Assembly (NCBI GenBank): GCA_005888755.1
Contig: VBBQ01000040.1
Span: 1 to 38,406, forward strand
From: Candidatus Bathyarchaeota archaeon
GTDB taxonomy: Archaea > Thermoproteota > Bathyarchaeia > 40CM-2-53-6
Direction: 5' to 3'
DNA: 38,406 nt
The position numbers were made by a program, and so were the translations under genes. Under the pieces are notes generated by a model. That model saw only the letters and a program-made list of their open reading frames with translations. It made no database searches and was not told the DNA's origin. The first letter of the stretch is position 1. Every line of letters begins with the position of its first letter. Below are positions 1 to 38,406 of the stretch, one piece after another.

Positions 1-168
1 AATCCCGTTTACAAATGGTGGACCCCAAGCTCGGGTCTCATCTCCCGTACCTGGTTTCTCGATCTTGATCACCTCCGCGCCGAGATCAGAGAGTATCATG
101 GTGCAGAAGGGGCCGGCGAAGTCCTGTGTCAGATCGATGACTCGCAGACCTTGGAGTGGGAGGCCCAT
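1..168 (-). CDS. CaiB/BaiF (family III) CoA-transferase, N-terminal 56 residues only
   Basis: The frame opens at an ATG (complement 166-168) and runs off the left edge, so only the first 56 residues are visible. They read as the classic N-terminus of family III CoA-transferases: a short leader, the strand [17 protein letters not shown], then [20 protein letters not shown] and a WGPPF stretch. In this family these residues form the first beta-alpha unit that binds CoA, and the enzymes move CoA between acyl-CoA and a free carboxylic acid. The substrate cannot be told because the specificity regions and the catalytic Asp lie outside the window. The 62 bases between this start and the next gene's stop hold nothing I recognise. 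Confidence 0.9.
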
Positions 169-230
169 GTTCTTATGTTTGAAAGATGTATTGGATTAAT
201 GTCTAGCCTGTCACTGTTTCCAGGAGAATA

Positions 231-872
231 CTATTGCGTGCTCAATTGTGTACCTTCCGCGGTCTGGTCCTTCGAACCACGTCTGAATCTCCTCCTGATC
301 ATTATCGTGTAAGAGATAGTTATCAGAACAACAGCCACGAAACTGACCGCCCCTAGAATCAAGACCCAGGTATTGCTGGGGAGAAGAAAATTCGATATCA
401 ATACGACGCTTGTCACGCTAACGATTTCTACGAAGGCGTTTCGAGCGTTCTTCCGCCCCCAAGCTGTGTAGGACGGGTGTACTGATCTCAGATGGGTCCT
501 GTAATCGTCCCTGTCAATGAGAGGAATGTCACATATGGGGCATCGAATTAGAGGACCTGGCCGTGCGATGGCGTTTCGCACATTTTTCTGAAGTGAAGGT
601 ATTGTTATTTTTCTAAACCAGCGTCCGTTCATCTCGGCCAGGAAGTCTTTTGTCAAAGGGTATCCAGACATGGACCCAAGTATTGAATCAACAGCGCAGT
701 AGGGACATACTACTGTTCCGTCAGCGAGCCATTCCGTGACTTCTGAGGGGGAGAATATTTTCAGACAGGAAAAGCAACCACAATTGGAGCTTTTCTGAAC
801 CTCCTCAAGGTTATGACTGGAGTGAGAATGGGCATTGACTAGTTCTGTCTCGGAATAGTGTGATGCATTTTG
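231..872 (-). CDS. Cysteine-rich cytoplasmic domain fused to C2H2 zinc finger and two-helix membrane anchor; normal start codon missing
   Basis: The first ATG in frame is at complement 669-671, but 67 codons upstream of it are also open and clearly coding. They read ASHYSETELVNAHSHSSHN, then NCGCFSCLKIFSPSEVTEWL, CPYCAVDSILG and SGYPLTKDFL. This is the signature of a widespread ~90-residue bacterial cytoplasmic protein with paired cysteines. It is followed by a C-x2-C-x12-H-x4-H zinc finger (C44, C47, H60, H65 counted from the internal ATG), the stretch HPSYTAWGRK, two membrane helices and a basic tail. No ATG, GTG or TTG lies in frame between the stop at 873-875 and the internal ATG. A TTG at complement 874-876 would give a family-like start (MTKASHYSE) if one base of the A-tract at 867-870 were removed. 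This is therefore a recent frameshift, a sequencing error or a non-standard start. The second half is paralogous to the protein at 2564-2887. Function unknown; a membrane-tethered metal or nucleic-acid binding role is a guess. Confidence 0.65.
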   Translation of the reverse strand, partial: QNASHYSETELVNAHSHSSHNLEEVQKSSNCGCFSCLKIFSPSEVTEWLADGTVVCPYCAVDSILGSMSGYPLTKDFLAEMNGRWFRKITIPSLQKNVRNAIARPGPLIRCPICDIPLIDRDDYRTHLRSVHPSYTAWGRKNARNAFVEIVSVTSVVLISNFLLPSNTWVLILGAVSFVAVVLITISYTIMIRRRFRRGSKDQTAEGTQLSTQ

Positions 873-978
873 TCAATTATGGAGGGATATTATTCTTGTA
901 TAAACGAGGCTCAACGCTTCTATCCGGGAATCAAGGGTATTAGATCGAAATAATTGGCTAGAGGCGATCCCTGGTAAG

Positions 979-1593
979 TTGTCATCCGAGGATGATACGA
1001 TTCTTGAGGCTGCTCGTAGGACCAGCGATATCTTGGGTCTGAGCGGGTTCTCTCTGACTGCCGTGTTGTGGCAGGAGGTCGATTATCCTGGTCAGAGGGG
1101 TGCCAAGGTTATCACTCCGCACTTTCCAGTCCTTGTTGGTTCGAAGCTCGCTATTTCCGAGATCCTGCGAGGACGGCTTGCCGCGGAAGACTGGAGTCCT
1201 ATTCTAGCGCCATCGTTAATCTTTTACCGGAAGCTCAAACGAAGATCGACCATAGGAACGTTTCTCAGGATCTTACCGGCATTACTAATTCTGACAGGGT
1301 TTCTTGTTCTCCCTGAGGCTCTAGCATCTCCCGTCCCGTTGATTGTGGGCCTGATTGTTGCGGCTGTGGTTTTCTTCGTTCTAGGTGTCTACAGCGCGAT
1401 AAGATTGGACCGATTACTAGTCCTCGAGGCAGACAAAGAGGCTGCAAAGGTCATCGGGTCAACATCGTTGATTGAGGCTCTGCGGAAGTTTGAACATTTT
1501 CGGGAGCTGGACGCGGCGAGAGGGGGAGAATGGCCGGAGTACGGTGACCATCCAACCATAGCCAAGAGAATAGCGAGCTTGCAGAATCCTTGA
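979..1593 (+). CDS. M48-like membrane protein lacking the HExxH zinc motif
   Basis: 204 residues from a TTG start. The order of elements resembles peptidase M48 (HtpX/Ste24-type): a strand ending in FPVLVGSKL, a helix where the protease carries HExxH, two membrane helices at about residues 95-143, then EADKEAAKVIGS, a helix, and the terminal DHPTIAKRIASL. The last two segments match the ExEADxxAA and HPxxxxRIxxL tail of M48 enzymes. At the catalytic helix the sequence is RLAAEDWSPIL, so no HExxH is present anywhere. I infer a non-proteolytic relative, possibly a regulator or decoy. It is the only plus-strand gene in a block of minus-strand membrane-protein genes. The M48 assignment rests on pattern similarity only. 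Confidence 0.55.
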   Translation: MSSEDDTILEAARRTSDILGLSGFSLTAVLWQEVDYPGQRGAKVITPHFPVLVGSKLAISEILRGRLAAEDWSPILAPSLIFYRKLKRRSTIGTFLRILPALLILTGFLVLPEALASPVPLIVGLIVAAVVFFVLGVYSAIRLDRLLVLEADKEAAKVIGSTSLIEALRKFEHFRELDAARGGEWPEYGDHPTIAKRIASLQNP

Positions 1594-1598
1594 GACGA

Positions 1599-1618
1599 CC
1601 AAGAAAAAGGACTGCTGG
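1599..1618 (-). terminator. T-tract element after the 1635-2276 gene (copy 1 of 3)
   Basis: Read on the minus strand this is CCAGCAGTCCTTTTTCTTGG, starting 17 bases after the stop of the gene at 1635-2276. Two near copies follow other minus-strand stops at 2301-2323 and 3409-3430. Archaeal RNA polymerase terminates on U-tracts without needing a hairpin, so a terminator is the simplest reading. Confidence 0.5.
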
Positions 1619-1634
1619 CGCCTGGCCCTCGTTT

Positions 1635-2276
1635 CTACTGAGGACTGGGGTTTGTCTGGGCACGCTTTCGTTGGCGAATAAGGTAGAGATTTAGAATAAC
1701 CACGTCGAATAGCGTGAGCGTAGCTATCGCAGTGCTCCCAGCCCATACGCTCCCGACTGTGCCAAGCGGGAGGGAGGCCAGAGCCAACGACGTCAGGATA
1801 TTCGCTAAGTATACGTAGAGCGAGAATGCAATCAAAGCTAGTACCAAGGCACCAATTCGGTCTGGTCTATGTATATCACTCACCACGGTTTGGTTGGAGT
1901 TGCTCGTTTTTTCTGGCGTCCAACTGCGATGCGTTGGGCAATTCCCAGCCCATACGCTCCCGATTGTGCCAAGCGGGAGGGAGGCCAGAGCCAACGACGT
2001 CAGAATATTCGCTAAGTATACGTAGAGCGAGAATGCAATCAAAGCTAGTACCAAGGCACCAATTCGGTCTGGTCTATGCATATCACTCACCACGCTTTGG
2101 TTGGAGTTGCTCGTTTTTTCTGGCGTCCAACTGCGATGCGTTGGCGCAGGGGGCAAGTCCATGCGCAGGGGGAGATACACATCACCCGCAACCCCCAGCA
2201 GACTTGCCACTATCAAGTATAGCATAAAGAAGCTGTAGACCCAAAGTAGTCGCTGGACGAGCGTGTTACTCGCCAT
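1635..2276 (-). CDS. Membrane protein with a recent 69-residue in-frame tandem duplication
   Basis: 213 residues from an ATG. A first membrane helix (about residues 8-31) is followed by two nearly identical 69-residue units. Each has a polar part (PTHRSWTPEKTSNSNQ, VVSD, HRPDRIG) and a long hydrophobic part (ALVLALIAFSLYVYLANIL, SLALASLPLGT). After the second unit come a further helix and a basic tail ending RQRKRAQTNPSPQ. The last part resembles the whole two-helix protein at 2349-2603 (shared NLY, then a basic Q-K/R-rich tail). The ancestral gene was therefore probably one unit shorter, about 144 residues. Function unknown. Its 3' end carries a T-tract element shared with two neighbours. 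Confidence 0.6.
   Translation of the reverse strand: MASNTLVQRLLWVYSFFMLYLIVASLLGVAGDVYLPLRMDLPPAPTHRSWTPEKTSNSNQSVVSDMHRPDRIGALVLALIAFSLYVYLANILTSLALASLPLGTIGSVWAGNCPTHRSWTPEKTSNSNQTVVSDIHRPDRIGALVLALIAFSLYVYLANILTSLALASLPLGTVGSVWAGSTAIATLTLFDVVILNLYLIRQRKRAQTNPSPQ
1737..2144. repeat. Tandem direct repeat, period 207 bp
   Basis: Bases 1737-1937 and 1944-2144 (201 bp each) are nearly identical with a constant offset of 207. I count four differences. The period is 69 codons, so the reading frame of the host gene is kept. This is a young duplication or an assembly artefact. Confidence 0.93.
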
Positions 2277-2300
2277 TTGGTTCCTGAGGATTAGATGGGT

Positions 2301-2323
2301 CCAAGAAAAAAAAGGGTTGCTGG
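2301..2323 (-). terminator. T-tract element after the 2349-2603 gene (copy 2 of 3)
   Basis: On the minus strand it begins CCAGCAACCC, continues with eight T and ends CTTGG, about 25 bases after the stop of the gene at 2349-2603. It differs from the other two copies mainly in the length of the T-run. Confidence 0.5.
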
Positions 2324-2348
2324 AAAGGTTCGATTCATCTCGGAATCG

Positions 2349-2603
2349 TCACGGTTGTGTGGGACTCTTTTTCTGGGGCATATGGTAGAGATTCGGATAG
2401 GCTATTGTAATTACCAACAAGGAGACGGCAGGAAAAACAATCCACCGATCATTCAAAGAAGAGAGACCGAACCAGAACAAGATCGCTACCCCTATCCAGA
2501 CCGCCAGATTAATCGTAGCGAGGATTTTGTAGACACGCCAACTCCCAGTTCGAGGCTTCAAGTCTATGTTGCCTTCTCGAAAAGCGGGTGAGTTTCCTTC
2601 CAT
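2349..2603 (-). CDS. Small two-helix membrane protein
   Basis: 84 residues from an ATG. A polar 25-residue N-terminus is followed by two hydrophobic helices (about residues 29-48 and 54-70) separated by a short SSLNDRW loop, then a basic proline-rich tail. The end (NLYHMPQKKSPTQP) resembles the end of the neighbour at 1635-2276, so the two look like paralogues. Its first 40 bases overlap the 3' end of the gene at 2564-2887, which suggests co-transcription from that gene. A plus-strand frame opposite is only a mirror. Function unknown. Confidence 0.5.
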   Translation of the reverse strand: MEGNSPAFREGNIDLKPRTGSWRVYKILATINLAVWIGVAILFWFGLSSLNDRWIVFPAVSLLVITIAYPNLYHMPQKKSPTQP

Positions 2604-2887
2604 GCAGATCTTAGCTCTCGTATCTTCCTGCGTTCTACCAACATAGCGACAATTAATGTTCCGAGTGCGTATGCGACGACACCAGCGAAAAGAAAATCCG
2701 GGGTAAGAAATCGACCAAATAACGCATCCACAACGAATAGTGCAAACCAGGAGAAGAGGACATAAATGGAGAGTCTTACCTTGCGTCTACCCCACTGCAC
2801 ATAGTCTGGATGTGAGGCTTCCCGATGAGCTCTATAGAGCATCGCCTCGACCTCGACACCACAAATTGGGCATCTTGTTCGAATCAT
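2564..2887 (-). CDS. C2H2-type zinc finger membrane protein
   Basis: 107 residues from an ATG. The N-terminus carries a compact zinc-binding pattern: C6, C9, H21 and H26 (C-x2-C-x11-H-x4-H). It is followed by HPDYVQWGRRK and two membrane helices (about residues 38-58 and 64-84), then a charged tail. The finger, the HPxYxxWGR stretch and the two helices are shared with the second half of the protein at 231-872. The finger would sit in the cytoplasm next to the membrane. Role unknown; the conservation of the histidine-proline-tyrosine-tryptophan block suggests a specific partner rather than simple DNA binding. Confidence 0.65.
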   Translation of the reverse strand: MIRTRCPICGVEVEAMLYRAHREASHPDYVQWGRRKVRLSIYVLFSWFALFVVDALFGRFLTPDFLFAGVVAYALGTLIVAMLVERRKIRELRSAWKETHPLFEKAT

Positions 2888-2937
2888 CCTAAGAATAGCA
2901 GGGCTGAGTCCGACTAATCAAGAACGCGGTGTGCTCT

Positions 2938-3363
2938 TTACAGTCCGGTCTTGTTGGCTGACTTGTCCTCGAAGAGCTTTTGAATTTTGTTACGGATTAT
3001 TTTTCTACGGCGTTCAGACAGAACCCCGATGACTATGATTATGAAGAGACAGGCATCGAATGTAATGAACATGGCAATCGTTCCAGAAGAGTAGCCAATC
3101 GCCATCAAGTATGGTAACAGGTTGAATAGCCCAATCACTATCAAGAAGATGAAGAATGCAATAACTCTTGTAGTGTCTCTCGTGTTCAAGGGCTCGCTTA
3201 ACTCGGGCGACTGGGGCAGCTCCTTCTCTTTGTCCACAAGCCAGAATATCCCGACCGATACTATCAACACGAAACCCCAGATTGGGTCTAATGGCAGATA
3301 ACCCAGAAGCGACCCGCCGACGACCAATGCTACGACACCAATCACAAAGGAACGCATTCGCAT
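2938..3363 (-). CDS. Four-helix membrane protein of unknown function
   Basis: 141 residues. Two hydrophobic helices at the N-terminus (about residues 5-22 and 27-43) are followed by a soluble acidic stretch (DKEKELPQSPELSEPLNTRD). Two more helices (about 67-88 and 95-115) come next, then a strongly basic tail (SERRRKIIRNKIQK). I do not recognise the family. It lies in the same direction as the zinc-finger and PH-domain membrane genes around it, 50 bases upstream of the former. Confidence 0.5.
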   Translation of the reverse strand: MRMRSFVIGVVALVVGGSLLGYLPLDPIWGFVLIVSVGIFWLVDKEKELPQSPELSEPLNTRDTTRVIAFFIFLIVIGLFNLLPYLMAIGYSSGTIAMFITFDACLFIIIVIGVLSERRRKIIRNKIQKLFEDKSANKTGL

Positions 3364-3408
3364 TTTGTCTTGCTCACAGTCTTAGAATAATGAGATAGCT
3401 TGAGACAG

Positions 3409-3430
3409 CCGAGAAAAAAAGGATTGCTGG
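3409..3430 (-). terminator. T-tract element after the 3451-3939 gene (copy 3 of 3)
   Basis: On the minus strand it begins CCAGCAATCC, continues with seven T and ends CTCGG, about 20 bases after the stop of the PH-domain gene. It shares the extended TGAGAC-x2-CC plus-strand flank with copy 1. Confidence 0.5.
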
Positions 3431-3450
3431 AGTACAGCGGAACGAATCTA

Positions 3451-3939
3451 CTATTCTTGATGGAAGCTCTGTCTCCCGGCAAGTATGATTCTTTCCGTTG
3501 TTTTTTTGATTTCTTGGGGGTTTTCGTGTAGATCGCCGAAGGTGAGCGTTGAAGTGTCTCGTGATTGAAAGACCACGTAACCTCTTCCACGCACACGCTT
3601 CACTCGAATCCTAACAAGGGATTGGAGTGGAATTTCCTGAGTGTTCCCCAGGATGGGAAGTCTCTGACTTCGAATTATTCGTCTATCTGTAATATAGTAA
3701 GTGACAGCCCTATACTTCGCATCGATATATAGCCACATGAGGACAAGGAGGCCGAAGACAAGACTAAGCCCTTGGCTCGCGTCCCTCAAGGCCGGAACCA
3801 ACTGTGGAATAAGATAGTACATAGCAGTGAGACCGGCTGTAACAAGGCTCACCACAGGCAGGCCCAATTTCGGGTAGAATGGTATCCCTTGCCAAACAAT
3901 CGTCTCTCCAGATTGAAGGGCGAGCGAACCCCTCGACAT
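3451..3939 (-). CDS. PH-domain (bPH_2/DUF304-like) membrane protein
   Basis: 162 residues from the ATG at complement 3937-3939. A longer frame starts at 3975, but an AT-rich box at 3964-3972 lies about 29 bases before the inner ATG and would be inside the longer version. The protein begins with the typical LQSGETIVWQGIPFYPK lead-in, has two membrane helices (about residues 26-45 and 55-70), and then the signature AVTYYITDRRIIRSQR, an IPLQSLVRIRVKR strand and a GDLHENPQEI turn. This is the layout of bacterial/archaeal PH-like membrane proteins (YdbT/DUF304 type). Their role is poorly known; envelope stress or membrane organisation has been proposed. Confidence 0.75.
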   Translation of the reverse strand: MSRGSLALQSGETIVWQGIPFYPKLGLPVVSLVTAGLTAMYYLIPQLVPALRDASQGLSLVFGLLVLMWLYIDAKYRAVTYYITDRRIIRSQRLPILGNTQEIPLQSLVRIRVKRVRGRGYVVFQSRDTSTLTFGDLHENPQEIKKTTERIILAGRQSFHQE

Positions 3940-4189
3940 GATACATGGAAGAAGCAAGTCGAAGAATATGGGCAAATTGTTTCTCTTGATGCAGAAAGAG
4001 CATTCGAGACCAACGGCGCGGTCTTCGGGGATGGGAAGTACTCAATGGAGTGAGAAGATTGCCTGTGGTTGTGTTCTTGTTTTTTCGAAGGATCATAAGG
4101 GTCATGTGGAGCTTGTGCAGCGCAAACTCTGCAGCCGCCACAGGTAGTCTGAGACAAGTTCTTCTTCCTCTGCGATATTATGCTCAGTT

Positions 4190-4771
4190 GTGTCGAACGT
4201 TTCGTCGAAGAACGCCCCTTTGGTTGCCGGCAAACCTGTAGCGGAGATCCTTGTCGAGGGTGAGTTGTCTCCGTTTGAGCATGAGGCTCTCTACAAGCTT
4301 CTCAAGAAACATTTCCGGCTAGAGCAGCCGGCGTACTCTGAGCTTCTCGACGAATCCATGGGGACCCGTGTCAACATCGTATTTCATCATCCTTACGAGC
4401 GGAACTTCTTCACCGACATCTTCCAGCACGACTGGCGTGATCTCAAGGACTTGTTCAAGCAGATCAGGTATCGGAGGGGCCGGCTCGGAGCAGCCTTCAC
4501 GCTTACTTTTGCCGAGGAAAAAGTCAGGCTGATCTTCTCTCTCGGCCTCTTGGGGGATGAGGAGCTGGGGTCCGCTATGGACCAGATAGGACATCTGACA
4601 GGTATTGTCGGACAGATGTTGCGTCCCGAGACAATGATCGAGCCTCTAGAGAGGGTTGAAACATCGTATGATCGGAGGACGGATAGATGGCAGGGCTTCC
4701 GGGGCGTAGGCTCTACCTACAAGAAGGAGTATTTTTTTGACGAATCATTATTTCGATGGAAGACCGGTTAG
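4190..4771 (+). CDS. Conserved-looking soluble protein of unknown function
   Basis: 193 residues from a GTG start. It is mixed alpha/beta with no membrane helix and no signal peptide. Visible landmarks are a helix-rich start (LSPFEHEALYKLLKKHF), a strand with TRVNIVFHHPYE, a DWRDLKDLFKQIRYRRGR segment that could contact nucleic acid or phosphate, a strand FTLTFAEEKVRLIFSL, and a C-terminus rich in Tyr/Phe/Trp. I do not recognise the family. The 214 bases before it hold no gene I can support. It is followed by the structured element at 4828-4899 and then corA on the same strand. Confidence 0.6.
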   Translation: MSNVSSKNAPLVAGKPVAEILVEGELSPFEHEALYKLLKKHFRLEQPAYSELLDESMGTRVNIVFHHPYERNFFTDIFQHDWRDLKDLFKQIRYRRGRLGAAFTLTFAEEKVRLIFSLGLLGDEELGSAMDQIGHLTGIVGQMLRPETMIEPLERVETSYDRRTDRWQGFRGVGSTYKKEYFFDESLFRWKTG

Positions 4772-4827
4772 ATTCTGACTGTTCTTGACCGTCGTAAGAA
4801 ACAAGAACTCATTCAACGGAAAGATTA

Positions 4828-4899
4828 GTACCCGATGACCCCCACGCTCATGGCCGGCCCTGACCGGCCCCGGCGAAACAATATGGGGCGACTGGGTAC
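4828..4899 (+). ncRNA. Candidate structured RNA element upstream of corA
   Basis: A 72-base stretch folds on paper into nested stems. The ends GTACCC and GGGTAC pair, then CCCC (4839-4842) with GGGG (4885-4888), then GGCCGG (4852-4857) with CCGGCC (4863-4868) around a CCCTGA loop. The internal loops next to the outer stem are GATGA on one side and CGACT on the other, which recalls a kink-turn. It lacks tRNA arms. It lies between the 4190-4771 gene and corA, but upstream of the likely corA TATA box, so it would be a 3' UTR/termination structure or a separate RNA rather than a corA leader. Confidence 0.3.
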
Positions 4900-4921
4900 A
4901 TCTCCTGGTCCATGTCAGCTT

Positions 4922-4932
4922 CTTTTTATTTG
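4922..4932 (+). promoter_or_regulatory. TATA-like box of corA
   Basis: CTTTTTATTTG is centred about 30 bases before the TTG start of corA, with no Shine-Dalgarno sequence between, as expected for a leaderless archaeal transcript. Confidence 0.5.
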
Positions 4933-4956
4933 ATGTTCGGTGGCTGAGGTTGTGCG

Positions 4957-5958
4957 TTGATCACTCTCACTCTTCTCAAGTCCAATGGAGGCGCCCGGTC
5001 AGAGACCGTAACCGTGTTTCCCGAGCAGATCGGTTCTGGTGAGATGCTCTGGGTTGACGCGGAGAGCCCGACGGACCAGGAGCTGGCTGATCTGAGGCAG
5101 AGGTTTGGCCTCGACGAATATGCGGTAGAGGATGTGATCCATCGAAATCAGCGGCCGAAGATGGAGGATTATGGGAAGAACGTGTTCGCCGTAGTCCACG
5201 TGCCCGTTGTGAAGGGTCATAGTAGCGAGATAGTCGAGCTATTCGTCTTCTTCCAGAAAAACTGGATCATCACCATTCACTCGGTCGATTCAGAGCTAAT
5301 CCATTCGGTGGACGCCAGGATCAGGGCAAGAGGCCTGTCACCCCTCACAACAAGTCCCACTCCGGACCTGCTCTTCTACATCTTCCTGGACTTTGCAGTC
5401 GACGCTTACTATCCTATTCTAGACGAGGAAGAAAATCGTTTGGAGGAGATCGACAAGAAGGCGACCACGACGTTCAAGACGCGTGTGAAGAGGATGGAGA
5501 ATATTGTAGCGATCATAACGACGATAGAAGGCGTGCGTAAACGGTTGATGGCGCTCCGGCGTTCTCTTACGCCGACCCGGGATATGCTGGGGATGGTGAT
5601 GCGCGGCGCGGTGCCTTTCGTGGCTGATGCGAGTCTGAGAAGCTTCAGAGATGTCTATGATCACTCTTTCCAGTTGTTGGAGACGATTGACAATGACCGT
5701 GACAGGACGAGCGATGTCCGCGACCTGTACATCAGCCTACACTCAGCTTCAACAGATAACACAATCAAGGTTCTTACCCTGGTTGCGACAATATTTCTTC
5801 CACTCACGCTCCTCGCAGGAATCTATGGAATGAACTTCACCCCAGGTTTCTCCCAACCGGGGACTGGTGATCCGCTCGGATTCTACGTACTGATCCTCGC
5901 GATGATCTTCATATCGCTCGGATTCGTCTACACGTTCAAGAGAAGCGGCTGGATCTAA
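4957..5958 (+). CDS. corA: CorA-family magnesium/divalent cation channel
   Basis: 333 residues from a TTG start (the usual CorA length). The long N-terminal part is the cytoplasmic alpha/beta domain with the typical lead-in (WVDAESPTDQELADL, FGLDEYAVEDV, RPKMEDYGKNVFAVVHVP). It is followed by the long stalk helices (residues about 150-270). Two membrane helices sit at the C-terminus. The first ends in the signature YGMNF (Y290-G291-M292-N293), which forms the selectivity filter of the pentameric channel. The protein ends in a short basic cytoplasmic tail (FKRSGWI). It would take up Mg2+, possibly also Co2+ or Ni2+. The gene stands alone with its own TATA-like box. Confidence 0.93.
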   Translation: MITLTLLKSNGGARSETVTVFPEQIGSGEMLWVDAESPTDQELADLRQRFGLDEYAVEDVIHRNQRPKMEDYGKNVFAVVHVPVVKGHSSEIVELFVFFQKNWIITIHSVDSELIHSVDARIRARGLSPLTTSPTPDLLFYIFLDFAVDAYYPILDEEENRLEEIDKKATTTFKTRVKRMENIVAIITTIEGVRKRLMALRRSLTPTRDMLGMVMRGAVPFVADASLRSFRDVYDHSFQLLETIDNDRDRTSDVRDLYISLHSASTDNTIKVLTLVATIFLPLTLLAGIYGMNFTPGFSQPGTGDPLGFYVLILAMIFISLGFVYTFKRSGWI

Positions 5959-6029
5959 GCAGCCAGGATTCTCCTTCTCCCGTCTCGGGTGGTGGAAATC
6001 CAAATTTACCCCCCTGAAAATCCATATGA

Positions 6030-6047
6030 GTACCGCAAGCGACCGTC
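6030..6047. repeat. 18-bp direct repeat flanking the 6199-8592 gene (left copy)
   Basis: GTACCGCAAGCGACCGTC here matches GTACCTCAAGCGACCGCC at 8642-8659 at 16 of 18 positions, in the same orientation, on the other side of the large secreted-protein gene. It overlaps a possible 17-codon leaderless mini-ORF (6026-6079) whose promoter and first codons resemble those of lplB. Confidence 0.45.
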
Positions 6048-6167
6048 TAATGTCACTGGGCTCTTCTATACAACATTGAGGAGACGTAAACAATTGCTCT
6101 CGGTAAACATCCCTAGATGATGACTCGGGTATCCTAGGATAGCTTTTTGCAGCGCAATACTTGGAAC

Positions 6168-6176
6168 GATTAAATA
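6168..6176 (+). promoter_or_regulatory. TATA-like box of the DNRLRE/PKD protein gene
   Basis: GATTAAATA is centred 27 bases before the GTG start, the classical archaeal spacing to a transcription start at the first base of a leaderless gene. Confidence 0.65.
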
Positions 6177-6198
6177 GGTTGTTCGTCGGAGTCCTCAC

Positions 6199-8592
6199 GT
6201 GTCTAATAATCCTTCAACTCTCTTCTCACCATCTCCAACTCATAATTTTCGGGAGTCCTCCTTGCTTGCGCTCCTCATCTTCGGAACGTTAAGCCTGATG
6301 TTTGCAGCCTCTTTCCCTGCAGTAGTCGCTCAATCTGTTTCATCCTGGAATCCGAACGTTTCCTGCAGTGCGCTGGTGACAACCTTCCAGAATGTCACAG
6401 GCGCCTCTGGAGCCATCTCGACTCCATGGCAGACAAGCTCTTCCACCGGAGGTGTTCCCAACAAGCGGGCCCTTTCTCCACCCTGCACGATCACCAACGT
6501 GAACGGCAAGCCTGTTTCGACACTCGTCCAGATTAACGGAATCTACCTGCCACACCTGACTTACGGTGACTGTTCCACAACCTACAACTCCGTCAATGGG
6601 GGCGGCCCTTACCCAGACCGTAATGGAGACGGAAAGTCAGACACGTTCTGCGATGATTACGGTGACATTCACTCAATTGGAGGAGGAAGTACCGGCATCC
6701 ACATTGAATTTGACCAGGACTGGATGGCCAGGGGATATTGTGGCCCTGGACACTTCCCATGCGACAACAACACCATCACCCAGTACTTCTCCACGGGAAG
6801 CACCTCCCTGGACGTTCAGGGATTTGTCTACTGGGACGCAGGCCACTGGGAGCTCCATCCATTCACAGCCTGGAAACTCTCCTCAAGCCCCCAGCCCCTA
6901 ACAACCAGTTTCACGTACTCCCCATCCAGTCCCTCACCTGCCACAGCGGTCAGCTTCACCGGAACAGCCACCGGAGGAACGGGGCCCTACACCTTCAACT
7001 GGAACTTCGGAGACGGCGGGTTAGCCACAGGCGCCACTGCAACCCACTCCTATTCCTCTGCAGGAAGATACACGGTGACACTGACAACAACTGACTCAAA
7101 GACCACTACCGCAACCTCCTCGCAAATCGTCAGTGTAGGCGCGCAGAATCAGACCACGTACAGGTTCAACCCTACAGATGATACATACGTTGAACAGGAT
7201 ACTCCAACGACTAACTATGGCACGTCTACGGAGATAACAACGGACACTAGTCCAATCAAAGACATTCTGATCAAGTTCAACGTCCAAGTCACAGGCCAGA
7301 TCACAAGCGCTACTCTAAGGCTCTATCAGATCGACACGTCCGACAAGGGTGGAAACTTTCACACCGCGCCCGCCAGTTGGACCGAGAGCAATGCAACTTG
7401 GAATAACGCACCGCCCGCCGACCCAGCCATCTTCTACTCACTAGGCCCAGTCACAACCAACATCTGGTACAACGTATCCATGACCTCGCTGGTTACCGGA
7501 AATGGGGTTGTGAGTCTAAGGGTCACATCATCATCACCAACAGGCGACGGGTCTCATTTCGCCTCTAAGGAAAACAGCGGCGGTGCATTCGCACCCCAGT
7601 TGATGATAACTACAACCCCATCCTCATCATCCAATACCGCTCCAACCCTGTCGGTTCCAGCGTCTCAAAACGTGAACGAACTGACGCCGCTAAGTTTCGC
7701 CGTCTTCGCCACTGACGATTCTTCCCAGACGATCACCATGACTTCTTCAGGGCTTCCGAGCGGAGCATCCTTTACCTCAACACCAACCAAAGGCTCGGTG
7801 ACTGGGACGTTCAACTGGACACCTAACGAAGCACAGGGACCCGGAAACTACACAATATCATTCACAGCCACGGACAATGGATCGCCCGCGCTCTCCACCA
7901 GCCAGCCCGTCCTCATAACAGTTAACGAGGCCAACGTTCCACCAGTCATCTCCGCCCCCTCATCTGCCACAGCCACCGTCAATACAACAACCTCATTCTC
8001 GGTCAGCGCGACTGATAGTGACTTACCGACGAATATGATCATCCTCACCACGGGGGGACTCGCCCCGGGGATGAGTTTCCCGACCGTTACAGGAAATCCT
8101 GCCAGTGGAACCTTCACCTTTGACCCGGACTCGACCCAAATTGGAACGACGTTCAACATCACCTTCACGGCTACAGACAACGGCTCCCCAACGATGTCCA
8201 CAACCAAGTCAATCCTCATCACTGTCAAACAAGCTTCCCCGCCAACCTTCGCCAGTCTGTCGTGGACGAAGAGACTCTCACTCTCCCATGCCGGCAACAC
8301 TCAGACGTGGACCGCGAAGGTCACCAACCCCAACCCGAACCTAGCATTATGGGTCAACGTTCGAATCGTCGGCTCAGACACGACGGGCAGGGTGACGTTC
8401 ATCGCTAACTCAGGGCCAGTCCTCATACCGGCAGGCCAAACAGTGACAATAACGGTCAACCAGAGCTTCGACTCTAGCGCCACAGGACTAAGCATCAACT
8501 TCACAGCGCAAATCGACTGGGGCTACTCGTCGAACACTCTCTCACAGCTGAGCACTTCGACCCAGAAGGGCTCCTTCAAGATCGCCGCATAA
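6199..8592 (+). CDS. Secreted multidomain protein: PKD, DNRLRE (CBM96-like) and Ig-like repeats
   Basis: 797 residues from a GTG start fixed by the TATA-like box at 6168-6176. A signal peptide spans about residues 18-45 (LLALLIFGTLSLMFAASFPAVVAQ). Residues about 50-230 are a unique N-terminal region containing DRNGDGKSDTFCDDYGD, a calcium-loop-like acidic turn. A PKD domain follows (about 233-313, with WNFGDG and AGRYTVTLT). Next is a DNRLRE domain (about 318-470; YRFNPTDDTYVEQ, NYGTSTEI, SATLRLYQI, WTESNATWNNAP). Then come two cadherin/He-PIG-like Ig repeats (about 480-675) and a final beta domain. There is no C-terminal membrane anchor, so it is probably released or held by its binding domains. 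Domains of this kind bind polysaccharide or other surfaces. An 18-bp near-repeat flanks the gene. Confidence 0.85.
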   Translation: MSNNPSTLFSPSPTHNFRESSLLALLIFGTLSLMFAASFPAVVAQSVSSWNPNVSCSALVTTFQNVTGASGAISTPWQTSSSTGGVPNKRALSPPCTITNVNGKPVSTLVQINGIYLPHLTYGDCSTTYNSVNGGGPYPDRNGDGKSDTFCDDYGDIHSIGGGSTGIHIEFDQDWMARGYCGPGHFPCDNNTITQYFSTGSTSLDVQGFVYWDAGHWELHPFTAWKLSSSPQPLTTSFTYSPSSPSPATAVSFTGTATGGTGPYTFNWNFGDGGLATGATATHSYSSAGRYTVTLTTTDSKTTTATSSQIVSVGAQNQTTYRFNPTDDTYVEQDTPTTNYGTSTEITTDTSPIKDILIKFNVQVTGQITSATLRLYQIDTSDKGGNFHTAPASWTESNATWNNAPPADPAIFYSLGPVTTNIWYNVSMTSLVTGNGVVSLRVTSSSPTGDGSHFASKENSGGAFAPQLMITTTPSSSSNTAPTLSVPASQNVNELTPLSFAVFATDDSSQTITMTSSGLPSGASFTSTPTKGSVTGTFNWTPNEAQGPGNYTISFTATDNGSPALSTSQPVLITVNEANVPPVISAPSSATATVNTTTSFSVSATDSDLPTNMIILTTGGLAPGMSFPTVTGNPASGTFTFDPDSTQIGTTFNITFTATDNGSPTMSTTKSILITVKQASPPTFASLSWTKRLSLSHAGNTQTWTAKVTNPNPNLALWVNVRIVGSDTTGRVTFIANSGPVLIPAGQTVTITVNQSFDSSATGLSINFTAQIDWGYSSNTLSQLSTSTQKGSFKIAA

Positions 8593-8641
8593 AACCTGAA
8601 ACCGAACGGCGCGGGGAGAGGCCCACGTTCCGTCTAGGAAT

Positions 8642-8659
8642 GTACCTCAAGCGACCGCC
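8642..8659. repeat. 18-bp direct repeat flanking the 6199-8592 gene (right copy)
   Basis: GTACCTCAAGCGACCGCC, partner of the copy at 6030-6047 with two mismatches. It starts 49 bases after the stop codon. Confidence 0.45.
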
Positions 8660-8779
8660 AACACTAGCTGTCTGAAACCTCATTCCTCTCCCCCCAATTT
8701 CTTCATCTCCTACGTTTCGCGGAAGAGTGATCTAAATAGAGACCAATTTCGGCGTTCCTCCGGCTTATGGCGCAAAACC

Positions 8780-8787
8780 AAATTTAG
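8780..8787 (+). promoter_or_regulatory. TATA-like box of the lplB-lplA operon
   Basis: AAATTTAG is centred about 22 bases before the ATG of lplB, with no ribosome-binding site between. A second A/T-rich stretch (CTAAATAG) lies about 45 bases further upstream and could be an alternative. Confidence 0.45.
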
Positions 8788-8804
8788 CCCATGCTCACTT
8801 CTCT

Positions 8805-9110
8805 ATGAGCACCGCGAAATTGGAAAAGTTGAAGTCCGCGGACTACAAGGCTCCCGGCGGAAAACTGGTCAGGATCAGACTGAAAGAGGATCAGGGCCAG
8901 ATCCGGTCGGTCAAGATTACGGGAGATTTTTTCCTGATTCCCGAAGAGAGTCTGGGGAAACTTGAGAAAATGCTGGAGGATGTTCCCTTGCGAGAGCCGG
9001 AATTGCGTCTTCTAGTTGACCGGTTTTTCCGCGGGACGGGGGCTCAGGGGCTAGGGGTTTCCTCTGATGATTTTGTGAAAGCAATACTCTCAGCGAAGGA
9101 GACGGTATAG
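8805..9110 (+). CDS. lplB: Lipoate-protein ligase accessory (C-terminal) subunit
   Basis: 101 residues from an ATG. The sequence matches the small C-terminal domain that bacteria fuse to LplA but many archaea encode separately: ADYKAPGGKLVRIRLK, IRSVKITGDFFLIPEE, LEKMLEDVPL, and a C-terminal helix. In Thermoplasma acidophilum (established work) this subunit is needed with LplA for lipoate adenylation. The stop is three bases before the TTG of lplA, so the two are co-transcribed and made in equal amounts. The frame carries no catalytic residues of its own. Confidence 0.85.
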   Translation: MSTAKLEKLKSADYKAPGGKLVRIRLKEDQGQIRSVKITGDFFLIPEESLGKLEKMLEDVPLREPELRLLVDRFFRGTGAQGLGVSSDDFVKAILSAKETV

Positions 9111-9113
9111 ATC

Positions 9114-9881
9114 TTGGAAACCTGGCGACTGGTCGATATTGAGTATCCTGATAATCCGTTCATGAACATGGCGGTGGAGGAAGCGATACCCCGGGTCGTT
9201 GGGGAGGGAAAATCTCCCAGTACCGTCCGTTTCTGGCACAACTCCAACACGATTGTTATCGGTTGTTTTCAGTCCGCCCGGCTGGAGGTGAACATGGAGG
9301 CTTGCAAGGAGACCGAGACCGAGATTGTCCGGAGGTTTACCGGCGGGGGCGCAGTATACCATGACAGTGGGAACTTGAACTATGCGATATCGTTGCGGAA
9401 GGGTCATCCACTGGTTCCAGGCCTGAATCTGCAATCTGTATTTGAAAAACTCTCAGAAGGCTCAGTCCAGGGCTTACGTAAGCTCGGAGTGAAGGCCCAG
9501 TTTCAGCCTGTAAACGATATCCAGGTTGACGGAAAGAAAGTGTCCGGGGCTGCGGGAAGTATTCGGTGGAACACAATATTCCATCATGGCTGTATTCTGG
9601 TTGGTTCGGACTTGAGTATTCTTGGGAAGGTGTTGAATGTTCCGCGGGCGAAGCTGGAGGATAGACATGTTGCGAGTGTGCAGAAGAGAGTGACGACTGT
9701 GCGGGACGAACTGGGACGAGACGTTTCCACACGCGAGGTTCGGGATGCTATTGTGAGTGGGATTGAGAGCTGTTACGGGGTTAGGGTAAAGTCTGGGGAT
9801 CTGACAAAAGAGGAGTTGGGTTTGGCAGAGGAGTTGTATCAGACCAAGTATAGCCGGTTGGAATGGAACTTGGAGCCCTGA
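9114..9881 (+). CDS. lplA: Lipoate-protein ligase A, catalytic subunit
   Basis: 255 residues from a TTG start three bases after lplB. The family motifs are all present: WHNSNTIVIGCFQ near residues 41-53, RRFTGGGAVYHDSGNLN at 73-89 (lipoyl-AMP binding), NDIQVDGKKVSG at 134-145 with the catalytic lysine K142, and HHGCILV at 157-163. The C-terminal domain found in E. coli LplA is absent and is supplied by lplB. The enzyme attaches lipoate to the E2 or GcvH proteins of 2-oxoacid dehydrogenase or glycine cleavage complexes; none of these genes is in the window. Its last 43 bases overlap the convergent gene at 9839-10114. Confidence 0.93.
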   Translation: METWRLVDIEYPDNPFMNMAVEEAIPRVVGEGKSPSTVRFWHNSNTIVIGCFQSARLEVNMEACKETETEIVRRFTGGGAVYHDSGNLNYAISLRKGHPLVPGLNLQSVFEKLSEGSVQGLRKLGVKAQFQPVNDIQVDGKKVSGAAGSIRWNTIFHHGCILVGSDLSILGKVLNVPRAKLEDRHVASVQKRVTTVRDELGRDVSTREVRDAIVSGIESCYGVRVKSGDLTKEELGLAEELYQTKYSRLEWNLEP

Positions 9882-10114
9882 TCCTGATCAAGACTCGGCT
9901 CCGCCTTGGTCAAAGGCTGTATTCTCCTGTTCGCACCAGGCATAGTGATCTTGGTCAATAGCTCGCCGTGGGTCCGGAACCAGTCGGGGATAATGACAGC
10001 GCGCAGTAATTCTTGAACCGTGACTCCCCTCTCCTTCGCCTCTGCGTCTATTAGGTTGAAGGTCTGCTGTCCGAACGCTACCATCACTTTTATCGAGGAC
10101 ATGTTTTTTTTCAC
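9839..10114 (-). CDS. Small ribbon-helix-helix-like protein
   Basis: 91 residues from a GTG (complement 10112-10114); an ATG four codons later is an alternative. The N-terminal half has a short beta strand (IKVMVAFG) followed by two helices (TFNLIDAEAKERG, TVQELLRAVIIPDWF), the shape of ribbon-helix-helix DNA-binding or antitoxin-like proteins. The second half is polar and probably disordered. No partner gene of a toxin-antitoxin pair is adjacent. Its 3' end overlaps the 3' end of lplA on the opposite strand. An A-rich tract precedes the start. Confidence 0.5.
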   Translation of the reverse strand: MKKNMSSIKVMVAFGQQTFNLIDAEAKERGVTVQELLRAVIIPDWFRTHGELLTKITMPGANRRIQPLTKAEPSLDQDQGSKFHSNRLYLV

Positions 10115-10205
10115 ACCATTTTTTTCTGACTCGTTGTCCCTAAGGGTCTTAGAGAAATGGCCCGAAGAGATACTTTAGACGACTGGTACGTTTACAGGCT
10201 GGAAA

Positions 10206-10214
10206 TCATATAAG
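10206..10214 (+). promoter_or_regulatory. TATA-like box before the DUF1801 gene
   Basis: TCATATAAG is centred about 33 bases before the GTG start at 10243. Confidence 0.5.
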
Positions 10215-10242
10215 CCTGCCGGAAAAACCGGTTCTGAAAACC

Positions 10243-10641
10243 GTGCCCGCGAAGAAGAGCGCGAGAGCGGAGAGCGTCGACGGTTATCTCGTGGCGCTGC
10301 CGGAAGTTATGCGGGCCGCGCTCGAAAGGCTTCGCAAGATCATCAAGGCCGCCGCACCCGGAACAGGTGAAGTCGTCAGCTACAGGGTTCCAATTTTCAA
10401 GCTTCAAGGTCATCCCCTGGTTGGCTTCGGCGCGGCAGGGAATCGCTGTTCGTTCTACGTCATGAGTTCGAGCATGATTCCCAAACTCGCACTCGCACGA
10501 GCAGACGAGCTAAAGGGGTACGATGTCAGAGGTGCTACCATACACTTTTCGCCTGACAAACCGCTTCCGGCCGCGCTTGTGACAAAACTTGTCAAGGAGC
10601 GCATTGCTGAGAACGAGAAACGAGCGAAAAGGCGAGTCTAG
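10243..10641 (+). CDS. DUF1801 (YdhG-like) protein
   Basis: 132 residues from a GTG start. It follows the DUF1801 pattern: VDGYLVALPEVMRAALERLRKII, then GEVVSYRVPIFKLQGHPLVGFGA, a strand CSFYVMS, and ATIHFSPDKPLPAALVTKLVKERI at the end. The fold is small alpha/beta, related to frataxin-like/YjbR-like domains, and the biochemical function is unknown. A second, more divergent member of the same family is at 32289-32723. The gene has its own TATA-like box and converges on the frame at 10638-10937, overlapping it by four bases. Confidence 0.82.
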   Translation: MPAKKSARAESVDGYLVALPEVMRAALERLRKIIKAAAPGTGEVVSYRVPIFKLQGHPLVGFGAAGNRCSFYVMSSSMIPKLALARADELKGYDVRGATIHFSPDKPLPAALVTKLVKERIAENEKRAKRRV

Positions 10642-10937
10642 AAAGTTGTTCTTCTCGTCTTGCCACGCTGGGACAGGTTCTCCTCCAGAACACGCCTTCC
10701 GGGTCCGTACCCGTAGGTTCTGAGCCACAGCTTCACGATTTCGATGCATTTTTGACAACGGATCCTCCTGGCCTGGACGAGCTTTCTCTTCCATATCTCT
10801 CGGGTGGCGTTCCAGCTCTCCTGGCTCGCCCGTTTCAGCTGAGCACTCTTGTTATAGTAGCCTGTCCAATAATCAATCCAGCCGCCGGGTGTTGTGGGTG
10901 CAGATTGTCCATGTCCTACAGGATGATGACCGGCCAA
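10638..10937 (-). CDS. Hypothetical basic protein, start uncertain
   Basis: 99 residues from a TTG. The open frame continues upstream to about 11030 without a stop or a standard start. The extra part reads FPGLSQLDIIEQ and YRCPDNLDWRPG, which looks coding in character. The main part is rich in Trp, Tyr, Arg and Lys (GGWIDYWTGYYNKS, KRKLVQARRIRCQKC, LWLRTYGYGPGRR). A CxxC pair at RCQKC and the upstream YRCP cysteine could bind metal. I do not recognise the family. This may be a true small protein or a decayed gene. Confidence 0.35.
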   Translation of the reverse strand: MAGHHPVGHGQSAPTTPGGWIDYWTGYYNKSAQLKRASQESWNATREIWKRKLVQARRIRCQKCIEIVKLWLRTYGYGPGRRVLEENLSQRGKTRRTTF

Positions 10938-11086
10938 TCCAGGTCTCCAATCAAGATTATCAGGACATCTGTATGACCTTTTCCCTGCCTGCTCGATAAT
11001 ATCAAGCTGAGAGAGTCCGGGAAAACTTATCTTCCATCATTCCGCCCTCTCATCATATCTCTAGGAAGCGGAGCGAACAATTCAAC

Positions 11087-11188
11087 ATGCCAGAGGATTC
11101 TGGGAAACGTGGACAGCCTGCTCGCAATAGCAAGAGCAGGCGTAGTCGTAGGCAGAGACGGTTCGAATCAAAGAAACACAAAGAGTAG
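11087..11188 (+). CDS. 33-residue very basic small protein (candidate)
   Basis: ATG to TAG, 33 residues, with about half being Arg, Lys or Ser: KRGQPARNSKSRRSRRQRR, then KKHKE at the end. Such composition suits an RNA- or DNA-binding peptide. An AT-rich stretch (CATCATATC, about 11051-11059) lies about 30 bases before the ATG. No family is recognised and the length alone gives weak support. The 200 bases after it up to 11387 hold nothing I can identify. Confidence 0.35.
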   Translation: MPEDSGKRGQPARNSKSRRSRRQRRFESKKHKE

Positions 11189-11387
11189 GACGCTGCTCTT
11201 CGAGAGAATCTCGTCTTTGCGGGGTCCCGCCCAGGTGTCCGGAAAAAAGCTCCTTGGGGAACCTCGCTCTTCTCGAATCCTATGGTAAACTTGAGATCTC
11301 TCTCAGGTGAATCAATCTGATCGTTGTACTCGGGATCTATTCGGGGGTCTAAAAAGGGGGGAGGTTGACGGAGCTATTATCGGATGA

Positions 11388-11906
11388 TTACGCTTTGAAG
11401 AACGGTGCATAAGCGAGAAGTGTCTCGCTCTTGAAGATGCCTGGGAGGTTACTAACTCTCTCAACGGAAGTCTTCACAATGTCTTCAGAGGTTCTTGCTT
11501 GCCAGAGGGCGACTATGTCGAACTGTCCGGGTACCGTAGATGCTTCTACGAAGCCTGGGATGCTGCTGAGCTGCTTGATGACGTTCTCGCTGGTAGTGTG
11601 CTCACATGTTAACAAAGAAACGCCGAGAGCCATTTGGTTCTCGAATTTCTTGGTCGGCTGAATACCGTCGAAGCCGGTGTGAGTGTCGGTGGTGACTACG
11701 TCGCTGATGTTGCGGATTTCTTTGACTGTCTGGTATACGTTGTGTGGTGTGTTTGGTTTCAGGCGTAGAACTAGGTCGTATCGGCCTGTGACCGGTGCGA
11801 TCATGTCAATCTGGCTGTTTCGCTTTAGCTCCTCAACCACGTTGGTGCTGCGGCCCGGATTGACGGTCGCGAACACGTAGGTCGGGAAATTCATATTGGT
11901 TTGCAT
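11388..11906 (-). CDS. Lrp/AsnC-type regulator-like protein with two RAM domains and no DNA-binding domain
   Basis: 172 residues from an ATG. It consists of two tandem copies of the ligand-binding RAM (AsnC_trans_reg) domain. The first is at residues 8-84 (TYVFATVNPGRSTNVVEELKR, GRYDLVLRLK, TDTHTGFD). The second is at about 92-172 (ALGVSLLTCEHTTSENVIKQL, GQFDIVALWQA). The winged helix-turn-helix found in Lrp is missing. Such proteins bind amino acids and can oligomerise with full-length Lrp paralogues. It is divergent from the ACT-domain gene at 12012, with palindromes between the two starts that could be its own or a partner's operator. Confidence 0.85.
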   Translation of the reverse strand: MQTNMNFPTYVFATVNPGRSTNVVEELKRNSQIDMIAPVTGRYDLVLRLKPNTPHNVYQTVKEIRNISDVVTTDTHTGFDGIQPTKKFENQMALGVSLLTCEHTTSENVIKQLSSIPGFVEASTVPGQFDIVALWQARTSEDIVKTSVERVSNLPGIFKSETLLAYAPFFKA

Positions 11907-11918
11907 TGTTGTTTTTTC

Positions 11919-11967
11919 TACTGCATTTTATTGCAATACAGTAACACCCGTTACTTGCTTATAAGAC
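11919..11967. promoter_or_regulatory. Divergent promoter region with palindromes
   Basis: Between the two regulator genes lies TACTG...CAGTA (arms 11919-11923 and 11939-11943) around an A/T-rich core. On the minus strand this core would be the TATA-like box of the double-RAM gene. Overlapping it is a perfect GTAAC-ACCC-GTTAC inverted repeat (11941-11954). GCTTATAAGAC at 11957-11967 is a good TATA-like box for the plus-strand gene. Palindromes sitting on both promoters suggest shared or auto-regulation. Confidence 0.5.
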
Positions 11968-12011
11968 TTTTATTCCAGACCCGCGGTATATTACACGAGG
12001 AGCAGAAAGAG

Positions 12012-12722
12012 TTGACGGCTCAAAGGAACAGCGTAAGCGTCCCCGAAGCGGTACGAGAGATTCTGACCAGAAACTACCCCGTCTACCAATGCCTCAAAAT
12101 GAAACTCATGAACTTCCACTCCCTCGCACAACTCATCCAACCACAAGTCAAACAACTCAGCGGGAAAGATGCGACCATCAACACGCTAGTCGTAGCGATC
12201 AAGAGATTCTCCGACACCCTATCCAACGACAAGAGCCCTGACGCGTCGAGAGTTCTCAAGGACGCAAGAATCTCGCTTTCGAGCGGCATAGTAGACGTGA
12301 CCATAAGAGCCCCAAAAACCCAGTTCTCAACCATAATCAAAGAATTATCAGAAGTCTGGGGCGATCTCTCGGAGTTCCCACACATCTTCCCACTCTCAAA
12401 CTCGATCAAACTCATCCTCCCCGGAGAGGACTACGCACTAGTCCGAGGAAAACTAGAGCATCTTCGAGAGGCCACGACACAGGCGAACGTTGCCAAGCTG
12501 ACACTCAATCTTTTGCCACGCGCTGAGATGACCCCTGGAATAGCATCCTACATCACTGAATTATTGTTCAGAAACGGCATCAACATCCTAGACGCGTTTC
12601 TAGGCTACGGAGACATCATAATGGTCGTCGACGACAGAGACGGACCCCTAGCTTACGATGTTCTACAGGGAGAAATACACGGCTCCACCAAATGGAGAAG
12701 CAACGAAAAAACCGCTGAATGA
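12012..12722 (+). CDS. ACT-domain putative regulator
   Basis: 236 residues from a TTG at 12012. The frame is open further upstream to 11901, but that part overlaps the TATA-like box at 11957-11967 and the start of the divergent gene. A GAGGAG at 11997-12002 precedes the TTG by 9 bases. The N-terminus (VPEAVREILTRNYPVYQCL, then HSLAQLIQPQV) looks like a helix-turn-helix. The middle is alpha/beta (IVDVTIRAPKTQFSTIIKEL). The C-terminus has an ACT-like unit (GIASYITELLFRNGINILDAF, DIIMVVDDRDGPLAYDVL). ACT domains sense amino acids, which fits the divergent RAM-domain partner. Confidence 0.65.
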   Translation: MTAQRNSVSVPEAVREILTRNYPVYQCLKMKLMNFHSLAQLIQPQVKQLSGKDATINTLVVAIKRFSDTLSNDKSPDASRVLKDARISLSSGIVDVTIRAPKTQFSTIIKELSEVWGDLSEFPHIFPLSNSIKLILPGEDYALVRGKLEHLREATTQANVAKLTLNLLPRAEMTPGIASYITELLFRNGINILDAFLGYGDIIMVVDDRDGPLAYDVLQGEIHGSTKWRSNEKTAE

Positions 12723-12845
12723 TCAACGACAGTCCTCCTCAGCTATTGGGCGATCATGTGGACAAGCTCTTCATCTTCGGCTGGGTCAGATTACGTACTG
12801 GGCTGGTTGTTCTTCGATCCGCCATATTTTTCGGTTGGGTAACCC

Positions 12846-12852
12846 GTATATC
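12846..12852 (+). promoter_or_regulatory. TATA-like box of the surface-protein gene
   Basis: GTATATC is centred about 33 bases before the TTG start at 12882. Confidence 0.4.
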
Positions 12853-12881
12853 CCCACCCACCCATACCTTAACGGTAGCTT

Positions 12882-15449
12882 TTGCGCCTAGCGCCGTTTG
12901 TGTTGACTCTACTCCTCCTGCCTCTATTATTTCATGCTCCAACAGTTGCCGGAGCAACTCCTGACTTCACTATTTCAGCTTGGTGGACCTATGTTACGGG
13001 AACGCCGTTCGATACGATAATCCTGACCGGACAAGACGGGTACTCCGGCACCGTGACCCTGACGCTGTCCTCTCCCCCGGGATTCTACTCTTCGCTTCAG
13101 GCGAACAGTGTCACCCTAGGCCCAACTACTCCTACCGTCAGTCTGCATCTTCTTGCCCGCGAAAGCACGCCCGGCAACTTCTTAGTGAATGTAACTGCGA
13201 CAGACGGAACTTTGACCCACACCCTTACGATCAAGTACAATGTGGTCCTTGGTACAGCCCCGAACTTCTCCGTCGACTCCAGCTCGGGCTTATCCGGAGG
13301 ATGGCATATCCTCAGAGGGTCCTCCTCGGGGTCCACGATTGTGGTAAGCAGCACAAATGGATTTTCTGGAACGGTTAGCCTTCAAGCTGCTTCCTTTCCG
13401 TCTCGCCTTGTTCTTTCCTTTGAAAGCTCAAGCGTGATAGTCCAACCAGGTCCGCAACCCGGAGTAACAAACATGGGACTGTCAGTTCCGGCTACAGTCC
13501 CAGTAGGAGCCTATACCGTGGTGTTAAACGCGACCAGTGGACCCATAACCCAAATGGTCTACCTCGACGTTCTCGTAGACTACGGCTTCGCGCTTAACGC
13601 GAATCCTACCCCGCTAGCCCTAGCCCAAGGCGGACAAGCAAGCTCAACCATCACTCTGTCGAGCCTAGGGGGCTGGACAGGAACGACAGGCCTTTCGGCA
13701 ACCTGCGCCGGCTTGACATGCAGTTTCAACCCGCCGAGTCTGCAACTTCTAGACCCGACTAGTACAGTTCAGTCCATTCTTACAGTCTCATCGTCATCCA
13801 TGACGTTGGCTGGCCAATACCCGGTAAACATAGCCGAAACGAATCCGGTCCCGACCCCGTCATACACTCAGAGGACAAGCGTCACAATAATCGTGACAGG
13901 CCCGGACTTCACTATCTCAGCAAGTCCGTCCATCCTGACCTTCACCCCAGGCATGTCGGGATCCTTGCAAACAACGGTCACCTTGAGCAGTCTCGACACG
14001 TTCTCTGGCTACGTGAATACAACGATCTCTCTTAGCCCTACTACTTCGGACCCACCGTCTGTCGACGTTACGTATTCGAGCGTCCTGGTCACTCCTTCAA
14101 TGTCTCAGTCCTTCGCGGTCAAGGTTTCTGTCGATGCAACGGCGATACCTGGACCCTATAGTATTCAGATGTCTGCAGTCACTAAGTTGCCGGGTGGAGT
14201 GCTGTCCCACTCGGCCTATCTCGTGGCCACGGTGGGACCTGACTTTGAGATGTCCGCCAGCCCGGCCAACCTGGTTGTTCATCAAGGAACGCTGGCAATC
14301 TCCACAATCACCTTCACTAGCCTGAACGGGTTTGCAGGAGGAATGATGCTGGAAGCGGCGCCTCTCTCGGTTCTGCCACCAAACCCCAGAACCAACTTCT
14401 TCCCATCATATCCGACTGTTTCACCTGGAGGGACCAACTCGACCGAATTCATGGTGATGGCTGACGAATTCACAGGGCTCGGAACATACAACGTGTGGCT
14501 CGACGCTTCGACTGGCATTCAAGTTGGATTCGGCTATGTATCCCACGCTATTCCCATGACCATCACCGTTGAGGGTCCAGTGACAGGCCCCGACTTTGCT
14601 CTTTCAGCCCAACCATCTCATGTCAACCTGAGCATCGGCTCCACGACATCCTCCATTATTTCTCTCAACAGCGTCAACGGCTTCAGTGGAGGTTTGACAC
14701 TACAGGTACAGGGCTACGGCCTGCTCTCAAGTCTGAGCCCCGCTTCAACGATAATAAGCCCAGCAATCTCCGAGAGTTCTACCCTCACCATCACAGCGTC
14801 GACACCCTACCAGATCGACGGATATCCCCTTTGGTATACCGCTTCGGGCAACGCAAATCTTCTTGTGACAGCTTCAAACTCGACCGGATTTTCCCACTGG
14901 GTCTGGGTTAACGAAACCGTATCTCCAGTCCGTGTCCTCCTGAACCCCGCCCAATTCGACATATCAACAGGATCATCGGCCACATCTCAGGTCGTCGTAA
15001 GCAGCCTCAGCAGCTTCAACCTGACCGTCGCCATGTCCGCCGTCATCTCGCCATCTGGGCCGACAGTATCCTTTAGCAATAGTTTCATCAACTTCTCGGC
15101 TTCAACTGCTCCAGTCACTCTGGATCTGACCATCAACATACCTTCAACAACGCCCCAGGGCGATTATGTCGTTCTGGTTACCACAACTTCGATGTCACAC
15201 CGATGGTTCTGTCAATGCAGCTACTACAACATAACCTACACCGCTCCCATCTATGTTCACGCGGTTGCCTCGTCCTCTCCACCTTCTGGGCCAGGGCCAA
15301 GCCCGTCGCCTCAACCCAACAGTTCAACAGCCGGAATCTTTGGGCTGCCACCAACCGAGTTCTACGGAATCGTTATCGCGATAGCGATCGTACTAGTGAT
15401 ATCGGCGGCCTACCTCGGATTTCGCTCGCGCAAGAGATTCGCGATGTGA
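12882..15449 (+). CDS. Surface protein with about seven Ig-like repeats and a C-terminal membrane anchor
   Basis: 855 residues from a TTG start that directly begins a signal peptide (residues 1-25, RLAPFVLTLLLLPLLFHAPTVAGA). The body consists of about seven diverged repeats of roughly 100-115 residues. Each begins near a PDF-[TE]-[IM]-SASP-like motif and contains a T-x-S-L-x-x-F-x-G core; examples are PDFTISASPSILTF, PDFEMSASPANLVV and PDFALSAQPSHVNL. The end has a Pro/Ser-rich linker, then GLPPTEFYGIVIAIAIVLVI, a membrane helix and a basic stop-transfer tail (FRSRKRFAM). This is the design of archaeal cell-surface or S-layer-associated proteins. N-glycosylation sequons (N-x-S/T) are frequent. 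Function is probably adhesion or envelope structure. Confidence 0.82.
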   Translation: MRLAPFVLTLLLLPLLFHAPTVAGATPDFTISAWWTYVTGTPFDTIILTGQDGYSGTVTLTLSSPPGFYSSLQANSVTLGPTTPTVSLHLLARESTPGNFLVNVTATDGTLTHTLTIKYNVVLGTAPNFSVDSSSGLSGGWHILRGSSSGSTIVVSSTNGFSGTVSLQAASFPSRLVLSFESSSVIVQPGPQPGVTNMGLSVPATVPVGAYTVVLNATSGPITQMVYLDVLVDYGFALNANPTPLALAQGGQASSTITLSSLGGWTGTTGLSATCAGLTCSFNPPSLQLLDPTSTVQSILTVSSSSMTLAGQYPVNIAETNPVPTPSYTQRTSVTIIVTGPDFTISASPSILTFTPGMSGSLQTTVTLSSLDTFSGYVNTTISLSPTTSDPPSVDVTYSSVLVTPSMSQSFAVKVSVDATAIPGPYSIQMSAVTKLPGGVLSHSAYLVATVGPDFEMSASPANLVVHQGTLAISTITFTSLNGFAGGMMLEAAPLSVLPPNPRTNFFPSYPTVSPGGTNSTEFMVMADEFTGLGTYNVWLDASTGIQVGFGYVSHAIPMTITVEGPVTGPDFALSAQPSHVNLSIGSTTSSIISLNSVNGFSGGLTLQVQGYGLLSSLSPASTIISPAISESSTLTITASTPYQIDGYPLWYTASGNANLLVTASNSTGFSHWVWVNETVSPVRVLLNPAQFDISTGSSATSQVVVSSLSSFNLTVAMSAVISPSGPTVSFSNSFINFSASTAPVTLDLTINIPSTTPQGDYVVLVTTTSMSHRWFCQCSYYNITYTAPIYVHAVASSSPPSGPGPSPSPQPNSSTAGIFGLPPTEFYGIVIAIAIVLVISAAYLGFRSRKRFAM

Positions 15450-15542
15450 GGAAGAACAGATCTCTTCGTTTCGTCGAGGAGGATCAATCGGATTTCACGA
15501 CCAGGCAAACTTTCTTGAATGGGAAACGTATAGTCGATTTTC

Positions 15543-15722
15543 ATGCCAATTGTTAGAGTCTTAATGTATCCAGGAAGAACGCAACAGCAGAAGGACGAGC
15601 TGGCCAAGGCTATCACAGACGCCGTGGAGAAGATCGCAAAAGCGCCACGGGACCAGACAATAGTAGTCATACAAGAAGTCCCCAAGGAACAATACTACGT
15701 CGCGGCAAACCGGGCAGCGTAA
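15543..15722 (+). CDS. 4-oxalocrotonate tautomerase family protein
   Basis: 59 residues from an ATG at 15543. After Met removal the protein starts with the catalytic proline (Pro1 of PIVRVLMYPGR). It then has the typical helix QKDELAKAITDAVEKI and the strand QTIVVIQEVPKEQYY. Size and pattern fit the 4-OT superfamily of keto-enol tautomerases, which act as small hexamers or dimers in aromatic-compound breakdown. Its stop TAA is directly followed by the ATG of the alpha/beta hydrolase, so the two form an operon. Confidence 0.85.
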   Translation: MPIVRVLMYPGRTQQQKDELAKAITDAVEKIAKAPRDQTIVVIQEVPKEQYYVAANRAA

Positions 15723-16529
15723 ATGAGCTATACACCCGTTCGCGGAGGAAACCTGTACTACGAAACCGCCGGCGAAGGGACCCCTCTTGTGTTTGTACAC
15801 GCCGGGTTCCTCGACAGCAGAATGTGGGACGACCAGTTCCAGCTATTCGCGAAGGGAAACCGAGTCATACGTTATGACGTGAGAGGATTCGGAAGATCAA
15901 GCAGGCCTAGTGAAGAGTATTCAGACGCAGAAGACCTGTTCGCTCTGCTCAAGCACCTCAACATTGAGAGCGCCAATATTCTTGGCGTCTCCAACGGTGG
16001 TAGAATCGTACTCGACTTTGCCTCTGTCCACCCCGCAATGGTCAACTCTCTGATTCTTGTCTCGCCCGGGATACGTGGCTACAAGAGCTCGGGGCCGGAG
16101 GAAGATCGGGAGTGGAAAGAGCTTGATAAGAAGGGGGACCTGCAGGATCTTGCAATTAGTGAGAACAGAATAGACGACGCTGTCAAGATGGATCTTGAGA
16201 TTTGGGCCTCTGCCCAAGGAACGGCGAGCAAGAGTCGCATTCTCAACATAGCAACGGCTAACTCACACATCCACAAGAATCCGCCGCACAAGCTACAAAA
16301 GTCCCCTGAGCCACCGGCCTTCACGAAGCTGAATCAGATTCATATGCCCACGATGCTAATCGTGGGGGACCAAGACGTGAAGGGTATGCAGTTGATGACC
16401 AAGAGACTTCACGAACTAATACGCGGATCGACGCTCAGCGTCATAAGGGGCGCGGACCATATCGCAAACATGTCCAGACCCGAAGAATTCAACGCTATCA
16501 TATCTTCGTTTCTAAAACAATCCACATAG
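15723..16529 (+). CDS. Alpha/beta hydrolase (enol-lactonase/esterase-like)
   Basis: 268 residues; the ATG abuts the TAA of the tautomerase gene. It follows the alpha/beta hydrolase plan: VFVHAGFLDSRMWDDQF (oxyanion loop), YDVRGFGRSSRP, the nucleophile elbow GVSNGGR with Ser90, an Asp in VGDQDVKG and a His in GADHIANMSRPEEF. It resembles 3-oxoadipate enol-lactonases and related small-molecule hydrolases. There is no signal peptide, so it is cytoplasmic. Linkage to a 4-OT tautomerase suggests catabolism of a ring-cleavage or lactone intermediate; the exact substrate is unknown. Confidence 0.85.
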   Translation: MSYTPVRGGNLYYETAGEGTPLVFVHAGFLDSRMWDDQFQLFAKGNRVIRYDVRGFGRSSRPSEEYSDAEDLFALLKHLNIESANILGVSNGGRIVLDFASVHPAMVNSLILVSPGIRGYKSSGPEEDREWKELDKKGDLQDLAISENRIDDAVKMDLEIWASAQGTASKSRILNIATANSHIHKNPPHKLQKSPEPPAFTKLNQIHMPTMLIVGDQDVKGMQLMTKRLHELIRGSTLSVIRGADHIANMSRPEEFNAIISSFLKQST

Positions 16530-16607
16530 GCCTCCCCTGTTCATCTCCCATCTAGGTGTTGCGGACTAGAGAAACGTTAGTTCACGATTTCCGATGAAAG
16601 ACGCCTG

Positions 16608-16967
16608 CTAGGTTGGGAATCTTAGACTAGGGGTCGTCGGATGCAGCCTATCTGATACAACTCTCTCTTTGAGATAGACAAACCTGTCCGGCAGTGAATC
16701 GTCATAGTCGAAATTCGGGGGCAGGGCGAACTCCTTGTACAGCTCAACTACCGTCCTGTAAGCGATGACACGCGCACTTGTCCCTAACCTCTCCATGAGT
16801 GTCTTCACAACATCCTCAAATCTGCCGGGGATATCTTCCCTGCTAATGCCCTTCTTGTTCAGGAAATCGTAGATCCAGTCCCGGATGGGTCCGCCCATTC
16901 CTTGTAGGACGCGGTCGAACCAGTAGTCGACAGCCAGTTGAAACCCAGGCATTAAGTTCGTTCGCAT
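16608..16967 (-). CDS. Small unknown protein, paralogue of the one at 18692-19054
   Basis: 119 residues from an ATG. It is helical with no membrane segment. Landmarks are PIRDWIYDFLNKKGISREDI, RFEDVVKTLMERLG, ARVIAYRTVVELYKEF and SLPDRFVYLKERVVSD. The protein at 18692-19054 has the same landmarks in the same order (RFDDVIEVLTRVFG, TRVFVHMTVTELYKEY, SLKDQIALLREKVVSD), roughly a third or more identical. The two genes flank the KaiC-like ATPase at 17079-18656; this one lies downstream of it in the same direction, 111 bases after its stop. I infer that they are accessory or adaptor proteins of the ATPase. No known family recognised. Confidence 0.65.
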   Translation of the reverse strand: MRTNLMPGFQLAVDYWFDRVLQGMGGPIRDWIYDFLNKKGISREDIPGRFEDVVKTLMERLGTSARVIAYRTVVELYKEFALPPNFDYDDSLPDRFVYLKERVVSDRLHPTTPSLRFPT

Positions 16968-17078
16968 GGATCGCCCAGACTACGTGGGAAAACGAATGAG
17001 GGAACAGCCGGATACGCCTAGCGTTTCCAGCATTCGAGACAAGCGGTAACCCCTCTTTCCGCCTCCCGCGAGCATCAA

Positions 17079-18656
17079 CTAGACGATTTCGGTCAAAGAC
17101 AGTCTAGGGTAGCCTCGTTCAAAGCGGAATTTTACGCCGTGAACGTTTGTAATCGGTTTGACGCCGTAGATGAGCAGTGACCCGTTGACTGTCTGCATCT
17201 TCAAGTGGTAGTCAACGGCTCTCAGAAGCTCTTCTCTGAGACTGGTCGGTCGTGAGATTACGCCAACGCTGAGTGCCCCTGCATCACGGATGCCTGCCCC
17301 TATTTCGGCGATCCCCGGCAGACCTAGAGTTTCACCGTAAAGCTGGACTGCCTTGTCGAAATCGTATTTTAGCACCCTCGCGGGTGAGATGGCTCCAAGC
17401 TCGTTCCATGCATTATTGAACGCGGCTAGGTCTCCTGTTAGATTGCCTGAAAGCTTCACCCGCCATTTCTCATCGCGAAGAGCCTGGTTGAACTCCGCGA
17501 TCCGGACCCTCTCGTTCAGTACCATGTCTCCAACGTATGTCTTCAGAGACTCAGCAATGTTCTGTGAACTGAATATGCTGTAGGGAATGATGAACGCAGT
17601 CCCTCCCTGATTGATGAAGTTCGCTGCCATTATGTCGAGGAGAAGCTTCACGGAGTGCGGTGAGACCGTACTGTTGACGTCCAACAGAAGAGAAGAACCC
17701 TTCCTGACTCCACCGTCCAGCAACGCGTCAAGATCCGGACTACCGGTTGAGTAGGAGAACTGGGAATTACGGACAGGGCTGAGTAGCTTCGGATTGACCG
17801 ATCTATCAATGTCAAAATGAAATTCAACCCTCGGTAGGAGGGTGAACTTGCCCATATCGAGTGAAAACAGCGCCCCTTGGGTGTGGAGCCTGAACCCGCG
17901 AAGCTTGTTGACAACTACGCTTCTCACAGTCCTATCTTCCAAGTGGGTTAGCGACAGTGTAACGATGCCGTCCACGAGATAGTCGAGCTTAGGAGAGTTT
18001 TCGCTCTCGCTCACAATCACCGCGCTTAGTTTGCTCTCATCCAGATCTTGAAAGATCGCTGTCTCCAGGGCGCGACGTTCATCTTCCGTCGCGCTCGCTA
18101 CCGCGCCCTCCCAGCTATCAATAACTATGATGCCTTTCTGTTTGGCCCGTTTCAATGCAAGAATTCTGTCAACAATGCTCGCCGCTCCTTCTCTTCGGTT
18201 CTCTCCTCCTACCGGCATCCGTTTCCCCCCGGCCTCTTTTCCAGACATAGAATCGAACACCTCATGGATTCCAGGGAAGTGTCGCTGCAGTTTCGAAGAA
18301 GAGACCCGGCTCGACACGTACACTTTATTGGCAGAAATTATGTGGGCACCGATGCGAGTTCCTTTCATCTTGTTAAGAAGTTCAAGGGCGAGAGTTGTTT
18401 TCCCAGTACCAGGGGCCCCTTGTATTAGCAGAACATTTCCTGGCGATTCTAGGAATCTTGACATAAGGTCCAGAAGGTCGCTAGGCTTAGACTTCTCAAC
18501 ACCCACTTGTCCCGCTTCAATCTGGGGTTCTAGCGCCGTTCCGTCCTCGCCGGAGACGTCTTCAGCCAGCATATTCTCGCGCCGAGACGGTGCTTCTCGT
18601 GCGACAAGCTTTGTGTAACCAGACAACGGATTCCACGGTTGAACACAACTGAACAT
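17079..18656 (-). CDS. KaiC/RAD55-like ATPase with one intact and one degenerate RecA domain
   Basis: 525 residues. Domain 1 (about 55-295) has a perfect Walker A, GAPGTGKTT at 80-88, and a Walker B-like strand GIIVIDSWEGA at 175-185. Domain 2 (about 300-525) starts like a KaiC module (YSTGSPDLDALLDGGVRKGSSLLL, 302-324), but the P-loop position holds DVNSTVSPHSV, so ATP binding is probably lost. The general plan recalls RAD55/KaiC-type regulators and the P-loop regulator GvpD. The first 28 residues may not be translated: a second Met at codon 29 (MLAEDVSG) starts at complement 18572, and the longer form leaves only about 35 bases to the divergent gene's ATG. Flanked on both sides by paralogous small proteins. 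A signalling or gene-control role is inferred. Confidence 0.75.
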   Translation of the reverse strand: MFSCVQPWNPLSGYTKLVAREAPSRRENMLAEDVSGEDGTALEPQIEAGQVGVEKSKPSDLLDLMSRFLESPGNVLLIQGAPGTGKTTLALELLNKMKGTRIGAHIISANKVYVSSRVSSSKLQRHFPGIHEVFDSMSGKEAGGKRMPVGGENRREGAASIVDRILALKRAKQKGIIVIDSWEGAVASATEDERRALETAIFQDLDESKLSAVIVSESENSPKLDYLVDGIVTLSLTHLEDRTVRSVVVNKLRGFRLHTQGALFSLDMGKFTLLPRVEFHFDIDRSVNPKLLSPVRNSQFSYSTGSPDLDALLDGGVRKGSSLLLDVNSTVSPHSVKLLLDIMAANFINQGGTAFIIPYSIFSSQNIAESLKTYVGDMVLNERVRIAEFNQALRDEKWRVKLSGNLTGDLAAFNNAWNELGAISPARVLKYDFDKAVQLYGETLGLPGIAEIGAGIRDAGALSVGVISRPTSLREELLRAVDYHLKMQTVNGSLLIYGVKPITNVHGVKFRFERGYPRLSLTEIV

Positions 18657-18691
18657 TACGGCAACTATTGAATGCGCGAGGGGACTATTCT

Positions 18692-19054
18692 ATGCCGACC
18701 ACGGCAGCAGAAACATTTCAGTCTATCATGAACCGATGTTTCACCACTGTTGTTGAAGTCATACTTGGCAGAACGGTCAGGGAGGAGATTTTTCAGTTAC
18801 TGGAGAGGAATGGGATCAAACCTGTCGAAATTTCCGTCAGGTTTGACGACGTGATCGAAGTCCTCACGAGAGTCTTCGGAAACAGCACTCGCGTCTTTGT
18901 TCATATGACGGTGACAGAACTCTACAAAGAGTATTCTCTGGGGGCGGCGGGCTTCGCGTTCGGCGAGTCTCTAAAGGACCAAATCGCCCTGTTAAGGGAG
19001 AAAGTGGTGAGCGACCTTCTGAAGCCAAGGCACTATACCAGCATCGACCCGTGA
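18692..19054 (+). CDS. Small unknown protein, paralogue of the one at 16608-16967
   Basis: 120 residues from the ATG at 18692; an in-frame TTG at 18668 would add eight residues. It is helical and soluble, with the landmarks TVREEIFQLLERNGI, RFDDVIEVLTRVFG, TRVFVHMTVTELYKEY and LREKVVSDLLKP. These match the gene on the other side of the KaiC-like ATPase. It is divergent from that ATPase with a very short intergenic region, so the two are likely to share regulation. Unknown family; a partner of the ATPase is inferred. Confidence 0.65.
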   Translation: MPTTAAETFQSIMNRCFTTVVEVILGRTVREEIFQLLERNGIKPVEISVRFDDVIEVLTRVFGNSTRVFVHMTVTELYKEYSLGAAGFAFGESLKDQIALLREKVVSDLLKPRHYTSIDP

Positions 19055-19142
19055 CGTGAGTCACCCCCTGGACCTCAAGAGGTCACTAACAGAATGAACT
19101 TGGGAGAATCTTTGATGTAGAACCGGTCGGAATACAGTTAGT

Positions 19143-19152
19143 CTATAAATAG
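19143..19152 (+). promoter_or_regulatory. Strong TATA-like box before the peroxiredoxin gene
   Basis: CTATAAATAG is centred at about 19148. Transcription would start near 19173-19176, downstream of the first ATG of the peroxiredoxin frame (19165). The ATG at 19175, in another frame, would be a leaderless 12-codon uORF. Confidence 0.65.
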
Positions 19153-19164
19153 CGCGAGAGAAGA

Positions 19165-19815
19165 ATGCTTTGCAATGTCATTTCTCTTCATGGAAGGAGG
19201 ACGTTTCCTCTGAAGACCAGCTTGACGCAAACTGGCAAGAGGCGTAGGATGAGGAAACCGGAGAACAAAGGTGCGGCGAGAAGTCGCCGGCAACAGCCAT
19301 TGAAGGCCAAGAAAATTGTGAAGAAAGTAGATTCTGTCTTGGGACCCGGTAAGACGGCTCCTAATTTTTCTCTTAACAGTACACCGGACCAGAAGGTGTC
19401 CCTGAACGATTTCCGAGGACAGCCTGTGATTCTCGCTTTCTACCCTGCCGACTGGAGTCCCGTGTGCACCGACCAGTTATCATTGTATGCGATGGTGATG
19501 CCAGAATTCAAAAAGTTCAACGCAGAACTCCTTGCGATTTCAGTCGACAATATCTGGTCCCACTTAGCCTTCGCTAAGGACCGGAAGCTCAACTTCCCCG
19601 TTCTAGCAGATTTCGAGCCGAAGGGATCTATATCCAAGAAATATGGCGCTTACAAGGAGAAGATCGGTGAGTCCGCTCGGGCGCTCTTCGTGATCGACGA
19701 CAAGGGAGTCATCAGGTGGAGCCATCTCTCCCCTGACGGGATCAACCCTGGAGCCGACGGCATCTTATCAGCCCTAGAGAATATGAACAAGGCCCAACCG
19801 GCAGAGAAGAACTGA
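19165..19815 (+). CDS. Peroxiredoxin (AhpC/TSA, Bcp-like)
   Basis: The open frame gives 216 residues from the ATG at 19165. The TATA-like box at 19143-19152 suggests the message starts downstream of that codon, so the true start is more likely the TTG at 19222 or the ATG at 19249 (188 residues). The N-terminus is lysine/arginine rich and variable. The enzyme domain starts at about residue 60: GKTAPNFSL, VSLNDFRGQPVILAFYPADW, and the peroxidatic cysteine C101 in SPVCTDQ. The usual Thr-x-x-Cys is Ser-Pro-Val-Cys here. No second conserved cysteine is visible, so it needs an external thiol partner. That is probably the DsbA-like protein encoded eight bases downstream. It reduces peroxides in the cytoplasm. 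Confidence 0.88.
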   Translation: MLCNVISLHGRRTFPLKTSLTQTGKRRRMRKPENKGAARSRRQQPLKAKKIVKKVDSVLGPGKTAPNFSLNSTPDQKVSLNDFRGQPVILAFYPADWSPVCTDQLSLYAMVMPEFKKFNAELLAISVDNIWSHLAFAKDRKLNFPVLADFEPKGSISKKYGAYKEKIGESARALFVIDDKGVIRWSHLSPDGINPGADGILSALENMNKAQPAEKN

Positions 19816-19823
19816 GCTCGAAA

Positions 19824-20441
19824 ATGTCAGGAACGACAACGGTTGCACGAAAGCGAACCGCAAGGAAGACCCTGCTAGAACCAACAAGTAGGGAAACCGC
19901 GGAAAAATATCAGGCTCCGAGGCTGGAAATTCCGGTAACCGCTGAACGCGATCACATAGAAGGGCCCGTGAATGCCTCTCTTACGCTGGTCGAGTATGGT
20001 GATTATCAGTGTCCCTATTGTGGCGCAGCATATCCCGAAGTGAAAAAGGTCCAGAAGGAACTCGGATCTGAACTACGGTTCGTGTTTCGCAACTTTCCGT
20101 TGACAAACATGCACGAGCATGCTATGAACGCTGCTGAGACAGCGGAGGCAGCCTCTGCCCAGGGAAAGTTTTGGCCCATGCACGACTTTCTCTACGAACA
20201 CCAGGCAACTCTCGGCGATTCTAGTGTCGCCCTCGGTTACGCAAAGAAGCTGGGTTTGGACACTCAGAGATTCGAGCGTGAGGTAGCTCAGCACATGTAT
20301 CAAAAACGGATCAAGGACGATTTCATGGGTGGAGTGAGGAGTGGTGTCAACGGCACGCCAACATTTTACGTCAACGGGGTCAGACACGACGAAGACGCAA
20401 TCGCCAAGGCCCTAATCGAAGCCTTGAGTCATACTAAATAG
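19824..20441 (+). CDS. DsbA-family thioredoxin-fold oxidoreductase, cytoplasmic
   Basis: 205 residues from an ATG, eight bases after the peroxiredoxin stop. A basic, low-complexity N-terminus (about 30 residues) is followed by a DsbA-like domain: LTLVEYGDYQCPYCG with the CPYC active site at C63-C66, FRNFPLTNMHEHA, a helical insert, and GVNGTPTFYVNGVRHD carrying the cis-proline. There is no signal peptide or lipobox, so it acts in the cytoplasm, unlike classical DsbA. Pairing with a one-cysteine peroxiredoxin suggests that it reduces that enzyme or shares a thiol-repair role. Confidence 0.87.
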   Translation: MSGTTTVARKRTARKTLLEPTSRETAEKYQAPRLEIPVTAERDHIEGPVNASLTLVEYGDYQCPYCGAAYPEVKKVQKELGSELRFVFRNFPLTNMHEHAMNAAETAEAASAQGKFWPMHDFLYEHQATLGDSSVALGYAKKLGLDTQRFEREVAQHMYQKRIKDDFMGGVRSGVNGTPTFYVNGVRHDEDAIAKALIEALSHTK

Positions 20442-20531
20442 TGCCCAAGCCCTCGTCGTTGGCACCGAAGCCTGGGGTAGCGTTTGTCAGAACCTGACGG
20501 AGAGGCATTTTTGGGGGAAGGTTTTGGGATA

Positions 20532-21626
20532 CTAGACTTCGATCTTTCCTTCAACGAGTAGCGGTCTTCCGTCAACTTCCACGGTGGCCTTGCTGAGGGT
20601 CTGGGAGTATCCAACAGTCGTGTCGTTGTCCCCTCCATAGTCCTTGTTGGACCCGATCCCGATGGTGACGCCCCCGAGAGCGAGTTCGTCGATACTGATC
20701 AGACCGATGGGTTGAGCCTTGGGATTGATCCCGATGGAGAACCAGCCAAGGCGGTCCTTGTCGCCTGTCGCGCCGCGGTACATGCCGGCGAACGCGTTGA
20801 GATTTTCCTTTGCATCGAAGGATGCTAGCTTTCCGTTTCGGAAACTCATTGTGAAACCCTTTAGCATCTTTCCCATCAAAGCCTGAGAAGTGTCAAAGAG
20901 GACAGTCCCCTCGGCGCTGGATTCAATGGGTGCCACCAGAACACTTCCCGAGGGTAGAGACTCGGTAAAGTTCCCCTTGGAAACATCCTCCTGATCGATT
21001 ATCCCGTCCCGCACGTGGACAGGACGATCGCGGATGGCAAACGTCAAGTCCGTGCCGTTGCTATGACTGACGTGAACCTTGCTTGCGTTATGAAGCTTGG
21101 AGGCCAGGTTCTGGCCGAGCGCTGCCATCTTCTGCATGTCAACGTCTATCGCCTGGTCGTTGTTGCTGCGCCAATTAGACAGGTCGAAACCGTAGTTTAG
21201 GGCGCGTTCGGGGGTGATGTAGCCCACGGGGAGGTACGCTGTCCGGATTTTTCGCTCTCGCAACTTCTCCATTACGGGCTTCTCTGATTCGAAAGACTTG
21301 GAAAAGCGCTCTCCTGGAGCCATCGTCAGAACCTTCGGGTCTTTGGGACCGAACAGGACGACCTGCGCGTCAATCTGATCGAGTAGTGAGAGCATGGCTC
21401 GCGGGGTCTTCCCGTAGTATTTTTCGGGAAGAGTGGTGAAGTAGTTGAGGAAAGAGTTCTGCGTAGTGAGATTCACAAACGGTATGGCTCCGACCTCGTA
21501 AACCTCCTGAGAGAGTGAGTCGGACAGGTCGAGCGTGTGGTCCCAAGTCTGGATCAGTACCTGTTCGTCTTCCTTGACCTGTAGGCATTCCTTAACGACT
21601 TTCCTAGCTATCGGAATATTGGGCAT
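20532..21626 (-). CDS. M29-family (aminopeptidase T-like) protein, metal ligands apparently altered
   Basis: 364 residues from an ATG, close to the usual length of M29 enzymes. Family landmarks are EDEQVLIQTWDHT near the start, NASKVHVSHSNGTDLTFAIR in the middle, LPSGSVLVAPIESSAEGTV, and the C-terminal LGWFSIGINPKA, LALGGVTIGIGSN and YGGDNDTTVGYSQTL. In active M29 peptidases the last segments normally carry Glu, His and a His-x-Asp pair as metal ligands. Here I read Trp-Phe, Thr and Gly-Tyr-Ser instead. The protein may therefore be inactive as a peptidase or use another metal site; this rests on memory of the motifs, not on an alignment. It converges with the DsbA-like gene. Confidence 0.75.
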   Translation of the reverse strand: MPNIPIARKVVKECLQVKEDEQVLIQTWDHTLDLSDSLSQEVYEVGAIPFVNLTTQNSFLNYFTTLPEKYYGKTPRAMLSLLDQIDAQVVLFGPKDPKVLTMAPGERFSKSFESEKPVMEKLRERKIRTAYLPVGYITPERALNYGFDLSNWRSNNDQAIDVDMQKMAALGQNLASKLHNASKVHVSHSNGTDLTFAIRDRPVHVRDGIIDQEDVSKGNFTESLPSGSVLVAPIESSAEGTVLFDTSQALMGKMLKGFTMSFRNGKLASFDAKENLNAFAGMYRGATGDKDRLGWFSIGINPKAQPIGLISIDELALGGVTIGIGSNKDYGGDNDTTVGYSQTLSKATVEVDGRPLLVEGKIEV

Positions 21627-21767
21627 GTGCAGAAATTCACAGTTTTTGTCTCAGCGTGATAAGTAGTTAACAATTTCCATTCATGATTATCGAGTATTGC
21701 ATCGGGTAGGCCCTTCCAGTGGCAATCTGTCCGGGAGCATCCCGGAGAGCCCAATCTTGCGGATCTG

Positions 21768-22238
21768 CTAAACCGCGGGCACTTTCTCTGCTTGGGTCTC
21801 TGTTGTTAGAGTCACGCCGAGCTGTTTCAGCAGTCCTACTAAGTCGTAGAAGAGTTTCTCCTCGACAATTTCGTTGTTCTTCCACTGTGCAACCGTGCAG
21901 AACTCGAGTTCGAATTTCTTGTTGGTCGCAAGGATCATTCGCCCATCTGGGCCCATGAACGGTCCGATGTTCTTGCCCGTCCATCTGGCCACTGAACACG
22001 TGTAGCCGCCGTAGCCGAAGAGGATCTTGTAGGGATTGTTATCGAGATGATTGTCAAATGCCTTGAAGAACTCAACAGATTCATTATGATGCGCGTGCCG
22101 TCCTCTCGTTGGCTCTGGTTGGCCGGGCCAGTACACTGCAACGTTCTCAGAATGACGCTTCATGAACGTTTCCCAATCTTTGGCATTCCAAGCATTGTCT
22201 AGTGTCTGCATCAGTCGCAGGTTTTCTTCAACGCCCAT
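21768..22238 (-). CDS. SnoaL-like (NTF2-fold) ester cyclase family protein
   Basis: 156 residues from an ATG. The N-terminus (ENLRLMQTLDNAWNAKDWETFMKRHSENVAVYWPG) and the central GRHAHHNESVEFFKAF are typical of SnoaL-like/ester-cyclase NTF2-fold proteins. The C-terminal strand contains KFELEFCTVAQWKNNEIVEEKLFYD. The pocket has several histidines but the substrate is unknown. It is single and divergent from the zinc-ribbon gene at 22394. A second NTF2-fold protein is at 33281-33682. Confidence 0.8.
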   Translation of the reverse strand: MGVEENLRLMQTLDNAWNAKDWETFMKRHSENVAVYWPGQPEPTRGRHAHHNESVEFFKAFDNHLDNNPYKILFGYGGYTCSVARWTGKNIGPFMGPDGRMILATNKKFELEFCTVAQWKNNEIVEEKLFYDLVGLLKQLGVTLTTETQAEKVPAV

Positions 22239-22393
22239 TCCAAATACTCACCTCGTAGATTACCAACTAGGTGCCGGTTGAACTATTATCATTATTCATC
22301 GTATCCCCTCCAAGCTTGCAAGTTCACTCGACAAATGCTTTCACATTTCCTCCCATCTCCTCCTTAATCGCTCCCACTCATTTCCCCCTCCTC

Positions 22394-22585
22394 ATGCGAT
22401 TGGCGATAGTCAAGGAGGTCATGTGGTGCTGGAGTTGCAACAAAGTCATGGAACACGAAGTTAGCAATCACCCTGGCTCGGCTGGTGGATGGGTCACTAT
22501 CGTCTGCAAAGCTTGCAGAGCAACGCAAGTAGAGCAGTTATGGAAAGACGGAACGATACGAGACTCTCTCAGAGGCCAAATCTAG
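22394..22585 (+). CDS. Small zinc-ribbon protein
   Basis: 63 residues from the ATG at 22394. A longer frame starts at 22271, but its first 40 residues are low-complexity and look non-coding; an ATG at 22421 is also possible. Two CxxC knuckles (C12-x2-C15 and C38-x2-C41) separated by about 22 residues form a zinc ribbon, with GGWVTIVCKACRATQ at the second knuckle. The rest is a short amphipathic tail. A nucleic-acid or protein-binding role is likely but unproven. Confidence 0.6.
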   Translation: MRLAIVKEVMWCWSCNKVMEHEVSNHPGSAGGWVTIVCKACRATQVEQLWKDGTIRDSLRGQI

Positions 22586-22630
22586 AGTGATCATGTCCCG
22601 AAAGAGCAAGTCGCCAGAGCGATACCTATA

Positions 22631-22654
22631 GGCGGAAGCTTGAGGGAAGCCGCC
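22631..22654. terminator. Hairpin between convergent genes
   Basis: GGCGG (22631-22635) pairs with CCGCC (22650-22654), with an inner CTT/AAG step around a GAGGG loop. It lies between the stops of the zinc-ribbon gene and pit and could stop transcription from both sides or protect 3' ends. There is no long T-run. Confidence 0.35.
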
Positions 22655-22665
22655 ATCAATCTTGC

Positions 22666-23676
22666 CTAGCTGAGGCCTGCGAGGCTCAGAACATAGTATG
22701 ATAGGCCGGCTATTGCGGCCGCGGCGGGAATCGTGAGGACCCACGCGTACACTATTCTACGGGCCACTCCCCATCTCACGGCTGAGAGTCTGCGCGTCGA
22801 ACCGACGCCCATGATCGCCCCAGCTATGGTGTGAGTTGTGCTCACGGGGATTCCAAGGGATGCGGTGGCGAAAAGTGTTGAGGCAGCCGCGGTTTCAGCG
22901 CTGAACCCGCCGAAAGGGTGCAGCTTTGTGATCTTCATGCCCATTGTGCGAACGATCCTCCATCCTCCGAAGTAGGTTCCAAAACCCATCGCGGTGCCAG
23001 CCAACACTATGACGTAGAATGGGACATAGAATGTTGAGCCTAACAATCCCTGCGCGAAAAGAAGGGCCGCTATGATTCCCATTGTCTTTTGCGCATCGTT
23101 CGTTCCGTGCCCTAGACTGTAAAGCGCCGCAGATACAAGTTGCAGCCGTCGGAAAGCGTGATCGGATGTGGAACGGGAATATCGCATGGCAATTCTCACT
23201 GTTAGTAGGACCAGGCCAATGGCGGCGAAGAAGCCGATCACGGGAGACAAGACTATGAAGTACGCTATCTTGCTGACGCCAGCGACCTGGACTACGCCCC
23301 AACCTCCCTTCACGACCCCTGCGCCAATGAGGCCGCCCACCAGGGCGTGAGATGAACTCGTTGGCAGTCCAAACCACCATGTTATGACGTCCCAAGAGAT
23401 GGCACCTGTGAGAACGGCAAGAAGCAGCCACGCGGTGACTATCTTCGGGTCTATGGTTCCCTTACCGATGGTAGATGCGACGTTGACTCCAAAGACGAAG
23501 GCCGCGACGAAATTGAAGAACGCAGCCCAGAGCACAGCGACACGGGGAGTAAGAACCCTTGTGGAGACGACAGTTGCAACGGAATTCGCCGCGTCGTGAA
23601 ACCCGTTCATGAAGTCAAACCCTAAGGCAACCACAATCACTAGGACAACTATCTCAAACGATACTGCAGCGGACAC
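22666..23676 (-). CDS. pit: Inorganic phosphate transporter, PiT family
   Basis: 336 residues from an ATG. It carries both inverted-repeat signatures of PiT permeases: GFHDAANS near residue 25 with GLPTSSSHALVGGLIG near 103, and GHGTNDAQKTMGII with GIPVSTTHTIAGAIMG in the second half. About ten membrane helices span the length. It takes up phosphate (or metal-phosphate) driven by H+ or Na+. It lies 16 bases downstream of the PhoU-like DUF47 gene, the classic two-gene arrangement. Confidence 0.95.
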   Translation of the reverse strand: MSAAVSFEIVVLVIVVALGFDFMNGFHDAANSVATVVSTRVLTPRVAVLWAAFFNFVAAFVFGVNVASTIGKGTIDPKIVTAWLLLAVLTGAISWDVITWWFGLPTSSSHALVGGLIGAGVVKGGWGVVQVAGVSKIAYFIVLSPVIGFFAAIGLVLLTVRIAMRYSRSTSDHAFRRLQLVSAALYSLGHGTNDAQKTMGIIAALLFAQGLLGSTFYVPFYVIVLAGTAMGFGTYFGGWRIVRTMGMKITKLHPFGGFSAETAAASTLFATASLGIPVSTTHTIAGAIMGVGSTRRLSAVRWGVARRIVYAWVLTIPAAAAIAGLSYYVLSLAGLS

Positions 23677-23692
23677 TGGGAGAACCTTCTTG

Positions 23693-24319
23693 CTAGGAAT
23701 ACTCCAGGATTATGTCCCGGATCACCTGGACAACATCCTCACACTTGTCGGTGATTGTCTCCATCAGTTCGTAGATCTCCTTGAACTTGATAATAGCGAT
23801 CGCGTCGGTCGTCTTGAAAAGGGCGGCGACCGACTCGTTCAGAACAACGTCAGCCTCGTTCTCTAAGGTGTCAACCTCAGTGCACCGAGCCTCAATCTCA
23901 GAGGCTTTGATTTTCTGAATACTAGCGAAGGCGAAGTCGATTTCCCGGACCGACTTCAAAACCAGGTCGGCGAACCGTCTCATCGGCTCCGTTGGTGAAT
24001 CGACCTCGTAGAGAAAGAGACGGTTGACAGCGGCGTAGATGTAGTCCAAGACATCGTCGTAGAGAGAAGCCAGCTTGCTAATGTCTTCTCTATCGATGGG
24101 AGTGATGAAAGTCTTCACGAGACGGTCATAGATTGAATGAACGATCTCGTCTCCGTGATGTTCAATGTCCTTTAACTTGTTCCTCTTATCCGCCAAATGA
24201 TCGAAGTTCTGGATCAACTCGTTGAAAGCTACGGCTCCAGCCAAGACATTTTTCGATTCTTCCTCGAGAAGCTGAAAGAAGATCTTCTCTCGGGGTATGA
24301 GAAGCTCTCTTAGGCCCAT
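23693..24319 (-). CDS. DUF47 PhoU-like accessory protein of the phosphate transporter
   Basis: 208 residues from the ATG at complement 24317-24319. A longer form from 24346 is unlikely because a TATA-like box at 24349-24358 would sit seven bases from it. It is all helical and begins LRELLIPREKIFFQLLEEESKN. It has the two PhoU-like acidic repeats DIEHHGDEIVHSIYDRL and TLENEADVVLNESVAAL, which bind metal clusters in this fold. It is the first gene of the operon with pit and is thought to regulate phosphate uptake. Confidence 0.9.
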   Translation of the reverse strand: MGLRELLIPREKIFFQLLEEESKNVLAGAVAFNELIQNFDHLADKRNKLKDIEHHGDEIVHSIYDRLVKTFITPIDREDISKLASLYDDVLDYIYAAVNRLFLYEVDSPTEPMRRFADLVLKSVREIDFAFASIQKIKASEIEARCTEVDTLENEADVVLNESVAALFKTTDAIAIIKFKEIYELMETITDKCEDVVQVIRDIILEYS

Positions 24320-24348
24320 GGAACAACGAGAGGGGCGCGACACCACCC

Positions 24349-24358
24349 GGATAAATCG
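24349..24358 (-). promoter_or_regulatory. TATA-like box of the DUF47-pit operon
   Basis: On the minus strand CGATTTATCC is centred about 34 bases before the ATG at 24319 and supports that start over the one at 24346. Confidence 0.5.
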
Positions 24359-24426
24359 TTTCAGTTACGAGAACAGTGGGGAACGTCGTCTGATTGCTTA
24401 CCATGGCGTGAAACCGGGAAAATAGA

Positions 24427-24436
24427 CCTTATACAG
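24427..24436 (+). promoter_or_regulatory. TATA-like box of the MFS transporter gene
   Basis: CCTTATACAG is centred about 54 bases before the GTG at 24485, which would leave a leader of about 27 bases. Confidence 0.35.
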
Positions 24437-24484
24437 GAATTCCCTCAGCGCACGTTTCACTTAGCCGGAAAAAGCGGGGGCTGT

Positions 24485-25939
24485 GTGATGGAATACAAGT
24501 ACACTGTACTGACGAACACGACTATTGGCGCGTTCATGTCCCAGCTTGATGGGAACATTGTCCTCATCGCACTGCCAACGATTACTCGAACATTACATGC
24601 TTCCGCCTTCGAAGCCCTCTGGGTCCTGATGGGCTACATTCTCATGACTGCTGTTCTGCTACTCTTGTTCGGCCGACTGGCCGACATGTACGGAAAGGTG
24701 CGTCTCTACAACCTCGGCTTCCTCATTTTCACGATCGGCTCAGGGCTTTGCAGTCTTGCTACCACCGGGACGATTCTGGTTTTCTTCCGTCTCGTCCAGG
24801 GAGTAGGCGCCGCGCTCATCTGGGCCAACAACGCGGCGATTTTGACAGACGCGTTTCCTCCCAACGAGCGGGGACGCGCGATCGGGGTCAATCTCGTAGC
24901 AGGTATCAGCGGATCCGTAATTGGCCTCATACTAGGCGGGGTCCTGACGGTGGCGTTGGGCTGGCAGTCCATATTCTGGATAAACCTCCCAATAGGAGCA
25001 TTCGCGACGTTCTGGGCTTACAAGAAACTCCGGGAACTCGGAACTGTCAAGCATGAAAGAATAGATCTCCCGGGGAATCTGCTGTTCGCAGGAGGATTGT
25101 CCGTCTTCCTCATCGGGCTCACCCTTGGAGCCCTAACAGGATACACTCTCCTCGACATAGGGCTAATGATCGTGGGCTTGATCTCGCTCGCAGGGTTTGG
25201 CTATGTGGAGCTAAGAGTCCCGACTCCGCTGATGGATTTGAACCTGTTCAAGATCAGACCGTTTACCGCTGGAATACTGAGCAACTTCCTCGCCTCTATC
25301 TCAAGGAGTGGAATCTCACTCGTGCTGACCATCTTCTTTCAGGGAGCGTTGCTTTACGATGCGCTGACCGCTGGCATTCTTCTGATCCCGTTCGCAGTAG
25401 CCTTCGTTACCGTTGGACCCTTGAGCGGTTTTCTCTCCGACAAGTACGGGGCCAGAGGTTTTACCACAGGAGGTCTATTGATATCATCGGCAGCACTGTT
25501 CGGCTTCGCTATAGTCCCCGGAGAAGCATCCTACCCGATTCTAGCACTGCTCATGGTTGTTAGCGGGATAGGCGGCGGAATGTTCGTCGCACCGAACATA
25601 AGCTCGATCATGAACGCAACCCCGGTGACGAGGAGAGGTGTCGCCTCAGGAATATCGGCCACACTTGTTACCACTGGAGCTCTTCTCAGCCTTTCTGTTG
25701 CGTTCGTTGTCTTGGCGACAAGTATTCCACTGAATGTTCTTCAAGCCGTCTTTGCAGGCGAGACCCCCATGGGCTCGACGGCATCAAACAACATTGCTCT
25801 GTTCGTGGGTCCAATGCACACGACCTTCCTGATCATGGGGATCATGAGCCTGGTCGCAGTCATTCCGTCGGCGCTAAGAGGTCAGAAGTTTGCAGGTGTA
25901 CCAGAATCACAAGCTGTCAATGCGGAGCCAATAGGATAG
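24485..25939 (+). CDS. MFS transporter, DHA2 (14-helix drug/H+ antiporter) family
   Basis: 484 residues from GTG (an ATG follows immediately). The N-terminal helix contains SQLDGNIVLIALPTITRTL, the D-x-x-I/V-VNVALP-like motif of DHA2 exporters. Motif A is GRLADMYGKVRLYNLG between helices 2 and 3. Motif C-like GVNLVAGISGSVIGLILGG lies in helix 5. Length and hydrophobicity suit 14 membrane helices. It would export drugs or metabolites in exchange for protons. It stands alone and no regulator is adjacent. Confidence 0.9.
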   Translation: MMEYKYTVLTNTTIGAFMSQLDGNIVLIALPTITRTLHASAFEALWVLMGYILMTAVLLLLFGRLADMYGKVRLYNLGFLIFTIGSGLCSLATTGTILVFFRLVQGVGAALIWANNAAILTDAFPPNERGRAIGVNLVAGISGSVIGLILGGVLTVALGWQSIFWINLPIGAFATFWAYKKLRELGTVKHERIDLPGNLLFAGGLSVFLIGLTLGALTGYTLLDIGLMIVGLISLAGFGYVELRVPTPLMDLNLFKIRPFTAGILSNFLASISRSGISLVLTIFFQGALLYDALTAGILLIPFAVAFVTVGPLSGFLSDKYGARGFTTGGLLISSAALFGFAIVPGEASYPILALLMVVSGIGGGMFVAPNISSIMNATPVTRRGVASGISATLVTTGALLSLSVAFVVLATSIPLNVLQAVFAGETPMGSTASNNIALFVGPMHTTFLIMGIMSLVAVIPSALRGQKFAGVPESQAVNAEPIG

Positions 25940-26011
25940 CTATCCAACTTCGACGTTTCCTCGAATTCCTAAGCTCTTGAGTTGCGTCGCGAGAATATAC
26001 TTCGGCCTGCT

Positions 26012-26494
26012 CTAGCGCTTCCACGTCGGCGCGAGAGTTTTGCCGAAGAAGGCCCTAACGCTGGATTTCATAAGATAACGGATAACCAGCAAATTGACCC
26101 CAAGACTGACGAAGCTGAAATAGTTTCCAAAAACTATCTGGATGACAGAATTGATGATAGACAGAACCAGGATTGCAATCCCCACGTTCCAGGCCCAGCT
26201 CTTTCCAGAGAGTACGCCAACACCCACGGCGAACCAGAAAATACCAACGAGCATAGAGAAGACGCCAAGAGTAGCTAGGATCGTGGCGACATTGGCTGTT
26301 GTGACATATGTGACCAGTTGAGGGTACCCCTGTGAAGTCAGAAAATCTTTGAGTGATATAGTAATTGTTCCAACAACAAGGGATGCAACTAGAAGAGCGA
26401 CGCCTGCCACCAATCCGGCGATACCCGCAAGAATTGCCAGAGCACCAAGTATGGTCAGTCCCTCAGGCCTATGACGTACCGGCGTGACTTCCAT
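26012..26494 (-). CDS. Four-helix membrane protein (RPxGLTILG type)
   Basis: 160 residues from an ATG. The start RPEGLTILGALAILAGIAGL is a common opening of small membrane proteins in archaea and bacteria (DUF2127-like in general appearance). Four hydrophobic helices lie at about residues 13-38, 68-92, 97-118 and 120-140. A short extracellular loop (SQGYPQLVTYVTTA) and a basic C-terminus complete it. Function unknown. Its promoter region shares an inverted repeat with the next, divergent gene. Confidence 0.6.
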   Translation of the reverse strand: MEVTPVRHRPEGLTILGALAILAGIAGLVAGVALLVASLVVGTITISLKDFLTSQGYPQLVTYVTTANVATILATLGVFSMLVGIFWFAVGVGVLSGKSWAWNVGIAILVLSIINSVIQIVFGNYFSFVSLGVNLLVIRYLMKSSVRAFFGKTLAPTWKR

Positions 26495-26495
26495 G

Positions 26496-26592
26496 GGTTG
26501 TAACCAGCAGCAACTGTTCGTAGGTTGCTACTAAAAGGATTTTAACTAAACATACGCTAAAAAGTAACAGCAATCCAAGTATTGTTACAACC
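26496..26592. repeat. Spaced 9-bp inverted repeat in a divergent promoter region
   Basis: GGTTGTAAC (26496-26504) is the exact reverse complement of GTTACAACC (26584-26592). A/T-rich stretches between them (for example CTACTAAAAGGATTTT near 26528) could be the minus-strand TATA-like box. The layout would suit an operator pair. Confidence 0.35.
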
Positions 26593-26666
26593 TGTTATTC
26601 GAGCCCATCAGGTTCTGAACATGATCTTAGGGTTAAGATCCCGAAGAAGGAGGTTGTGGCGACCGG

Positions 26667-26676
26667 TTCTATAAGG
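26667..26676 (+). promoter_or_regulatory. TATA-like box of the 26700 gene
   Basis: TTCTATAAGG is centred 28 bases before the TTG at 26700, supporting that TTG as the leaderless start. Confidence 0.6.
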
Positions 26677-26699
26677 GAAAGGCTTCTGTACTGTCTTGT

Positions 26700-27764
26700 T
26701 TGGGAGTTTCCTTGCACGGTCCCACAATCGTTTCTTGGCCGTCGCTGGTTCGCCGGGCCGCGGGGTTGAGACTTCCTTTCTGGCTATGGGCGGTCATCAT
26801 CGGGTTCGTTCCCACTAGGCTACTTGCAACTCTCGACTACCTCATCGTGCCCCCCGCCGGGCTCGGGGGCTACTTCCTAGACACCGCCCTAGTCCTATCG
26901 CTCTTCCTTGTTTACTTCGTCTACGCCATCCATTTCATTTCTAAGAGAATGGAACGGCTAGACAACTATGTCACACAGATGAATCCTGACCAGCCCGTCA
27001 ACGCCCTTAGGATACCGTTCCGGCTCGCGAACGTCTTCGCAGTTTGGGTCGTACTCCTTCTTGCTATCACTCTTCTCTTCGGCCTCCCGAGTCCTGCAGC
27101 AATCTTCTCTGAACATATCACTGTCATCGCATACTTCTTTTTCATACTAGCTTCCTTTCTATGGATCTACGGCTACTCAATGTACGTTATTCACCGGGCC
27201 GGCAAACTTCCGTTGCGGCTCAAACCGTTCACCGAGGATAGAACTCTCGGGTTAAGGCCGTTCGGGTCTGCCTCGCTTAGGTTGGCCAGTATTTACGCGG
27301 TTTTCCCGGTCACGTGGACTTTCGTGGAGCTGGTAAGTATCGATGTTGAGATTCCGGGAGGACTTGCGATTACCTTTGCTCCCATTAGACTTACCGACAT
27401 CATTTTCAGCGTGGGGCTTATCCTCGTCGGTATCGTCCTGTTCTTCCTGCCTCTGCTCAGTATCCGTAAGAGACTTCTGGACGCTAAGCGTCAGGAGCTC
27501 AGTTGGGTAACCCCTCGATACACAACTGTCATCGCGAAGCTCAAGGAGCAAGTCCCAAAGACAGCCCAGGAAGACAAAGCAAACCAGACCCAAGCCCTAG
27601 CTGACGAGCTGACAATCGTGCGTCAGATACAACAAGACATACAGAGAATTCAGTCTTGGCCATTTGACGTCGGCGTCGTCAGCAGGCTTGCGACGATCCT
27701 CGTCGTTCCTCCCATTCTCGGTGTCCTCGCTAGGGTCCTAATCCTCGTCTTCCTTCACTTGTGA
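26700..27764 (+). CDS. Six-helix membrane protein with C-terminal coiled coil
   Basis: 354 residues from a TTG start supported by the TATA-like box at 26667-26676. About four helices lie in the first half (around residues 27-44, 57-80, 107-125 and 137-160). Two more lie at about 200-220 and 240-262. A long charged helical stretch follows (LKEQVPKTAQEDKANQTQAL to RQIQQDIQRIQSW), probably a coiled coil, and then a last hydrophobic segment (LATILVVPPILGVLARVLIL). I do not recognise the family. The coiled coil suggests oligomerisation. Confidence 0.65.
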   Translation: MGVSLHGPTIVSWPSLVRRAAGLRLPFWLWAVIIGFVPTRLLATLDYLIVPPAGLGGYFLDTALVLSLFLVYFVYAIHFISKRMERLDNYVTQMNPDQPVNALRIPFRLANVFAVWVVLLLAITLLFGLPSPAAIFSEHITVIAYFFFILASFLWIYGYSMYVIHRAGKLPLRLKPFTEDRTLGLRPFGSASLRLASIYAVFPVTWTFVELVSIDVEIPGGLAITFAPIRLTDIIFSVGLILVGIVLFFLPLLSIRKRLLDAKRQELSWVTPRYTTVIAKLKEQVPKTAQEDKANQTQALADELTIVRQIQQDIQRIQSWPFDVGVVSRLATILVVPPILGVLARVLILVFLHL

Positions 27765-27839
27765 AAAGTGGTCAATTGGGCATTTGCTGCTTAATCGATC
27801 TGAATGGCTGTACGCGATCTCCTTCTCTGAAGACCAGGG

Positions 27840-28772
27840 TTAGTTCGTATAGTGTTCGTGGGGGTGTTCGTGGGGGTCGACTATTGGGACTGGCGTTACG
27901 ATCAGCCTCCGCAGGCCTCTGATTCCAGTCTTGACCGACGCTTCCAGTTCAGTGGCGACTTCGTGAGCCTCGTTCAACGTCATATTCCCTTCAACCTCTA
28001 CTTCGAGGGCTCCTATTATGAATGGGCCGGCTCTCCGTAGCCTCAGGTCTCTTATTCCCCTAACATCAGCGTGGGATCTTATCAGACGTTCTATTTCGTG
28101 AGAGAGTTCTGGCTCGTGGAACTCGTCAAGGAGGACCAAGGAGGATTCTCGCAACGCCACGTAGGCGACCGTAAGTATGTAGACTGCTACCAGCATTCCT
28201 CCAATCGCGTCCGCGAAGTGAATTCCAAAGGATGCGACGAGGACGCTAGCGAAGGCTACGAACGACGAGGACGCGTCTTTTATTGAATTTCTCGCGTCAA
28301 GTTTCAGAGACGTCAAGCTGTACTTGTTGGCTACCTTGCGCATCTGGAGGGCACGGTAGAGGGAGCCCAAGCCTGCGGCTAGAAGAACAACCAGAGCGGT
28401 AAGAGGGAGCGTAAGAGGTACAGGATTCTGGAGGGCTCTGTAGGAGCGGAGGAAAATGTATCCTGAGACTGCTACAAGAACGATGGCCGTGATCAGGCCT
28501 GTGAAGCTTTCTACCTTGTAGTAGCCGAATTGGAACCTACGAGTGGGCTTACGCCGTGAGATACGGAGACCGGCCCAGACAAAGAAGCTCACTACGGCAT
28601 CGGAGATGGAGTCTATGCCATCGGCGAGGAGGGCGATGCTTCCACTGATCAGGCTGAAGGCGATCTCAACAATGCCAAGCGCCAACAGAGTCCATATGGA
28701 AATCTTGGCAATCCTTTCTCCTTCCTGGAAACCGCGGGTTTCGTCATCCAACCCTCGTCCGTTTGCCCCCAC
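27840..28772 (-). CDS. Cation diffusion facilitator (CDF) metal transporter
   Basis: 310 residues from an in-frame start at complement 28772. Six membrane helices carry the CDF pattern: SGSIALLADGIDSISDAV in helix 2 (D51, D54, D58), GYYKVESFTGLI between helices 2 and 3, LKLDARNSIKDASSS, and HFADAIGGMLVAVYIL in helix 5. The soluble C-terminal dimerisation domain (about residues 215-295) is followed by a histidine tail (PHEHPHEHYTN) that may bind metal. It exports divalent metals (Zn, Fe, Mn or Cd) in exchange for protons. It is divergent from the CBS-domain gene. Confidence 0.92.
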   Translation of the reverse strand: MGANGRGLDDETRGFQEGERIAKISIWTLLALGIVEIAFSLISGSIALLADGIDSISDAVVSFFVWAGLRISRRKPTRRFQFGYYKVESFTGLITAIVLVAVSGYIFLRSYRALQNPVPLTLPLTALVVLLAAGLGSLYRALQMRKVANKYSLTSLKLDARNSIKDASSSFVAFASVLVASFGIHFADAIGGMLVAVYILTVAYVALRESSLVLLDEFHEPELSHEIERLIRSHADVRGIRDLRLRRAGPFIIGALEVEVEGNMTLNEAHEVATELEASVKTGIRGLRRLIVTPVPIVDPHEHPHEHYTN

Positions 28773-28863
28773 TTCACTCTGCCGTGATTCGCTTGTGGGT
28801 GTATGTTGATTTAGCTTTGGACTAACGGCGAGGCTTACTATGTGGCCGATCTCTTTCGGTTAC

Positions 28864-28874
28864 CATTAATTATC
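28864..28874 (+). promoter_or_regulatory. TATA-like box of the CBS-domain gene
   Basis: CATTAATTATC is centred 27 bases before the ATG at 28896 and argues against the upstream GTG at 28842 as start. Confidence 0.6.
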
Positions 28875-28895
28875 GAGCCTTATCCTGTACTGGCT

Positions 28896-29327
28896 ATGGT
28901 CTTGGTCGCGAAGGACATTATCGAGAAGGAGTTTCTTTCTCTTTCACCCGAGACAACCGCACTGGAGGCCGCTCGACAGATGAAGGCAAAGAGACACGGC
29001 TTCGCCATAATCGCATCCCTCACCGGCAGTCCGGAGGGGATAGTTACTGAATGGGATTATCTCTCCAAAATTGTGGCTGAGGGAAAAGATCCCTCACATG
29101 TGAGATTGGGGGACATTATGACAAGCGATCTGGTATCTGTGAATGCGAATGTGGGGCTTGATCAGGTGGCGGAGCTGATGGCGCGGAAAGGGATCCGGAG
29201 AGTTCTAGTGTTAAAGGATAAGAGAGTTATCGGTGTGATCACCGCTAGCAGCATGCTCTCGAGACTGAAAGACTATGTTGACCAGGTCTCTTCCACGATA
29301 GCAAGGCTCCAGTCGCCAATGATGTAG
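28896..29327 (+). CDS. CBS-pair protein
   Basis: 143 residues from the ATG at 28896; a GTG at 28842 lies upstream of the probable TATA box and is discounted. The protein is almost entirely a tandem CBS pair. CBS1 is at about residues 3-60 (KDIIEKEFLSLSPETTALEAA, GIVTEWDYLSKI). CBS2 is at about 68-125 (LGDIMTSDLVSVNANVGLDQ, RKGIRRVLVL, VIGVITASSML). Such pairs bind adenosine nucleotides and sense energy state. It stands alone; divergence from the CDF transporter does not prove a link. Confidence 0.88.
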   Translation: MVLVAKDIIEKEFLSLSPETTALEAARQMKAKRHGFAIIASLTGSPEGIVTEWDYLSKIVAEGKDPSHVRLGDIMTSDLVSVNANVGLDQVAELMARKGIRRVLVLKDKRVIGVITASSMLSRLKDYVDQVSSTIARLQSPMM

Positions 29328-29544
29328 AACAGCCCGATCAGTTTCTAGAGGCGCTCCCCCTCGGAAGGCAGATTTTCAGGTCTCATCGAGTCTAGACACT
29401 AGAGAGGAAGTCTCGGAAGAAACCGCGTCTCAGGGTCATGGTCGCTTAGAGTTCTCCGGACTAGCTAGACTACTTTGTTTTCTTTCGAGACTATTGACCT
29501 AGAGAACATAAGGTGTTTGATGAGATGCCCAGTTGTGATGACCG

Positions 29545-29706
29545 TTGATTGATCCTTGGGAGGTTGTTATGATTGGGGCGGTTATCCTCATCTTGCTGAT
29601 TTGGGGTCCTCAGAAGATCCCTGAGCTGGCGAAGTCTTTGGGTCAGGCAAAACGCGAACTCGAAAATGCCACCAAGGGGAACCATGAGGACCGCGAGAAA
29701 CAATAG
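29545..29706 (+). CDS. tatA: TatA-type twin-arginine translocase subunit
   Basis: 53 residues from a TTG at 29545 (TTG-ATT-GAT-CCT). An internal ATG nine codons in would cut into the N-terminal segment. One short membrane helix (VVMIGAVILILLIWG) is followed directly by the amphipathic-helix signature GPQKIPELAKSLGQAKREL and a short polar tail. This is the standard plan of archaeal TatA. It forms the protein-conducting ring of the Tat pathway that exports folded proteins. TatC is not in the window. A frame on the opposite strand overlapping it is a mirror. Confidence 0.85.
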   Translation: MIDPWEVVMIGAVILILLIWGPQKIPELAKSLGQAKRELENATKGNHEDREKQ

Positions 29707-29761
29707 CCTAGCTGCCACCGACCATCTTTCGGCTCCCTCTCGGGGCAATGTTTAACACGGG

Positions 29762-29769
29762 AATTTACA
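29762..29769 (+). promoter_or_regulatory. TATA-like box of nadA
   Basis: AATTTACA is centred about 24 bases before the ATG of nadA at 29789. Confidence 0.4.
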
Positions 29770-29788
29770 GATCCTAGTCTGATCTCCT

Positions 29789-30754
29789 ATGGCCCAGATG
29801 CTCCAGTTCAACGGACACGGGGAGCTGGCAGCGGAGATTCTGCGGCTGAAAGAGGAGAGGAAGGCGGTCATCTTAGCGCACAATTATCAGGTTCCGGAGG
29901 TCCAGGATATCGCGGACTTTGTAGGCGACTCGCTGGGACTCTCGCAGGCGGCGGCTAGAACACCTTCGGACGTGATTGTCTTCTGTGGGGTTCACTTCAT
30001 GGCGGAGACAGCCTCGATAATTTCTCCGAAAAAAACGGTTCTGCTGCCGGATCTTGGGGCTGGTTGTTCGCTGGCGGCGACGATTGATGGAGAGAAGCTG
30101 CGGGCTTGGAAGAACGAACACCCAGGCGCTGCAGTTGTATCGTACATCAACACGACTGCGGAGGTGAAGGCTGAGAGCGACTATGTCTGCACCTCAGGTA
30201 ACGCGGTCAAAGTTGTGAATAGCATTCCGCGGGATCGGGAGATTCTCTTCCTGCCGGATCTTTTCTTGGGAGCATTTGTGAAGGAGAGAACGGGACGCGA
30301 GATGGAAATCTGGCCTGGGGAGTGCCATGTTCACGCAGGCATAACGCCTGATGTTGTGAATCGCAAGCTGGCGGAGAATTCTGATGCGGAGTTCTTGGTT
30401 CATCCAGAATGTGGATGTGTCACACAGTTTCTGTATTTTGCTGAGAAAGGCGATTTCAACATGCCAATGGTTCATGTTGCTTCTACGGAGGGCATGACTC
30501 GTCGGGCGAGGGAGTCGAGCGCGGACAAGTTTCTGGTTGCAACGGAAACGGGCATTCTTCACCGTATGCGGAAGGAAAACCCAGACAAGACGTTCCTCCC
30601 GGTGAAAGAGGATGCTGTCTGCCAGTACATGAAAACCATAACCTTGGAGAAGGTGGCTAACTCGCTGAGAAACATGGTCCACGAAGTCAGAGTCCCGGAC
30701 GAAACAGCTGGAAAGGCACGCTTGGCCATACAGCGCATGCTAGAACTAGCCTAA
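29789..30754 (+). CDS. nadA: Quinolinate synthase A
   Basis: 321 residues from an ATG, typical length for archaeal NadA. Signature segments are KAVILAHNYQVPEVQDIADF, GDSLGLSQAA, FCGVHFMAETA, HPECGC and VASTEGMTRRA. The three [4Fe-4S] cysteines are C93 (GAGCSLA), C179 (GECHVHAGI) and C278 (AVCQYMK). The enzyme condenses iminoaspartate with dihydroxyacetone phosphate to quinolinate in de novo NAD synthesis. Partner genes for aspartate oxidase or dehydrogenase and NadC are not in the window, and the gene seems monocistronic with a hairpin after it. Confidence 0.96.
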   Translation: MAQMLQFNGHGELAAEILRLKEERKAVILAHNYQVPEVQDIADFVGDSLGLSQAAARTPSDVIVFCGVHFMAETASIISPKKTVLLPDLGAGCSLAATIDGEKLRAWKNEHPGAAVVSYINTTAEVKAESDYVCTSGNAVKVVNSIPRDREILFLPDLFLGAFVKERTGREMEIWPGECHVHAGITPDVVNRKLAENSDAEFLVHPECGCVTQFLYFAEKGDFNMPMVHVASTEGMTRRARESSADKFLVATETGILHRMRKENPDKTFLPVKEDAVCQYMKTITLEKVANSLRNMVHEVRVPDETAGKARLAIQRMLELA

Positions 30755-30780
30755 TCCACGAAGGTCCAGGCGCGCGAGAT

Positions 30781-30802
30781 CTAGCACCCCTTCGGGGTCT
30801 AG
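30781..30802 (+). terminator. Hairpin after nadA
   Basis: CTAG-C-ACCCC-TTC-GGGGT-CTAG folds into a nine-base-pair stem with one bulge, 26 bases after the nadA stop, followed by A/T-rich sequence. Likely a terminator or 3'-end stabiliser. Confidence 0.45.
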
Positions 30803-30910
30803 AAATAGTTATGCAAAAGAAAAATTAGAGAAAGAGATCCCCAATGACAGCAGGTTACGCTACCCTAGAACTGGACACTGAGTAACATCGCAATTTAGAT
30901 TGAGATCGGC

Positions 30911-31840
30911 GTGGTAGGTGTGGAACGCGACATGTCAAAAGTCCAAGGAAAGGATTCAGATCTCTTCAGCGATCTTTCAAGCACGAGTCTGAAAGAGAGA
31001 TGTGAATCGTGCAGCAATATTTCAACTTGCAACGTGTGTGGTAAGTCAATCTCCGGGTTCGAACATATCGGCGTAAGGGCGGCGACCGGTCAAGAATCAG
31101 GAATCTGGCACTACGCGACTCCTTGCCGCCATCGGAACCAGATCCGCGCTAGATCTGCAAGTGTGAAGTATGGTGGCGGCCCACTCTGGAAGAATGGCTA
31201 CACTTGGCAGAACATATACTGGGGCCCATACTTCACAAGCGCTACCGCGTCCGCCTGGGTTCAGAGTGTTGAGAAAGCCGTTGCAGACATAGAGTCGGAC
31301 AAGACATATTCCGCAGGGTTATCGGAGTACAATGTTGGAATAGGGAAACCGAACCCCCCCATCACCGTCAAGACTGCTCCCGCAACGAAAATATCTGATG
31401 GACAGATCAGACAGACTCTTGCTAGTTGGATCGCATCAGGCACCATTCCCAACCTAGGAACAAAAGGGGCGTACAACATATTCCTGCCACCGGGAGTCAC
31501 AGTATCTCTCTCACCCATAGAGGCATCTTGTGCATTCTTCTGCGATTATCACAATACCGTGAACGGGTCCAACGGTCCATTCTATACGGTTGAACCCTAT
31601 CCGTGCAGCAAGGGTTGTAACCAGTGCACCAACAATCCTCTGGATACTCTGACGCAGGGATTGTCGGAGGAGATGGTGGAGCTGAAGACCGACATGAACC
31701 CGGGAACGGGATGGGCCATAGGGAACCTTGAACTCTGCGACTATTGCGACGCGAAATTCGTCTGCAACCGGATTAGCGGCGGCGAGTACGTCAACTCCTG
31801 GTACGACAAGAACAAGAAGGCTTGCTGGAAAGGAACCTGA
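30911..31840 (+). CDS. Cysteine-rich protein, PHI-1/EXORDIUM-like fold with N-terminal zinc ribbon
   Basis: 309 residues from a GTG; the ATG at 30932 is an alternative. Residues 31-43 form a four-cysteine knuckle (C31, C34, C40, C43). The main body starts at YGGGPLWKNGYTWQNIYWGPYF. It continues with LSEYNVGIG, ISDGQIRQTL, IFLPPGVTVSLSPIEASCAFFCDYH (C207, C211, H214), a C232/C236/C239 group, LSEEMVELKTD, and C276/C279/C285. The IYWG, PPGV, C-x3-C-x2-H and late acidic blocks resemble secreted phosphate-induced (PHI-1/EXORDIUM) and related bacterial proteins. In those relatives I recall SHE where this one has LSEE. There is no signal peptide, which is unusual for the family. Function unknown. 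Confidence 0.5.
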   Translation: MVGVERDMSKVQGKDSDLFSDLSSTSLKERCESCSNISTCNVCGKSISGFEHIGVRAATGQESGIWHYATPCRHRNQIRARSASVKYGGGPLWKNGYTWQNIYWGPYFTSATASAWVQSVEKAVADIESDKTYSAGLSEYNVGIGKPNPPITVKTAPATKISDGQIRQTLASWIASGTIPNLGTKGAYNIFLPPGVTVSLSPIEASCAFFCDYHNTVNGSNGPFYTVEPYPCSKGCNQCTNNPLDTLTQGLSEEMVELKTDMNPGTGWAIGNLELCDYCDAKFVCNRISGGEYVNSWYDKNKKACWKGT

Positions 31841-31958
31841 ATCTCAAGATTTCAATCCTTCGCAAGCCTCGTTGATTTCCAGCGATCCCCTCTAGGAGTC
31901 GAATGCGTCATCTTGATTAGAAAACAGATGTACTCCTTTTGACGGTTGCTAAGAAATC

Positions 31959-32243
31959 ATGATGGCTGAGGCAAAATGGTTGATACTGTTTGGAATCGCG
32001 TGCTACGGATTTGGGGCACTCTCTGTCACTGCGGACGAGCTCTATGGAATCGCCCAATTCTACGGGACCAACGGTGTGTACTTTTTCCCGATCATCGGAG
32101 CGAGAGGGCTGTGGGACGCGTGGGTCTACGTGTTCACAGGGTTAGGACTTTGCTTTTTCTTGTGCGTATTCTCGGTTTTGATGCTTCAGCGGACAAAGCC
32201 CCCCGTAAAGAGGGACCTCCAATCAGAAACAAAGACAGAATAG
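31959..32243 (+). CDS. Small two-helix membrane protein
   Basis: 94 residues from an ATG (a second ATG follows at once). Two membrane helices (about residues 7-25 and 55-77) flank a soluble loop with YGIAQFYGTNGVYFFPIIGARGLWD. The tail is charged (RTKPPVKRDLQSETKTE). No family recognised. A frame +1 to it is a mirror. Confidence 0.5.
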   Translation: MMAEAKWLILFGIACYGFGALSVTADELYGIAQFYGTNGVYFFPIIGARGLWDAWVYVFTGLGLCFFLCVFSVLMLQRTKPPVKRDLQSETKTE

Positions 32244-32288
32244 AGAAAAACCCTCTGTGTATCGCTTAAGGTGCTTAGAAAGTAGGAG

Positions 32289-32723
32289 TTGACCGTTTTG
32301 GCCGACGTTGTGAAAGAGTTTCTTTCGAACTATCCTGAGGAAGTACGGAGGATAAGCGAAGATCTGCGCAAGATGGCAAGGAGCGCGATGCCTGGAGCGC
32401 ACGAGTTTCTTTACTATGACTCCATCAACTACTCGATTAACGATTCTCCGCTTGGCCGTGTCTGCTACATTTCGCCGATGGAGAAGTATGTCGCAATCGG
32501 ATTCTTGTTCGGAGTGCGACTCGACGACCCGCGTCACCTCCTCGAGGGCAGCGGCAAACGAGCACGCCACGTCAAGATCAGGACGTCAGAGGAAGGGAAG
32601 AATCCAGCCCTCAAAGAGTTGGTCAAGGCGGCGTGGATCCACGGGGCCGACCCAGTCCCAAAGATGAAGAGGAGCATCAAGCGAGCTCCTCGATCTCAGC
32701 GCAGAAGAGATAGCCGTAAGTAA
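32289..32723 (+). CDS. DUF1801 (YdhG-like) protein, second copy
   Basis: 144 residues from a TTG; a second TTG three codons later is an alternative. It has the DUF1801 pattern: VVKEFLSNYPEEVRRISEDLRKM, AHEFLYYDSINYSI, VCYISPMEKYVAIGFLFG, LLEGSGKRARHVKIRT, and a terminal helix ALKELVKAAW. The tail is very basic (KMKRSIKRAPRSQRRRDSRK), unlike the copy at 10243-10641, and suggests nucleic-acid contact. Biochemical function unknown. Confidence 0.75.
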   Translation: MTVLADVVKEFLSNYPEEVRRISEDLRKMARSAMPGAHEFLYYDSINYSINDSPLGRVCYISPMEKYVAIGFLFGVRLDDPRHLLEGSGKRARHVKIRTSEEGKNPALKELVKAAWIHGADPVPKMKRSIKRAPRSQRRRDSRK

Positions 32724-32941
32724 TTCAGACCCAAAACCGCTGAGAAGACAGTTGGCGGAAAAGAAACCCACGAAAAAGAGTAATTACAGCAGCTAAAATC
32801 GGGGAACGTTAGTCTAGAACTATCTAATGGCCCTTTTTGCTTGTCACCCTAGCGGGGGCTCCCGGGTTGAACTCGACTATTATCAGTGAGAATTGACTCT
32901 TCTAAGGTTCAACCAAGTCCTAGGAAGGTAGCGCAACGCTG

Positions 32942-33193
32942 GTGGATTTCAAAGAAGCTTCTTTCATCCAGGGGAAGCTTATCCGTATTACAAAGAAGAA
33001 GATGGAGATACTAGTGGACGACGAGGAGACAGGTGAGCCTGCCGTTGCCACTGTCAAACTGGCCGATGATGTGACAGTCGATCTTGATACTGTAGGAGAA
33101 GAGGTGAAAGCGATCATAGTGGACGGTAAGGTTGCCAGAATAACTGCTCTAGCCCCGAACCCAGCGGCCCTCCCTGGAAAAGTAAGCACATAG
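32942..33193 (+). CDS. Small beta-rich protein of unknown function
   Basis: 83 residues from a GTG. It alternates strands: ASFIQGKLIRITKKKMEILVDDE, EPAVATVKLADDVTVDL, VGEEVKAIIVDGKVARITAL. This is a pattern of a small OB-like or SH3-like barrel. It is acidic overall with no cysteines and no membrane helix. No family recognised. The 218 bases before it, from the stop of the DUF1801 gene, contain no gene I can support. Confidence 0.55.
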   Translation: MDFKEASFIQGKLIRITKKKMEILVDDEETGEPAVATVKLADDVTVDLDTVGEEVKAIIVDGKVARITALAPNPAALPGKVST

Positions 33194-33280
33194 GACGACG
33201 CCGTCTACTTTCCGAAGATCTGTCGGCGATTTCATGCGTAAGTGATATTTTGATCCTCATAACTGAGGGATATTCTTGAG

Positions 33281-33682
33281 ATGGCTAGTAATAGACTGGT
33301 TGTGAACCGGTGGATTCGTAACTACGCGAAGGCCTGGCTCAAGAAAGATCCAAAAGTTATTGCTTCGCTCTTCACTGAGGACGCCACCTACCACTCTCAT
33401 CCGTTCCGACCTTTGAACCAGGGCAGAAAGAGTATCCTAGATTACTCGCTTGGGGCGTTGGATGTTGGACAGGTGTACGAGGTTCGTTTTGGAAAGCCAG
33501 TCGTGGAAGGCTCCAGAGCCGCCGTTGAATACTGGACCACGATGAAAGAGAAAGTCGAAGACGTAACCCTCGCCGGCTGCATAACGCTACACATCACAAG
33601 GAACGGGCTCTGCAAGGAACTACACGATTACTGGGTCCTACAAACAGGAAAACTCCAAGCCCCACCTAAGTGGGGCCAATGA
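33281..33682 (+). CDS. NTF2/SnoaL-like domain protein
   Basis: 133 residues from an ATG; an AT-rich box (GATATTTTGA, 33244-33253) lies about 33 bases upstream. The N-terminal helix WIRNYAKAWLKKDPKVIASLF is followed by TEDATYHSHPFRPLNQGRKSI and a beta sheet with FGKPVVEGSRAAVEYW and GCITLHITRNGLCKELHDYW. This is the standard nuclear-transport-factor-2-like cone fold. Ligand and reaction are unknown. The GNAT pseudogene follows on the same strand. Confidence 0.75.
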   Translation: MASNRLVVNRWIRNYAKAWLKKDPKVIASLFTEDATYHSHPFRPLNQGRKSILDYSLGALDVGQVYEVRFGKPVVEGSRAAVEYWTTMKEKVEDVTLAGCITLHITRNGLCKELHDYWVLQTGKLQAPPKWGQ

Positions 33683-33795
33683 AGACGATTCAATGGAATA
33701 TGCAGATCCCGTCACTGGTAGGCCGCGCGCCTACCATAGTTTCAATTATGTCAAAGATGGCTCTAACCTGATTGAGATAGATGCTTTAATCAACA

Positions 33796-34484
33796 ATCTC
33801 TGCTCAAATCGGCCCTCTTAGGGAGAGCGATCTTGCGGAGGCGGACAGGATTTTCCGTCTGGCCTTTGGGACCTTTCTCGGCTCTGAAAGAGCCTATGAC
33901 TTTCAGCGGAGATGCGGACTATGTGCGGACCCGTTGGCTTGCGGACCCTAAAACCAAAAGCTGGGTGAAACACTCCTCCTCTCGAGAGCTGAGAAACTGA
34001 CGGGGTTTGCAGTATGCCACTGCGGTCAGGGCACTGAAGCTGGAAGCGGGACTTGCTACATCAAATTCGGCGGGGTCCAACCCTCAACTACCGCAGGGAG
34101 CGATTTCGACCGACTTCTACATGCATGCGAGGAGCTGGCCCTTCTTAGAGGAATGTCACGCCTTGTTGCGGGTGCCAACATGGGCCGACATGAAGCTTAT
34201 CAGACCATGCTCCGGTCGGGTTTCAAAACAGACTTCTTAGGAGTTGCAATGCATAGGCCCAGCGAACCAGGCTACAACGGGCCCAACGCTTACGTCATCG
34301 ACAGGAGTTGACCCTTCTTAGAGGAATGTCACGCCTTGTTGCGGGTGCCAACATGGGCCGACATGAAGCTTGTCAGACCATGCTCCGGTCGGGTTTCAAA
34401 ACAGACTTCTTAGGAGTTGCAATGCATAGGCCCAGCGAACCAGGCTACAACGGGCCCAACGCTTACGTCATCGACTATTGGCGT
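33796..34484 (+). pseudogene. Decayed GNAT N-acetyltransferase with frameshift and internal tandem duplication
   Basis: The expected start position holds ATC (33796-33798) instead of ATG, then SAQIGPLRESDLAEADRIFR and LAFGTFLG. The family continuation FSGDADYVRTRWLADPKTK appears in another frame (about 33901-33960). The middle of the domain is missing. The C-terminal part (GFAVCHCGQGTEAGSGTCYI, KFGGVQPST, then SRLVAGANMGRHEAYQTML, RSGFKTDFLGVAMHRPSEPG and YVID) is readable but interrupted by a 173-bp out-of-frame tandem duplication. A functional product is not possible. The order of motifs matches a GNAT family common in soil bacteria, so the gene was probably acquired and then lost. Confidence 0.8.
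34130..34475. repeat. Tandem direct repeat, period 173 bp
   Basis: Bases 34130-34302 and 34303-34475 are head-to-tail copies with three differences that I can see. The period is not a multiple of three and breaks the GNAT frame. It is the second young tandem duplication in this window, after the one at 1737-2144. Confidence 0.95.
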
Positions 34485-34607
34485 TTCCTCCTAGGATCAC
34501 GAGGAAAAACTACTTGTGTCGTCTGGTCAAAGCCATTTTTGGGTTGTCTATCCCCTTGTGCCAGCAATCGCAAATTTACAGCTGTGCTCCGATTGACTAG
34601 CCTAGCT

Positions 34608-35999
34608 CTAGCCTTGCCTGGCGAATTCCTCGATAACCTTGGCAATCCACTTGCTTCCTTGAACGAACACGTCGATCCTCTGGTTTTCGTTAGGAGCGTG
34701 AGTATTGCTCTTGGTATGGTTACAACCGATAGCCACGGTTGGTAGCCCTAGCGTGTTTGTGAAATAGTGCATGGGACCCGAAGCAGCCGAGGTCACCAGG
34801 GTTACAGGTTCTTTGTGAAACACCTCTCTTCCAGCCCTGGCTGCAATCTTCGCGATCAGCGAGTCAATCGGAGTCCGAGCTGCAGGATTCTCCGCCTGAA
34901 GATTCAGCTCCACATCCGCGAAACCATGACGCACTAAGTGCTGCTTCAACTTCCCCGCTAGCTTTACCGGGTCCTGGTTCGGCACCAGGCGAAAATCCAT
35001 CTTCGCTTGGGCGACAGAGGGAAGAACCGTCTTGTGGCCTGGGCCGGTGTAGCCTGACCATATTCCTGCAATGTTCGCCGTGGGATTGCCGTAGAATGCT
35101 TTCTTGAACTCGAATCCTGTTAGGCCGAAGAGGAAGTTCTTGACTCCAAGCTCGTCTCGAATGCTATGTTCCTCCAAAGGCATCGCCCTTATCACCTCCA
35201 ATTCTTCTGAGGTGAACGGTTTGACATCGTCATACCAACCTTCGATTAGTATCCGGCCATCCTCGTCCGTGATCGTGTCCAGCATCCGGACCAGGCGCCA
35301 TGCGGGATTCTCAACGACCGCCGCACGGGCAGAGTGAGAGTCTTTGAGAGCTGTCTGAACTTTAAACTCGACATAGAGCATTCCCTTCAAGCCTAGAGTG
35401 ACCAGAGGCCGGTCGTCATAGTCCAGGCCCCCGAATTCCCAGATGGCCGATTCTCCAGTCAGCCTATCCTTGTATCGCGTAATGAATTCCGAAAAGTGCG
35501 GGCTGCCGATCTCTTCCTCCCCTTCGATAGCCCATTTGATATTGCAGGGAACGTCTCCGGTCACTTTCAAGAACGCGTTTATCGCCATTAAACGAGAGAC
35601 GATGTTTCCCTTGTTGTCGCTCGCTCCCCTGGCATAGACTCTGCCATCCTCCACAGTCGCCGAGAACGGAGGATTCTTCCACAGTTCGACCGGTTCGACC
35701 GGTTGCACGTCGTAATGATTGTAGAAGACAAGCGTCCTTCTACCAGTTTTTGACGCGAGTTCAGCGAATACTACCCGAGGACCCTTACTCGGAGAGAACT
35801 CTTCTACTGTAAAGCCGAACTGCTGGAGAAGTTTGCCAACGAGTTCAGCAGTCTCGTCTAGCCCAAGGTTCTGGGCCGAAACGCTTGGCTGCTTGCATAA
35901 GGCGCGGAGCTTTTCAACAAACATGTCAGTGCTAGAATCTATCTCGCGGAAAATCCTGTCTTGCGGGTCGGTGATGGTCTCGCTTGAGGTCTTAGCCAC
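34608..35999 (-). CDS. M20-family metallopeptidase (dipeptidase/CNDP-like)
   Basis: 463 residues from an in-frame start at complement 35999. The metal and catalytic residues are in place: H95 and D97 in YNHYDVQPVEP, D128 in GASDNKGN (bridging), and the Glu pair in EGEEEIGSPHF (about 161-163). A His is seen near the end (GCNHTKSNTHAPNE). The lid/dimerisation domain is at about residues 205-330. It belongs to the di-zinc M20 group that cleaves dipeptides or related amides in the cytoplasm. Its 3' end lies next to the GNAT pseudogene, with convergent orientation. Confidence 0.93.
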   Translation of the reverse strand: MAKTSSETITDPQDRIFREIDSSTDMFVEKLRALCKQPSVSAQNLGLDETAELVGKLLQQFGFTVEEFSPSKGPRVVFAELASKTGRRTLVFYNHYDVQPVEPVELWKNPPFSATVEDGRVYARGASDNKGNIVSRLMAINAFLKVTGDVPCNIKWAIEGEEEIGSPHFSEFITRYKDRLTGESAIWEFGGLDYDDRPLVTLGLKGMLYVEFKVQTALKDSHSARAAVVENPAWRLVRMLDTITDEDGRILIEGWYDDVKPFTSEELEVIRAMPLEEHSIRDELGVKNFLFGLTGFEFKKAFYGNPTANIAGIWSGYTGPGHKTVLPSVAQAKMDFRLVPNQDPVKLAGKLKQHLVRHGFADVELNLQAENPAARTPIDSLIAKIAARAGREVFHKEPVTLVTSAASGPMHYFTNTLGLPTVAIGCNHTKSNTHAPNENQRIDVFVQGSKWIAKVIEEFARQG

Positions 36000-36121
36000 C
36001 GGAAATCATCAATCCAAAGAGAGATAGAACCGGATATCTATAGTTTGGTCGTTCCTGATGCTCGATCAGCTTTGGACAAGTCGCGAAAAAATGAGCCTTG
36101 CACTTAGAGAGTTTGGGGTTG

Positions 36122-36718
36122 TTAGACTGCTGGTTGGTTTGACGGAGGCAGAAGTTCCTGCATTGAAGCGGCGGTTCCTGGGAGAAATACTACGGCTGCA
36201 ACGACTGAGGTCCAGAGCCCGCTCTTGTCTCCTATTGCAGACTGTGTTACCTGAGTCGTCTTGATGATCAAGCCGCTGGACATGAAGAGCTGTTTTCTCT
36301 CGTCCCATGCTGTTGCTGGATCAAACGCGACCCCCATGGTAGTGGCCAACATGCTAGCGGCGAGGTCTTCTGAGTAGTCTCCCGCGATCTCTTCTGGTTG
36401 TCCGAACGAGTGGTGCTCGGAGAGATATCCGTACTGATTTTCCTCGGAAGGAATCGCGATGCCAATGGATGATGCAATCAGCCTATGCGGCTCATCTGTG
36501 CAATTCCTCGCGAGCACGACAAAAGTGATCTCGCCCGGATGCAACATCTGAACACCCTTCTCTTTCGGGATGAGTTTGCAGCCTGGTGGAATTATACTCG
36601 ACACGGGTACGAGGTTGCAGTGTTGAATCCCCGCATCACGGAGGGCCAGTTCGAAACTGGCCAAGTTCTCCTTATGTTTTCCAACGCCTTTCGTCATGAA
36701 GAAATATTTCGGGATCAT
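36122..36718 (-). CDS. pdaD: Pyruvoyl-dependent arginine decarboxylase
   Basis: 198 residues from the ATG at complement 36716-36718. A TTG at 36766 would add 16 residues, but the TATA-like GGTTATACGC near 36748-36757 lies inside that extension. The hallmark is [13 protein letters not shown]: self-cleavage between the two serines (residues 40 and 41 here) makes the beta chain and a pyruvoyl-bearing alpha chain. TKGVG near the start and [14 protein letters not shown] after the cleavage site are also typical. It makes agmatine for polyamine synthesis. Characterised archaeal enzymes are about 165 residues; this one has an extra hydrophobic C-terminus ([19 protein letters not shown]). No other polyamine gene is nearby. 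Confidence 0.9.
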
Positions 36719-36909
36719 TTCTAGGACGACGTAGACACCTTCGCGCAGCGTATAACCTTGAGGCAAAATGGTGAATCGGCTGGGATAACACGATAACTTC
36801 CGAGAAGAGAAAAAGCACGAACTGACAACACCAGCCTAGCCTCGCGGATACAGCAATACTAGAGGAAAGACGGCAAACGTTTTCAGCACTCTAGTCAAGC
36901 CTCGGATCT

Positions 36910-37866
36910 ATGGCGCCTAGAGCGTCAGCCATTCCGCATGTCATCCCGCAGCCCGTAGCGACACCGCTGACCCGAGCCGCAATCTTTCTAGTCGTGACAA
37001 TCAACCCCGGCACTAGTAATCGAGGGATAATCCGATCCCTCTGCGCTGATCTATCCGCTCTTGTCCGTTCTGTAGGATTTCGAGAACAAGAGGGAACTCT
37101 CTCCTGTGTCGTGGGATTTGGCTCCGAGACCTGGGACCGGCTCTTCGGGAAACCACGGCCGGCGGACCTGCACAAGTTCCGCGAGATCCGGGCAGGGGAA
37201 CGCCACGCCGTCTCAACACCGGGAGACATGCTTTTCCACATTCGAGCGCAACGCATGGACTTGTGCTTCGAGCTGGAGACGCAGATCATGGCTCGGCTTG
37301 GACCCGCAATCAGTCCGGTTGACGAGGTGCAAGGATTTCGTTATTTTGACAGCCGCGACCTCATCGGCTTCGTCGACGGAACAGAGAATCCTAAGGGTCA
37401 GGACGCGGTTGATGCCACCCTGATAGCTGACGAGGACCCTATGTTTGTCGCAGGCAGCTATGTGATCATCCAGAAATATCTTCATGATCTAGCCGGCTGG
37501 AATATGTTACCGACCGAGAAACAGGAAAAGATCGTCGGCCGCACGAAACTGAACGATGTGGAGCTGGACGACAAGGTCAAGCCCACCTACGCGCACAACG
37601 CGCTGACCAAAATAATCAAGAATGGAAAGGAGATCAAGATTCTCCGGGACAATATGGCCTTTGGGCATGCTGGCCAGAAAGAGTTCGGGACGTACTTCAT
37701 CGGCTACAGCCGTTCCCCGCGGACGATCGAAGAGATGCTTCAGAACATGTTCGTGGGCAAGCCACCCGGCAATTATGACCGGCTGCTGGATTTCAGCCGC
37801 GCGGTTACAGGGAACCTTTTCTTCGTCCCATCCGCAACGTTCCTGGAAGACGTCAAAGCCGACTAG
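36910..37866 (+). CDS. Dyp-type heme peroxidase (YfeX-like class)
   Basis: 318 residues from an ATG. The GxxDG signature is GFVDGTENP at 153-161 with the distal Asp D156. The proximal heme ligand is H229 in YAHN. The distal Arg is R246 in ILRDNMAFG. FGTYFIGYSR follows. Length and motifs fit the short cytoplasmic class. There is no Tat or Sec signal and no adjacent encapsulin gene. It oxidises dyes, porphyrins or lignin-like substrates with H2O2. Its stop overlaps the stop of the convergent DUF2277 gene by four bases. Confidence 0.93.
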   Translation: MAPRASAIPHVIPQPVATPLTRAAIFLVVTINPGTSNRGIIRSLCADLSALVRSVGFREQEGTLSCVVGFGSETWDRLFGKPRPADLHKFREIRAGERHAVSTPGDMLFHIRAQRMDLCFELETQIMARLGPAISPVDEVQGFRYFDSRDLIGFVDGTENPKGQDAVDATLIADEDPMFVAGSYVIIQKYLHDLAGWNMLPTEKQEKIVGRTKLNDVELDDKVKPTYAHNALTKIIKNGKEIKILRDNMAFGHAGQKEFGTYFIGYSRSPRTIEEMLQNMFVGKPPGNYDRLLDFSRAVTGNLFFVPSATFLEDVKAD

Positions 37867-38144
37867 GCGGACACGCTAGCGCGAAACCTCTCTGCAGACC
37901 GGGCTTTCGCCTTCGCAGCTTCTTGCTCTCGATTCTTTGGTTGCGCGTTCGTTTCCAGGGAGCGAAGTAGGTTCGTTGAGACTTGGGTTATTTGATCAAC
38001 TGCAGCTGAGAACGAGTGTTCGTTTGCTTTCGACGGCCGGCTGAACCCGCTGATCTTTCGGACGAACTGTATGGAAGCATCCCGCATCTCTTTCTCGGTC
38101 GCGGGCGGGTCGAAGTTGAAGAGAGTTCTGATATTCCTGCACAT
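37863..38144 (-). CDS. DUF2277 family protein
   Basis: 93 residues from an ATG. The N-terminus MCRNIRTLFNFDPPATEKEM and the block FVRKISGFSRPSKANEHSF are the fixed signatures of DUF2277, a short helical family found mostly in soil bacteria (typically 80-90 residues). The C-terminal KAKARSAERF is also typical. The function is unknown. It converges with the Dyp peroxidase gene. Confidence 0.88.
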   Translation of the reverse strand: MCRNIRTLFNFDPPATEKEMRDASIQFVRKISGFSRPSKANEHSFSAAVDQITQVSTNLLRSLETNAQPKNREQEAAKAKARSAERFRASVSA

Positions 38145-38228
38145 ACTTAGAGCCCTAATGATAGTAACTGAAAGCTGGTTCTAATGTAGCTATCTGAAAG
38201 CACCGGACTCGTGTATTTCGTGATGAGA

Positions 38229-38406
38229 CTATAATGCGCCATGGCTCGATAAAATGGATTGAGGATTGAAGACCGGGACCTCGCCCTTGGCAATGCGTTG
38301 GTAGACCCGGTAGTAGGCGATTGCGTAAATTATTGCGGGGATAAAGGCCAACAGGTCTAATTGTTGCTGTTGAGCTAGAAGAGCTCTGATCGGTGCGGGG
38401 TTGTAA
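38229..38406 (-). CDS. C-terminal 58 residues of a membrane protein, cut by the window edge
   Basis: The minus strand is open from the right edge to a TAG at 38229-38231. It reads YNPAPIRALLAQQQQLDLLA, then FIPAIIYAIAYYRVYQRIAK and GEVPVFNPQSIL. One hydrophobic helix with aromatic residues is followed by a polar tail. Amino-acid usage looks coding, but 58 residues are too few for a family assignment. Confidence 0.5.
   Translation of the reverse strand, partial: YNPAPIRALLAQQQQLDLLAFIPAIIYAIAYYRVYQRIAKGEVPVFNPQSILSSHGAL

Follow-up and report, generated by a model that had tools for sequence, protein, structure and literature searches.

A GvpD-like KaiC-family ATPase between two S-family genes in Candidatus Bathyarchaeota: a probable switch with a candidate Death-domain-like adaptor

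Does a KaiC-like ATPase gene enclosed by two homologous small genes represent a dedicated regulatory unit? The question is raised by a stretch of Candidatus Bathyarchaeota DNA of 38,406 nucleotides, which is referred to here as the window. A preliminary description of this DNA had reported three open reading frames (ORFs), with an ATPase gene between two genes for small proteins, and had read them as a three-part switch in which the two small proteins serve as adaptors. The positions and strands were borne out by the ORFs: the gene for the first small protein, S1 (119 aa; 16608..16967, minus strand), lies downstream of the ATPase gene and on the same strand, and the gene for the second, S2 (120 aa; 18692..19054, plus strand), diverges from it. 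The closest relatives of the locus were found in soil Candidatus Bathyarchaeota metagenome assemblies.

Gene layout and domain composition of the ATPase

The ATPase ORF is open to position 18656 (17079-18656, minus strand, 525 codons). However, the start codon is probably M29 at base 18572, because the orthologues in L012, L013, L015, L016 and L017 comprise 497 codons and have no upstream start; the gene would thus occupy 17079..18572 on the minus strand, with 497 codons. The 28-codon N-terminal extension was rejected as coding sequence, since several orthologues have no start there. With the start at M29, about 119 bp (18573..18691) lie between the start codons of the ATPase gene and of S2, which diverge from each other. 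This intergenic region contains the block GACAAGCTTTGTGTAAC at 18603-18619, 5' of the ATPase start, which is kept in 10 of 10 loci and is possibly a regulatory site. Purifying selection acts on each of the three genes (dN/dS 0.03-0.22) and is strongest for S1 (0.03, measured against near relatives). Genes for a peroxiredoxin and a DsbA-like thioredoxin (window 19165-20441) lie immediately 3' of S2 and are kept in nine block relatives.

The middle gene had been described as encoding a KaiC-like ATPase, and this held: the protein matched the Pfam family KaiC (PF06745) at E 1.5e-13 and 51.1 bits (cut-off 26.6). It also matched GvpD_P-loop (PF07088) at E 4.5e-13 and 49.9 bits (cut-off 24). The score for GvpD basic region 2 (PF20440) was 23.9 bits, which is below the cut-off of 27.9 that order-wide relatives of the ATPase exceed, and judging by its sequence the protein appears to be GvpD-like only and not a GvpD. 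In domain 1 the Walker A motif GAPGTGKTT (18393..18419, minus strand) is invariant in nine orthologues, and the orthologue alignment reveals a Walker B-like stretch, IIVID or IIVVD, at 18117..18131 (minus strand). With a domain above the cut-off and both Walker motifs intact, the protein belongs to the KaiC family. Domain 2 (17082..17804, minus strand) was recognised as a degenerate KaiC domain by alignment with the second domains of order-wide GvpD-like ATPases and by hhalign. It has retained the KaiC hallmark STG-x2-DLD-x2-L-x-GG-x2-KGS and has no P-loop, and it matched active KaiC domains with a probability of 93.7 (E 1.9e-7). Because the hallmark is kept, the P-loop is gone and the profile still matches KaiC, the ATPase is a KaiC/inactive-KaiC protein. 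A structure model built from nine near-identical orthologues reached a pLDDT of 38. The same genome encodes a close paralogue of the ATPase (at C12, 50% identity), and the 11.5-kb stretch around it contains no S gene.

The S family and the origin of the three-gene order

S1 and S2 share 38% identity over 112 residues (75 bits, E 1e-23). This E value shows that the similarity is not due to chance and that the two small proteins are homologous; a non-significant alignment had been named in the preliminary description as one outcome that would refute its reading. Both ORFs were assigned by their mutual homology and by the family HMM, which S1 matches at E 7e-42. An iterative profile gathered 106 S proteins from the neighbourhood loci of 21 same-family genomes. 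The genome of the window itself yielded 10 S matches at 6 places, and of 300 genomes sampled across the phylum, 92 encode S at E 1e-6 or better. Scanned viral contigs yielded no S2, and NCBIfam offered nothing informative for S.

Neither S1 nor S2 matched Pfam NitrOD5 (PF11537) at E up to 1, and on this evidence they would not be filed as NitrOD5 in the strict sense; single S relatives gave weak matches to NitrOD5 or NitrOD2. When the S1/S2 profile was compared by hhalign with a profile of outgroup S proteins and three REC-attached NitrOD5 domains, the probability was 97.8 (E 1.2e-12). The S HMM also reached REC-NitrOD5 proteins at E values from 1.5e-8 to 8e-7, with 0 of 546 shuffled or reversed controls recovered, and in the one such protein that was checked (relative L206) both the REC domain and NitrOD5 were confirmed. 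By profile comparison, then, the S family is tied to NitrOD5 and to the archaeal Death-domain-like superfamily, and it occurs both as multiple stand-alone copies and attached to REC. The outgroup S profile led to a protein of solved structure, PH0832 (PDB 2p9x), at E 2.9e-5. The S2 model is all-helical and of low confidence (mean pLDDT 60); its top Foldseek match at this pLDDT was again PH0832 (probability 0.98), and no direct match to a Death domain was obtained.

The ordered sequence landmarks that had first drawn attention to S1 and S2 are real. However, they are carried by the whole sub-clade, including copies that lie far from the ATPase or have no KaiC neighbour, and therefore they are uninformative about a shared partner. 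In the tree of S proteins, which is built on few columns and leaves many forks unresolved, the separation of S1 from S2 is among the supported branches: S1 falls into a clade of 5 rows (SH-aLRT 100) and S2 into a separate clade of 14 rows (SH-aLRT 98). The S2 clade includes S genes of other genomes that diverge from a KaiC cassette. The idea that the bracket arose by tandem duplication at this locus was rejected because S1 and S2 sit in separate clades.

The bracketing of the ATPase gene by S genes was seen in the window and in L010-L014, and over a longer distance in L016 and L083. Where the bracket is kept, the gap between the ATPase and S1 genes ranges from 0.1 to 4.2 kb; it is about 15 kb in G019. 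In L016 and L083, genes for secreted proteins are inserted in this gap. The window encodes at 6199-8592 a 797-aa protein with a signal-peptide-like N-terminus. Its homologues adjoin the ATPase gene as insertions in L016, L018, L083 and L098, which marks a spreading family. Orthologues of S1 (75-81% identity), of S2 (55-73%) or of both lie away from the ATPase in G001, G004, G009, G010, G014, G016 and G019; some of these genomes are incomplete, and for this reason the claim concerns separate location and not absence. Genomes with the bracket also share most of the gene order between 15.4 and 24.5 kb. Since synteny in the clade extends over this whole block, no particular cause has to be sought for the bracket. 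Judged from these comparisons of sequence and gene order, the bracket is not a conserved unit, and the symmetrical order of the three genes appears as a local accident of one clade.

Recurrence of S genes beside KaiC-family genes

The preliminary description had proposed a survey of gene neighbourhoods, and in this survey S genes were found recurrently near KaiC-family ATPases. Of 60 own-family loci, 34 have a KaiC-family gene no more than 1 kb from S, a count that is somewhat inflated because seven of the 60 were retrieved with the ATPase as the query; in 26 of the 60 (about 43%) the 3 kb around S contain no KaiC gene. In sister families, where the loci were picked by S alone, a KaiC-family gene adjoins S in 10 of 12 loci, and the S genes lie downstream of it on the same strand at a distance of at most 75 bp. 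In the phylum sample 6 of 18 loci have a KaiC-family gene at 1 kb or less from S. The genome of the window contains 25 KaiC-domain hits, and at three of its six S loci the distance to a KaiC-domain gene is 500 bp or less (binomial P about 3e-4). A KaiC-family gene adjacent to a gene of the Death-domain-like kind is thus recurrent in related genomes.

The S loci fall into five recurrent kinds of arrangement. In one, S diverges from a cassette of S', an HTH protein, KaiC and a membrane protein, whose genes often overlap by four bases; this combination is repeated in many same-family genomes. The genome of the window harbours one intact five-gene cassette (L020:3294-5897, G000:C10) and a decayed copy of it (L022:3328-5835, G000:C8), in which a frameshift breaks S and KaiC is reduced to short remnants, with HTH and S' still open. 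In another, a GvpD-like ATPase gene is followed by S; this is the arrangement of the 10 of 12 S-picked loci from sister families within the order, and it recurs in several distant families. Double KaiC proteins near tandem S genes and the window type, with S genes on both sides of a GvpD-like ATPase, are two further kinds. In the fifth, S adjoins genes for a V4R-domain protein and a MinD/ParA-type ATPase, as seen in six genomes (L021:5347-9034, L104, L124, L128, L138 and L141). Four-base gene overlaps occur in several KaiC-S pairs and cassettes. A 620-aa membrane protein with no Pfam match (L209:8171-10407, G000:C16) is overlapped by an S gene by four bases, and the C-terminal part of this protein, judged by eye, resembles an inactive KaiC domain. 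In more distant relatives, S adjoins or is fused to PAS-histidine kinases; in L259:2318-5434, L260:4805-7582 and L261:5028-8630 the S domain forms the N-terminus of PAS-histidine kinases of 925-1200 aa.

Three explanations that compete with an adaptor role of S2 at a KaiC-type switch were weighed against these data. The dedicated three-part switch, in which S1 and S2 would compete for the same ATPase or bridge two of its states and the gene order would reflect this, is in keeping with the bracket in the window and its relatives and with the strong purifying selection on both S genes and the ATPase. We nevertheless consider it improbable, given that S1 and S2 are not sister paralogues, that the distance between ATPase and S1 varies and admits foreign genes, that orthologues lie away from the ATPase in up to seven same-family genomes and that the surrounding block is syntenic throughout the clade. 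What survives of the earlier proposal is a plausible adaptor role for S; a dedicated unit of two matched adaptors is not supported.

It also seems unlikely that the S proteins are small, winged-helix-like, DNA-binding autoregulators controlled by the ATPase in the way GvpD controls GvpE. Weak matches of 7 of 71 S members to Pfam PF0610-like_N (best E 0.0015), the conserved block inside the divergent control region and the precedent of GvpD, which binds GvpE, an activator, and reduces its level (PMC4390858), would fit such a role. However, an HTH protein is already encoded separately, along with S' and KaiC, in the recurrent cassettes, the N-terminus of a PAS-histidine kinase is an odd place for a DNA-binding domain, and both structure and profile comparisons gave PH0832 and no winged helix as the best match. 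Finally, two expanded families could meet by chance or through shared synteny, and the 25 KaiC-domain hits and six S loci of the genome, the own-family loci remote from KaiC and the bias from the seven ATPase-query loci all speak for mostly incidental adjacency. This explanation is disfavoured as very improbable by the proximity measured within the genome, by the sister-family pairs in loci picked by S alone and by the four-base overlaps.

A probable switch and its relation to known systems

The reading that we consider probable is that the ATPase is a GvpD-like KaiC/inactive-KaiC switch, with S2 as its likeliest cognate adaptor and S1 as a nearby paralogue. The homologies, domain make-up, recurrent adjacency, fusions and purifying selection were computed directly, and from them we infer that the KaiC-type ATPase is bound by an S protein, which would couple the ATP-dependent state of the ATPase to an input or output, such as a regulator, a sensor kinase or a membrane protein; any direction of the signal and any physiological output are inferred in the same way. 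Fusions of this domain to histidine kinases and to a receiver domain make the adaptor role plausible. S2, which has a common divergent control region with the ATPase, would be preferred over S1 as the partner, and S1, a paralogue from another clade, may act elsewhere or serve another ATPase. Weighing against this reading are the C12 paralogue with no S gene in its surroundings, the share of own-family S loci remote from KaiC, the low confidence of the S2 model on which the fold match depends, and the missing match of S1 and S2 to Pfam NitrOD5. A bolder variant, which we put forward as doubtful, is that several paralogous S adaptors of the genus, S1 and S2 included, form a shared pool docking exchangeably on different KaiC-family ATPases, such as the GvpD-like ATPase of the window and the single-domain KaiC of the S-S'-HTH-KaiC-membrane cassettes. 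If true, the archaeal system would be an adaptor-exchange network and not a set of isolated pairs, and competition for the ATPases could be likened to that of KaiA, KaiB and output factors on KaiC.

For the GvpD-like switch with S2 as its adaptor, the nearest experimental precedent is GvpD, the haloarchaeal gas vesicle gene repressor (PF07088 and PF20440), whose effect on GvpE is tied to a functional P-loop by a study cited in PMC4390858. The P-loop domain of the ATPase belongs to the same Pfam family and its second domain is related to GvpD basic region 2. However, the second domain falls short of the PF20440 cut-off, and the proposed partner is an S protein and not a GvpE-type activator. No gas vesicle genes were seen in the window, and a GvpA search of the genome gave no match, as did its control. 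PH0832 of Pyrococcus horikoshii, the best profile and fold match of S, differs from it in having only about 10-13% identity.

Two further reports concern Death-domain-like proteins. Galperin et al. 2018 (PMC5847659), citing Makarova et al. 2017 (mBio), apply the term archaeal "Death domain-like" to NitrOD2, NitrOD4 and NitrOD5 (PF11537, PF18550). S resembles these domains in being a helical domain of about 100 residues that stands alone in several copies per genome and is also attached to REC, and in its profile-profile homology to them. S1 and S2 differ in being too divergent for the Pfam models and in their lineage-specific sub-clade signature (RF[ED]DV / T-V-x-E-L-Y-K-E), and the fusions of S to histidine kinases are not among the NitrOD architectures in the available part of PMC5847659. 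Makarova et al. 2016 (PMC4858521) described in type IV pilus loci a gene for a KaiC-like ATPase (arCOG01174) paired with one for an alpha-helical Death-domain-like protein (arCOG03758), which was suggested to substitute for KaiB. In the kind of proteins and in their arrangement, a KaiC-family gene beside a small alpha-helical Death-domain-like gene, the present locus is alike; it differs in that its ATPase is of the GvpD-like kind and has a second domain that is inactive, and in that no pilus genes were seen around it. The view that no such unit had been described is thus mistaken as regards the kind, since pairs of KaiC and a Death-domain-like partner were proposed between 2016 and 2018 (PMC4858521, PMC5847659).

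The pairing of KaiC with a Death-domain-like protein was reportedly extended by Makarova et al. in 2017 (mBio) to Death-domain-like adaptors of KaiC hubs. The S-S'-HTH-KaiC-membrane cassette, the order-wide operon of GvpD-like KaiC and S, and the fusions of S to histidine kinases are possibly new, or may already be contained in that work. The KaiC-S operons across several families of one order, the five-gene cassette and PH0832 provide concrete pairs for binding tests, and the histidine kinase fusions point to a way in which one adaptor domain might serve both KaiC and two-component signalling. The proposal that KaiC-family ATPases are central archaeal signalling hubs with Death-domain-like adaptors is based, in PMC4858521 and in the available part of PMC5847659, on comparative genomics.
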